Source: Candidatus Rifleibacteriota bacterium (GTDB lineage Bacteria; Muiribacteriota; Ozemobacteria; Ozemobacterales; Ozemobacteraceae). Taken from it: a stretch of DNA of 50,280 nt. The notes under the pieces are model-generated. The model saw only the letters and a program-made list of their open reading frames with translations, made no database searches and was not told the DNA's origin. The position numbers were made by a program, and so were the translations under genes. This document shows positions 1 to 50,280 of the stretch, piece by piece. The stretch's first letter is position 1; every line of letters begins with the position of its first letter. The stretch spans positions 1-50,280 of the forward strand of contig JAQVCG010000006.1 in NCBI GenBank assembly GCA_028689875.1, written 5' to 3'.

Positions 1-897
1 TTTTTCAATAAAACCTTGTTCTAATTGCAAGTTTGCAAGCCCGACCTCTGCATCTGTAACCATTGGATCAATTTTTAAAATATCTTTATAAACCTGTTCA
101 GCTTCAGCATATTTGGCCTGTTTAGCATAAATATCCGCCATGTATATTCGAGCAAAAATATCATCATCATTTATTTTCAGAGCGATTTTAAAATACTTCA
201 AAGCTTCATCCGGCATTTGCATGTTGATATAGGCTGAAGCTGTCAAAAAATTAGCCTCAAAATCGCCGGTTTTATATTCGAAACTTTTTTTGTATTGTTC
301 AACAGCTAAAGGATAATTTTGGCGGTTATAATAAATGAGACCTAAAAATGCATATGCAAGGCCTTTATCAATGTCAGATTTTTTGGTTTTGATAAATCGC
401 TTTAATAGAATCTCGGCTTGTTCATAGTTTTCTTCGTCAATTAAATTAGTAACTTTAACGAAGTCAGAGTCGAGTTTTTCAGTATTTTTATTTTTTACAA
501 CCTGCCTGGTTTTACGATTTTCGGTTATAATATTTTCAGAGGTTGTTTCAAATTCTTTTGTTGTTTTTCTGGGCATCATATTTCGCCTTAAATCACTTTC
601 AAGCGAACTATAAGCAGTGTTCTGCGGAAAATATTTTCTTAATATCGTAAGATGTGCTAGTGCTTCGTTTGTCCGGCCCTGAAAAACAAGCGAAAGAACA
701 AAATAATATCGGGCTTGGTGATGATTTGGCTGCATATCTACCACCTGCCCTAAATATGACGAAGAGCCGCGATAGTCCTTTTTCATAAACAGTTCCATGC
801 CTTCATCAAATATTTGCTGTAAAAGAGATGAATTAGCAAACAGAGAAGAAGACACAACAATTAGTGCAATTAGTGTTAAATAACGTAATAATCTCAT
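1..897 (-). CDS. Secreted tetratricopeptide-repeat protein, C-terminal end cut off by window edge
   Basis: An open frame runs from the ATG at 897 leftward to base 1 with no stop, so at least 299 residues are visible and the C-terminus lies outside the window. The first 22 or so residues (basic start, then a hydrophobic stretch ending ...SSLFANS) look like a Sec signal peptide. The rest is alpha-helical with TPR-like spacing (for example GKGLAYAFLGLIYYNRQ-type and ...EALKYFKIALKIN-type segments), with a Lys/Thr/Asn-rich linker near residues 110-140. TPR proteins act as protein-protein scaffolds; the partner here is unknown. It is divergent from exbB. No Shine-Dalgarno precedes the ATG, and the putative -10 lies only 8 bases upstream, so a leaderless message is possible. 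Confidence 0.8.
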   Translation of the reverse strand, partial: MRLLRYLTLIALIVVSSSLFANSSLLQQIFDEGMELFMKKDYRGSSSYLGQVVDMQPNHHQARYYFVLSLVFQGRTNEALAHLTILRKYFPQNTAYSSLESDLRRNMMPRKTTKEFETTSENIITENRKTRQVVKNKNTEKLDSDFVKVTNLIDEENYEQAEILLKRFIKTKKSDIDKGLAYAFLGLIYYNRQNYPLAVEQYKKSFEYKTGDFEANFLTASAYINMQMPDEALKYFKIALKINDDDIFARIYMADIYAKQAKYAEAEQVYKDILKIDPMVTDAEVGLANLQLEQGFIEK

Positions 898-905
898 ATT
901 ACATA

Positions 906-934
906 ACTATAACATTACCGTAGACTTGAGACAA
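906..934 (-). promoter_or_regulatory. Putative sigma70 promoter of the TPR gene
   Basis: On the minus strand TTGTCT (934-929), a 17-base spacer and TATAGT (911-906) resemble -35 and -10 boxes. The start codon at 897 lies only 8 bases below the -10, which would make the transcript leaderless or nearly so. Confidence 0.4.
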
Positions 935-959
935 CACCGAATTATGTTACAGATAATAA

Positions 960-988
960 TTGAATTGTCATGTCAATTAAGTTATACT
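960..988 (+). promoter_or_regulatory. Putative sigma70 promoter of exbB-exbD-tonB
   Basis: TTGAAT (960-965), a 17-base spacer and TATACT (983-988) sit about 30 bases upstream of the exbB start. An AAGG at 1005-1008 is a plausible ribosome binding site. Confidence 0.5.
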
Positions 989-1018
989 AAACACTACTTT
1001 ATGTAAGGTTTATTCAAA

Positions 1019-1591
1019 ATGTTCGATCAGATTTTAAAATTTATAGAAGCCGGCGGCCCTTTAATGTATCCGATGACAGTTGTCGGCATACTTATTTTTT
1101 CAATGGGTCTGTATCAAGTTTGTTGGCTATTGTTATGGACACTTTCATCTGAAAAGTATGCCTGCAAAGGTGCCCCAAAATGGACCAAAAAAGCTATTCA
1201 AATGGCCACAGAGAAAAAAGGGCTTGCAGGTGTTTCTTTGATGGAATCAATTGAAATGTGCATAGCAAGAGCAGAAGGCTGTCTATTGAAGCGGGTACCT
1301 GACATGAAGTTTTTGGCCCAAATAAGTACCCTAATGGGCTTTCTGGGTACAGTAACCGGCATGGTAAAAGTATTTAACACAGTGGCAAAATTAGGAATGG
1401 TAACACCGGGCGATCTGGCCGGAGGTATTCATGAAGCTCTTTTCACTACTGTCTACGGTCTTGCTTTGGCATTATTTGCCTGGGGATTTTCTTATTTCAT
1501 AGAAGTTCTTGCAGAAAGACACATAAGAGTTATTGAAATGCGCGTTTTCTCAGAATTAGAAAACCATAATGAAAGCACGGTTAAACAATGA
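1019..1591 (+). CDS. exbB: MotA/TolQ/ExbB-family proton channel protein
   Basis: This 190-residue inner-membrane protein matches ExbB, which with ExbD forms the proton-driven motor that energises TonB. An N-terminal GGPLMYPM...GILIFSM segment forms the first transmembrane helix. A cytoplasmic loop follows, and then the signature LMGFLGTVTGMVKVF and the LAGGIHEALFTTVYGLALAL helix typical of the family (about residues 100-165). The length is usual for a short ExbB. Its last codons overlap exbD by 4 bases (ATGA), and tonB follows, which separates it from the related flagellar MotA and from TolQ. The start ATG has an AAGG ribosome site about 10 bases upstream. Confidence 0.9.
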   Translation: MFDQILKFIEAGGPLMYPMTVVGILIFSMGLYQVCWLLLWTLSSEKYACKGAPKWTKKAIQMATEKKGLAGVSLMESIEMCIARAEGCLLKRVPDMKFLAQISTLMGFLGTVTGMVKVFNTVAKLGMVTPGDLAGGIHEALFTTVYGLALALFAWGFSYFIEVLAERHIRVIEMRVFSELENHNESTVKQ

Positions 1592-1980
1592 GCTTAGCAA
1601 GAAAACCAAGAAAAGAAACTTTTTCGCTTGATCTGACTACTTGTTCTGACATCATATTTACCCTTCTTTTATTCTATATTTTAACTCAGAATTTTATTCC
1701 TCAGATACCGCTTGATTTGCCGAGAATAGAAAACGCAAATTACATAGAAAACAACACACATTTAAAAATTGATGTGCTTGAATCGGGCAATTTACGTTGG
1801 AACGAAACCGAATTTTCAATAGATTCTGTTCCTGATTTCAGAATAACTAAAGACAAACCGGTAATAATTTTTGCACACAAAATGGCGCCGTCAGGCGTAT
1901 GTATAGAGCTATTAGATAAACTTCGCGCAATGGGTATAACTTCTGTATCATTTGCAGGTACAATAAAAGAAAAAAAATAA
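1588..1980 (+). CDS. exbD: ExbD/TolR-family biopolymer transport protein
   Basis: This 130-residue protein has the ExbD layout: a short cytoplasmic start, one transmembrane helix (about residues 18-35) with the key Asp in CSDIIFTLLLFYIL, and a periplasmic domain. That Asp is the proton-carrying residue in ExbD/TolR. It overlaps exbB by 4 bases and is followed after 1 base by tonB, so the three are almost certainly translated together. The C-terminus ends in a short Lys-rich tail. Confidence 0.88.
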   Translation: MSLARKPRKETFSLDLTTCSDIIFTLLLFYILTQNFIPQIPLDLPRIENANYIENNTHLKIDVLESGNLRWNETEFSIDSVPDFRITKDKPVIIFAHKMAPSGVCIELLDKLRAMGITSVSFAGTIKEKK

Positions 1981-1981
1981 A

Positions 1982-2785
1982 ATGGTTATCCGAATTCTAG
2001 AGACAAAAAAAGCATTATTGTCTTTGTTTTCGTTTACTGCGGCGCTACTTTTACAGTTTTTCCTCATCAACGTGCTCCATGAGGCTTGCGGCAGTTGTAA
2101 CGAAAAGGATTCAGACGTTCTTAAAACCGTAAAAATAAACTTAGTCAGCATTAGCAGTGAGGTTGCATCTATTCAACCCGAAGAGCTTTTCACAGAAATT
2201 GCAGAGCCACAGATTTTGCCTAAGACACTTACTGAGCCGCCGCCCGAAATTTTACTCGAAAAACAGCCGCTGCCATTGCCTGATATGCCTCCCGCGATAT
2301 TGCCCGACATAGCCCCTCAAATAGTTCCTGATATACCCCCAAAAACAACGACCGAAATAACACCAAAAACTAACACCACAAAAGTCGTCACTCAAACAAT
2401 AACCCCATCGCCTACCATTAACAAAGCAGCACAACCCATAGCCGAGACGCCAAGTAACTCTGAGACAAAAACAAGAAACAAAGTTTGCACTGCTGTGCTG
2501 ACAGATGAGTCTGTCAAGTATCTCGTTAAGGCCCGCAATATTATCGAAAAAAATAAAACATACCCGATAAAAGCACGCAGAAAGCAAATAGAGGGTACCG
2601 TATCTTTATCGTTTTTAATAAACAAAAACGGCAGAGTTTCGAAACTGACAGTTCTAGAAAGCCCAGACAAAAGCCTAACTAACGCTTCAACAAAATTATT
2701 AAAAAGCATCAAACTGCCCAAACCGCCCACATCATGGGACGAAACAAAAACTGTTAAATTTGAAATTAACTATCGTCTGAGATAA
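1982..2785 (+). CDS. tonB: TonB-family energy transducer
   Basis: This 267-residue protein has the TonB order of parts: a cytoplasmic start, one membrane anchor (about residues 12-31), a long Pro-rich periplasmic spacer (about 75-130, with repeated PDI/PP units), and a C-terminal TonB domain. The latter is recognised by YPIKARRKQIEGTVSLSFLI and the following NKNGRV...LESP...LKSIKLPKPP pattern. TonB carries proton-motive force from ExbB/ExbD to outer-membrane receptors. It is the last gene of the exbB-exbD-tonB operon and converges, 5 bases apart, on the gene of a large outer-membrane protein. That protein may be a partner, but this is only inferred from position. Confidence 0.88.
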   Translation: MVIRILETKKALLSLFSFTAALLLQFFLINVLHEACGSCNEKDSDVLKTVKINLVSISSEVASIQPEELFTEIAEPQILPKTLTEPPPEILLEKQPLPLPDMPPAILPDIAPQIVPDIPPKTTTEITPKTNTTKVVTQTITPSPTINKAAQPIAETPSNSETKTRNKVCTAVLTDESVKYLVKARNIIEKNKTYPIKARRKQIEGTVSLSFLINKNGRVSKLTVLESPDKSLTNASTKLLKSIKLPKPPTSWDETKTVKFEINYRLR

Positions 2786-2790
2786 CAATT

Positions 2791-5775
2791 TTAAAAAGTT
2801 ATTATCATTTTCGCATTAATAACAGTGGCATCATAACCGGCGCCTGAAGGCAACTTAGAAGAATGAACCTTTTTGATTTCGCCATCTATAATAGTGTCAG
2901 AGCCTATAAATTGGGAAAGACTTACGCCGCCTTCGTAGTAAGCGCCATCAATCGTTGATTTAATGTCTCTGTGCTTGATGAAAAATTTGTATCTTTGATT
3001 TCTTGAAGATGGAGTCAAGGTTACAGACATATTTTTTTCAAATTCTTTACTGGGGTCTTTATCGGTAATTCTGTCATATTTAACGCCGACTTCCATATTT
3101 ACCTTAGGACTGAACACTCTTTGAAACGACACAATCTTACTATCTGAAAAGATGTCGTTAATGCTCTCATACTGGTCTGTTTCATCACGTTCTTCGTAAG
3201 TTAAATCTAATATATAATTTCTTTTAAACTCATGTCTGAGCTGAATCAATTTCAAGTTATCTTTTAAATACATTTTGGAGTCTCTGTCTTTTGAATACCC
3301 TTCCTCGTATTCTGTTGTTAAAATCATCTTTTCTATTGGAGTAAAGCGCAATTCGTAGGTTTTTCTATCAGTTTCAGAAAGCATTACGTTACTATGCCTG
3401 TCTTCAATGTCTCTTCTTCTCCAGTCAAGGTATGCCTGAAGTTTTTCATTAATTGTATAGTCTGCGGTAAAGTTAGTTGTCGCTTTTTGCACTGGGTTTT
3501 CGAACCTTGATATAACCTGCATTTCTTCTTGGACATCTGTTGGCAGACTGTTTGGAATCTGATATTTAGTTTGATCAAGCGAATCATCCCTAACAATTTT
3601 CGATGTGTTTTCTATTTTATATTTAAGCTGTGTTTTAATTTTGCTGTTTGGCTCGTATTGCATTTGAGAGTCGATTATTTCACTTTCGGCTCTCGAATTG
3701 GCGTACATATCGTCTTCTCTTCGCCATTGAAATTGTCCTCGCATATTAAAAATACTGCTTGGTTCGTAGTTCATATCTAAACTATAGTTTCTGGTATCTG
3801 ATCTAAGGCCTTTAAGCACCATGCCATCTTCTAATTCTATTTTAGAAAAATTCAAATTTAAAGATAGGTAGTCTGCTATTTTGGATGATAGCCCCATATC
3901 AAGTTGCAGAATTTCAGAGCCCGAAGCAATATTTACACCGTCTTCATAAGATGTTTTTTCTATTTTTGTCTGTGTGGTTGTTTTTCCGAATTTTCTGTCA
4001 TAAATGGCTTTAGTTACGTCTTTTGTGATATTAGAGAATGCTTCTTGGGCCTTTTCTTTATCTTTTTGTGTTCCTGATTTAAACTCTAATCTTGAAACTT
4101 TGTTGGGAACCCAGACAAAGCCGCTGTTATATGCTTCGAAATCAATTTTTCCCATTTCGGGATTATTATCAATATTAGTCTCTGCGTTTTCGCCGTCAGC
4201 AAACACAGAAATGCTGTCATTAAGTTTATAATCAACTTTTCCTCTGCCGCTTACAACATCATTTACCAGACCGCGCTCGCCTAGTTCGATGACTCCGTCT
4301 TCTCTGCCGATAAGTTTAAATTTGCTGTCTATGTTGTAGTAAGCACCATCTGCCTGTATTTTATCAGTTTTTGCTCCGAATCCGATTCTGCCGGCTTTTC
4401 CTTTAATTTCTCTGTCTTCAGGTGTTTCTTGAGAATTTATATTTCTGTCGATAACAGAAACAGCAGTTTCTCCATTAAAGGTCAAGACCTTGCCCAACCG
4501 CCATTCAAAATCTGTTCCGTAAACATCGTGCTGCATGGGCGTTATTAATGCGGTGCTCTCAGACGCCACCGTTTCACCGGGTTCAAGCTCTGTATCAGCA
4601 CCCGCTTTTGGCGTTTTGCTATCGAGCTCTCTCAACCAGGTAACCCCAATTCTTCTTTCGGGGCTCTTTATGTATTCTTGTCTTGTTCCAAACACATTAC
4701 GTGAAAAAGCCAAGTTTTCGTTCGATGTTTCGTATTCAACAACTATCCATTCTGTGATTTCAATAGGCAAAACCGAAGCAGAAAACTTAATAATACCTTC
4801 TTCATAATCAATAAGGTAATCACTGCTTCTTTGCAACAGTCTTCCATTTATTCTAATCTGTTCAGACCCCTGTACAATCGGAAAAGCCTGCATTCTGTAT
4901 TCTTGTTGAGCACCGGCGCCTCTGAATTGCTCACGTCTTGCGGCCCCTTTAGACTGCGAAAACATAAAGGTCGATCTAAAATTTTTCGTCATGTTTCCTT
5001 GTGCAATTATACCGCGCACTTCTTTGCTAAATAGCGTCAATTCGGTATTTTCAAGCTTAACTTGAAAATCGCCCAAAACAAATTTCCACTTTGGCGTATT
5101 AATATTTACGGTAAATCTTCTGTCCTCGTCTTCTTTGTCGTCTAACACCGCATTTACTGTCGAATTTTCGTTAATTTGCCCATCAATCTCTAAGTGCAAG
5201 CTTTGGTCCATTTTAAATCCCGGGTAGCTGTCAAATTGTTCTGTTGAAAAATGGCTTATATCGCCTTTAACATCAGATTGTTTGATTTCAAACGTTTTGC
5301 TTCCCGAAATATTCAGTTCAGGTTTTTTCTTTTTTTCGCCGTCATCTTCGTCCCAAAAATTCTTCGCGTATTCCATAACCGCCGCCTCTGAAGCATTGAG
5401 CGAAACCGGCTCTGTTTCGGGCACAAAAGGCTTAACCGCTAATTCGGGAATTACTATTCCCAGCTTTTCTGCTTCTTCAGGCGACATGGGTTCGGGCTCA
5501 TAAGGAAGCACTGTTCCATCTGTGGGTTCAGAAATGCTTTCGATTTCACTTTCTATCGCATCTTCACCGGCAGGCTCAAAAAAGTTGACTTCTTCGCCCT
5601 TATTAAACGCTTCAATTTCTTGCGAAGTCAAATATATCGGCTCATAATAAACGACTTGAGCAAAGCTTTTCTCAACAAACGGGAACAAAACAAACAGCAA
5701 AGAAACAACAGACATGAGCAATATCTGAGTTTTAACTTGTTTTACGGGTTTTCTTATATTTTGTTTGCCTATCAT
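2791..5775 (-). CDS. Large outer-membrane beta-barrel-type protein, function unknown
   Basis: This 994-residue protein has a long basic N-region followed by a signal peptide ending near residue 40 (KSFAQ), then an acidic Pro/Glu-rich segment (about 60-125). From about residue 155 it shows alternating polar/hydrophobic strands to the end and finishes with ...MIITF, a C-terminal Phe as in outer-membrane barrels. At about 299-349 a conserved-looking unit (PIVQGSEQIRINGRLL...DYLIDYEEGIIKF...IVVEYE) resembles a small beta domain seen in other very large surface/outer-membrane proteins. The basis for that comparison is memory, not a search. The gene lies 25 bases after the recombinase gene on the same strand, with a weak ribosome site (AGATAG). 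I cannot assign a substrate. Confidence 0.72.
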   Translation of the reverse strand: MIGKQNIRKPVKQVKTQILLMSVVSLLFVLFPFVEKSFAQVVYYEPIYLTSQEIEAFNKGEEVNFFEPAGEDAIESEIESISEPTDGTVLPYEPEPMSPEEAEKLGIVIPELAVKPFVPETEPVSLNASEAAVMEYAKNFWDEDDGEKKKKPELNISGSKTFEIKQSDVKGDISHFSTEQFDSYPGFKMDQSLHLEIDGQINENSTVNAVLDDKEDEDRRFTVNINTPKWKFVLGDFQVKLENTELTLFSKEVRGIIAQGNMTKNFRSTFMFSQSKGAARREQFRGAGAQQEYRMQAFPIVQGSEQIRINGRLLQRSSDYLIDYEEGIIKFSASVLPIEITEWIVVEYETSNENLAFSRNVFGTRQEYIKSPERRIGVTWLRELDSKTPKAGADTELEPGETVASESTALITPMQHDVYGTDFEWRLGKVLTFNGETAVSVIDRNINSQETPEDREIKGKAGRIGFGAKTDKIQADGAYYNIDSKFKLIGREDGVIELGERGLVNDVVSGRGKVDYKLNDSISVFADGENAETNIDNNPEMGKIDFEAYNSGFVWVPNKVSRLEFKSGTQKDKEKAQEAFSNITKDVTKAIYDRKFGKTTTQTKIEKTSYEDGVNIASGSEILQLDMGLSSKIADYLSLNLNFSKIELEDGMVLKGLRSDTRNYSLDMNYEPSSIFNMRGQFQWRREDDMYANSRAESEIIDSQMQYEPNSKIKTQLKYKIENTSKIVRDDSLDQTKYQIPNSLPTDVQEEMQVISRFENPVQKATTNFTADYTINEKLQAYLDWRRRDIEDRHSNVMLSETDRKTYELRFTPIEKMILTTEYEEGYSKDRDSKMYLKDNLKLIQLRHEFKRNYILDLTYEERDETDQYESINDIFSDSKIVSFQRVFSPKVNMEVGVKYDRITDKDPSKEFEKNMSVTLTPSSRNQRYKFFIKHRDIKSTIDGAYYEGGVSLSQFIGSDTIIDGEIKKVHSSKLPSGAGYDATVINAKMIITF

Positions 5776-5800
5776 TTATCTATCTTTTTTTACTATTCGT

Positions 5801-6709
5801 TTAATCTGACCTCTGAAGTTTCCCCCTCGGGTGAGCGCTCTGATGAATATCTTTTAAATCTTTTGCCGTTAAGTGAGTATATATTTGCGTTGTAGAGACA
5901 TCTACGTGTCCTAGCATCTCTTGAACAGCCATAATGCTTGCTCCGCCCTCAAGCATATGCGTTGCGCACGAATGCCTGAAAATGTGCGGCGACACTTCGA
6001 CAGTAATACCGGCCATCAAGGCATATTTTCGAATAATTTTCCAAAGCCCCATTCTTGAGATTGGCTTTCCTAAGGGGTTAAGAAACATTGTTCGTTCTGT
6101 AATGTTTTTACAAAAGCTGTTCCGTCCCTTTAACAAATACTCACGTATCGCCGCCATTGCATAAGATCCGACCGGCACTATACGCTCGCGCCCGCCCTTT
6201 CCCACAACCGTCAAAAACTCTGCTTCGGTATTCAAACTGTGCAAATTAAGTCCGATCAATTCAGACTCTCTGATTCCCGTGGCATATAACACTTCAAGAA
6301 TAGCTCTATCACGCAGCCCATAGGCATTCGACAAATTGGGTTGTTGCAAAATCAATTCAATTTCTTGTCTGCTTAAAACCTTTGGAAGGGGCCGGCCGAT
6401 TCTTGGTCTCTCAAGTAGCGCAGTCGGATCTTTTTCAATAAATCCTTCTCTAATCAAAAATTTATAAAAACCCTTTAAAGCTGAGGATTTACGTGCCATA
6501 GAGCGTGGTGAAAAACCTCTATCGTGCATATCAACCATAAACAGGCTTAAAACACTGTCTACTAATGCGCCGGTAACAGGTCTGCCACGTTTTGCGGCAA
6601 AATCCAGCCAATCTTGAAGGTCTCGCTTATAGGCTTCTAATGACTTAGGCCTAAGCCCTTTCTCGATTGATAAATAGTTTAAGAACTGTTCTAACAATTC
6701 TTCAGACAT
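5801..6709 (-). CDS. xerD: Tyrosine recombinase XerC/XerD
   Basis: At 302 residues this is the standard Xer length. The N-terminal SAM-like core-binding domain covers about residues 1-90 and the catalytic domain 105-295. All catalytic residues are present: R147 (ATGIRESEL), K171 (VVGKGGRER), H242 and R245 (HIFRHSCATHML), H268 (LGHVDVSTT) and the nucleophile Y277 (QIYTHL). Xer enzymes resolve chromosome dimers at dif near the terminus. There are no phage or integron neighbours, which favours the housekeeping role. Start: ATG with GGAG about 9 bases upstream. Whether it is XerC or XerD cannot be decided by eye; the XerD symbol is the usual name for a sole or near-sole copy. Confidence 0.88.
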   Translation of the reverse strand: MSEELLEQFLNYLSIEKGLRPKSLEAYKRDLQDWLDFAAKRGRPVTGALVDSVLSLFMVDMHDRGFSPRSMARKSSALKGFYKFLIREGFIEKDPTALLERPRIGRPLPKVLSRQEIELILQQPNLSNAYGLRDRAILEVLYATGIRESELIGLNLHSLNTEAEFLTVVGKGGRERIVPVGSYAMAAIREYLLKGRNSFCKNITERTMFLNPLGKPISRMGLWKIIRKYALMAGITVEVSPHIFRHSCATHMLEGGASIMAVQEMLGHVDVSTTQIYTHLTAKDLKDIHQSAHPRGKLQRSD

Positions 6710-6772
6710 TTCAGCTCCGAGTTATTATACTTTATCATCTAATATCGGAATAATCGGCTCTGTAAGTTAAAC

Positions 6773-6816
6773 AAAAAAAACCACCTTCGGCTTATTGCCA
6801 AAGGCGGCTTTTTTTA
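6773..6816 (-). terminator. Bidirectional rho-independent terminator after protease 1
   Basis: A 12-pair stem with a few G-U pairs (arms 6780-6791 and 6797-6808, loop of 5) is flanked by eight A on the left and eight T on the right. It therefore ends transcription from the minus-strand protease gene and would work in the other direction too. Confidence 0.9.
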
Positions 6817-6835
6817 TTCTTGTTATTCTAAGGTT

Positions 6836-8221
6836 TTATCTACGAGTCTGCACTGCAACTTTCAAGGCATCGAGAAGTTTATCAAATTCTTCTTGAGAAG
6901 CTTTTGGAACAGATCTTTCGGTTGATGACATGTAATTCAACTCACGAAGTGCCATACGATAAAGATCGTTTTTCGGACTTTTCTTTGCTGCGGTAACGAA
7001 TTTTTTCATTTCGCTTAAGTTGCCTGATTTAACTTCTTTTACGAGGTTATCAATAACTTCGCGTTTAGCAAGAGCAAGAATCATGTCATCCCACATTGTT
7101 TCTTTTGAGAAATCGAGGGTTGTATATTTTTGTTCTAAGCGGAAGCTTGATGGCAAATAAATGGCAACGCCTTTAGAATTTTTAAGCGTAGTGCCTGTTG
7201 CTTTGTTTGCTACGACCAATGCTTTTGCTGCAGTAATAGCTTTTTCAACGGCTGTTTTGAGAGAGTTATCAGATGCCGCCTTCGGCTTAAGCAATTCGAG
7301 GAAATGGATCAAATCTATATTTTCGGGGAAGTCGTATTTTTGAACTCTTAACAAAGCATTTTTGAAAACACCGGCGTATTTACCGCTCATGGCTGTTTTA
7401 GCAAGCCCGTTGAGAGAATCTACAACTGCAGAGAATTTGCTTAAATCAAGGGCTGACTGCGTTGAATCATCGTGGCCCTGGCTGCCACCGCTATATGATT
7501 TACCAAAAGCATTTACCCAATTTATTGCAAAGTCTTTGGGAGACATGCCGCTTTTAACGCCTCTGAGGATATCATCGTAAGGAGCGCCTTTGCCCGGCTC
7601 AAGTTCTTCTGATGCAACCATGAAATTAACGTGTTTTCTGACTGCATAAGCTACTTCTACCATTTGCATCAAGCAAGCGTCGAAATTAAGAACATCAACT
7701 TTTTGGCCTAATGCTTCGTTGATTTGTTCTAATGCAGTTGTCAACTGATTGTTGGTAATATGATTATTTGAAGAATCGTCATAAGAAATGCCTCTGAATA
7801 CTGCGTTTTCATTTTTGTTCTTCCAGCCCGAGCCGTGATTCCAGAGAGTGAAAGAATAATGCTTTGCAGGATAATTTGCTTTTATGTATTTTGCGAACTT
7901 AACGAATTCTTTATAATCGCCCATATCAAGTTCGCCCATATCTTTTACTTTTGTAACTTTGCCTTTTTCAATGTAATTGACTTGTGCGGGACCACGTTCA
8001 CGGTCAATGAGTGTAACTACGTTCATATAATCGTTAGAACCAATTTTACTCATTTCTTTTTGGTCTTCCATGCCAAACGGGTCAAGATTGTTGTCGGCGT
8101 TTAGAAATACTGCAACAGTCCATTCTTTTACAGCTCTTTTAGGTTTAGCAGCCGCTGCATCAGCTGAAACGGCGGTGAAAAGAAGCAACACTGCCAAAGT
8201 TATACTCGATACTCGTTTCAT
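6836..8221 (-). CDS. Secreted clostripain-family (peptidase C11) cysteine protease 1
   Basis: About 461 residues with a clear Sec signal peptide (MKRVSSITLAVLLLF...SADAAA). The C11 catalytic pair is visible: His in LWNHGSGW (residue 130 counting from the upstream ATG) and Cys in FDACLMQMVE (residue 184). The DNNLD and ISYDD motifs typical of the family are also present. Clostripain-type enzymes cut after Arg or Lys and are made as precursors. A close paralogue lies at 38199-39551 and shares the same motifs. Two ATGs lie in tandem (8224 and 8221); the GGGAG site is better spaced for the second, so I start there. A terminator follows, so the gene is probably a single transcription unit. Confidence 0.85.
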   Translation of the reverse strand: MKRVSSITLAVLLLFTAVSADAAAAKPKRAVKEWTVAVFLNADNNLDPFGMEDQKEMSKIGSNDYMNVVTLIDRERGPAQVNYIEKGKVTKVKDMGELDMGDYKEFVKFAKYIKANYPAKHYSFTLWNHGSGWKNKNENAVFRGISYDDSSNNHITNNQLTTALEQINEALGQKVDVLNFDACLMQMVEVAYAVRKHVNFMVASEELEPGKGAPYDDILRGVKSGMSPKDFAINWVNAFGKSYSGGSQGHDDSTQSALDLSKFSAVVDSLNGLAKTAMSGKYAGVFKNALLRVQKYDFPENIDLIHFLELLKPKAASDNSLKTAVEKAITAAKALVVANKATGTTLKNSKGVAIYLPSSFRLEQKYTTLDFSKETMWDDMILALAKREVIDNLVKEVKSGNLSEMKKFVTAAKKSPKNDLYRMALRELNYMSSTERSVPKASQEEFDKLLDALKVAVQTRR

Positions 8222-8281
8222 CATGTTCTCCCTGAACTTTATAGAACTTATTTGTCTCTTATAACCTTTAAGACTTTGTTA

Positions 8282-8310
8282 AGTATAAATAAAAAAAAAC
8301 AAACCCGCAA
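8282..8310 (-). promoter_or_regulatory. Putative promoter of clostripain-family gene 1
   Basis: On the minus strand TTGCGG (8310-8305), a 17-base spacer and TATACT (8287-8282) precede the gene by about 60 bases. The -35 match is weak; the -10 match is good. Confidence 0.4.
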
Positions 8311-8395
8311 CCTCAAAAATGTACATAGTTTGATATTTATTTTATTATAAATTTGATGTAGACTGAAAGCAACATGCACAAGGCGGAACGGAATT

Positions 8396-8890
8396 TTGGA
8401 TATTAAGATAACAGAAGCCACCATAAAAGACGTTAATGGTATTGTTGAGTTTGAAAAAGAATGTTTTATTTGCGTAACAGATAGATTTTCACCCAGAAAC
8501 ATAACAAACCAGATTAAATCAAAAACTTGCAGAATAACAACCATAAAAAACAAAAAAGGCGAAATACTAGCATCTGCCACAGGGTTTTTAAGACATTTTA
8601 AAGTTCCATCGGGCAGAATTTACAAAATTGGTGTATCGCCTGCCCTAAAACAAAAAGGTATAGGCAGTTTACTTTTGCAAGAAATGGAATCGTGGTTTTT
8701 AAAACACAAAATGCAGTTTTCTTTTGCAGAAGTAAGAGAAAGTAATACTCCATCACGTAAAATGTTTATTAAAAGCGGTTACGAAGAAATAGGCCCGTTA
8801 CCCTGTTATTATGGTAATTTAGACAAAGGCCTTGATCTTGAAAATGGGGTAAAATACAAAAAAAAGCTAACTAGCGAGGCAAAATCTTGA
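8396..8890 (+). CDS. GNAT-family N-acetyltransferase
   Basis: This 164-residue protein carries the acetyl-CoA binding motif A of GNAT enzymes (IYKIGVSPALKQKGIGSLLLQEME, with the Q-x-x-G-x-G turn) and a downstream NTPSRKMFIKSGYEE motif B. The overall look is that of RimI-like small acetyltransferases; the substrate is unknown. The start is TTG at 8396, preceded by AAGGCGG. The nearest ATG (8374) is out of frame, so TTG is the supported start. Its stop overlaps the next gene's TTG start by 4 bases (TTGA), indicating translational coupling with the U32-family gene. Confidence 0.82.
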   Translation: MDIKITEATIKDVNGIVEFEKECFICVTDRFSPRNITNQIKSKTCRITTIKNKKGEILASATGFLRHFKVPSGRIYKIGVSPALKQKGIGSLLLQEMESWFLKHKMQFSFAEVRESNTPSRKMFIKSGYEEIGPLPCYYGNLDKGLDLENGVKYKKKLTSEAKS

Positions 8891-10161
8891 AAAAACCTGA
8901 ACTCATGGCTCCGGCAGGAGACACAACAAGTTTAATATCGGCATTAGAAGCAGGTGCCGATGCGATATATTTTGGCATAAGCGAAATGAATATGCGTGCT
9001 GCAGCAAAGAATTTCACCATAGAAGACTTACCTTTAATAAGCTCAACCTGCAAAAAATATGGTGCGAAATCTTATTTAGCTCTTAACACAATCATATTCG
9101 ACCATGAAATAAGCAAAGCGCAAAACATTATTGCAGCTACCGTAAAAGCCGGTATTGATGCTGTAATATGCTGGGACTTTGCGATTATCGGCGAATGTTT
9201 AAAAGCAAATTTGCCCATATTTTTATCGACACAGATGTCGGTTGCTAATTCTGAGTCTTTGATTTTTTTATATAAAAATTTTGGAATAAAACGTTTTGTA
9301 CTGGCTCGTGAATGCACCTTAGAAGAAATTGTTTCAATCAAACAAAATCTTAAAAACAAATTAGGCGATAAAAGCAATGAAATAGAGATAGAGGTTTTTG
9401 CACATGGGGCCATGTGTGTATCGGTCAGTGGCAGATGTTTTATGTCACAATATGCATTTAACTCTTCTGCCAACCGCGGCGAATGCAGGCAGCCATGCCG
9501 CAGGGAGTATTATATTAAAGATATTCGTGACGGCAAAGAGTTTTTGATAGGCAAAGATTATGTAATGAGCCCTAAAGATCTTTGCACCATGCCTTTTTTA
9601 GACAAGCTGATTGAAAGCGGCATTGAAAGCTTGAAAATAGAGGGTCGCGGGCGCAGTCCGGAATACGTAAAAATAGTAACCGAATGCTACAGAAAATTCA
9701 TAGATTTTTATTTTGAAAAGCAAAACGAACCCGACTTTGAATCAAAAATGTCAGATTTGAAAACAACTTTGACACAAAAACTTGATTCTGTTTTTCATCG
9801 AGGTTTTTCAGATGGTTTCTTTTTTGGCCGTCAAATAGAAGACTGGAGCGGCGGCAACGGTTCAAAAGCAACTCATAGAAAAGTTCATATAGGTATTGTA
9901 ACGAACTTTTTCAAAAAAGTCGGCGTTGCAGAAATTAAGATAACTAATAGAGGCTTTAACACAGGCGATGAACTAATGTTCATCGGCAAAAGCACCGGCG
10001 TAAAATCGCTAGAAGTATTATCCATCGAAAGCGATGAAAAGCCTGTTACAAGAGCTGAAAAAAACACAGTTGTAGGCGTTAAACTTTCTGAAATCGTCAG
10101 AGAGAACGACGAGGTTTATCAGATTGTTCCCGTTGAAGAAGTTAATAATTTAAAACAATGA
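8887..10161 (+). CDS. Peptidase U32-family protein, TrhP-like tRNA hydroxylation factor
   Basis: This 424-residue protein starts with KKPELMAPAGD...ALEAGADAIYFG and carries the U32 signature (EVFAHGAMCVSVSGRCFMS followed by SANRGECRQPCRREY). Despite the family name, characterised members (TrhP/YegQ, RlhA, UbiU/UbiV) are RNA or quinone hydroxylation factors with an iron-sulfur cluster. Cysteines 177, 184, 200 and 233 match the spacing I recall for the cluster ligands in UbiU, and C204 is additional. The length (about 420) fits TrhP, which helps make 5-hydroxyuridine at tRNA position 34. Start TTG overlaps the GNAT stop; an upstream in-frame ATG is absent. Assignment to TrhP rather than another U32 branch is inference. 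Confidence 0.8.
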   Translation: MKKPELMAPAGDTTSLISALEAGADAIYFGISEMNMRAAAKNFTIEDLPLISSTCKKYGAKSYLALNTIIFDHEISKAQNIIAATVKAGIDAVICWDFAIIGECLKANLPIFLSTQMSVANSESLIFLYKNFGIKRFVLARECTLEEIVSIKQNLKNKLGDKSNEIEIEVFAHGAMCVSVSGRCFMSQYAFNSSANRGECRQPCRREYYIKDIRDGKEFLIGKDYVMSPKDLCTMPFLDKLIESGIESLKIEGRGRSPEYVKIVTECYRKFIDFYFEKQNEPDFESKMSDLKTTLTQKLDSVFHRGFSDGFFFGRQIEDWSGGNGSKATHRKVHIGIVTNFFKKVGVAEIKITNRGFNTGDELMFIGKSTGVKSLEVLSIESDEKPVTRAEKNTVVGVKLSEIVRENDEVYQIVPVEEVNNLKQ

Positions 10162-10174
10162 ACGGTAGAGTATT

Positions 10175-10912
10175 ATGAAAAAAGGTTGTTTAGGTTGTTT
10201 TGGCGGCGGATGTGTTGTTTTTATAATTTTACTGGTTGTAGCCGGCTATCTTACATACGGCTTTTTGCAAACCCAAGGGCGCGAAATGCTTGCAAACGGC
10301 ATTGACGCAACGATTGAATCTATCAGCGAAAAGGGAATTTCTAATGAGGTTGTGCGCAAAGAAGTATTGACAAGCGCAAAAGCCTTAACAGACAAAATAC
10401 GCAATCAAGAAATAGGTTTTATAGATCTTTCAGTAAATATATCAAAAACCTTTAACCAAGACTTTTATGCTAAGTATTCGCTTGTTGGCTTATATAAGCA
10501 AAGCACAGCATCAGGAACACAAATTTCACCTGAAGAACAAAATTCGATCAAAAAAGTTGTATCAGCTTTGTATGCAAAAAAAATAACTCATACTCAATTA
10601 GCCAGTTTTACGGCAATTCTTCAAGAAGCATCTCAAGAACTTAGGGACAAAACCCCACCGGAACAAGAATCAGAAGATATTAAAAATGGCGACGGCGTTA
10701 AAATTCTTCTTGGCTACGGTGGCGATATGGCATCAGAGATTTCAGCCGGCAACCTGAAAAGAGCTATCAGTGCAATAACAAAAATTGCCGACGAAAACAG
10801 CTTAGACGAGACTGATGAAAACTTTAATACCGATAGCCTGGTCAAAAACGACATATTAGAAATAATCAGAAAATTTTCTGAAAAAGCTAAGTTAACAGAG
10901 TCTAACGAATGA
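10175..10912 (+). CDS. Membrane-anchored hypothetical protein
   Basis: A 245-residue protein not recognised as any known family. It begins with a Cys/Gly-rich start (MKKGCLGCFGGGC) followed by a single hydrophobic helix (about residues 13-31). The remainder is hydrophilic and predicted largely helical, facing the periplasm or cytoplasm. A GGTAGAG ribosome site precedes the ATG. It lies 13 bases after the U32 gene and overlaps the next methyltransferase gene by 4 bases (ATGA), so it belongs to the same operon. Confidence 0.75.
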   Translation: MKKGCLGCFGGGCVVFIILLVVAGYLTYGFLQTQGREMLANGIDATIESISEKGISNEVVRKEVLTSAKALTDKIRNQEIGFIDLSVNISKTFNQDFYAKYSLVGLYKQSTASGTQISPEEQNSIKKVVSALYAKKITHTQLASFTAILQEASQELRDKTPPEQESEDIKNGDGVKILLGYGGDMASEISAGNLKRAISAITKIADENSLDETDENFNTDSLVKNDILEIIRKFSEKAKLTESNE

Positions 10913-11547
10913 TTTGTCATTCTAAAAACGCTGATTTTGTAATAAAGGAACTTAATCTTAAACCACAAGATTCCCTTCTTGTTTTGGGATGCCAAACCGG
11001 CGCAGAATTAGCTATAGAACTGGCAAATCTTGGCTATAAAGTTACTTGTGTTGACAACGATCCTGCAATACTTGCCCCATTAAAAGAGCATAACAATATC
11101 TTAACCGCTAATTGCCCTATAAAAGATTATCAAACAAGCGAAATCTATGACGCTGCACTATCGATTTTTGGCAACTCGTTTTGTGTTTTCAATACTAACG
11201 ATAACATCTGGGGAAAAGACATGGCCATATTGGGTAACTTATCAGAAATGCTCAAACCAAACAGCCGTTTTCTGATAGCCCTGTTGAATGCTTCAAGGTT
11301 TATGCGCTCATTAACTGACGCAGAAATCGAAAATAGCACGGCAAATATTTGGCAGCAAACACAAACAAACAAAAACAACCCACAACAAACATTAAGGTAT
11401 TACAGTCCGGCCGAATTCACTAGAATGGTGAACCGGGTCGGTCTGAGACTTAACGATGTTTATGGCTATAATGACGGGCCGATAGAACCCAAAAGACTAA
11501 TGCCGGACGATCATCAGTTTATTGCACTGGGAAACAAAAAAGCATAG
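10909..11547 (+). CDS. Class I SAM-dependent methyltransferase-like protein
   Basis: This 212-residue protein has a Rossmann-type start: LLVLGCQTGAELAIELANLGYKVTCVDND corresponds to motif I (normally GxGxG, here GCQTG) and the acidic residue that holds the SAM ribose. A FxxMVNRVGL segment follows near residue 170. The glycine motif is degenerate, so activity is not certain. It is the last gene of the 8396-11547 operon and overlaps the membrane protein gene by 4 bases. It converges on the TPR gene at 11555 with only 7 bases between stops and no visible terminator. Confidence 0.7.
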   Translation: MICHSKNADFVIKELNLKPQDSLLVLGCQTGAELAIELANLGYKVTCVDNDPAILAPLKEHNNILTANCPIKDYQTSEIYDAALSIFGNSFCVFNTNDNIWGKDMAILGNLSEMLKPNSRFLIALLNASRFMRSLTDAEIENSTANIWQQTQTNKNNPQQTLRYYSPAEFTRMVNRVGLRLNDVYGYNDGPIEPKRLMPDDHQFIALGNKKA

Positions 11548-11554
11548 TCACAAA

Positions 11555-12160
11555 CTATTTAAGTCTTTTAGTTGCAGCGCGGGCTTCTATTGAGTTTTTT
11601 CCGCCATCTCTCTCAATTACTGCCCTATACCAATTTTGGGCGTCTTGTTCTCTTCCAATGTTTTCAAGGGCTTTAGCATAATCAAGAGCTCTTGCCATAA
11701 AAATTTTATCAGAGTTCTGTTGCGGATCAAGAGAAAACATTTGTTCATACAACTCAACAACTTTATCGAACTCACCAAGCGTTTTGTAAACTGCCAAAAG
11801 CCTGTTTTTTGCCTCGTTCACCAGCTGCGTATCGGGATATTGCTTTAAAAGATATTCTAATACAAGTTTTGCACTTTGAAAATCGGGCGGGTACATTCCC
11901 GCAAGATATAAATTCGAGAGTTTCCAGCATGATTCCTGGGCCCTTAAAGAATCGGGGCAGTTTTCTATAACCTGCGTATGCAAGCTTATAAGTTCACTTT
12001 TTTCATTTGAGGCCAATGCCGCCATTTGCGTATAAAGTTCTTGAGCCAGTTTTTTTTGTTCTTCAACACCAAGTTTTTTAGATATGTTAAACAGGTTGTT
12101 TTCTGCAAAAACAAACAGGGGCAACAAACAAAAAACAAAAACAAACAAAGCTTTGCGCAT
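11555..12160 (-). CDS. Secreted TPR-type protein
   Basis: This 201-residue protein has a signal peptide (MRKALFVFVFCLLPLFVFAEN, cleavage near residue 20) followed by helical pairs with TPR-like residues (AKLVLEYLLKQYPDTQLVNEAKNRL; KVVELYEQMF; ALDYAKALENIGREQDAQNWYRAVI). Such exported TPR proteins usually act in envelope assembly. No specific function can be given. It is the distal gene of the minus-strand run that starts with the sigma54 activator. AAGGAG lies well placed before the ATG. Confidence 0.75.
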   Translation of the reverse strand: MRKALFVFVFCLLPLFVFAENNLFNISKKLGVEEQKKLAQELYTQMAALASNEKSELISLHTQVIENCPDSLRAQESCWKLSNLYLAGMYPPDFQSAKLVLEYLLKQYPDTQLVNEAKNRLLAVYKTLGEFDKVVELYEQMFSLDPQQNSDKIFMARALDYAKALENIGREQDAQNWYRAVIERDGGKNSIEARAATKRLK

Positions 12161-12217
12161 ATATAACTCCTTGCTCCATCCTCAAACAAAAAATATTATC
12201 AGCTAAAAATTCAGTTG

Positions 12218-14236
12218 TCAATTTACCAAAGGCAGCAGATCGAACCTGATTATCCCGTCGTATAAATCGATTTGGTTCACCTTTACAGAAACTTTCTGAC
12301 CCGGCGACACATCAAAATCAGGTTTTCGACAATGTCTGAAGCCACACAAAAAGTCCACATAAAATGTAACTTCATTATTACTCGAAGTGTCCACAACAAC
12401 ACCATTTAGCAACAAGTCCTTTTTTTGCTTAGACATTGTTTGTCTTTCATTTTTCAAATATTTAAGCATAAAATATCTTTCACGTTTTTGCATGATATCT
12501 TCGGCTCTTCCAACTGAAATATCAGAAATCAGCACCTCTTGTGTCAGCTCGTCTTCTGTATAAAAATTCTTTTTCTCGCGAATAAAACTCTTTATCTGTC
12601 TATGCAAAACAAGGTCAGAATAACGTCTTAATGGCGATGTTATCTGAGTATAACTATTTACACCCAGCGAAAAATGCTTATTGGCAGCTGTTCCCACAAC
12701 GGTTTTTCGAAAAGTTCTCAATGCCTGCCAAAAAGCTAAAGCGTCAAATTCTTCTTTAAATTCTTTTTTTGTGTTTTCATCGCCGTCTTGAGACCTGTAC
12801 AAACATGGTATATCATTTTTTTTGAACCATTCTGCTGCGACATGGTTTGTCCATATCATAAATTCAGATATCATACCTGCGCACAAACAGTCTCTATCTC
12901 TAAGTTCTACTGTTATTACGCCATCACGAACCTTAACTTCGGGTTCAGGCTGTCTGGGTATAATCACAGCGCCATTCTCAACGCGCTTTTGTTTAAGTTT
13001 TTGCGAAAAATCATACGCTGACTTAAGCCATTCATCGTCGTTAAGAATTGAATTAGCAGAATCGTAATCTGTGGCCTTTTCAATTTGTATAACTGACTCA
13101 ATGATTTCAAAGTCAATTAAGTTACAAAGGCTGTCAAAAGTCATTTTAAAAGACAAAGCCCCTCTGACATTCTTCTCGTCTAAGCTTAAAAAGTTTTCTG
13201 AAAGATTATCAGGCAACATGTGTATTCTTGCATCAGGCATATATACGCTTGTCCCGCGACATTTTGCTTCTTTATCCAATAAATCATCAGGTTTTATAAC
13301 TTCTGCAGGGTCAGAAATATGCACCCAAAGTGTAAAATTGCCATTATCATCTTGTTCAAACGAAAAAGCATCGTCTCGGTCTTTACTTTCGGGTGTGTCT
13401 ATTGCCCAAACCTTTAGCCCCGTTAAATCTTTACGTTCAGATGTATTTAAACCCGTTTCGCAAATTTTTTGCGCTTCAGTAATTTGTTCTTTCGAGAACT
13501 CTGTTGGCAAGCGGTATCTTATGACTTCAAGATTTTCGTCTTCGTTAAGCAACCCCGCCGAAACCAATGCCCTAAACATTTTGACCGGCACAGAAATTCC
13601 GGATTTTTCAATGGCATTCTGCAATCGCTTTGGCAAATTTGCTTCTTCCCCGCAGGCTGCATATTCTTTTAACGAATTTATATGCCCATTTAAAGCCTCT
13701 GCAATCTTACCTTCAGAGAGTTTTTTTAATCCGTCGATAAGTTCAGCTTCTTCTTTTTCTGCCTGCTCTTTTTTATTTTGCTGTTCTATAGCCTGTTTTA
13801 AGTCATCTTCAGAAACCGGCGTGAACAAATCATTTTTCGATTTAAAATAAATGCGATCTTCGCTCAGTTTCCTCAGCATTGCCGCAACAGAGTCTTCATC
13901 ATCTTTCGAAAAGATAAATTCAGCTATTTCTTCAAATGTATATCCCTTGGGTTCACCGGCTAAGAGTTCGTGCAGTTCTTCCAAGTTGATTTGTGCGGCC
14001 ACTTCGTTTCTTTTATTGTTTGCCTCAATCAAAAGCTGCTTACATCGCTCTCTGTCAGAAGTGGGAATCACGCCTCTTTTTGTCGAATACAGAACCTTTT
14101 TTTCGGGAATATTCGTTTCTTTGCCGTTAAGTAAAAGCAGCCTTATCGTGCCGGCGGCGCTGCTCAGCACTGCTCCTATTTCAGGCATAGAACCTTTTGC
14201 ATTGTATTCAACAATACAACCGGAAGAAATATTCAT
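12218..14236 (-). CDS. RNase II/R-family 3'-5' exoribonuclease (VacB/RNB)
   Basis: This 672-residue protein has the RNB catalytic domain from about residue 265. The metal-binding aspartates sit in VWAIDTPESKDRDDA (D280, D286, D288, D289), and the conserved ITSPLRRYSDLVLHRQI motif is also present. A C-terminal S1-like domain ends the protein. The N-terminal 250 residues contain a small beta domain and a helical/winged region with a charged stretch (about 150-170), unlike the double cold-shock domains of E. coli RNase II. The overall plan is closer to the short bacterial/chloroplast type. It degrades RNA processively from the 3' end. The ATG has GGAGAA upstream. The gene follows mtnA by 17 bases. 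Confidence 0.85.
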   Translation of the reverse strand: MNISSGCIVEYNAKGSMPEIGAVLSSAAGTIRLLLLNGKETNIPEKKVLYSTKRGVIPTSDRERCKQLLIEANNKRNEVAAQINLEELHELLAGEPKGYTFEEIAEFIFSKDDEDSVAAMLRKLSEDRIYFKSKNDLFTPVSEDDLKQAIEQQNKKEQAEKEEAELIDGLKKLSEGKIAEALNGHINSLKEYAACGEEANLPKRLQNAIEKSGISVPVKMFRALVSAGLLNEDENLEVIRYRLPTEFSKEQITEAQKICETGLNTSERKDLTGLKVWAIDTPESKDRDDAFSFEQDDNGNFTLWVHISDPAEVIKPDDLLDKEAKCRGTSVYMPDARIHMLPDNLSENFLSLDEKNVRGALSFKMTFDSLCNLIDFEIIESVIQIEKATDYDSANSILNDDEWLKSAYDFSQKLKQKRVENGAVIIPRQPEPEVKVRDGVITVELRDRDCLCAGMISEFMIWTNHVAAEWFKKNDIPCLYRSQDGDENTKKEFKEEFDALAFWQALRTFRKTVVGTAANKHFSLGVNSYTQITSPLRRYSDLVLHRQIKSFIREKKNFYTEDELTQEVLISDISVGRAEDIMQKRERYFMLKYLKNERQTMSKQKKDLLLNGVVVDTSSNNEVTFYVDFLCGFRHCRKPDFDVSPGQKVSVKVNQIDLYDGIIRFDLLPLVN

Positions 14237-14253
14237 TGTTTTTTCTCCGCTGT

Positions 14254-15297
14254 TTAACTTTTGATTATTTCGGGAATACTCTCACCATAAATAGGTCTGA
14301 TAATGCCCTTATTGGTTATAATACCCGTAATCAGTTCGGGGGGAGTGATGTCGAAAGCCGGGTTATAAACCGGCATATCTGCCGGAGCAATCTGCACTCC
14401 TTTGATGTATCTTACTTCATCGGGGTCACGTTCTTCAATTACTATTTCATCGTCATAAGATAAAGACAAATCAAAAGTTGAAGTAGGCGCCGCCACATAA
14501 AACGGGACGCCATTATATTTAGCCAATACTGCCAAAGAATATGTTCCGATTTTATTTGCTACGAAACCTTTAGAAGTAATTCTGTCTGCGCCCACAACAA
14601 TACCTTGAACTTTATCAGCTCTAATCAGGCTTCCGGCCATATTGTCGCATATCAAAACAGAATCTATTTTTTCTTGCATCAGCTCCCAGGCAGTAAGTCT
14701 AGCGCCCTGAAGAAGCGGCCTGGTTTCGTCCACATATACTTTAAAGTTTTTTCCCATCTCTTTTGCGGCTCTAAAAACTCCAAGAGCCGTTCCGTAACCG
14801 GCCGTTGCCAGTGCTCCCGCATTGCAATGAGTCAGCCACGAATCGCCGTCTTTAATAAGCTCAGCTCCGAACTTACCTATATTGCGACACATTTCAATGT
14901 CTTCTTTTTTAATTTGATCCGCTTCTTTAATGGCAATTTTTTCTGCCTTTTCAAAACTATCTTGCGGATTAGCCTTAAATATAGCTTTTTGCACTCTTTT
15001 TACTGCCCACGCGAGATTAACCGCCGTAGGTCTAACCGAAATCAATAATTTGCAAATTTTATCAAGCGAAACATCTAACGCCTCATTTTGATTTTCAGAA
15101 TTAGCAAGCCCTATAGCGACTCCATAAGCGGCTGCCACTCCTATTGCGGGCGCTCCTCTGACTTGCAAAGTCTTTATGGCAAAAGCAATTTCGTGCTCGG
15201 TGCGACACTCAATGATGCGAGTTTCAACAGGTAAAAGGGTCTGATCAATAAGCTCAAGCCGCCCAGTGTCGTGCTTATAATAAACAGTATCAATCAT
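14254..15297 (-). CDS. mtnA: S-methyl-5-thioribose-1-phosphate isomerase
   Basis: This 347-residue enzyme of the methionine salvage pathway converts methylthioribose-1-phosphate to methylthioribulose-1-phosphate. It shows the family signatures: VRGAPAIGVAAAYG near residue 47, the catalytic Cys158 in WLTHCNAGALAT, ETRPLLQGARLTAWEL near 191, and the catalytic Asp238 in VVGADRI. The order and length fit MtnA rather than the eIF2B or ribose-1,5-bisphosphate isomerase relatives. It lies 71 bases after rqcH. No other methionine salvage genes are in the window. A GGTGGTGA sequence serves as ribosome site. Confidence 0.92.
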   Translation of the reverse strand: MIDTVYYKHDTGRLELIDQTLLPVETRIIECRTEHEIAFAIKTLQVRGAPAIGVAAAYGVAIGLANSENQNEALDVSLDKICKLLISVRPTAVNLAWAVKRVQKAIFKANPQDSFEKAEKIAIKEADQIKKEDIEMCRNIGKFGAELIKDGDSWLTHCNAGALATAGYGTALGVFRAAKEMGKNFKVYVDETRPLLQGARLTAWELMQEKIDSVLICDNMAGSLIRADKVQGIVVGADRITSKGFVANKIGTYSLAVLAKYNGVPFYVAAPTSTFDLSLSYDDEIVIEERDPDEVRYIKGVQIAPADMPVYNPAFDITPPELITGIITNKGIIRPIYGESIPEIIKS

Positions 15298-15368
15298 TGT
15301 TCACCACCAGTCATAATAATCTTCAAACTTTACCTATTTTACAAAAATATAAAAAAAGTACAAGTTAT

Positions 15369-16877
15369 TTATTTTAGCGGATTAACCAATATTGATTTTT
15401 GATTGATATAAAACACTCTTCCTAAGCCGCCATTCGGCGCTCGCTTAACATTTTTAACTTTTGTATATTCTACTAAAACCTTGTCTGAACTTTTTGCAAA
15501 ACTGTTTTTGGCCGCCAATATTGCCCCCGTTAAAATATCATTTTCATCGGCGGCGCCTTCTTTTAATTTCAATATCACATGCGCCCCCGGCACATCTTTG
15601 GCATGAAACCAATAATCCTCATTTTTTGCCACTTTGAAAGTTAAAAAATCATTTTGCTTAGCGCTTTTTCCCACAAAAAACATACAATTGTCAGTCTCAA
15701 AATCAGGCTTAGCGGCCTTAACCTTATTTTTTTCTCTCGTTTTGTCTTTATTTTGATATTTAGATTTTTCTACAAACAAATCATTTTCTTCAGCGGCATT
15801 TTCTGCCAGCCAAAGTTCTTCTTCAAGCCACTTAATATCGTTTTCTAACTCGTTTATTCTTTTTTCAACCTCTATGATTCCTCTTTTTGCCTTTTTCGAC
15901 ATACTAAAATATTTTTTTGCATTTGCCGCAGGTGTTTTGGACAAATCAAGTTCTATACTGACGTTTTCTTGTGTTTCCCAGTTTTCTACCTCTATCGACC
16001 TCATTCTCGGCTTGATTCTGTAAAGATTTGCAATAATCAGGTTTCCTATTGTCTGCAGTTTATCAGCATCTGCGTATTTTTCTTTCAAATCGGCCTGTTT
16101 TTGCAGCAACTCTCTTTTTTGTTTCAAATCCTTATTGATTGAAGCCGCAACACGCTCTTTAAGCTGCATAAATCTGGAAGGTGCACAAAGCACGTCTTCT
16201 GTATAATTCAAAGCCTCATTAACAGAGTTAAAAATTTCAGTCGGTTTTTCTGCCATGTGTTTGAGCTCATACACGCTAAAAGCACGCAATTTATTGCTTG
16301 CCGCATATAAAAACACCGAGTTTGTCGTTGCACCCAGCAATTCATCAACAGAGCAGTTTCTGAATTTTGCTTCCTTTAAGTAAATCGGCGGCACAATATC
16401 TGCCGGCGCAAGAGGCGCATATACCGCTCCAACTCGATTATTCGAAGCTGTTCCAAGCCTATCTATGATTTTAAGTTCTTCGTCGCAAACATAAATATCG
16501 CAAACTCTTCCCGTAAACTCGCAAATTAAATAATAATCGCGGCGATTTCCAAAATACGCATCTATCGCTACAAAATGAATTTTGACAACCCTGTCATTCG
16601 GCAAACACTTTATTGAGTAAACTCTTGCATTAGTAACCAATCGATTTAATGTTTTAACGATCGAAAGGTTTTTATCCGTTTCTTTACAGGAATTGGCCAA
16701 TCGTGGCCCTTGCGCCGGCAAATCAAGTGTAAGCGATAAATCGAATGTATTTTCTTTAAATCTCAATCTAAAATTTACAGTTCGCCCAAGCCCCGAAAAT
16801 ACTCTTTGTACAAAAGGTTTTTCTGCAAATATGCTTTGCAATTCTAAAATGTGTTTTTGCAGTGTAAAAAGATCCAT
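15369..16877 (-). CDS. rqcH: Ribosome quality-control protein RqcH (NFACT family)
   Basis: At 502 residues this is somewhat shorter than the usual ~570. The NFACT-N domain (to about residue 170) contains the Asp-Arg pair (D95-R96, PNDRVVKIHF) that in B. subtilis RqcH is needed for tRNA-Ala recruitment. The middle is coiled-coil (about 240-360). The C-terminal NFACT-R domain shows WFHAKDVPGAHVILKL and AAKNSFAKSSDKVLVEYTKVKNVKRAPNG-type motifs, shown here as fragments. RqcH binds split 50S subunits with stalled peptides and adds Ala tails. The start ATG shares one base with the stop of the upstream sigma54 activator (TAATG), so the two are translationally coupled. Confidence 0.88.
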   Translation of the reverse strand: MDLFTLQKHILELQSIFAEKPFVQRVFSGLGRTVNFRLRFKENTFDLSLTLDLPAQGPRLANSCKETDKNLSIVKTLNRLVTNARVYSIKCLPNDRVVKIHFVAIDAYFGNRRDYYLICEFTGRVCDIYVCDEELKIIDRLGTASNNRVGAVYAPLAPADIVPPIYLKEAKFRNCSVDELLGATTNSVFLYAASNKLRAFSVYELKHMAEKPTEIFNSVNEALNYTEDVLCAPSRFMQLKERVAASINKDLKQKRELLQKQADLKEKYADADKLQTIGNLIIANLYRIKPRMRSIEVENWETQENVSIELDLSKTPAANAKKYFSMSKKAKRGIIEVEKRINELENDIKWLEEELWLAENAAEENDLFVEKSKYQNKDKTREKNKVKAAKPDFETDNCMFFVGKSAKQNDFLTFKVAKNEDYWFHAKDVPGAHVILKLKEGAADENDILTGAILAAKNSFAKSSDKVLVEYTKVKNVKRAPNGGLGRVFYINQKSILVNPLK

Positions 16878-17974
16878 TAAAGATTGCCCAAATTCTCTCT
16901 TGAAAGCCCCAATTCTTTCATGGCCCTATAAAATGTCGTTTTATGAACATTTAAAATTTGCGAAGCCTTGGTTATATTACCTTCTGCAGCCACAAATGCA
17001 TTTTTCAAGTCCTCTTCGTCAAGTTTTTTATCTTCGGTTGCCATTCCAAGTCTTATTGCAGACTTATCAGGCGTAATAACCGTATCTTTGTAGTTATTGG
17101 CAACGACATAACCTGCCGCACCGATTCTTTCTTCATACCATTCTTTAAGAGCTCTCAGGCCTATGACATCTGTCATATTCTCAGCAAAGAGTCTTTCCAT
17201 GAGGTTTCTGAGTTCTCTGACATTTCCGGGCCATTGGTATTGTTTAAGCAGCTGAACCGCCTCTTTGGTTAAACAAACTACCGTACGGTCATATTTTTTA
17301 TTGAGTAATTTAATAAAATGCTGAATTAATGGTTCTATATCTTCAGGGCGCGCCCTTAATGGCGGCACATTGATTTGCAAAGCGTTTAATCTGTAAAACA
17401 AATCAGCTCTGAATAAATTATCATGACTTTCTTTTTCTAAATTGTGATTAGTGGCCGCCACCACCCTAACATTAACCTTTATAGGTGATTCCGCACCGAC
17501 AGGCTCTATTTGAGACGTTTCAAGCGCTCTCAGCAATTTTGCCTGTGAAAGCGGCGGCAAATCTCCTAATTCATCTAAAAACAAAGTTCCCTTATCGGCC
17601 CGCTCAAAACGACCTTTGTGAGCCTTTAATGCCCCGGTAAACGAGCCTTTCTCATGCCCGAACAATTCGCTTTCAAACAGCGTATCTGTAATAGCAGAAC
17701 AGTTCATGGTAACAAAGGGGCCGTCTGTTCTTTTGCTAAGTCTATGAAGTGCTGAAGCGATTCCTTCTTTTCCGGCGCCCGTTTCGCCCGTTATCAGAAC
17801 CGGAGCATCAGAGAGAGCATACATTCGAACTTTGTCAAAAACCCTTTGCATCGCCAAAGAGTTGCCCACAAGCCCTAAAAACGTATTTTCGGCAACAGGC
17901 GGCATTGGTTGTTCGATATGTTGAACAACCAAGTCTTTTGTGGTTACTAAAGTCGTGTTTTTATCGCTATTCAT
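16877..17974 (-). CDS. Sigma54-dependent activator lacking a sensor domain (PspF-like layout)
   Basis: The AAA+ domain starts almost at the N-terminus. Walker A is GETGAGKE, the sigma54-contact loop is GSFTGA (122-127 counting from a TTG at 18010), Walker B is GTLFLDELGD, and an R-finger region and FRADLFYRL follow. A C-terminal Fis-type helix-turn-helix (ITKASQILNVHKTTFYRAMKELGL) binds DNA. There is no receiver, GAF or PAS domain; only about 30 residues precede the AAA+ domain. Activity must therefore be controlled by a partner protein or by level. I place the start at the ATG at 17974 because the upstream TTG at 18010 overlaps a good -35 box. Target promoters are not evident in the window. 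Confidence 0.85.
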   Translation of the reverse strand: MNSDKNTTLVTTKDLVVQHIEQPMPPVAENTFLGLVGNSLAMQRVFDKVRMYALSDAPVLITGETGAGKEGIASALHRLSKRTDGPFVTMNCSAITDTLFESELFGHEKGSFTGALKAHKGRFERADKGTLFLDELGDLPPLSQAKLLRALETSQIEPVGAESPIKVNVRVVAATNHNLEKESHDNLFRADLFYRLNALQINVPPLRARPEDIEPLIQHFIKLLNKKYDRTVVCLTKEAVQLLKQYQWPGNVRELRNLMERLFAENMTDVIGLRALKEWYEERIGAAGYVVANNYKDTVITPDKSAIRLGMATEDKKLDEEDLKNAFVAAEGNITKASQILNVHKTTFYRAMKELGLSRENLGNL

Positions 17975-17981
17975 CAGGAGC

Positions 17982-18010
17982 ATAATATTACAAACGTTAA
18001 TTGTTGTCAA
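17982..18010 (-). promoter_or_regulatory. Strong sigma70-type promoter of the activator-rqcH operon
   Basis: On the minus strand a perfect TTGACA (18010-18005), a 17-base spacer and TATTAT (17987-17982, 5 of 6) are present. Transcription would start near 17975, next to the ATG at 17974, so the message could be leaderless. No Shine-Dalgarno is seen before that ATG. Confidence 0.6.
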
Positions 18011-18063
18011 AGATGCTATATTGTATTGCTTTTTACACTAAAAATAATAAATTAGTATTACTT

Positions 18064-19767
18064 ATGAAACATGTTTTTACAATTATAATATTGTATTGTT
18101 TTGCTTATCTCTTCTTCTTATGGCAGACGCCGCTCGGGCTTGAAGCCGTATTAGACGGGGCAGAAAACATTTTGCTTTCTGAACAGATATATAATGGGAA
18201 TTTGCCTTCAGAGCCTTTTTATCGTTCGATGCTGTATCAATATTTCTTAGCTTTTTGGCGATTATTCGGTTTTGATAACTCTGAAATGATGTTTATCGCA
18301 AGTATAACCGGCATTTTAATGCACATATTTAACGCATTTTTAACAGGATACATTTCTTACAAACTATGGAACAATAAAATAGTTTTTTACATTACTTCTC
18401 TCATTTACGGTTTTTACCCGCCTTTAATATTTTTTGCGGCTGAGCCTATTGATATAACTTTATCTATAACTTTTATGCTTATTTTTCTGGTTTTCTTTAT
18501 TAAAGGTTTTAGAGGCGAAAAAGAAATAAACTTTGCTATTTCGGGTGTTTTTCTAGGTTTGAGCGCGCTTTGCAGGTCTAACACACTTATCTTAGCTTCT
18601 ATTTTGCCCGGTGAAACTTACATAACAAAAAGGGTTCCCAAATCTATATTAATGCTGCTTCTGCTTTTATCTTTAGGTGCCGGAGCAGGATATTATATAA
18701 GTGAAGAATTCAGGCTTTTACCATGGCAAAGCGGGTATAACTTTTACGCCGCCAATAAGGAAGGCGCAAACGGCAAATACTACGCAAACACAATCTACTT
18801 AGCCGATCGGCCTCAAGGCACAAACCCCGCACGCCTTGAATCTGAGATTATTTACTACAATGAAACGCAAAAAATAGCCTCTGACGACATAAACGCATTT
18901 AACAAATTTTGGTTCGATAAGTTTCTTGTAACCGTTAAAAACAAACCATATGAATGGCTTAAACTAACGGGAAAACGCATATATTATATGATGAACAACT
19001 TTGAGCAATATAACAACAAAACTTTTTCTTTTCACAAAGAATTGTCGCCCGTTTTAAAATATAATCCGTTATGTTTCGGTTTTGTTTTCATATTATTTGT
19101 TTTTACCGTGACCAACAGAAGATTGTGCAATAAAGAGCAAAGACGCCTAATTCGAATAATCGCGGCAGGTATTTTATTAATGGGATTGGGGAACTCCTTA
19201 TTTTTTGCAAGCGCAAAATTCAGAATATTGTTTGTGCCTTTAATGATTTGCGTGGGTAGCGGTGCATATAGCATATCACTGAAACGCTACCGCGATATCG
19301 GCCTAAAAAAAGCTATAAAACCTCTTTGTTTTGCTTTGCTTGCCGCTTTTTTAGCATTCAGCTCATATTTTAATGCCTCTGACACTTCTACCTACAAACA
19401 AGACAAGCTTCTGATTGCACAAGCAGCATCGCGGCTAAGAATGTTTAATGAACAGGTATACTGGGCAAACGAAACCTTAAAAGATGACCCAACAATACTT
19501 TCAGCTATACGTATCAAACTTGTGGGACTAACGAATTTGATTATGAATTCAAACATAAGCGATGAAGATATAAAAATTCATTCATCGCAAAATGTTAGAT
19601 TTTTAAAATCGAACAAACTCAGCTTTTCTGACACGAATTTATTCATGCTCTACCACAGCATTTTTATAGAAGTTGATCCGATAGAAGGTGCTAACAGTTT
19701 TGTAAAAATACCGATACAAGATTATCATTTAATGCTCATTATGCTTATCAAGAAAATGACTATTTAA
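18064..19767 (+). CDS. Polytopic membrane glycosyltransferase, GT-C (PMT/GT39-like)
   Basis: About 567 residues with roughly ten hydrophobic helices and a soluble C-terminal part. Early residues (LEAVLDGAENILLSEQIYNG...EPFYRSMLYQYFLAF) resemble the first periplasmic loop of lipid-linked-sugar dependent GT-C enzymes, where an Asp near this position is catalytic. Such enzymes move a sugar from a polyprenyl-phosphate carrier to protein or lipid. The frame is open from 18001 (TTG), but the ATG at 18064 begins directly before the first helix and is the likelier start; no clear ribosome site is visible. It lies 106 bases before the pseudaminic-acid genes, which have their own promoter. The donor and acceptor are unknown. 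Confidence 0.65.
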   Translation: MKHVFTIIILYCFAYLFFLWQTPLGLEAVLDGAENILLSEQIYNGNLPSEPFYRSMLYQYFLAFWRLFGFDNSEMMFIASITGILMHIFNAFLTGYISYKLWNNKIVFYITSLIYGFYPPLIFFAAEPIDITLSITFMLIFLVFFIKGFRGEKEINFAISGVFLGLSALCRSNTLILASILPGETYITKRVPKSILMLLLLLSLGAGAGYYISEEFRLLPWQSGYNFYAANKEGANGKYYANTIYLADRPQGTNPARLESEIIYYNETQKIASDDINAFNKFWFDKFLVTVKNKPYEWLKLTGKRIYYMMNNFEQYNNKTFSFHKELSPVLKYNPLCFGFVFILFVFTVTNRRLCNKEQRRLIRIIAAGILLMGLGNSLFFASAKFRILFVPLMICVGSGAYSISLKRYRDIGLKKAIKPLCFALLAAFLAFSSYFNASDTSTYKQDKLLIAQAASRLRMFNEQVYWANETLKDDPTILSAIRIKLVGLTNLIMNSNISDEDIKIHSSQNVRFLKSNKLSFSDTNLFMLYHSIFIEVDPIEGANSFVKIPIQDYHLMLIMLIKKMTI

Positions 19768-19790
19768 GCAACGAACTTCAAGGTGCGGTT

Positions 19791-19819
19791 TTGCGATTTA
19801 GATAGAAGTGTGATAAAAT
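19791..19819 (+). promoter_or_regulatory. Putative promoter of the pseudaminic-acid operon
   Basis: TTGCGA (19791-19796), a 17-base spacer and TAAAAT (19814-19819) lie 54 bases before the start at 19874. Confidence 0.55.
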
Positions 19820-19873
19820 GTTGCTAAGCTTGATAAAGGGTTTTCAAAAGAAGAGAGGCACTTAAAGAAACAC

Positions 19874-21088
19874 ATGGAATTCGGATTAAAACTTTGGTCG
19901 ATTAACACTGATTATTATCTTGAAGAAGCACGGCGGTTGTATGAAAAAGGTGTTTACTCTTACATAGAACTTTACGCTGTACCCCGAACCCTTAATCGCA
20001 TAGAAAAATGGAAAACACTTGATATACCTTTTATTATACATTGCCCGCATTCTTCCCATGGCTTTAATCTTGCGTCGAAGGAATCAGAATCAGAAAACCT
20101 TAAATTATTTGAAGAAACACGTCTTTATGCAGACGCACTTAATGCCAAGTATATAGTTGTACATGGGGGCATAGGCGGCGTTATAAGTGAAACTGCCCGT
20201 CAATTTGCTCTTTTGAAAGATTCTAGGGCAATCATTGAAAACAAGCCTTATTTGCCGATTTTGCCATCGGATTACGCACCGACAACTTGCCGCGGCTATG
20301 ACAAAAACGAAATAGAAACAGTAATAAAAAGCGCCGGCTGCGGGTTTTGCCTCGATTTTGTGCACGCGGTTTGTTCGGCTAATTCCCTTAAAACAGACAT
20401 ATATGGGCACATAAAAAACTTTATAGAGCTTAACCCCGCAATGTATCATCTGAGCAACATGAATGAATTAGACTCTGAATATGATTCGCACATACATTTA
20501 AGCGACGGAAAGCTCAAAATTGGCAGGCTATTGGCGGGGTTGCCGGATAATGCCAAAATCACACTCGAAACCGAAAAGGAATATGTTGATTCTTTGAGTG
20601 ATTTCGAGGCAGATATTTTGCAGGCAAAAAAGTATGACATTTCGTGGCGCAAAGCAGCAAAAGAAGATTTAGAAAAGCTATTTGACCTCAGAAACGATGC
20701 TGAAACTATAAAAAGTTCTTTTACAGATAAAAAAGTAGACTTCGAAGATCATGTTAAGTGGTTTTCGAAGGTTTTAAGCTCAGAAGATCAATTTTTATTT
20801 GTGGCTGAAAATGCGAATAAAGATTTTGTAGGCCAGGTTCGATTCGACAAAGAAAATGACAGAGATTTCATTGTTTCTTTTTCTATATCGCCTGAATTTA
20901 GAGGAAGCGGCATTGCATCGCAAATCTTAAATAAACAGACAAACCAATTTTGCCTAAAGCAAAGAGGTTGCCGTCTTAAAGCTCATATAAAACCCGAGAA
21001 TATTAAATCTTTGCATTGTTTTAAAAACGCCGGTTTTGGAGAAGAGCAGATCATTGATGGTAATTATTGCTACATAAAGGAAATATAA
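19874..21088 (+). CDS. TIM-barrel (AP endonuclease 2/sugar isomerase-like) fused to a PseH-like GNAT acetyltransferase
   Basis: A 404-residue two-domain protein. Residues 1 to about 245 read as an AP-endonuclease-2/xylose-isomerase-type TIM barrel, with likely metal ligands in IIHCPHSSHG, VVHGGIGG, CLDFVHA, HLSD and TLETE. Residues about 255-404 form a GNAT domain (RKAAKEDLEKLFDLRND...VSFSISPEFRGSGIASQIL...NIKSLHCFKNAGF). Its early WF-containing segment resembles PseH, which N-acetylates the 4-amino group of the pseudaminic acid precursor. The stop codon shares one base with the pseI start (TAATG), tying it to that pathway. The role of the barrel is not known to me. Confidence 0.75.
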   Translation: MEFGLKLWSINTDYYLEEARRLYEKGVYSYIELYAVPRTLNRIEKWKTLDIPFIIHCPHSSHGFNLASKESESENLKLFEETRLYADALNAKYIVVHGGIGGVISETARQFALLKDSRAIIENKPYLPILPSDYAPTTCRGYDKNEIETVIKSAGCGFCLDFVHAVCSANSLKTDIYGHIKNFIELNPAMYHLSNMNELDSEYDSHIHLSDGKLKIGRLLAGLPDNAKITLETEKEYVDSLSDFEADILQAKKYDISWRKAAKEDLEKLFDLRNDAETIKSSFTDKKVDFEDHVKWFSKVLSSEDQFLFVAENANKDFVGQVRFDKENDRDFIVSFSISPEFRGSGIASQILNKQTNQFCLKQRGCRLKAHIKPENIKSLHCFKNAGFGEEQIIDGNYCYIKEI

Positions 21089-22104
21089 TGGAAAAGCCGT
21101 TTATTATTGCTGAAATGTCGGGAAACCATAACCAATCTCTTGAGCGAGCATTAGAAATAGTAGAAGCTGCTGCGGCGGCGGGGGCAGATGCCATTAAATT
21201 GCAGACATACACAGCAGATACTATGACCCTGAACTTAAGCGGAGGGGATTTTTTAATTAACGACCCTAAGAGTCTTTGGTACAAAGAAAATTTGTATTCT
21301 CTTTACGAAAAAGCGCATACTCCCTGGGAATGGCACAAACCGATATTTGACTACAGCAAAAGTCTGGGAATAACAGCTTTTTCGACTCCATTCGATAAAA
21401 CTGCCGTTGATTTTCTCGAAAGTTTGGAAACACCAATTTATAAAATTGCGGCATTTGAGAACGGCGACTTACCTCTTTTAAAATATATAGCTTCAAAGAA
21501 TAAACCCCTAATAATGTCATTAGGCATGATCGGCCTCGAAGAAATAAATGAATCGGTGAGTGTTTTAAAAGAAAATGGCTGTAAAGATATTACTCTTTTA
21601 AAATGCACAAGCAGTTACCCTGCGCCGCCCGAACTTGCGAATTTGTTGACTATTGGCGATTTAGCACAGAAGTTTCCTGATTGCAAAATAGGGCTTTCTG
21701 ACCACACCCAGGGCATTGGTGTTGCGGTTGGAGCTGCTGCAATGGGCGCTGAAGTAATTGAAAAACATTTTACCTTGTCGAGAGCTGACGGAGGGGTTGA
21801 CAGCGCTTTTTCCCTTGAGCCTGACGAATTAAAGATGCTCATAATCGAAGCAAAAAGAGCTTACAAAGCTCGTGGCAAAGTGAACTATGAGTTAAGCGAA
21901 TCAGAAAAGAAATCGCTTGTTTTTCGCAGATCTATTTATGTTTGCAATGATATAAAGATGGGCGAAGCTTTTACAGAGGAAAACATCAGGTGTATCAGGC
22001 CCGGATACGGCCTACACCCGCGATATTATGAGGAAACAATCGGTAAAAAGGCCGTCAAAGACTTAGCAAAAGGAACTCCACTAAGAAAGGAAGACATAAA
22101 ATGA
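21088..22104 (+). CDS. pseI: Pseudaminic acid synthase
   Basis: This 338-residue NeuB-family enzyme condenses phosphoenolpyruvate with 2,4-diacetamido-2,4,6-trideoxy-L-altrose to give pseudaminic acid. It matches PseI closely: FIIAEMSGNHNQSLERA, DAIKLQTYTADTMTL, LYEKAHTPWEWH, FSTPFDKTAVDFLE and LLKCTSSYPAP. Metal-binding histidines are H206 (LSDHTQG) and H227 (IEKHFT). A C-terminal SAF (antifreeze-like) domain follows from about residue 280. The TPWEWH and TPFDKTAVDFLE blocks favour PseI over sialic (NeuB) or legionaminic (LegI) synthases. The ATG at 21088 has AAGGAAA at 21077-21083. It overlaps pseF by 4 bases (ATGA). Confidence 0.9.
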   Translation: MEKPFIIAEMSGNHNQSLERALEIVEAAAAAGADAIKLQTYTADTMTLNLSGGDFLINDPKSLWYKENLYSLYEKAHTPWEWHKPIFDYSKSLGITAFSTPFDKTAVDFLESLETPIYKIAAFENGDLPLLKYIASKNKPLIMSLGMIGLEEINESVSVLKENGCKDITLLKCTSSYPAPPELANLLTIGDLAQKFPDCKIGLSDHTQGIGVAVGAAAMGAEVIEKHFTLSRADGGVDSAFSLEPDELKMLIIEAKRAYKARGKVNYELSESEKKSLVFRRSIYVCNDIKMGEAFTEENIRCIRPGYGLHPRYYEETIGKKAVKDLAKGTPLRKEDIK

Positions 22105-22799
22105 AAACCCTGGCTTTAATAACCGCAAGAGGTGGTTCTAAAAGAATTCCGCGCAAAAACATAAGAAATTTTTTTAGTAAGCCTATTATGTCTTATCCCA
22201 TTGAGGCTGCCATAGAAAGTAATATTTTTGACAAAGTAATGGTTTCAACAGATGACCAAGAAATAGCTGACATTGCAGTAAAATATGGCGCAGAAATGCC
22301 ATTTTTCAGAAGTGCACAAAATTCAAACGACACATCAGGCACCCTTGATGTAATAATCGAAGTGCTAAGAGAACTTGAGAAACGCGGTGAATATTTTGAT
22401 TATTTATGTTGTATTTACCCGACTGCCGTCTTTGTAACTGCCGACAAACTTCGTAGTGTTTTTAAAAAAATACAAGAAACAAAAGCTAATGGAGCTTTTC
22501 CTGTTATCAGATTTTCAACTCCAATACAAAGGGCACTTATAAAGACCGAAAACGGCTTTGCTAAAATGAAATGGCCGGAATTTGGCAGTTTCAGGTCTCA
22601 AGATTTAGAACCATCGTTTCATGATGCAGGGCAATATTATTGGTTAAAAACGTCACAGATAAAAGAAGGTGTTTCTCTATTTGAAATGAATTTATTGGGA
22701 ATAGAAACTCCTGAAAGTGAAGCCCAAGACATTGATAACGAAGAAGATTGGTTAATGGCTGAAATTAAATACGATTTATTAAAAAAGAAAAAAAGCTAA
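22101..22799 (+). CDS. pseF: Pseudaminic acid cytidylyltransferase
   Basis: This 232-residue enzyme activates pseudaminic acid as CMP-Pse using CTP. It has the CMP-sugar synthetase start ALITARGGSKRIPRKNIR (residues 5-22), VMVSTDDQEIADIA, PFFRS...DTSGTLDVIIEVL, a YPTAVFVTADKL block and a DAGQYYW block typical of PseF. Coupled to pseI by a 4-base overlap. The remaining pathway genes (pseB, pseC, pseG) are not in the window. No terminator with a T-run is visible after the stop. Confidence 0.9.
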   Translation: MKTLALITARGGSKRIPRKNIRNFFSKPIMSYPIEAAIESNIFDKVMVSTDDQEIADIAVKYGAEMPFFRSAQNSNDTSGTLDVIIEVLRELEKRGEYFDYLCCIYPTAVFVTADKLRSVFKKIQETKANGAFPVIRFSTPIQRALIKTENGFAKMKWPEFGSFRSQDLEPSFHDAGQYYWLKTSQIKEGVSLFEMNLLGIETPESEAQDIDNEEDWLMAEIKYDLLKKKKS

Positions 22800-22909
22800 T
22801 TAGAGGGCAAATTTCGATTTAAAAATATAAACTATGTAACCGAGTTCGTGACCGACCCTTTCGTTTCAAAAATGAGCCGTTTTTGAACAAATAAACAACA
22901 TAAATTAAG

Positions 22910-22938
22910 TTGAAATATTGAATATTTTAGGGTAATAT
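22910..22938 (+). promoter_or_regulatory. Putative promoter of dciA-remB-gyrB-gyrA with an operator-like inverted repeat
   Basis: TTGAAA (22910-22915), a 17-base spacer and TAATAT (22933-22938). The -10 is centred in an inverted repeat, AGGGT...ACCCT (22929-22943), which could be a repressor site. Confidence 0.5.
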
Positions 22939-22956
22939 ACCCTATCGTGATTTTTA

Positions 22957-22983
22957 CTTCTCTGTAGTATATATATAGAGAAG
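22957..22983 (+). promoter_or_regulatory. Hairpin in the leader of the dciA-gyrase operon
   Basis: CTTCTCT (22957-22963) and AGAGAAG (22977-22983) pair perfectly. The stem extends by a G-U and two A-T pairs to 10 pairs with a 7-base loop. It lies in the expected 5' untranslated region. The function is unknown. Confidence 0.4.
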
Positions 22984-23031
22984 CGAAAAATTTGACTACG
23001 TCTTTAAACAAAGCACCTAAAACATCAATTG

Positions 23032-23982
23032 ATGGAAAATTTCGAGAATAACAAAAAAAGCAGCGGTCAACTGATAAAGCCGTTGCAACAAGGTTTGATA
23101 AAGGCCATAGCATCTTTAAGAAAAGACGGCGGCGACATAAAAAAACGTTATGTAATTGCCAAAAGTATGCTAGCCCTCGGAAGACTGATAGCCACTTGGA
23201 AAGATGTAGTCGGAATCGTGCTTGCGTCTCATACCTATCCTTATAGGCTCATAAAAGGAAAATTATTTCTAGCTGTATCAGACAGTCAGTGGATGCAGAC
23301 TTTAACATTTTTGAGATCAGAGATCATTTCAAAACTGAATAATGTTTTTCCTGATATGAAAATAACAGAAATATGCGCAAGGGTTGGCGTGATTCCCGAA
23401 GAAGTAAAAAGAAACATCGAAGAATCCATTTGGCCTGATTGGAGAGAAGAACCCATAACAGAAGTTAAAGGCGTAAAAGATAAAGATTTGGCAGAAGGCA
23501 TTAAACGATGCTGTCAAAAGAGCTCTGCCCGAATTAAAGGTCTCACCGATAAGGGCTACAAACTTTGCATAATCTGCCGCGCCGTGCCTACCCGTTCAAG
23601 CGACGGGGTATGCGCTATGTGTTTATATAAAAGTCAGGAATCAACTCGGCTCAAAGCTATGACATTGATATCAGAGATGCCATGGCTAACCTATGAAGAA
23701 GTATCAGAAAGTGGTATTGAGCTATCGGAACTGGAATATAACCACATAAAAGAAGAGCTTTACAATGCATCTGACTCTTTAATCAACGAGCTTGGCAAAG
23801 ATTTATTAATTGAGTTCGACGAAGACACTTTTGCTCAGTTGCAAAAGGAAATTACCAGGGCAATTATTCTGAGAACAGGCTGCCTGCCGGATCGTGTAGA
23901 TCTTTCAGACATACAGAGTTTAGAATTTTTCGATGTACGATGGAACAAATACCTTAAGCCTTTTATGGGCGAAGGAGACTAA
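23032..23982 (+). CDS. dciA: DciA-like (DUF721) protein with a C-terminal zinc ribbon extension
   Basis: About 316 residues. Residues about 40-120 fit the DUF721/DciA fold (ATWKDVVGIVLASHTYPYRLIKGKLFLAVSDSQWMQTL as fragments, then LNNVFPDMKITEICARVG). DciA helps load the replicative helicase in bacteria without DnaC/DnaI. Unlike ordinary short DciA proteins, it continues with a CxxC-11-CxxC zinc ribbon (Cys179, 182, 194, 197) and a 110-residue acidic helical tail. Its place upstream of remB-gyrB-gyrA matches the classic recF/gyrB neighbourhood. ATG at 23032 is chosen over the adjacent in-frame TTG at 23029; the ribosome site is weak. Confidence 0.7.
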   Translation: MENFENNKKSSGQLIKPLQQGLIKAIASLRKDGGDIKKRYVIAKSMLALGRLIATWKDVVGIVLASHTYPYRLIKGKLFLAVSDSQWMQTLTFLRSEIISKLNNVFPDMKITEICARVGVIPEEVKRNIEESIWPDWREEPITEVKGVKDKDLAEGIKRCCQKSSARIKGLTDKGYKLCIICRAVPTRSSDGVCAMCLYKSQESTRLKAMTLISEMPWLTYEEVSESGIELSELEYNHIKEELYNASDSLINELGKDLLIEFDEDTFAQLQKEITRAIILRTGCLPDRVDLSDIQSLEFFDVRWNKYLKPFMGEGD

Positions 23983-24279
23983 ATGCTTATACATATAGGT
24001 CAAAATGATTTTATAAGTCTTGATAATTGTGAGCTGATAATCAATCTTCAGACTATTGATGAAGCCGGAAAGGCTCGTATATTATCGCAAATCATTTCAG
24101 ACAAGCCGGTTTCAGAGTTTAGATCGGCTATAAAAACCAGCGACGGACAATGGTTTGGTTCAGTTCTTTCATCAGAGGCTCTTGCACAGCGAAGCCTTTA
24201 TAATCCGTTCGAACAAGCTTATTACAACAAAGATGATTCAGTTAAAGATTCTTGTTACAGCAACCAAGGAGTTATATAA
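23983..24279 (+). CDS. remB: RemB-like DUF370 protein
   Basis: A 98-residue protein starting MLIHIGQNDFISLDNCELIINLQT, like the small DUF370 protein RemB (YaaB), which lies just upstream of gyrB in B. subtilis and takes part in control of matrix genes. The start directly abuts the dciA-like stop, and gyrB begins at the base after its stop, so it is embedded in the gyrase operon. The C-terminal half is more variable and ends in an acidic stretch. The family assignment rests on the N-terminal motif plus synteny; its molecular role here is inferred. Confidence 0.7.
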   Translation: MLIHIGQNDFISLDNCELIINLQTIDEAGKARILSQIISDKPVSEFRSAIKTSDGQWFGSVLSSEALAQRSLYNPFEQAYYNKDDSVKDSCYSNQGVI

Positions 24280-26307
<2,028 letters not shown>

Positions 26308-26329
26308 TGGAATATAGCAGGGAAAACAA

Positions 26330-29089
26330 ATGGATAACGATATAATAAATGAAAATATAGAAGACGCCGAAATTTTAGATTTAGTCGACCTTGACGCAGA
26401 CGGCGGAAACGGCGATGGTTCGATACCTCCTGCCGGAGGCGGCACGGGCGGTCCGGGCGGATATAATAAGTATATAAACATTGAAGACGACATGAAAGCT
26501 TCTTACATAGATTACGCCATGAGCGTTATCGTCGGGCGTGCACTTCCCGATGTAAGAGACGGATTAAAACCTGTTCACAGACGCGTTCTTTATGCAATGT
26601 ATGATCAGGGCATCACAAGTAAAAAACCTTATGTTAAGGCCGCACGTACAGTCGGTGAAGTTTTAGGCAAGTATCACCCCCATGGCGATTCGGCGGTATA
26701 CGACACCTTAGTCAGAATGGCGCAAGATTTCAGTCTTCGCTACACATTGATTAACGGACACGGCAACTTCGGTTCGGTCGACGGCGACCAACCTGCAGCG
26801 ATGCGTTACACAGAAGCAAGACTGGAAGCATTAGCAGAAGAATTACTTCGCGATCTTGAAATGGAAACCGTTGATTGGATGCCGAACTTTGACGGTTCAT
26901 TAAACGAACCGCTCGTTTTGCCCAGCAAATTTCCTAATTTGTTGGTAAACGGTTCGTCCGGTATTGCTGTCGGCATGGCAACTAATATGCCTTCGCACAA
27001 CTTAAACGAAACAATTGATGGCATTGTTGCTTTGATAGATCAACCCGAATTATCTATTGATGAAATAATGGAATTTATTCCCGGCCCGGATTTTCCGACC
27101 GGCGGCATCATCATGGGAAGCGATGGTATTGAGTCAGCTTACAAAACCGGTCGCGGCAGCATAACCATAAGAAGCGTTGTAGAAATAGAAGAATTCAACA
27201 AAGGTCGCGACAGAATAGTTGTAACCGAGCTGCCTTATCAGGTTAACAAAGCGCGATTAGTTGCTTCTATTGCAGATTTAATCAAAGACAAAAAGATAGA
27301 TGGCATCACAGATCTTCGCGATGAATCGAGCCGAGAAGGTATGCGTGTTTGCATCGAGTTACGCAAAGGCGTTAACACCGATGTTATATTAAACCAGCTT
27401 TATAAACACACGCAGATGCAAACGACCTTTGGTGTCATAAACTTAGTTTTAGTTGATAACCGACCATTGGTATTAGATATCAAGCGCTTAATGGAATATT
27501 ACATTAAGCATTCCTGCGAAGTTATTAGACGCCGCACTATATTCCAACTTAAAAAAGCCGAAGAAAAGGCGCACATACTCGAAGGTTTAACCATAGCTCT
27601 CGACAATCTTGACGCAGTTATTGAGTTAATAAAGGGTGCAAATGATCCTGCTGAAGCTAAGCAGAGCCTTATTGATACTTTCATGCTTTCTGACAAGCAG
27701 GCGCAGGCCATTTTGGATATGCGTCTACAAAGACTGACAGGCTTAGAAAGAGACAAAATCACAGCCGAGTATCATGAAACTTTAGCTTTAATTCAAAAGT
27801 TAAAAGGCATTTTAGAGTCCGATGAAAAAGTAAGAGAAATTGTAAAAACCGAATTGTTAGATATCAAAGCCAGATTCGGAGACAAGCGACGCACCCAGAT
27901 CACTGCTTCTAGCGCCGAAAAACTAGACATTGAAGATTTAATGCAGGAAGAAGACATTATCATAACACTAACCAAAAACGGTTATGTTAAGAGAATGAGT
28001 CCTACAGTGTTCAGACAAATCGGACGCGGCAGCAAAGGCAGCAACGTTATGGGCGTTAAAGACGAAGACGTTGTTGAACATATGTTCTTAGCAACCACGC
28101 ACTCATACTTAATGGTATTCACTTCAATAGGCAAAGTGCATTGGATAAAAGGTTATCAGATTCCTGAAGGTGGTCGTCAGGCAGGCGGCAGAGCAATGGT
28201 AAACCTTCTTCAGTTTGAAGAAAACGAAACACTTACCGCCATAATGCCAATCAAGAAATTTGACGATGAACGACGCGTATTTATGGTAACCAAAAAAGGC
28301 ATCTCTAAGATGGTTATGTTATCTGCTTTCTCAAGGCCTACCGCTCGCGGCATCATTGCAATAAAACTTGACGAAGGCGATGAATTGATTGGAGTTAAGC
28401 CCATACACGGAGGAGAGCAGGTAGTCATAGCGACTAAAAACGGCTACGCTATACGTTTCCCAGAAAATGAAGTAAGGGTAATGGGGCGCTCTGCACGAGG
28501 CGTAAAAGCTATTACATTCAGAAGCAAGAACGACGAAGTAATCGGCATGGAAGTCTTTAGCCGCAGCACGGGTGAAGAAACATCAGAGACACAGGTTACT
28601 GAAAACGGCGAAGTGATAGTAATAGACGAACAGCAAGAAATGATAGCCGAAATCGAAACCGAAAAAGCAGATGAATCTGCCATTTCAGACGAGGCTGAAG
28701 TTCTTGATGAAGGCATTGCGCCGGACGAAGACTTGAGCGATATACCTGAAGACAACAATAAATACGAAGGCACTCTGCTTACCGTTTCTGCTTTGGGCTT
28801 TGGCAAAAAGACTGACATAAACAGTTACAGAGTCACGCATCGCGGCGGCAAAGGCGTTATAAATCTGAAAATTATGGACAAGACCGGTGAAGTTCTAGCT
28901 ATTAAACGCATGTTTAACGGAGATGAACTGATGGTAGTTACCACTAACGGCAAAGTTGTCAGACTAAGCTCAGATTCTATAAGAAATACGGGCAGAGCTG
29001 CTTCCGGTGTTAAGTTGATAACCCTTGACAATAGTGATAAGCTTATATCTGTAGTCAGGATTCCTTCAAAGGAAGAAAAAGCAGACTAA
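26330..29089 (+). CDS. gyrA: DNA gyrase subunit A
   Basis: A 919-residue subunit that cuts and rejoins DNA. The catalytic Tyr160 lies in AAMRYTEARL, and the quinolone-determining region keeps Ser121 and Asp125 (HPHGDSAVYDT), the drug-sensitive state in other species. Two oddities are visible. The first ~45 residues are an acidic and Gly/Pro-rich extension. In the C-terminal pinwheel an acidic insertion (about residues 745-815, many Glu/Asp) precedes the GyrA box, here HRGGKG (837-842). The CTD with the box identifies gyrase rather than ParC. A weak hairpin follows the stop. Confidence 0.95.
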   Translation: MDNDIINENIEDAEILDLVDLDADGGNGDGSIPPAGGGTGGPGGYNKYINIEDDMKASYIDYAMSVIVGRALPDVRDGLKPVHRRVLYAMYDQGITSKKPYVKAARTVGEVLGKYHPHGDSAVYDTLVRMAQDFSLRYTLINGHGNFGSVDGDQPAAMRYTEARLEALAEELLRDLEMETVDWMPNFDGSLNEPLVLPSKFPNLLVNGSSGIAVGMATNMPSHNLNETIDGIVALIDQPELSIDEIMEFIPGPDFPTGGIIMGSDGIESAYKTGRGSITIRSVVEIEEFNKGRDRIVVTELPYQVNKARLVASIADLIKDKKIDGITDLRDESSREGMRVCIELRKGVNTDVILNQLYKHTQMQTTFGVINLVLVDNRPLVLDIKRLMEYYIKHSCEVIRRRTIFQLKKAEEKAHILEGLTIALDNLDAVIELIKGANDPAEAKQSLIDTFMLSDKQAQAILDMRLQRLTGLERDKITAEYHETLALIQKLKGILESDEKVREIVKTELLDIKARFGDKRRTQITASSAEKLDIEDLMQEEDIIITLTKNGYVKRMSPTVFRQIGRGSKGSNVMGVKDEDVVEHMFLATTHSYLMVFTSIGKVHWIKGYQIPEGGRQAGGRAMVNLLQFEENETLTAIMPIKKFDDERRVFMVTKKGISKMVMLSAFSRPTARGIIAIKLDEGDELIGVKPIHGGEQVVIATKNGYAIRFPENEVRVMGRSARGVKAITFRSKNDEVIGMEVFSRSTGEETSETQVTENGEVIVIDEQQEMIAEIETEKADESAISDEAEVLDEGIAPDEDLSDIPEDNNKYEGTLLTVSALGFGKKTDINSYRVTHRGGKGVINLKIMDKTGEVLAIKRMFNGDELMVVTTNGKVVRLSSDSIRNTGRAASGVKLITLDNSDKLISVVRIPSKEEKAD

Positions 29090-29107
29090 GTTTTAAGAAA
29101 GAAACTT

Positions 29108-29140
29108 CTCAGAAACCCGGCAAATTGCCCGGTTTCTGAG
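29108..29140 (+). terminator. Strong hairpin after gyrA without a T-run
   Basis: A 14-pair stem with a single C-C mismatch (arms 29108-29121 and 29127-29140, loop AAATT) follows gyrA by 18 bases. It is not followed by a proper T-tract (ATTTAACC), so it may be a leaky terminator or an RNA-stabilising hairpin. ftsB starts only 13 bases later. Confidence 0.55.
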
Positions 29141-29153
29141 ATTTAACCAAAAT

Positions 29154-29492
29154 ATGAGCGAAGAACTTAAAAAGACCAGGCAAAAAAGAGTTAGATTTTC
29201 GGCAGAAATAATGTTTCTGTTAACTGCAGTTTTTTGTACTGCGCTGTCTATAACCTATTTGGTAAGATATAACAATATAGCGGCTCTTGAATTGCGTGAA
29301 AGAGAATTAAAAAGCCGCATAGAAGAGCTTGAGCGCGATAATCGTCAACTAAAGGCAAGTTTAGAAACCTACTCAACCCCCGAAGGAATCGAAAGATTGG
29401 CTCGCGAGCGTTTAGGACTTGTAAAGCCTGAGGAATTGGTAATTTACACGGTAAACAACAAAAACGAGCCTACCGATGCTAACCCCGAATGA
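29154..29492 (+). CDS. ftsB: FtsB/DivIC-family septum formation initiator
   Basis: A 112-residue bitopic protein: basic cytoplasmic start, one transmembrane helix (about residues 18-38) and a leucine-type coiled coil (ELRERELKSRIEELERDNRQLKASLE). The conserved tail EGIERLARERLGLVKPEELVIY is diagnostic of FtsB/DivIC. It acts at the division septum with FtsL and FtsQ (DivIB). The ribosome site is weak; the ATG lies shortly after the gyrA hairpin, so translation may depend on that structure. The next gene follows after 26 bases. Confidence 0.85.
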   Translation: MSEELKKTRQKRVRFSAEIMFLLTAVFCTALSITYLVRYNNIAALELRERELKSRIEELERDNRQLKASLETYSTPEGIERLARERLGLVKPEELVIYTVNNKNEPTDANPE

Positions 29493-29518
29493 ATAATTTA
29501 ATTTTCACGGAATAACAC

Positions 29519-30766
29519 ATGAAAACACAGTACAGACTTGAGCTTTTTTCTTTACTCAGCTGTCTTTCTGATATAATGGACTGGATAAGTCCCGAATTAG
29601 ACAATCACCACAAACAAGTTGCAATGTTAGCTTATAAAATAGGCGAAGAACTTGATTTGTCATATGAAGATCAAAGCGAAATACTATGCGCCGCAATACT
29701 GCATGACATTGGTGCAATCTCTTTACTAGAACGCATTAAACTTTCTAAATTTGAACACACCAACCCTTCTAAACATGCTGAGGTTGGCTTCAGACTTCTT
29801 AAAATATTCAAGCCTCTCGAAAGCAGTGCTAAAATAGTAAGATATCACCACACTCCATATACTGAAAGTGGCTATGATGGCGAAGAAATTCCATTTGGCA
29901 GTAGAATTTTAATGGTTGCAGATCATATTTCGAGCTTAATAGATAAAAATAACGAAATATTAGGTCAAACTAATCGAATTACTGAACAAATTTGTTCAGG
30001 CTACAAAGTTTCATATGACCCAAAGGTAACAGAAGCCTATTTGAAATTGTCAAAAACCGAGGTCTTTTGGCTTGACGCGACTTCTCCCACAATTGATAGA
30101 CAGCTTAAACAAGTTACCCATATGCAAACGCTTGTTTTAGATAAAAATCACTTGCTCTCTTTTGCCAATTTTATCAGACGAATCATCGACTTCAGAAGTC
30201 AATTTACAGCCACCCACTCTTCAGGTGTTTCGGCGGTTGCAGAAGAAATTGGCAGACTAAAAGGTTTAAGCGATCACGATTGTTTCGAACTAAAGGTTGC
30301 GGGTTATCTTCACGACTTAGGCAAGCTTGCAATTCCCAAAGAAATTCTTGAAAAACCCGACAAATTAACACCTGAAGAATTTAATTTTATGCGTGCCCAC
30401 ACATTTTACACATACCGTACCCTTGAAAGCGTAGAAGATTTAGCTCAAATTAATAAATACGGCTCTTTTCATCACGAACACCTAGACGGAAACGGGTACC
30501 CTTTTAAAATAAATGCATCAGAATTGTCTATTGGCTCAAGAATAATGGCTATAGCTGATGTTTTTACGGCGATTACGGAAGACAGGCCGTACCGCAAAGG
30601 AATGAAAAACCCCATGATTGTACTAGACGGCATGATTGAGCACAAATTGGATAAAGAGATAGTCAATCTGGTAAAAGATAATCTGGAACAGATAAACGAA
30701 GTCAGAATATCTGCACAACAAAAATCTATCGAAGAGTACGAAGAATTCATACAAAAAATTATTTGA
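29519..30766 (+). CDS. Tandem HD-domain protein with C-terminal HD-GYP, putative c-di-GMP phosphodiesterase
   Basis: This 415-residue soluble protein carries two HD phosphohydrolase domains. The N-terminal one keeps H30/H31, H62-D63 (LHDIGAI) and H110-H111. The C-terminal one is HD-GYP, with H265-D266 (YLHDLGKLAIPKE) and HHEHLDGNGYP (318-328), followed by ADVFTAITEDRPYRKG. HD-GYP enzymes hydrolyse cyclic di-GMP, which sets the balance of motility and surface life. No receiver or membrane segment is present, so the first HD domain may be the regulatory half. It precedes the tRNA cluster. Confidence 0.85.
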   Translation: MKTQYRLELFSLLSCLSDIMDWISPELDNHHKQVAMLAYKIGEELDLSYEDQSEILCAAILHDIGAISLLERIKLSKFEHTNPSKHAEVGFRLLKIFKPLESSAKIVRYHHTPYTESGYDGEEIPFGSRILMVADHISSLIDKNNEILGQTNRITEQICSGYKVSYDPKVTEAYLKLSKTEVFWLDATSPTIDRQLKQVTHMQTLVLDKNHLLSFANFIRRIIDFRSQFTATHSSGVSAVAEEIGRLKGLSDHDCFELKVAGYLHDLGKLAIPKEILEKPDKLTPEEFNFMRAHTFYTYRTLESVEDLAQINKYGSFHHEHLDGNGYPFKINASELSIGSRIMAIADVFTAITEDRPYRKGMKNPMIVLDGMIEHKLDKEIVNLVKDNLEQINEVRISAQQKSIEEYEEFIQKII

Positions 30767-30791
30767 TTTTTTTCTTCTATTATGTTAGACT
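30763..30791 (+). promoter_or_regulatory. Putative promoter of the tRNA cluster
   Basis: TTGATT (30763-30768), a 17-base spacer and TAGACT (30786-30791) end 11 bases before the first tRNA. Confidence 0.5.
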
Positions 30792-30802
30792 TTCAGAACA
30801 CT

Positions 30803-30885
30803 GGAGGAATGGCCGAGTGGTCGAAGGCGGCGGTCTTGAAAACCGTTGAGCGAAAGTTCCGTGGGTTCGAATCCTACTTCCTCCG
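30803..30885 (+). tRNA. tRNA-Ser(UGA)
   Basis: A complete class II cloverleaf. Acceptor GGAGGAA pairs with TTCCTCC, and the anticodon loop CTTGAAA has TGA at 30837-30839. There is a long variable arm, a T arm with GTTCGAATC, and discriminator G. CCA is not encoded. Confidence 0.95.
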
Positions 30886-30897
30886 TAGAACATCTCA

Positions 30898-30986
30898 GGA
30901 GAGATGGGTGAGTGGCTTAAACCAACAGTTTGCTAAACTGTCGTATTGGGTAACTGGTACCGGGGGTTCGAATCCCCCTCTCTCCG
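30898..30986 (+). tRNA. tRNA-Ser(GCU)
   Basis: Acceptor GGAGAGA pairs with TCTCTCC. The anticodon stem is ACAGT/ACTGT with loop TTGCTAA (GCT at 30932-30934). There is a long variable arm and discriminator G. CCA is not encoded. Confidence 0.95.
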
Positions 30987-30993
30987 AGGCACT

Positions 30994-31068
30994 GCGCCCG
31001 TAGCTCAGTTTGGATAGAGCACCAGATTGCGGATCTGGTGGCCAGAGGTTCGAGTCCTCTCGGGCGCG
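30994..31068 (+). tRNA. tRNA-Arg(GCG)
   Basis: Acceptor GCGCCCG pairs with CGGGCGC, and the anticodon stem is CCAGA/TCTGG with loop TTGCGGA, so the anticodon is GCG (31029-31031). Bacteria normally read CGU/CGC with tRNA-Arg(ACG) deaminated to ICG, so a GCG anticodon is unusual. Discriminator G; CCA not encoded. It begins 7 bases after tRNA-Ser(GCU). Confidence 0.92.
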
Positions 31069-31075
31069 TTTTATC

Positions 31076-31107
31076 AACACAGATTATAATAATCTGTGTT
31101 TGTTTTT
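31076..31107 (+). terminator. Rho-independent terminator between tRNA-Arg and tRNA-Ser(GGA)
   Basis: A perfect 11-pair stem (31076-31086 with 31090-31100), a 3-base loop and a T-rich tail (TGTTTTT). A TATAAT at 31085-31090 spans the loop, so the same DNA could also supply a -10 box for the next tRNA. Confidence 0.7.
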
Positions 31108-31110
31108 AAT

Positions 31111-31198
31111 GGAAAGGTGGCCGAGTTGGTTTAAGGCGCACGCCTGGAAAGCGTGTGTGGGGCTCCCTCCACCGCGGGTTCAAATCCCGCCCTTTCCG
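31111..31198 (+). tRNA. tRNA-Ser(GGA)
   Basis: Acceptor GGAAAGG pairs with CCTTTCC. The anticodon stem is CACGC/GCGTG with loop CTGGAAA (GGA at 31146-31148). There is a long variable arm, a T arm with GGTTCAAATC, and discriminator G. CCA is not encoded. The SRP RNA begins about 2 bases later. Confidence 0.95.
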
Positions 31199-31200
31199 TT

Positions 31201-31466
<266 letters not shown>

Positions 31467-31479
31467 TAATTTAATGATA

Positions 31480-31507
31480 AAAGCACTGCCAACAGGCGGT
31501 GCTTTTT
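31480..31507 (+). terminator. Rho-independent terminator of ffs
   Basis: A stem of 10-11 pairs (AAGCACTGCC, 31481-31490, with GGCGGTGCTT, 31495-31504), loop AACA, followed by a run of T. Confidence 0.9.
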
Positions 31508-31509
31508 CG

Positions 31510-31539
31510 TTGCTAATTGATACCTATAAATGTTAGAAT
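31510..31539 (+). promoter_or_regulatory. Putative dnaX promoter
   Basis: TTGCTA (31510-31515), an 18-base spacer and TAGAAT (31534-31539). A strong GGAGG ribosome site follows before the ATG at 31567. Confidence 0.5.
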
Positions 31540-31566
31540 CGGTTTCAAGCAATTTGGAGGCATTAA

Positions 31567-33315
31567 ATGAACGCTCCCCAGCGACAAAACCTTTACCGCA
31601 AATACCGTCCGCAGCGTTTTTCTGAACTTGCCGGACAAGAACATATTTCAAGAACCATACAATCAGCGGTTTCAACTGACCGTATAGCTCATGCCTACAT
31701 GTTTTCAGGTCCTCGAGGCACAGGTAAAACATCATCTGCACGTTTATTAGCAAAAATTTTAAACTGCCTCGATTTAAAAAAAGATTCAAACGGCCTTTCT
31801 GATTGCTGCGGCGTTTGCAACAACTGCAAACGCATCGAAGAAATGAACTTCATGGACATCATCGAAATTGACGCAGCGAGCAACAATGGTGTTGAAGACA
31901 TTCGTCAGATGCGTGAAAAGGTTAAATATCGCCCCGCCGAAGGCAAATACAAAATTTACATCATCGACGAAGTGCACATGCTTTCGGGCTCGGCCTTCAA
32001 CGCTTTTTTGAAAACTCTTGAAGAACCACCTCCCAATGTCATTTTCGTACTTGCCACCACCGACCCTCAAAAGGTTCCGGCCACAATCATATCAAGGTGC
32101 CAATGTTTTGATTTTCATTCGGTTTCGCGCGCAACCATTCAAACGCGCCTTGCAGAAATCGTAGCTCAAGAACGTAAAGAAGGCGATTTTCCCGATTTTC
32201 AGTCCGAAGCCTTGTCAGCAATTGCCGAAAGCGCACAGGGCGGTTTTCGCGACGCCTTAAGTTTATTAGACCAAATTTCATCTTCTGCAATAGCTGAAAC
32301 CATAACCTTAGATCAAGTTCTCGAAATGACTCGCAGACTGGGCCATTCAGTTTTAAGGGAAATAGGCACCGCAGTTTTCACAAAAAAACCGGCCGCCGTG
32401 ATTAAAACAGTGAATGACCTGTTTTTCAGAGGCTATGAACCCATGACAATAGCCCGTGACTTACTCGAATATTTCAGATGCTGCATGATTTTAAAAATTG
32501 ATGCTCAGGCTAATCAGGTATTAGAGCTTCCACAAGAACACATAAACGAAATAACTCAACAAATTGCAAGTCTTTCGCATAAGTATCTGATTACAGTTGT
32601 AAGCCGCGTAGAAAAAATATTAGGTGCGCTCAAAAGCTCTTTTCAAGCAAAAATCTTACTTGAAGCAGAGTTAATAAAACTTGCCTTAGGTGACGAAATT
32701 TATACTCCTGAAGTCTTAGAAAAACGCATAGAAAAGCTTGAACAACAAATATCGGTTTTGAAACGCTTAGGCACAAACTCACCAGCCACAAGCTATGCAA
32801 GGCCCGAACCGGCACGTGCAGCAACCTCATCAAGCATTTCATCAGCAAAGCCCGCCTCAGCGCCTGCGCGAGAAAACACTTACAGAAACCCACCTCTTGA
32901 AACTCCTCAGAATGTTATTCAAAAGGCGCACCCTTTTGCAGACTTTAAAAAAGCAGTAATGGAAAGATCCAGCATCTGCCACGCACTTTTAGCAACAGCA
33001 CAGTATAAAAAACCTGAAAACGGCGTATTTAAAATTATTTTAGACCACTCCTTTTCAAAAGAAAAACTTTGCGAAGAAAAGAATCTATCTATATTAATAG
33101 AAGCCGCTAAAGCCGTTTACAAAGATATCACAACAGTTTTACCAATGGTGGCAAATGAAGATTCAACGGGTGCCGCTAAGTCTGCCAAAGTCGTAGACTA
33201 CGAAGCAGAAATAAAAAAAATGGATGAAAACACTCGAAAAAGGCTTCTTGCAAAACCGGAATTTGCATCAGCAATCGAAGTTTTTGAACCCGAAATAATA
33301 GACGTAGCAAAGTAA
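31567..33315 (+). CDS. dnaX: DNA polymerase III subunits gamma/tau
   Basis: This 582-residue clamp-loader ATPase has a short N-terminus (LYRKYRPQRFSELAGQEHI), Walker A GPRGTGKT (48-55), a zinc-binding module (C67, C80/81, C84, C87), Walker B with DEVH (134-137) and a sensor SRC motif (IISRCQCFDF). Then come the lid and domain III (to about 380) and a Ser/Ala/Pro-rich linker (about 400-440). The C-terminal tau-like part is shorter than in E. coli tau. GGAGG lies 6 bases before the ATG. A perfect terminator follows the stop, so the gene is likely monocistronic, although recR often follows dnaX in other bacteria. Confidence 0.93.
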   Translation: MNAPQRQNLYRKYRPQRFSELAGQEHISRTIQSAVSTDRIAHAYMFSGPRGTGKTSSARLLAKILNCLDLKKDSNGLSDCCGVCNNCKRIEEMNFMDIIEIDAASNNGVEDIRQMREKVKYRPAEGKYKIYIIDEVHMLSGSAFNAFLKTLEEPPPNVIFVLATTDPQKVPATIISRCQCFDFHSVSRATIQTRLAEIVAQERKEGDFPDFQSEALSAIAESAQGGFRDALSLLDQISSSAIAETITLDQVLEMTRRLGHSVLREIGTAVFTKKPAAVIKTVNDLFFRGYEPMTIARDLLEYFRCCMILKIDAQANQVLELPQEHINEITQQIASLSHKYLITVVSRVEKILGALKSSFQAKILLEAELIKLALGDEIYTPEVLEKRIEKLEQQISVLKRLGTNSPATSYARPEPARAATSSSISSAKPASAPARENTYRNPPLETPQNVIQKAHPFADFKKAVMERSSICHALLATAQYKKPENGVFKIILDHSFSKEKLCEEKNLSILIEAAKAVYKDITTVLPMVANEDSTGAAKSAKVVDYEAEIKKMDENTRKRLLAKPEFASAIEVFEPEIIDVAK

Positions 33316-33343
33316 TCAGCAAATCTATCAGCTTTATGATAAC

Positions 33344-33385
33344 ACGAGTGGTTTAAAAAAAAATTAAACCACTCGTTTGTTTTTT
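33344..33385 (+). terminator. Rho-independent terminator of dnaX
   Basis: A perfect 13-pair stem (33344-33356 with 33364-33376), a loop of seven A, and a T-rich tail. Confidence 0.93.
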
Positions 33386-33452
33386 CATACAACAAATTAT
33401 CACATTCAAAGCGCTTGCATCAAGGGTTTTACAATTAGCAATTTTTTGATAC

Positions 33453-33531
33453 TTATGTACACAAAAAGAAAGTGGAAAATGTGGAAAACTATGGGGATAA
33501 GCAGTATCAGCTATTTGAACCTTGTGGAAAA
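33453..33531. other. Cluster of DnaA-box-like sites, candidate origin or DnaA target
   Basis: Three 9-mers differ by one base from TGTGGATAA, the complement of TTATCCACA: 33480-33488, 33492-33500 and 33523-33531. A fourth (33471-33479, two mismatches) directly abuts the first, and a fifth in the opposite orientation lies at 33453-33461 (two mismatches). The four in the same orientation sit within 61 bases. They lie in a gene-free stretch of about 425 bases between dnaX and the next gene, followed by a very AT-rich segment (33600-33700). Gyrase, dciA and remB genes are near, as around many origins. Confidence 0.5.
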
Positions 33532-33548
33532 GAAAATTCCATACCCTC

Positions 33549-33576
33549 TTGACAATCCTTTTGAAGTACGCATAAA
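33549..33576 (+). promoter_or_regulatory. Possible promoter inside the dnaX-downstream gap
   Basis: A perfect TTGACA (33549-33554), 16-base spacer and CATAAA (33571-33576, 4 of 6). If used, the downstream gene would have a leader of about 160 bases. A perfect TATAAT also occurs at 33681-33686 without a matching -35. Confidence 0.35.
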
Positions 33577-33740
33577 GAGGCAATGTCAGCTAAGCACTCA
33601 TTTTTATCAATGACAAGTTTTTTTTAAACCTTTTAGAAAAATTATGCGTATATAAAGTATCGGGTTTGTAAATAATTATGTATAATCAACTTATATCATT
33701 ATGTGTACCGACTTGTTTTTTGCTTTTAAGGAGTAATATT

Positions 33741-35114
33741 TTGAAAAAGCTAAATTTTGCCTTATTATTCGTCTTTGCCATATTGCTTTTGGGCTTTTCT
33801 CCTTCTGTTTCAGAAGCAGCTCAATTTGATTTTTACTACCAGGTAGTCACCGACGTAGAAGACTTAAACACAGAAATATCTGACAACGACAGTTGGTGGG
33901 AAAAAGCGAAGAAAACCGTTAAAAAGGGTGTTAACACCGTAAAACGCACCTGGGAAAAAAATGTTACCCGCGTATACGCTCTTGACGAAGGCGATTTCAA
34001 ATGGTATTCCGGCGAAGACAAAAATTTGGCCTACAAAGTAAAACGCGTAAAAGTCAAAGATGAAGCCCATTTATTGCAATTAATGGGTGTAAAAAGCGAA
34101 AACGAGCTTTCAAACAGCCAAAAAGCTATGCTCGAAGTTTACCGCTCATCAAAAAGCGATGCTATAGCCGAACGCGCACAATATGATTATAACAAGCGAA
34201 TAGGCGTTATACTAACCGACTCTACCGGCGTTGATCTTGAATACACTGCCGCAGACGGTACAAAAAAAACCGTAGCAAAAGAAGATTACTCAAAAGACTT
34301 TTGGTCTTGGTCAAACGGCACAACCATACACATGGCAACCCACAATTATACAGGCTCAAATGCCCCCGAAAACGCCAGATCAACTTTTTTACATGAATAC
34401 TGCCATGCCATCGACAGAACTATAAAAGAATTCATTAAGCCATACGGCAAAGACGGTTCACACTACGGAAGCGAAAAAACGAACAATCGTGCAGCTTTTG
34501 TAGAAGGCTGGGCCGAATACAACGAAATGCTTGAATCAGAAAGCGAAGCACGGAGTTACCAAAGCGCAATGGATCCCATCATGATCGAGCTTAGCGACAA
34601 AGAAGGCAAAAAAGCTCTCGAAGACTCCAGCCGCAACACTTATCAAAACAGCAAATCTGTATACGAATATGTAGACCCCAAAACTCTCACGGGTGAAGAA
34701 CTTTTTGAATGCGAAGCATATAATGCAAACATTATGTATCGCATAGCCACCGAAATACCTGACGGCAGAAACAAAATATACGAAGCTTTTACTTCTACTC
34801 GCTGGATGCTGTTCCGTGATTTAAAAACTCTCGTTAAACGTATTTGCAAAGACAACCCCGAAGACATTGCCGCAATCGGAAAAATCGTTGACGAACTTAC
34901 TTATGGCAAACTTTCAGACAAAGAAATGAAAAAAGTTATAGGCAATTCAGACGAAGCAAAAGCGTTCTTAGAAGACCGTGCAGCCGGATATCCCTCAACA
35001 GAAGAAGAGTCTGAGCAAAATACTGTGGGCACTGAACTCGAAAGAACCGGCAGCGATGCGTCTGAACTTACCGGCACTACAGAAGAAAGCGGCAATATAT
35101 TTAATATTCAATAA
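33741..35114 (+). CDS. Secreted putative zinc metalloprotease (HExxH)
   Basis: A protein of about 457 residues. The start is TTG at 33741, fixed by AAGGAG at 33728-33733; an upstream in-frame ATG at 33678 lacks a ribosome site. A signal peptide (KKLNFALLFVFAILLLGF...SEAAQ) is clear. At residues 218-222 the zinc motif HEYCH occurs in STFLHEYCHAIDRT, and about 35 residues on EGWAEY offers a glutamate as third ligand, the gluzincin arrangement. The mature N-terminal part is Lys/Trp-rich; the C-terminus is acidic and Ser/Thr/Glu-rich. I do not recognise the family beyond the HExxH superfamily. A bidirectional terminator follows. Confidence 0.75.
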   Translation: MKKLNFALLFVFAILLLGFSPSVSEAAQFDFYYQVVTDVEDLNTEISDNDSWWEKAKKTVKKGVNTVKRTWEKNVTRVYALDEGDFKWYSGEDKNLAYKVKRVKVKDEAHLLQLMGVKSENELSNSQKAMLEVYRSSKSDAIAERAQYDYNKRIGVILTDSTGVDLEYTAADGTKKTVAKEDYSKDFWSWSNGTTIHMATHNYTGSNAPENARSTFLHEYCHAIDRTIKEFIKPYGKDGSHYGSEKTNNRAAFVEGWAEYNEMLESESEARSYQSAMDPIMIELSDKEGKKALEDSSRNTYQNSKSVYEYVDPKTLTGEELFECEAYNANIMYRIATEIPDGRNKIYEAFTSTRWMLFRDLKTLVKRICKDNPEDIAAIGKIVDELTYGKLSDKEMKKVIGNSDEAKAFLEDRAAGYPSTEEESEQNTVGTELERTGSDASELTGTTEESGNIFNIQ

Positions 35115-35128
35115 TTTGCAAGCATAAC

Positions 35129-35161
35129 AAAAAAGCCATTTCGTATGAAATGGCTTTTTTT
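35129..35161 (+). terminator. Bidirectional rho-independent terminator
   Basis: An A6-GCCATTTC / GAAATGGC-T7 hairpin with loop GTAT. It serves the metalloprotease gene on the plus strand and the methyltransferase gene (stop at 35172) on the minus strand. Confidence 0.93.
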
Positions 35162-35171
35162 ATTTGTGTTT

Positions 35172-35783
35172 TTACAGAGATTTTAGAACGAAGGTTATCC
35201 ACCAGACGCCTTCGCGCTCAAGTTTATCTGGCTCGGGGTCTCCGGCTATAGCTTCATAGCCGCATTCGTTGAAAATACGTATCCATTGCTGTGTTTCACG
35301 CAAATGAAAAACTCTGTTATGAATATCGACACCTGCATCACTTACATCAGGGCGACAAGCCGGCACAGAAGCCAGTCCTTTGCCGCCTTTTTTGGTTATG
35401 CGCTTTAATTCTTGTAAAATAAGTTTAAGCTCATCTTCAGAGAAATGCATAAAGCAGGCAACCGAAAAGAAGCCGTCGAAAAAACCCGGTTCGAAATCGA
35501 GTTTTTGAGGCAAAACAGCAAAAATAAGGCGGCCAGAAAGCTCGGGGTGAATTTTTGGAATCTCAGTTAGCAGGTTTGCGGAGCCGTCTAGTGCCCACAC
35601 ATCGTATCCGTCGGCAACGGCTCTTGCTGCATCTCTGCCGGAACCGCAGCCCAGTTCTAATATTTTAGAACCGGGTTTAAGTTCTTTTTTGAATGTTTCA
35701 TGAAAAGAATCAAGTTTTACCGAGTCATGTTTTTCACAAAACTCTTTTGCGTTCTTATCATAAAATTCAATGGTCTGGTTCAT
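35172..35783 (-). CDS. Class I SAM-dependent methyltransferase
   Basis: A protein of about 203 residues with the SAM-binding motif ILELGCGSGRDAARAVADGYDVWALDGS, given here as ILELGCGSGRDAARA plus the acidic D at the end of strand 2, and a FFSVACFMHFSEDEL motif IV region. It resembles small TehB/UbiE-type enzymes; the substrate is unknown. An in-frame GTG at 35792 would overlap the ackA stop. The ATG at 35783, one base after that stop, is more likely. The gene is co-transcribed downstream of ackA and ends at a shared terminator. Confidence 0.78.
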   Translation of the reverse strand: MNQTIEFYDKNAKEFCEKHDSVKLDSFHETFKKELKPGSKILELGCGSGRDAARAVADGYDVWALDGSANLLTEIPKIHPELSGRLIFAVLPQKLDFEPGFFDGFFSVACFMHFSEDELKLILQELKRITKKGGKGLASVPACRPDVSDAGVDIHNRVFHLRETQQWIRIFNECGYEAIAGDPEPDKLEREGVWWITFVLKSL

Positions 35784-35784
35784 T

Positions 35785-36993
35785 TTACGCACCGAATGCT
35801 AAATCGTATACGTCTATGGCTATTTGCAGTTCTTCGTTAGTCGGCACAACAAGAATGGTAACAGGTGAGTAAGGATGCGAAATAATCGTTTCTTTGCTCC
35901 TGATTCCTTTGTTTACTTCGTAATTAATCATGATTCCAAGATTTTCGAGACCTTTACAAATTGCTTCTCTGGATTCCCAGCCATTTTCACCGATTCCACC
36001 GGTGAAAACGAGAATGTCAACTTTATCAAGAGCGGCGCAGTAAGAACCAATATATCTTTTAATTCTGTATGTGAAAATATCTAAGGCTTCTTTTGCGTCT
36101 TTATTACCGGCTTCAGCTGCAGCTTCAACATCGCGCATGTCATTTGAAATGCCGGACAAGCCCAACAAGCCGCTTTTTTTATTCAGGATATTCATGACTT
36201 CTTCGATTGACATGCCTTTATTCATTAAATAGCCCAAAATTGCAGGGTCTAGGCTTCCTGATCTGGTGCCCATCATTAAGCCTTCTAATGGAGTAAAGCC
36301 CATAGAAGTATCAATGGATTTACCTTTTTCGATTGCTGTAATTGAAGCACCGTTGCCTAAATGACAAGTAATAATGTTAGTATTGGAAACGTCGCGTTTG
36401 CAGATTTCTAATGCTCTTGCAGAAACGTATCTATGACTTGTTCCGTGAAATCCGTATCTTCTGATTTTATAATCTTCATACATTTTTCTTGGAATTCCAT
36501 AAAGGAATGCGTGAGGCGGCATAGTCTGGTGAAATGCGGTATCAAATACGGCTACCTGTGGCAAATTGGGCATAAGTTCTTTTGCGACCCTGATACCGGT
36601 CAAGTTGGGCGGATTATGCAGCGGAGCTATATCGATACATTCTTCGATTGCTTTAATTACGGTGTCATCTATAATTACTGAAGATGCGTATTTATCGCCT
36701 CCGTGAACTACACGGTGACCGATTCCGTTAATTTCAGATATATTTTTGACAATTCCGGTGTCTTTGTCGGTAATGGCTTTAATTACCAATTCTAAGGCCT
36801 TTTTATGGTCTTCGATTTTTTCTTCAATTTTGTATTTTTGGCCTTTTACCTTTTGTTCCAAAATACCTTTTTCGTTGCCGATTCTTTCTACAATACCCTT
36901 TCCGAGGCTTTCTCTGCTTGGCATTTTAATAACATCATATTTTAACGATGAGCTGCCACAATTCAGAACCAGAATAATTTTGTCTTTTTCCAC
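35785..36993 (-). CDS. ackA: Acetate kinase
   Basis: This 402-residue enzyme interconverts acetyl-phosphate plus ADP with acetate plus ATP, the energy-yielding last step of acetate fermentation. Family motifs: LVLNCGSSSLKYDV at the N-terminus, GHRVVHGG, FDTAFHQTMPPHAFLYGIP, RRYGFHGTSHRYV, CHLGNGASI, GLMMGTRSGSLDP and FTGGIGENGWESR. All are intact and the length is typical. The start codon is GTG at 36993, with AAAGGAG about 10 bases upstream. The usual partner pta is not adjacent. Confidence 0.96.
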   Translation of the reverse strand: MEKDKIILVLNCGSSSLKYDVIKMPSRESLGKGIVERIGNEKGILEQKVKGQKYKIEEKIEDHKKALELVIKAITDKDTGIVKNISEINGIGHRVVHGGDKYASSVIIDDTVIKAIEECIDIAPLHNPPNLTGIRVAKELMPNLPQVAVFDTAFHQTMPPHAFLYGIPRKMYEDYKIRRYGFHGTSHRYVSARALEICKRDVSNTNIITCHLGNGASITAIEKGKSIDTSMGFTPLEGLMMGTRSGSLDPAILGYLMNKGMSIEEVMNILNKKSGLLGLSGISNDMRDVEAAAEAGNKDAKEALDIFTYRIKRYIGSYCAALDKVDILVFTGGIGENGWESREAICKGLENLGIMINYEVNKGIRSKETIISHPYSPVTILVVPTNEELQIAIDVYDLAFGA

Positions 36994-37083
36994 TACTTTA
37001 GGACTCCTTTTGAGTATTCTTTAGTGTTACAATCTATACATTATGTTTTAACACTTTAATCTAAAATTTCAAAGAGAATTATA

Positions 37084-37521
37084 ATGAGCCCAAAAATTAA
37101 TGTATTTTCTAAAAATGAAGCGCTTGAAATTGATCAAAGAGCAGCGGAAGGCTTAAAATTGTGTCAAAAGGTTTTAAATACTTCAAACCCTATATGTCCG
37201 GCTTTGTTAGATAAGGCATTTTTAAAAATATGCACACAGCGAAGCGAAACAGCAGAAAACAACGACAGTCTTGCAGAGTCATTAGGAGCCTACTTCGGCA
37301 GACTTTTAAAGAATGAGTTTAATATGACTTGGCATTATATTGACGACGAATATGGGCGCGAAAAAGCCTTGATTGACGAAAAAAGCGGCAGCGTCATTTT
37401 CCCTATTAATGCGGTTTTAAAGAGGCTCGAGGGAGCTGCTTCACAAGAACCGTTTTTTGAAATGATGTTTGAAGCGGTAAAAAAACATTTAAACTTTTTA
37501 GACGAAGGTGTCGATAATTAA
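37084..37521 (+). CDS. DUF3806-like hypothetical protein
   Basis: A 145-residue cytoplasmic protein without signal peptide. The central LGAYFGRLLKNEFNMTWHYIDDEYGREKALI stretch, followed by a GSVIFPINAVLKRLEG segment, has the look of the DUF3806/DUF3786-type small domain; this is a weak memory-based match. AGAGAA lies before the ATG. It stands 61 bases before the FlgM-like gene and is divergent from ackA. Function unknown. Confidence 0.6.
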   Translation: MSPKINVFSKNEALEIDQRAAEGLKLCQKVLNTSNPICPALLDKAFLKICTQRSETAENNDSLAESLGAYFGRLLKNEFNMTWHYIDDEYGREKALIDEKSGSVIFPINAVLKRLEGAASQEPFFEMMFEAVKKHLNFLDEGVDN

Positions 37522-37582
37522 AATGGGATAAGGGAAAAATATAACTACTTAAAAAAACAAAAGATTTACCAGGGAGTTTATC

Positions 37583-38092
37583 ATGGTTGATTCCATTCAC
37601 GGTGGACCCGGAAAAACTATTATTATTACCACCAAATCAAAACCAAAAAGTACAGGCTCGGTTGATAAAACCTCTTCTTTCGACGATGAGCTTAAAGGAA
37701 AAACGACTTCATCCGGCGAAAAAACGACTCAAGCAACGATGCTTAACACCGTAGCGCAAAACAACTTAAAGATTATTCAGAACCAGCAGTTGATGCATAT
37801 GCAGAGGGTCCAGGAAATTGCGCGACAGGTTGCTGATGGCACGTACAAAATGTGCTCTCCGGAGGCGTTGGCGGAAAAGCTTATGCTCGTAATGACCGAT
37901 AAGGCCACACGTGAAAAGTTCATCAAGAAACTTATAAAAGAAGAAACAGAAAACCTTGCATCTGAAAACGGTAAAGTAAAGGGTTCCATGACTGAGCTTG
38001 AACTTAAAAAGCTGGTCTACCTCATCAAAGAGTCTCAGGACAGCAAGTTCGACGACCCAGAACTTGAAGCCATGCTAAAAGAGTTCGCCTAA
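37583..38092 (+). CDS. FlgM-like protein, possible anti-sigma28 factor with an extension
   Basis: A 169-residue hydrophilic protein. Residues about 75-104 (RVQEIARQVADGTYKMCSPEALAEKLM) follow the FlgM core pattern, in which an I-x-x-x-V-x-x-G-x-Y segment is followed by an ALAxKL-type helix. FlgM holds sigma28 inactive until the hook is built and is then exported. A Ser/Thr/Lys-rich N-terminal half, as in disordered FlgM, fits, but the 65-residue C-terminal helical extension does not. Typical FlgM proteins have about 100 residues. AGGGAG precedes the ATG. The neighbouring flagellin genes and the sigma28-type promoters support the call. Confidence 0.5.
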   Translation: MVDSIHGGPGKTIIITTKSKPKSTGSVDKTSSFDDELKGKTTSSGEKTTQATMLNTVAQNNLKIIQNQQLMHMQRVQEIARQVADGTYKMCSPEALAEKLMLVMTDKATREKFIKKLIKEETENLASENGKVKGSMTELELKKLVYLIKESQDSKFDDPELEAMLKEFA

Positions 38093-38118
38093 ATAAATTA
38101 TTTTTATTTTGTCATTGC

Positions 38119-38147
38119 TTGACACTGTACCCCTAATTTCTTATAAT
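38119..38147 (+). promoter_or_regulatory. Perfect-consensus sigma70 promoter of protease 2
   Basis: TTGACA (38119-38124), a 17-base spacer and TATAAT (38142-38147) match the consensus at all 12 positions. This predicts high expression. The start lies 51 bases downstream, with AGGAG before the ATG. Confidence 0.85.
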
Positions 38148-38198
38148 GAAATGTATCTTTCAGTATTAAGTTTCGATAAGAAATATTAGGAGTATAAC

Positions 38199-39551
38199 AT
38201 GAAACGAGTAGTGAGTATCCTTTCTGTAATCTTGTTATTGTGCGCCTTTTGTTCACCTGCAAGTGCTGCAGCTGAAAAAGAATGGACCTTCATGGTCTTT
38301 TTGAACGCTGACAACAACCTTGATTCATTTGGCGTAGGCGATATGCAAGAAATGGTAAAGGGTGGTGGCTCAAACGACTTTATGAATGTTGTTTGTCTTC
38401 TTGACCGCGAAAATGCACCTGCAAAACTTTATCACATTACCAAAGACGAAGCTAAAGTTATCGGGGAACCGGGCGAAGTAGACATGGGTTCTTATAAAGA
38501 ACTGGTAAAATTTGTTGTTGATACAGCTAAAGCTTATCCGGCAAAACGTTATTGCGCAGTTGTATGGAACCACGGTTCAGGTTGGAAAGACATTAACGGC
38601 GAAATTATAAAAGGCATCAGCTATGATGACCAGTCCGGCAATCATATCACTACCAATCAGTTAACTATAGCTTTCGACGAAATCAAAAAGGCTCTTGGCA
38701 AAAAACTTGATCTGTTCTGCTTTGACGCATGCTTAATGCAAATGGTTGAAGTTGCATATGCCATGAAAGACGGCGTAGATTATGTAGTAGCATCAGAAGA
38801 AACCGAACCCGGTCAAGGCTATCCTTACACTGAAATCATTTCCGGTTTCAAAAAAGGTATGAACGCTGAAATGGCTGCAAAACACATTGTTAAATCATAT
38901 TCAGAATCATATGACGGCGGCAGCGCAGGTAATTCTTCAACCACACAGTCAGCTGTAAAATGCAGCGAATTGAACGGTCTCAAAGATGCTATCAACGGTT
39001 TCTGCAAAGTCGCTTTGGCCGGCAAATACGGTGCAGAATTCAAGAATGCTCTTAACGGTGCTCAAAAGTTCTATTACAGAACCAACATCGATTTAGGTCA
39101 CTTTGTAGAATTGGCACAGAACCAAATCAAAGACGAATCTTTCAATACTGCAGCTAACAAATTACAAGAAGCTCTTAAAAAAGCTGTTGTATTAAGTGCT
39201 ATAAGCGGTTATAACACGAAAAATTCAAAAGGTCTTGCAGTATATTTCCCGGCATCATCTTACAGTTTCTCAAGCGAATACAAGGATCTTGCATTTGCAA
39301 AAGACACTATGTGGGAACAAATGGTAAAAGATTATTACAAAAAAACAACAATCAAAAAACTTGTTAAAGACGTTGTAAACGGCGATGTATCAAGCCTTAG
39401 GAACTATGTTTCAAGCGCAAACCAGAACAATCGCGAAATCTCAGCCGAATTGGTTTCTAAACTCAACTTCAGAGTATTTGCCGAAGGCGGAGTTGATGCC
39501 AGCACTCAAGATAATGTAAGATCACTTGTAACTGAACTTAAGAACAAGTAA
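38199..39551 (+). CDS. Secreted clostripain-family (peptidase C11) cysteine protease 2
   Basis: 450 residues, a paralogue of the protein at 6836-8221. It has a signal peptide (MKRVVSILSVILLLCAF...ASAAA), the DNNLDSFG motif, catalytic His125 in VWNHGSGW and Cys178 in FDACLMQMVEVAYAM, and the ISYDD motif. The two copies agree over most of their length but differ at the C-terminus. Family enzymes cleave next to Arg/Lys and mature by cutting themselves. It is flanked by its own consensus promoter and a terminator, so it is a single-gene unit lying between motility genes. Confidence 0.86.
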   Translation: MKRVVSILSVILLLCAFCSPASAAAEKEWTFMVFLNADNNLDSFGVGDMQEMVKGGGSNDFMNVVCLLDRENAPAKLYHITKDEAKVIGEPGEVDMGSYKELVKFVVDTAKAYPAKRYCAVVWNHGSGWKDINGEIIKGISYDDQSGNHITTNQLTIAFDEIKKALGKKLDLFCFDACLMQMVEVAYAMKDGVDYVVASEETEPGQGYPYTEIISGFKKGMNAEMAAKHIVKSYSESYDGGSAGNSSTTQSAVKCSELNGLKDAINGFCKVALAGKYGAEFKNALNGAQKFYYRTNIDLGHFVELAQNQIKDESFNTAANKLQEALKKAVVLSAISGYNTKNSKGLAVYFPASSYSFSSEYKDLAFAKDTMWEQMVKDYYKKTTIKKLVKDVVNGDVSSLRNYVSSANQNNREISAELVSKLNFRVFAEGGVDASTQDNVRSLVTELKNK

Positions 39552-39565
39552 TAATTAAAAAAAAG

Positions 39566-39594
39566 AGCTTCGCTTAATGCGAAGCTTTTTTTTT
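39566..39594 (+). terminator. Rho-independent terminator of protease 2
   Basis: An AGCTTCGC/GCGAAGCT stem (39566-39573 with 39579-39586), loop TTAAT, then nine T. A run of A precedes it. Confidence 0.93.
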
Positions 39595-39702
39595 GTATTT
39601 TATTTTATTAGAAATTAAGAGAAAACAAGACAAAACAAACAGCATAAACACAATAACAAGGGTTAAACAGCCATATATGACATAAAACACCTAATTTTCG
39701 CC

Positions 39703-39730
39703 TAACATTCTGTATAAAATATGTCGATGA
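39703..39730 (+). promoter_or_regulatory. Possible sigma28-type promoter of the flagellin operon
   Basis: TAAC (39703-39706), 16 bases, then GTCGATGA (39723-39730) resembles TAAA-N15-GCCGATAA with three changes and one extra spacer base. It lies 52 bases before the start at 39782, which has a strong GGAGG site. Confidence 0.4.
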
Positions 39731-39781
39731 ATAATTACGACAGGGATAGTCAGGTTTGTTTTATATCACGGAGGTAAAACA

Positions 39782-40834
39782 ATGAACATAAACTTTAAGA
39801 ACAATCGTCTTGATGCTATTTTTGAACAGCTCAATTTTTCAAAAGCCAAAAAAGACAACAACCTTAACAAGGTCATGTCTGAGCTAAGCGCAAAGTCAAA
39901 AGAGCTAAAAGAGAATAAAAAAGCCAACAAAGACTCAGTAGAGCTATCAGATAAATCAAAAGACTTAGCAAAAAACTTTGCAATGTCTCAAACAGAACAG
40001 AAATCTGTATTAAGCCAATCGAGTGTAGAATACACAGATGATATGGCGGCAGATGATGCCGAATCAGCACAAAGCATACAGGCAGGCGGGTATAATATTT
40101 CGTTTCAGTTTGACATGTTTTATGAACTGACTTCAAAAGTCGAAGCCCAAATGGGTAAATCAGGCGCAGAACGCTTTGTAAGTCTTGGAGCAACTGTTGC
40201 CGAAACCTTTAAAAGCAATTTCAGCCTTTCAATAGACCCGGTTGGTTCTTTTATGAATGGCACCGAACAATCATTAGCCATATCGAATGAAACCACTAAT
40301 GCCTTTTTTGATGCGGTTGAAGGCATGGCTGATTTGAGTCCGGAATCACTGGAAAACTTTTTAAAAGAGTCTGACAATTTCTTTGCAGAGCTTGAAAGCA
40401 CCTACGGCGAAGCCGAAGGTGCCTTTGATGCCATAAAAGATGTGATGCAAAATCAGGCAAAAGACTTTTTTGCAAAAGTTGATGAAATGAAAAGCAGCGT
40501 GCTTCAGGGTTCTGAGCAGAAACCTGCCATACCTGCATCACCTGTCTCGGGCGAAGTTCCGGAGGCAGAAGCGGTTGCAGCAGACTCATTAAAACCGTCT
40601 GAAAGCGATGCCCTTTCTGTTTTATTGCCTCAGGACGAAGAAGAACCGGAAGACGACTTAATATCTATGTTCTTTAATAAAGATGTTAAACTTTCACAAG
40701 AAGACTATTCAGACTTCTTAGGAGATTTCCAGAGTTTTGCTGAAAAAATAAAGAGCAGCATGTTTTCAAAGCTTTTAAATAAGCCTCAAGTTCAGCCCAA
40801 AACAGAGCAAAAGGGTATAAATATTACTGCCTAA
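39782..40834 (+). CDS. Unrecognised protein in operon with flagellin
   Basis: A 350-residue cytoplasmic-type protein without signal peptide or membrane helix. The first 70 residues are Lys/Asn/Ser-rich and include DSVELSDKSKDLAK, a motif style common at the ends of flagellar regulators. Residues about 100-240 form a helical domain of the DUF5610 kind (a guess). A Pro/Glu/Ala-rich acidic linker lies at about 245-290 and a final helix-rich 50 residues follow. It ends 12 bases before the flagellin start, so the pair is one operon. It may be a chaperone, length-control or cap-related protein; nothing in the sequence decides this. Confidence 0.6.
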   Translation: MNINFKNNRLDAIFEQLNFSKAKKDNNLNKVMSELSAKSKELKENKKANKDSVELSDKSKDLAKNFAMSQTEQKSVLSQSSVEYTDDMAADDAESAQSIQAGGYNISFQFDMFYELTSKVEAQMGKSGAERFVSLGATVAETFKSNFSLSIDPVGSFMNGTEQSLAISNETTNAFFDAVEGMADLSPESLENFLKESDNFFAELESTYGEAEGAFDAIKDVMQNQAKDFFAKVDEMKSSVLQGSEQKPAIPASPVSGEVPEAEAVAADSLKPSESDALSVLLPQDEEEPEDDLISMFFNKDVKLSQEDYSDFLGDFQSFAEKIKSSMFSKLLNKPQVQPKTEQKGINITA

Positions 40835-40846
40835 GGTGGATGAAAT

Positions 40847-43024
40847 ATGGCTTTAAGCATAAATCAAAGCTTACTTTCTTTAAAAGCCCTTAACAGCCTA
40901 AACAAGGCCAGTTCGGGACTGGAAAAGTCTGTAAAAAAAATCAGTTCGGGTTTGCGGATTGGCTCTGCCTCTGACGACCCGGCCGGTTTAGCGATGAGCG
41001 AAAAGCTAAGAACTCAAATACGAGGATTTGAAAGGGCCTTTTTGAATGCCCAAGATGGCATATCGATGGTTCAAACGGCCGAGGGAGGTCTTTCTAACAC
41101 TCAGGGCATTTTGCAGCGCATACGAGAGCTTGCCGTTCAGTCTGCAAACTCTACTTTAACCTCTTCTGACCGGCTTTCTGTTCAGCTTGAAGTAAAAGAG
41201 CTGATAGGTCAGATCAATAAAATAGCCGCTTCCACACAGTTTAACACCAAGAATCTATTAAACGGTTCGCAATCTGCGCTGGTAAGTTTAAGTTCAAACT
41301 TTGCATCTGCAGTAGTTTCAGCTAATGCAAATGCTTCAGGCTCATATGATGTAAGTCTTAAAACCCTTAAAGGCGGTGTTTCTGAGGTTCAGCGCAGTCA
41401 AATACTTAAAGAGCGCTCTTCTGAAAAACCGGTTAGCGGCACAACCAAACTAGAAGACATAGCCCAGCTATATGACGCTGACGGGCAGTTTTTATTAGGT
41501 GCCGGCGAAACTTTAACTATTACCGGCAACGGCAAAGACACGGTTATACAGCTTGACCGGCAGCACACATTAAATGATTTAGCCGCCGCCATACAGCAGG
41601 GGCTAAGTTCAGGCCTTGGAATAGAAGGCTCTTATGCTTCGGTGGTTTCAGATGCAAACCAAGGTGTTAGCTACATAGAAGTAGCATCGGGGTTTGCCGG
41701 CGATAAAGGAAGTTTTTCGATTATCGGGTCAGAGGCGCTGACCACGGCGTTAGGTTTTTCTACTGTAAGAAATGCTAAAAACGGCCTTGTTGAGGCAACT
41801 CTTACAGACAGTAAAGGAAACACGCGCAAGACTATAACCGAAAGCCAAAAGATGTCAGGTTTATTAGATGGAATAGCTTTTAAATTTGATTCGCAGGCGG
41901 CGCAGGTTTCGGGGATAGGCGGCATTTCGTCAGGGTTAAGACTATCGACAGCCCAAAACATAGGCTTGAAATTGGGTTCAAATACTCTGAATGTATCGTT
42001 ATCATCGGGTGATTGGTCGATTGAAGGTCTTGCCCGTTCAATAAATGCTCAAATAGAAGCGGACCCCAATTTTTCATTGTCAGGTATAAGGGCTTCAGTG
42101 TCAGACGGTCAAATCAGTTTGGGTTACGACCGCAGCACTTCAGCGCCGCAGCCATTTGAAATAACTACAGGCTCACAAACTCTCGGCATAAACGCAGGCA
42201 GCTATTCTTACTCAGCAAGGGGTAACAAAGACAGCAGCGCCATAGTCGAGGGTTTTAGCACATACAGAAATGAAGCAGCATCAAAGGATATTTCCTTTTC
42301 GATAAATCAGCGCACTTACGCAGCATTTACAACACAAATCGACCCGACCAAGGCCGATTTGGCTAATTCCCTCGAAATGGTTTCAGATTTAAATGACCGG
42401 CTAACATTGGCAAAAGCAGATGTAAGAGTCGATATATCAGGCGATTCGCTGGTTTTTACGTCTTTAAAAGTTGGCACAGACAGGGCCACGAATGCGCGCA
42501 GCGTTGTAAATCTTGATGCAGTAGACCAGTTTGGCAATAAAGACACTGCAACACTGCAACAGTTTGGGTTTAGAAACACTTTATCTTACGGCTACGGTGA
42601 GTCGGGCTTTAGAGCTCAGGTCAAAGACAGCACACCGGCTCTGCAAATAGGTGCTAATGAAGGGCAGACCATGAAGGTTTCAATGGGCGATATGTCTGCA
42701 GACGCTTTGGGTATTGCCGACATTGATTTAACTACAATTCATGGCGCTTCTGCCAGTTTGAGCAAAATCGACAGAGCTATTGACAGCGTTACTTCAGAGG
42801 TTTCGCGGCTTGGCAGCTATCAAAACAGGCTGAATTTTACCATGAACAACATCGAAAACGCTTCGGCTAATATGACAAGTGCCGAATCGCGCATACGAGA
42901 TGCCGATATTGCCGCAGAAATGATTGAATACACTAGAAACCAAATTTTGACCCAAGCCAGCACTGCAATGTTGGCTCAAGCAAACAGCATTATGGGCAAC
43001 GTGCTTACTTTGCTTAAAAAATAA
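40847..43024 (+). CDS. Flagellin with a large central domain
   Basis: This 725-residue filament protein has the conserved flagellin ends. The N-terminal D0/D1 is ALSINQSLLSLKALNSLNKASSGLEKSVKKISSGLRI as fragments, then SASDDPAGLAMSEKLRTQIRG. The C-terminal end is ADIAAEMIEYTRNQILTQASTAMLAQAN...LLKK. The centre (about residues 150-640) is much longer than in ordinary 280-500 residue flagellins and holds at least three units resembling the Flagellin_IN module. It is rich in Ser, Thr and Gly, as expected for glycosylated flagellin. AAGGTGG precedes the ATG. It converges within one base on the next gene, and no terminator is seen. Confidence 0.93.
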   Translation: MALSINQSLLSLKALNSLNKASSGLEKSVKKISSGLRIGSASDDPAGLAMSEKLRTQIRGFERAFLNAQDGISMVQTAEGGLSNTQGILQRIRELAVQSANSTLTSSDRLSVQLEVKELIGQINKIAASTQFNTKNLLNGSQSALVSLSSNFASAVVSANANASGSYDVSLKTLKGGVSEVQRSQILKERSSEKPVSGTTKLEDIAQLYDADGQFLLGAGETLTITGNGKDTVIQLDRQHTLNDLAAAIQQGLSSGLGIEGSYASVVSDANQGVSYIEVASGFAGDKGSFSIIGSEALTTALGFSTVRNAKNGLVEATLTDSKGNTRKTITESQKMSGLLDGIAFKFDSQAAQVSGIGGISSGLRLSTAQNIGLKLGSNTLNVSLSSGDWSIEGLARSINAQIEADPNFSLSGIRASVSDGQISLGYDRSTSAPQPFEITTGSQTLGINAGSYSYSARGNKDSSAIVEGFSTYRNEAASKDISFSINQRTYAAFTTQIDPTKADLANSLEMVSDLNDRLTLAKADVRVDISGDSLVFTSLKVGTDRATNARSVVNLDAVDQFGNKDTATLQQFGFRNTLSYGYGESGFRAQVKDSTPALQIGANEGQTMKVSMGDMSADALGIADIDLTTIHGASASLSKIDRAIDSVTSEVSRLGSYQNRLNFTMNNIENASANMTSAESRIRDADIAAEMIEYTRNQILTQASTAMLAQANSIMGNVLTLLKK

Positions 43025-43025
43025 A

Positions 43026-43712
43026 TTACTGCTGCACTTTATCTTTCGAATCTGTACAAACCACTTCGGTGTTACTTGAGTCGCCTATTGCCTTAGGCGC
43101 ACAGTCTAATACGGTCTCGCTCTGTCGTTTTGAGGGGTCAACGCCTTCGGCAGGAGTAACGGGCTTGCTTGCACTAGTGGGCTTGGCAGACTTTTTTGTG
43201 AAGGTTACAGACACTATTATATAGATCAAAGTTGCAAAAAGCGGTAAGAACAGCATTCTAGCCCAGAAAGGCCCCTGATAGATATAAATTTGGGCTTTGC
43301 CAAACATGTCTTGAGATAAAAAGACACGGTAAACACCGGGCTTTTTGTAGGGCACCATAAAAGTTTTCCATTTGGTCGGGTTAGGAAACAAAGTGTTGGG
43401 ATAATACTTTAAAGCGTAATCCTTTTGAAACACGTTTCTGCCTTCGGGGTCGCTTACCATAATTTGCCCGGCGAAGTCGCCGCTCGAAGATTTTATATCT
43501 ATTTGAATCGGGTCTATTCCGTCGGCGACAACGCTGACCTCGTTTGTTGCAGGCAAGGGTATGCCATCAGAAGATACGATTCCGATTTCTTGGTAGCCAA
43601 TTGGGTTATTGAGGTATGAGGCATCTATGCTCAAGCAAGAAAACAATATGAGAATGGTGAGCCCAGCTACGGTTAATATGTGCCGTATCCACCTTTTTAC
43701 CGAATCGTTCAT
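43026..43712 (-). CDS. Hypothetical protein with two membrane segments
   Basis: 228 residues, not a recognised family. An N-terminal hydrophobic segment (about 10-30) is followed by a periplasmic or external beta-rich domain that ends in YKKPGVYRVFLSQD-type residues. A second transmembrane helix (about 155-175, MLFLPLFATLIYIIVSVTF) and a Lys/Ser-rich cytoplasmic tail follow. A GGAGG lies before the ATG. The gene follows clpB by 27 bases on the same strand and probably shares its message. Confidence 0.7.
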   Translation of the reverse strand: MNDSVKRWIRHILTVAGLTILILFSCLSIDASYLNNPIGYQEIGIVSSDGIPLPATNEVSVVADGIDPIQIDIKSSSGDFAGQIMVSDPEGRNVFQKDYALKYYPNTLFPNPTKWKTFMVPYKKPGVYRVFLSQDMFGKAQIYIYQGPFWARMLFLPLFATLIYIIVSVTFTKKSAKPTSASKPVTPAEGVDPSKRQSETVLDCAPKAIGDSSNTEVVCTDSKDKVQQ

Positions 43713-43739
43713 GCCTCAGACCTCCGCTATATCAGTTAG

Positions 43740-46337
43740 TTACAAAACTTTTATCTTGTTGTCTTCGACACCTATTTCAACTGTAGTATTGTCGGCAACC
43801 CTACCTAAGATTATAGCACGAGCCAACAATGTTTCAAGCTCTTTTTGTATAAGCCTTTTAAGGGGCCTTGCGCCATATATGGGATTATAGCCGTTTTCGA
43901 GCATCCATTTTCGTGCTTCGTTGTTTATGTTAATTTTAATGCCTCTTTCGCTTAGACGTGCTTCTATGTCTTTAACCTGCAAATCAATAATTTTATCGAG
44001 TTGCGCGGGGTGCAGGGTTGAGAACAATATAATGTCGTCGACTCTGTTCAAGAACTCGGGCTTAAAGAAATACTTAACGCTTTCCATAACTTTAGAACGG
44101 GTTTTCTCGGAAATGTCGCCTGATTCTCCGATGTCGTCTATGATTGCCTGTGCCCCTAAGTTGCTTGTCATTATCACAACCACGTTTTTAAAGTCGACTA
44201 CACGCCCCTGAGAGTCGGTTAATCGGCCGTCGTCTAATAATTGCAGAAGCACATTAAACACGTCTTGATGGGCCTTTTCTATTTCGTCAAACAGCACAAC
44301 CGAATAAGGTTTTCGTCTGACGGCCTCAGTAAGCTGGCCGCCTTCATCATAACCGATATACCCCGGAGGCGCTCCGATTAAACGGCTAACAGAATGTTTT
44401 TCCATATATTCGCTCATGTCTATTCTGATCATGTTGTGTTCAGAATCAAACAAAGCCTCTGCCAGTGCTTTTGCTAGCTCAGTTTTACCAACACCGGTCG
44501 GGCCTAATAATATAAACGAACCGATAGGTCTGTTAGGGTCTTTGATTCCGGCGCGCGACCTTATAACCGCATCTGTTACGGCCGAAATAGCCTCGTCTTG
44601 CCCGATTACTCTTTGATGCAGTTCATCATCTAAGTTCATAAGGCGCTCTTTTTCGCCTTCCATAAGCTTTGCAACAGGTATACCCGTCCATTTGCCTATT
44701 ATGTTGGCTATTTCTTCTTCGGTAACCTCTTCGCGCACCAGTTTGCCGGTATTTTGCTTTTCTTTAAGCGCTGCTTCAAATTCTTTTAATTGCTTTTGCG
44801 CCTCGGGCAACTTGCCGTGTTTAAGCTCTGCAGCACGATTTAAGTCGTATTGACGCTCAGCCTCAGCAATATCTTGATTCAATTTTTCAATCAGCTCTCT
44901 TTGAGCCTGCACTCTTTTTATAACGCCTCTTTCGCTTTCCCACTGGGCCTTCATGGCGTCGCCCTCGCCCTTAAGATCGGCAAGTTCTTTGCGCAAAACT
45001 TCTAGTCGGTTCAAGCTTTGCTCGTCTTTTTCTTTTATAAGTGCGGCCTCTTCAATTTCAAGCTGCATAACACGTCGCATAACCGAATCAAGCTCTGTAG
45101 GCATTGATTCGATGTCAGTTTTAATCATAGCGCAAGCTTCGTCGATCAAGTCGATTGCCTTATCGGGAAGGAAGCGTTCGGAAATGTATCTGTCAGACAA
45201 AGTTGCTGCTGCTACTAAGGCGCGGTCTTGAATCTTAACCCCATGAAACACTTCAAATCGCTCTTTTAGTCCACGCAAAATCGAAATTGTATCGCTGACA
45301 TCGGGCTGTTCAACTAATACAGGCTGGAATCGTCGTTCTAATGCCGCATCTTTTTCAATATGTTTTCTGTATTCGTCTAATGTAGTAGCGCCCACGCAGT
45401 GCAACTCACCTCTGGCTAACATAGGTTTAAGCATATTGCCGGCGTCCATTGAGCCTTCGGCCTTGCCCGCCCCTACTATTGTGTGCAGCTCGTCTATGAA
45501 AAGAATTATTTTGCCATCGCTGCTCTTTATTTCTGCCAAAACTGCTTTTAAACGCTCTTCAAATTCGCCTCTAAACTTTGCACCCGCAATAAGAGCACCC
45601 ATATCTAAGGCAAAAATTGTTTTGCTTTTTAAACTTTCGGGCACGTCACCTTGAAGGATTCTCTGTGCCAACCCTTCTGCTATTGCAGTTTTACCAACAC
45701 CCGGTTCACCTATGAGCACCGGGTTATTTTTAGTTTTGCGCGACAAAATTCGCATAACTCTACGAATTTCGTTATCACGACCAATTACAGGATCAAGTTT
45801 CCCTAAACGGGCCATTGCAACCAGGTCACGGCCATATTTTGCCAAGGCTTCGTAGGTTTGCTCAGGATTAGCAGAAGTAATGCGCTGATTGCCTCTTACA
45901 GAAGTCAGCGCCTGCAAAAAAGCTTCTTTGTTAAGGCCAAATCCGGCGAATATCTTCGCAACAGCAGTATTTTTTTGGCTGATCATTGCTAAAACTATGT
46001 GCTCGACCGAAAGATATTCGTCTTTTAGGGCATTCATTTCTTTTTCGGCTTCAACAAGCAACAATGAGGCTTCACGGCTCATGTAAAACTTGTCAGGCGA
46101 CATACCCGGCCCCGAAAGCTTTGGCAGCCTTTGAACTGCTTCTTCAGTTTTATCTCTAACCGCCGAGAGCGGAATATTTATGCTGTTTAAAAGTCTCGGA
46201 ATCAAGTCTGTTTCTTGTTGAAGCAAGGCAAGCAAAAGATGTTCAGGTTGAATTTCCTGATTACCGTATTTAACTGCTAATGTTTGGGCTGTTTGCAAAG
46301 CTTCTTGAGATTTTTCAGTGAATTTATTGATATTCAT
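43740..46337 (-). CDS. clpB: Protein disaggregase chaperone ClpB
   Basis: This 865-residue Hsp100 chaperone threads aggregated proteins through its central pore with DnaK help. It has the two-repeat Clp N-domain, the first AAA+ module ([28 protein letters not shown]), and the long coiled-coil middle domain that marks ClpB (about residues 400-520, with QLEIEEAAL and [14 protein letters not shown]). The second AAA+ module ([41 protein letters not shown] as fragments) follows. An in-frame GTG at 46352 gives a 5-residue longer form, but ATG 46337 with GAGGAAA upstream is better. No CIRCE element was found upstream. Confidence 0.95.
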
Positions 46338-46367
46338 AACTCGTTTCCTCACTTTTCAGTCAAAGAT

Positions 46368-46376
46368 ATTATACCA
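46368..46376 (-). promoter_or_regulatory. Extended -10 promoter of clpB
   Basis: On the minus strand TGG followed by TATAAT (46376-46368) is an exact extended -10 element; no good -35 is visible. It lies 30 bases before the ATG. Confidence 0.55.
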
Positions 46377-46396
46377 AATAATTAATAGCATAATGC

Positions 46397-46438
46397 ATGC
46401 CAATTCTTAAAAGGCTCATTAAATGAGAATTTAGGCAT
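46397..46438. repeat. Imperfect inverted repeat upstream of clpB
   Basis: ATGCC-AATTCT pairs with AGAATT-TA-GGCAT around an inner CTCATTAAATGAG palindrome, giving a 42-base structure 20 bases above the clpB -10. It is a possible operator or RNA hairpin. Confidence 0.4.
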
Positions 46439-46534
46439 TATTATTCTTAATAAAGCGCTATTATGCGACGTTTTGGCTACGTTGCGGTGCTACGAAAAAA
46501 AACTTAAAAAAACAAAAATAAACAAAAATAGGGC

Positions 46535-46561
46535 TAAAGTTTTTTTTTATAATGCCGATGT
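46535..46561 (+). promoter_or_regulatory. Near-perfect sigma28 (FliA) promoter with no gene downstream
   Basis: TAAAGTTT (46535-46542), 11 bases, GCCGATGT (46554-46561) agrees with the enterobacterial sigma28 consensus TAAAGTTT-N11-GCCGATAA at 14 of 16 positions with exact spacing. The only plus-strand target in the next 100 bases is the hairpin region ending at 46662. Confidence 0.65.
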
Positions 46562-46567
46562 ATAGGT

Positions 46568-46662
46568 TAGAGGGTTCTAATAATACGCAAAGACCTTTAT
46601 AAAATTCACTCTTCTAATAGAAATCGCCCGCAGCCTTGAGCAAGCAACGGGCGATTTCTATT
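46568..46662 (+). ncRNA. Putative sigma28-dependent small RNA
   Basis: From the expected start (about 46568) to the end of a 15-pair perfect hairpin (46616-46630 with 46648-46662, containing a smaller CTTG/CAAG inner stem) there is no open reading frame with an ATG. A transcript of about 95 bases would end in a strong hairpin followed by an AT-rich stretch (not a clean T-run). The existence of this RNA is an inference from promoter plus hairpin. Confidence 0.4.
46616..46662 (-). terminator. Long hairpin, terminator-like, after the DUF481 gene
   Basis: A perfect 15-base inverted repeat with a 17-base loop, 6 bases beyond the stop of the minus-strand DUF481 gene. It lacks a T-run on the minus strand, so its action as terminator is less certain. 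It is shared with the plus-strand putative RNA. Confidence 0.55.
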
Positions 46663-46667
46663 ATGCG

Positions 46668-47396
46668 TCAGATTTTATAAACTAGCGATGTGTAAAAGCC
46701 GTTATCCTGCCTTTTATAGCCGTCTACCGGGGTTTGGCGGTAACTTACGGTGTATTTCATTTCCATATCGAATTTTGCATTTACGTTAAACAAAGTGCCT
46801 ATAGAAGCGTCAACCTTGTAGTTATCTTTTGAATCTCTGCTTGGAACGCTATAATCAATGACGCTGAAGCCGCGAATATTCTCTGCAAGTATTTTTTTCG
46901 CTGAGATTCCGGCTTTTAGCCATTTTTCATCGTGACTTTTGCCGGTTGTATATTTTTCATTTGTGAAATCAAGACCCAATGACACTTTCAATTCTTTTTC
47001 TTCGCATCTTTCGAAGTATCTCATATAACCGAAACCGAAAGTTACCTGACTGTCGTAACCGGCAAATTCGTCTGTCATATAGCCATTTGACAAGTAGTAA
47101 GAATTATTTTCTGTGTTTTTAAATTCGCTTGTAATGCCAAATTGTTTTTTGTCGGCATTTTTTTGGTCGTTAGCTTTGCCGTATAGAACTAAGCCGTTGT
47201 AATTCAATTTTAGTTTATCGTGTTTTGTTTCAGATAAGCCATATGCAAAGTTAATTTTGCTTTCTTTGGTATTACCTTTTGTATCAGAGTAACCAAGCGA
47301 AAGTCGCCCTTTTAATGGTGTATCGGCAGCAAACAAAGCCCCATTAGCAAGAAAGCAAATTAAAAACACTAGAAATGCGTTAGAATAAAATTTCAT
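46668..47396 (-). CDS. DUF481-family outer-membrane beta-barrel protein
   Basis: A protein of about 242 residues. The start is ATG 47396, fixed by GGAGG at 47405-47401 and by the signal peptide that begins there (KFYSNAFLVFLICFLANGALFA). Upstream in-frame codons to 47456 are not used by this logic. The mature part begins LKGRLSLGYSDTKGNTKESKINFAYG and continues as regular amphipathic strands, as in DUF481 (YdiY-like, salt-induced) outer-membrane proteins. It ends LVYKI. Transport substrate unknown. It faces the clpB upstream region across a gene-free 315-base gap. Confidence 0.75.
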   Translation of the reverse strand: MKFYSNAFLVFLICFLANGALFAADTPLKGRLSLGYSDTKGNTKESKINFAYGLSETKHDKLKLNYNGLVLYGKANDQKNADKKQFGITSEFKNTENNSYYLSNGYMTDEFAGYDSQVTFGFGYMRYFERCEEKELKVSLGLDFTNEKYTTGKSHDEKWLKAGISAKKILAENIRGFSVIDYSVPSRDSKDNYKVDASIGTLFNVNAKFDMEMKYTVSYRQTPVDGYKRQDNGFYTSLVYKI

Positions 47397-47479
47397 GAGG
47401 CCTCCGGATGCCATATAATTGGGGGCCATTTTACACATTTTAGGGGCAAAAATCAAGAACAGAGTCGCATTAGTTGCGC

Positions 47480-48739
47480 TTATTCTGTTTCTGATATCTC
47501 CGGTTCTGAGGTTTCAAGACCTTGGTCGCGATCTTCTTCAAAAACCGGTTCCGGAATTTTTGGCGCTATAGCCCAATCTAAATTGGTTAAAACAAGTTTA
47601 AGTTCGTCGGCTAACATTTGAGCGCGTTCTAGGCGTTCTGAACGGGCTTTATTGGCATCTTCTTCTGAGATTAAAATATCTTTTAATATTGGCGAATCTA
47701 ATAAGTTATTTAATGCATCGAATACTTTGGTTAAGGTGTCTTCGGGTTCAATGTTTTGTGGTTTGAGCTCGTAGACTTTATCTTTTGAGGGATAGCGATA
47801 GAGGTAGTCATCGACCTGTATCTTTTTAATATTAAAGCCGTCTACCAGATTTTCGAGGCCTTCTCGACGGCCGTTAATAGCTTCTTCGAACAGATTCAAG
47901 AAAGCCGAATAAGCAATTTGATAATTTTCGGCAACTATTAAAAAGTCGTTTGTGCTTTTAATTGATTGCGTTAATTGGATAGCCTGTTGAACAGGAGACA
48001 ATCGTTGATTAGTTTTTTGAATAAAATCTAAGCGCGTTTTGCATAGGGTTTTATGATGATTATATTGCCTAATCAGAGCTTCAAGACGATTTGTTTGCGA
48101 ACTAAGCAATGTGACAAGCTCTTTGTTAGAAGCTTTTACAAAGTCGGCAGGGCAATCTGATATAAAAGTATTATTCGCTGTTTTAAGAATTGCTTCTTCG
48201 TAATTGCGGCTGTATTGAACGATGTCAGAAAGTGCTGCGTTTATTTCGTCTATTAGTGAAAAGCTTTGTCTGAGACTTTCGATGGTTTCAAGCGTAGTTT
48301 TTTCATTTTTATAAATATTTTCGGCCAATTTATCTGAGGCCTTTTTAAGTAATTTTAAGCGCACATTTTCTGCAATTGTTAAAAATTCAGGAAAAACAGC
48401 CATCACAGACGCTGAAGAAAAGGGAAACTGCCGGCCTGATTCAACCAGCTTAAAGGTAGCTCTTCTGATGAATCCATCGGTGTTAGCGGCGGCGTTAATT
48501 GCTAACGCCAATTCGAATGATTGGTGGTTAAAGGCATGTAGCTCTTTAAGCTTTGCAATACGGGCCTGCAAAAGCCCTAATTTGCTTTCTGTGAAAGGTT
48601 CGGAATAAATATCGGCGGGCTGTTGTTCGGCGAGTTCGGCATTCTCAGCATTCTCATTGTTCTCGGCGAAAAGTGCTATTTGAGCCGCAAATATGAGCCC
48701 AATCAGTATAAAAAATATCGCCGAGGTCTTGTGTTTCAT
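47480..48739 (-). CDS. Secreted helical protein, function unknown
   Basis: 419 residues with a signal peptide (MKHKTSAIFFILIGLIFAAQIALFA) followed by an Asn/Glu/Ala low-complexity piece (ENNENAENAELAEQQ). A long, mostly helical body follows with coiled-coil character (about 55-330) and an acidic Glu/Pro C-terminus. It contains no motif I recognise and no membrane segment after the signal. Its ATG directly follows the stop of the calcium-loop protein (TAA-ATG), so the two are made from one message and may act together on the outside or in the periplasm. Confidence 0.7.
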   Translation of the reverse strand: MKHKTSAIFFILIGLIFAAQIALFAENNENAENAELAEQQPADIYSEPFTESKLGLLQARIAKLKELHAFNHQSFELALAINAAANTDGFIRRATFKLVESGRQFPFSSASVMAVFPEFLTIAENVRLKLLKKASDKLAENIYKNEKTTLETIESLRQSFSLIDEINAALSDIVQYSRNYEEAILKTANNTFISDCPADFVKASNKELVTLLSSQTNRLEALIRQYNHHKTLCKTRLDFIQKTNQRLSPVQQAIQLTQSIKSTNDFLIVAENYQIAYSAFLNLFEEAINGRREGLENLVDGFNIKKIQVDDYLYRYPSKDKVYELKPQNIEPEDTLTKVFDALNNLLDSPILKDILISEEDANKARSERLERAQMLADELKLVLTNLDWAIAPKIPEPVFEEDRDQGLETSEPEISETE

Positions 48740-49288
48740 TTAAAATGAATCGCCTTTTCTGCCTTTTGCCTGTCTGTATACCTTGCTTGTTATTGATTCA
48801 GGCTGTTGGTAGCCTTTTACTGTGCCTCTAACCTTTGCCATGTTGCCATACCAGGTGTAAGTTCGCGTAACGGGGTTTAATATGGCATATAATTCAGCCT
48901 TTTCATCACCGTCGGAATCAACATATATCTTATCAGAAATTCCGTCAAGGTCTAGGTCGTATTCCCATTGGTCTATTTTGCCGTCAAAATTTCGGTCGTA
49001 TTGGTAGTCATCAAATTTTGCATCGTGGTTGCGGTCTGTGGCCCAGTAATCAGCGACTCCATCACCATTTCGGTCGGCAACTATAAGGTCTATTCTTCCG
49101 TCGCAGTTTCTGTCGTATTGCCCGGGGGAGTGCGCAAAAGATCTTCCGTATTGGTTGTATTTTAAAGCAGAACCATCAAATCCCGCTTCAGGAATAACGT
49201 ATCCGGCTCCCATTTGAGTTATCAGCATTAGAACCAAAAACACCGATATAAAAATACCGGTAAATATGGCAGGCTTCTTGTTAAGCAT
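48740..49288 (-). CDS. Exported protein with six tandem 13-residue calcium-loop repeats
   Basis: About 182 residues. An N-terminal hydrophobic segment (about residues 8-27) acts as signal or anchor. From residue 60 (counting from the ATG at 49291), loops of the D-x-N-x-D-G-x-x-D type start exactly every 13 residues, at 60, 73, 86, 99, 112 and 125 (for example DRNGDGVAD, DRNFDGKID, DLDLDGISD). This is the arrangement of thrombospondin-type-3 or EF-hand-like calcium sites. A Tyr/Trp is often placed before each loop. The second of two tandem ATGs (49288) fits the GGAGG spacing. The protein probably folds on binding calcium outside the cytoplasm. Confidence 0.75.
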   Translation of the reverse strand: MLNKKPAIFTGIFISVFLVLMLITQMGAGYVIPEAGFDGSALKYNQYGRSFAHSPGQYDRNCDGRIDLIVADRNGDGVADYWATDRNHDAKFDDYQYDRNFDGKIDQWEYDLDLDGISDKIYVDSDGDEKAELYAILNPVTRTYTWYGNMAKVRGTVKGYQQPESITSKVYRQAKGRKGDSF

Positions 49289-49374
49289 CATGACCTCCGA
49301 AAATTATTCACTACAAGCATAAAGAGTACAAAAAATCACAAGTTTAGCAAGAAGAAAAGAGAAATAAGAGAAAT

Positions 49375-49402
49375 AAAAAAGCACCAAACTTGCGTTTGGT
49401 GC
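49375..49402 (-). terminator. Rho-independent terminator of the porin-like gene
   Basis: On the minus strand a GCACCAAAC/GTTTGGTGC stem with a 4-base loop (49381-49389 with 49394-49402) is followed by six T (49380-49375). Confidence 0.92.
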
Positions 49403-49418
49403 TTTTAGTTAGCCTAGA

Positions 49419-50280
49419 TTAGAAGCGGCTGTAGAGTTCAACGAAGAGTCTGTCATCGTCAACATTCTTAGAAGCTTCATCACCATCAAGAGTAGCATAA
49501 CCGGCTCTGATTCTGGTATTTTCAGCAAGCTGATAGCGATATTCAAAAGTCATAACGTTAGCTTCGTCTTTTACGATAGCTTTAGCAACGTCTGAATCCT
49601 GAGCATACATATCATAAGCAAGTCTGAAATAATGTTTGCTGTTGATGGGGCGGTATTCGGCCTGAACTTTTATAAGGTCAGCATTCTGCATATCGCCATA
49701 CCCCATTGCTGCTATATCTTCAAAAGGAGTTTCAACTGCATCATAGCTTCTCTGATTTACTTTAAGAGTAATGGGGCCGTAGTATTCGTCATCACCGGTG
49801 GTGTAAGCAACTTTAGCTGCCCATTCTTCTTTGCTGTCCCATTTAACAGCACCGTGCATTAAAGTGCCTTCCATGTCAGTTGTGGGAGCCCAAACTACTG
49901 CTGCTGCGGCTGCGGCTGAACCTTCAACGTTAGTCATTACGAAACCCAATTCATAGTCAAAGTGACCATTCTTAGTGAGTGCGCCTTTGCCACCGATTTC
50001 CAAGTAGGTTCCGTTATGTTCGGGGAAATAGTTCTGAGTGTAATAACCTAAGTAGATGTCGTGATCTTTAACTTTGGTATCCAAGTTCAAGTTCCAAATC
50101 TGTCTGAAGTCAACACCGGCACTGCGCTCATAGATAGCATTAAGAGCTATGTCGAATTTGCCGGAGCGTTTTGCATAGCTGATAGCATCAACATAGTCAT
50201 TAAACAGGAGAGCTGAACCGTGAGTATAGAAATCGCGACCGAATTTGAAGTCGCCGCCGAAGCTGAACATATCTTTTACG
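49419..50280 (-). CDS. Porin-like outer-membrane protein, N-terminal part beyond the window
   Basis: The frame is open through the right edge (the residues before the first Met, V-K-D, still read through), so the Met at 50270 is probably internal. At least 287 residues are seen. They show alternating strands and turns typical of a beta-barrel and end LFVELYSRF, with the C-terminal Phe used for outer-membrane insertion. An Ala-rich stretch (GSAAAAAAVVW) lies near the middle. Codon use and composition resemble the surrounding genes. It may be a major porin; substrate unknown. Confidence 0.75.
   Translation of the reverse strand, partial: VKDMFSFGGDFKFGRDFYTHGSALLFNDYVDAISYAKRSGKFDIALNAIYERSAGVDFRQIWNLNLDTKVKDHDIYLGYYTQNYFPEHNGTYLEIGGKGALTKNGHFDYELGFVMTNVEGSAAAAAAVVWAPTTDMEGTLMHGAVKWDSKEEWAAKVAYTTGDDEYYGPITLKVNQRSYDAVETPFEDIAAMGYGDMQNADLIKVQAEYRPINSKHYFRLAYDMYAQDSDVAKAIVKDEANVMTFEYRYQLAENTRIRAGYATLDGDEASKNVDDDRLFVELYSRF

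Follow-up and report, generated by a model that had tools for sequence, protein, structure and literature searches.

Two non-coding RNAs of Campylobacter jejuni, CjNC1 (CJnc10) and CjNC4 (CJnc170, FlmR), stand alone beside unrelated genes, have a sigma28 promoter with a CGAT-type -10 box and end in a stem-loop terminator (PMC4626219, PMC11187230). They are shorter than 50 nt and paralogous, their predicted targets are sigma54 genes, and their dependence on FliA has been demonstrated (PMC4626219, PMC11187230); overexpression of CJnc170 lowers motility (PMC11187230). The sigma28-dependent small RNAs (sRNAs) UhpU, MotR, FliX and FlgO of E. coli, by comparison, derive from UTRs (PMC10578931). For most intragenic FliA sites of E. 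coli no RNA is detectable (PMC4183435), so even a good FliA site is no proof of a useful product.

We analyzed a 50,280-nucleotide stretch of contig JAQVCG010000006.1 from Candidatus Rifleibacteriota bacterium (hereafter, the window), in which a sequence-only reading had proposed a sigma28 promoter and a flagellar small RNA between clpB and a DUF481 gene. The bacterium is motile and uncultured, and we know of no cultured model for its lineage. The features discussed below are collected in Table 1.

Table 1. Features of the window relevant to the candidate promoter and RNA
Feature	Position	Strand	Details
Reference sigma28 promoter	37490..37518	+	TAAACTTT-N12-GTCGATAA; before the flgM-like gene, within the 3' end of the preceding gene
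FlgM-like anti-sigma28 gene	37583..38092	+	PF04316, 24.8 bits (cut-off 25)
Reference sigma28-like promoter	39703..39731	+	TAACATTC-N12-GTCGATGA; precedes the operon containing the flagellin gene; conserved in the sister species
Flagellin gene	40847..43024	+	PF00669 and PF00700
clpB	43740..46343	-	TIGR03346, 1339.5 bits; divergent from the candidate transcript
sigma28-type promoter	46535..46561	+	-35 TAAAGTTT (46535-46542), spacer 11, -10 GCCGATGT (46554-46561)
Candidate non-coding transcript, about 95-100 nt	46566..46664	+	Putative start about 46565-46570, putative end at the hairpin; placed from promoter and hairpin positions
Near-symmetric hairpin, 15-16 bp	46615..46663	.	Terminator of DUF481 (minus strand), probably also of the plus-strand transcript
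DUF481 outer-membrane-type protein gene	46668..47396	-	PF04338, E 1.6e-28; convergent with the candidate transcript

The sigma28-type site and the flagellar genes of the lineage

The site at 46535-46561 reads TAAAGTTT-TTTTTTATAAT-GCCGATGT on the plus strand and agrees with the E. coli-type consensus at 14 of 16 positions, the last two bases of the -10 being GT rather than AA. Its part TAAAGTTT-N11-GCCGAT (46535-46559) had been described as matching the first 14 positions of the FliA consensus; this was confirmed, and it is the sole match without mismatches both in the window and in the 2,377,465-base assembly. Little can be concluded from the E. coli consensus alone, because the loose pattern (up to two mismatches) matched the assembly 61 times and the reversed control 57 times, that is, without enrichment. 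The site fits the sigma28 form (-35 TAAA(GTTT) and -10 (GC)CGAT(AA), 11-12 apart) and matches the flagellar promoters of this lineage, and we searched with a genus-tuned motif, TAAANTTT-N11-12-GNCGATR (as TAAANTTTN{11,12}GNCGATR), built from the promoters at 37490 and 39703 and the 46535 site itself. The window contained two matches against 0.01 expected from window shuffles, the 2.38-Mb assembly two (37490 and 46535) against none in the control, and the genome of a sister species nine against one in the control, with orthologues of both the 37490 and the 46535 site among the nine. As the 46535 site was itself used to build the motif, its sister-species orthologue and the flgM site are what count as independent evidence. 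The promoter at 37490, with a spacing of 12, has near-identical surroundings in the sister species.

No FliA gene scored above the cut-off in the present assembly, which is derived from a metagenome, fragmented and 71% complete. FliA was found in all 23 other genomes of the family, including the sister species, and a 4670-base contig of the present assembly (C160) that carries the neighboring DNA stops just before the place of the sister's FliA region. The FliA gene was most likely lost here in an assembly gap. The original call of a sigma28 promoter is well supported by the genus motif, by the retention of the site in the sister species and by the occurrence of FlgM, FliA and flagellin in the lineage. 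We consider it probable, with a real margin of doubt, that 46535-46561 is a genuine sigma28 (FliA) promoter giving rise to a discrete non-coding transcript.

The motif matches in the sister species also include sites before pilM and before small open reading frames (ORFs) with a ribosome-binding site. One is a good genus-type site about 70 bp before pilM (L125 around 1501; G001:C31:16217), which would connect type IV pili with FliA; two others lie before small cysteine-rich ORFs with good ribosome-binding sites (L121 and L129 around 1501). The lineage-specific motif offers a means of listing the FliA regulon, with the site before this type IV pilus gene as one member. Scanning of MCP genes for sigma28 sites yielded none that was convincing, and the E. 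coli-type consensus (at least 12 of 16 positions) is missing from most flagellin leaders of the family, although CGATA-type -10 boxes occur at a variable distance. In family genomes such as L083, L086 and L079, the flagellin leaders share a hairpin (GCAAGGATGC) and a ribosome-binding site (CACGGAGGAATC) immediately upstream of the start codon. These provide two GGA motifs typical of CsrA binding and suggest CsrA/FliW-type control of flagellin translation.

Conservation of the clpB-DUF481 gap and the hairpin beside DUF481

Gene order around clpB and DUF481 is the same in the sister species. The gap between the two genes is 68% identical overall, and the kept runs coincide with the ribosome-binding site of clpB, a stretch of CGTAGC repeats, both promoter boxes and the core of the hairpin. 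Most other gaps in the block are more conserved than this one, and we accordingly judged conservation by the placement of the kept runs rather than by the mean. In the alignment, the -35 block AGGGCTAAAGTTTTTTT is kept at 17 of 17 positions and the -10 block CGATGTATA at 9 of 9, and the spacer between them has diverged in sequence and changed in length from 11 here to 12 in the sister, the spacing of the flgM promoter; both lengths are within the genus range. The promoter blocks stand out because the four-fold sites of the neighboring DUF481 gene are only 59% identical (the DUF481 protein gene is 86% identical). From the promoter to the hairpin, the putative RNA body shows about 50% identity and an indel of 13 bases; its longest kept stretch is AATACGCA, part of a conserved 5' segment AATACGCA-AGAC-TTTAT. 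Drawn from two sequences, this pattern is suggestive rather than conclusive.

The element had been expected to recur in relatives, and this held for the sister species, where both boxes and the hairpin are present, and failed at the other family ClpB loci with enough upstream sequence: no sigma28-like site was found in the 500 bp upstream of 18 other ClpB loci (in three of them, L144, L145 and L161, the upstream sequence was too short for the locus to be counted). As far as the compared genomes show, the combination of promoter and hairpin appears to be specific to one genus, with two species. A repeated element was rejected: the assembly contains no second copy, and the other DNA matches are A/T-rich noise or self-matches of the palindromic hairpin. 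Two other promoters were considered and dismissed. A sigma70 promoter in place of the sigma28 one (TATAAT, 46548-46553) has no good -35, and the TATAAT, located within the spacer, is absent from the sister species; a minus-strand clpB promoter as the cause of the conservation is at odds with the change of its -10-like string in the sister species.

The hairpin that had been noted as 15 perfect pairs ending at 46662 was borne out (arms 46616-46630 and 46648-46662), with one more pair, T46615-A46663. It starts 5 bp beyond the DUF481 stop (46668), on the opposite strand to the candidate transcript. The core, CGCCCG/CGGGCG, is flanked by AATAGAAAT/ATTTCTATT, such that the hairpin reads nearly alike in both directions and has a U-rich 3' arm (ATTTCTATT) whichever strand is read. 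On the minus strand, the features of an intrinsic terminator (a G+C-rich stem and a U-rich stretch just after the stop) are all present after DUF481; on the plus strand, the U-rich part sits in the 3' arm. A simple terminator scan listed the hairpin as terminator-like on the minus strand and did not list it on the plus strand. Between the two species, the hairpin shows two compensatory pairs, at alignment columns 105/143 (G-C versus A-U) and 118/130 (G-C versus U-A), with none in slid controls, although with two sequences column shuffles cannot reach significance. The hairpin is most simply explained as a maintained DUF481 terminator, which a plus-strand transcript would also meet; given its position 5 bp after the stop and its near symmetry, it is foremost the DUF481 terminator and probably bidirectional. 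Bidirectional intrinsic terminators exist between convergent transcripts, and the present one resembles them in its G+C-rich core and in A-rich and U-rich arms readable on both strands; the difference is that one of the two transcripts would be non-coding here. The hairpin that had been tied to the proposed RNA is present, but it is not specific to that RNA, being fully explained as a DUF481 terminator usable from both sides.

Other conserved or RNA-coding stretches of the window are recorded here as separate observations. Upstream of clpB (46468-46500), the two species share a CGTAGC-N7-CGTAGC block (minus strand), a possible heat-shock operator. A long, strongly conserved gene-free stretch (33431-33580) lies between a dnaX-like gene and a 478-amino-acid ORF; it has identical runs of 42, 25, 20 and 21 bases and contains repeated GTGGAAAA. 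At 30803-31465, four tRNA genes precede an SRP RNA gene of the large type.

The candidate small RNA and rival explanations

As the sequence-only reading had it, the site lies in the clpB-DUF481 gap and is followed by no coding frame on the plus strand: both flanking genes are on the minus strand, and 46344-46667 contains no plus-strand ORF of at least 50 amino acids. A small ORF at the locus was rejected, the sole nearby ATG (46558) lying inside the -10 and its frame being absent from the sister species. About 55 bases without an ORF separate the promoter from the hairpin. The plus-strand RNA 46566-46680 folds with -34.2 kcal/mol (z -4.85), and the sister-species RNA folds alike (z -5.37). The locus has these traits of a stand-alone sigma28-dependent sRNA of the CjNC1/CjNC4 kind: its own sigma28 promoter, no ORF and a terminator within about 50-150 nt. 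Searched against Rfam sRNA families, the region gave none above the gathering score, only sub-threshold chance matches.

We infer the transcription of the locus, its start and end (from the promoter and hairpin positions) and any regulatory role. FlgM would free FliA late in flagellar assembly, and RNA polymerase would start at about 46566-46570 on the plus strand, make a non-coding leader and halt at the near-symmetric hairpin, which would also terminate the DUF481 mRNA arriving from the opposite side. The product would be a primary, stand-alone sRNA with a little-structured 5' half and a 3' terminator stem, most likely acting in trans by base-pairing through the 5' half, as is thought for the Campylobacter sigma28-dependent RNAs. 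A discrete RNA made from the 46535 promoter is likely, and the predicted length of about 95-100 nt agrees with the roughly 95 bases proposed originally. A regulatory function is plausible; that the RNA is a functional trans-acting regulator is a tentative reading, to which we would give clearly less than even weight. The fuller scenario of a FliA-made, trans-acting flagellar RNA that would feed back on flagellar or envelope genes, with the symmetric terminator shared with DUF481, complementary loops and possible 3'-3' pairing, is doubtful in that complete form. Of the original link between flagellar assembly and a regulatory RNA, the promoter part stands, and the regulatory part is weakened by the poor conservation of the RNA body and by a duplex-energy search of 25 leaders in the window, in which the best candidate target had z -2.45 and none rose above background.

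The same weak conservation, the confinement of the element to one genus and the fruitless target search would also fit an orphan or relic sigma28 promoter, left by a lost flagellar gene or of chance origin, with a short useless transcript that ends at the DUF481 terminator. This explanation keeps an appreciable share of the probability because many orphan FliA sites within E. coli genes yield no detectable RNA (PMC4183435). However, a useless promoter should have decayed, whereas both boxes were kept here while the spacer changed and DUF481 four-fold identity dropped to the level given above; we regard a relic or chance-born promoter as unlikely, though still to be reckoned with. A site that is no promoter at all, beside a hairpin that merely terminates DUF481, would accord with the A/T-rich region, with its T and A runs, and with the lack of genome-wide enrichment of the E. 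coli-type motif at up to two mismatches. The near-zero expectation for the genus motif in the window and the retention of the right boxes at an allowed spacing in the orthologous site make such a chance match highly improbable.

The transcription itself could also be what matters, the RNA being a by-product: head-on sigma28 transcription, through collision or 3'-end pairing, would lower DUF481 expression or block DUF481-to-clpB read-through during flagellar assembly. The convergent layout with its shared near-symmetric hairpin, the overlap of about 50 nt with the DUF481 3'-UTR and the same layout in the sister species are in keeping with such action in cis, but with a strong terminator between the two transcripts collision inside DUF481 should be rare, and we consider this improbable, if somewhat less so than a chance match. 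The terminator bears likewise on the earlier suggestion that a longer transcript would run antisense to the 3' end of DUF481: the transcript would overlap the 3'-UTR as given above, but reaching the coding end would mean passing the strong terminator. Our preferred reading remains a real sigma28 promoter with a probable discrete non-coding product.

Relation to known sigma28-dependent RNAs

If the RNA is transcribed, an uncultured lineage would join Campylobacter and E. coli in having sigma28-controlled sRNAs, which would suggest that an RNA layer on flagellar control arose more than once. Like the present site, the orphan FliA promoters inside E. coli genes (PMC4183435) are not placed before a gene; the present site, in contrast, is intergenic, has a terminator downstream and persists in the sister species. 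With UhpU, MotR, FliX and FlgO of E. coli, the candidate would share control by FliA (predicted here), but it would be transcribed from an intergenic promoter of its own rather than derive from an mRNA. Most similar among the described cases are CjNC1 and CjNC4, with which the locus has in common a short gene-free transcript (putative here), a sigma28 promoter with a CGAT-type -10, a stem-loop end and unrelated neighbors. Unlike these RNAs, the candidate would be about twice as long or more, occurs in a single copy, was targetless in our search and belongs to an unrelated lineage.
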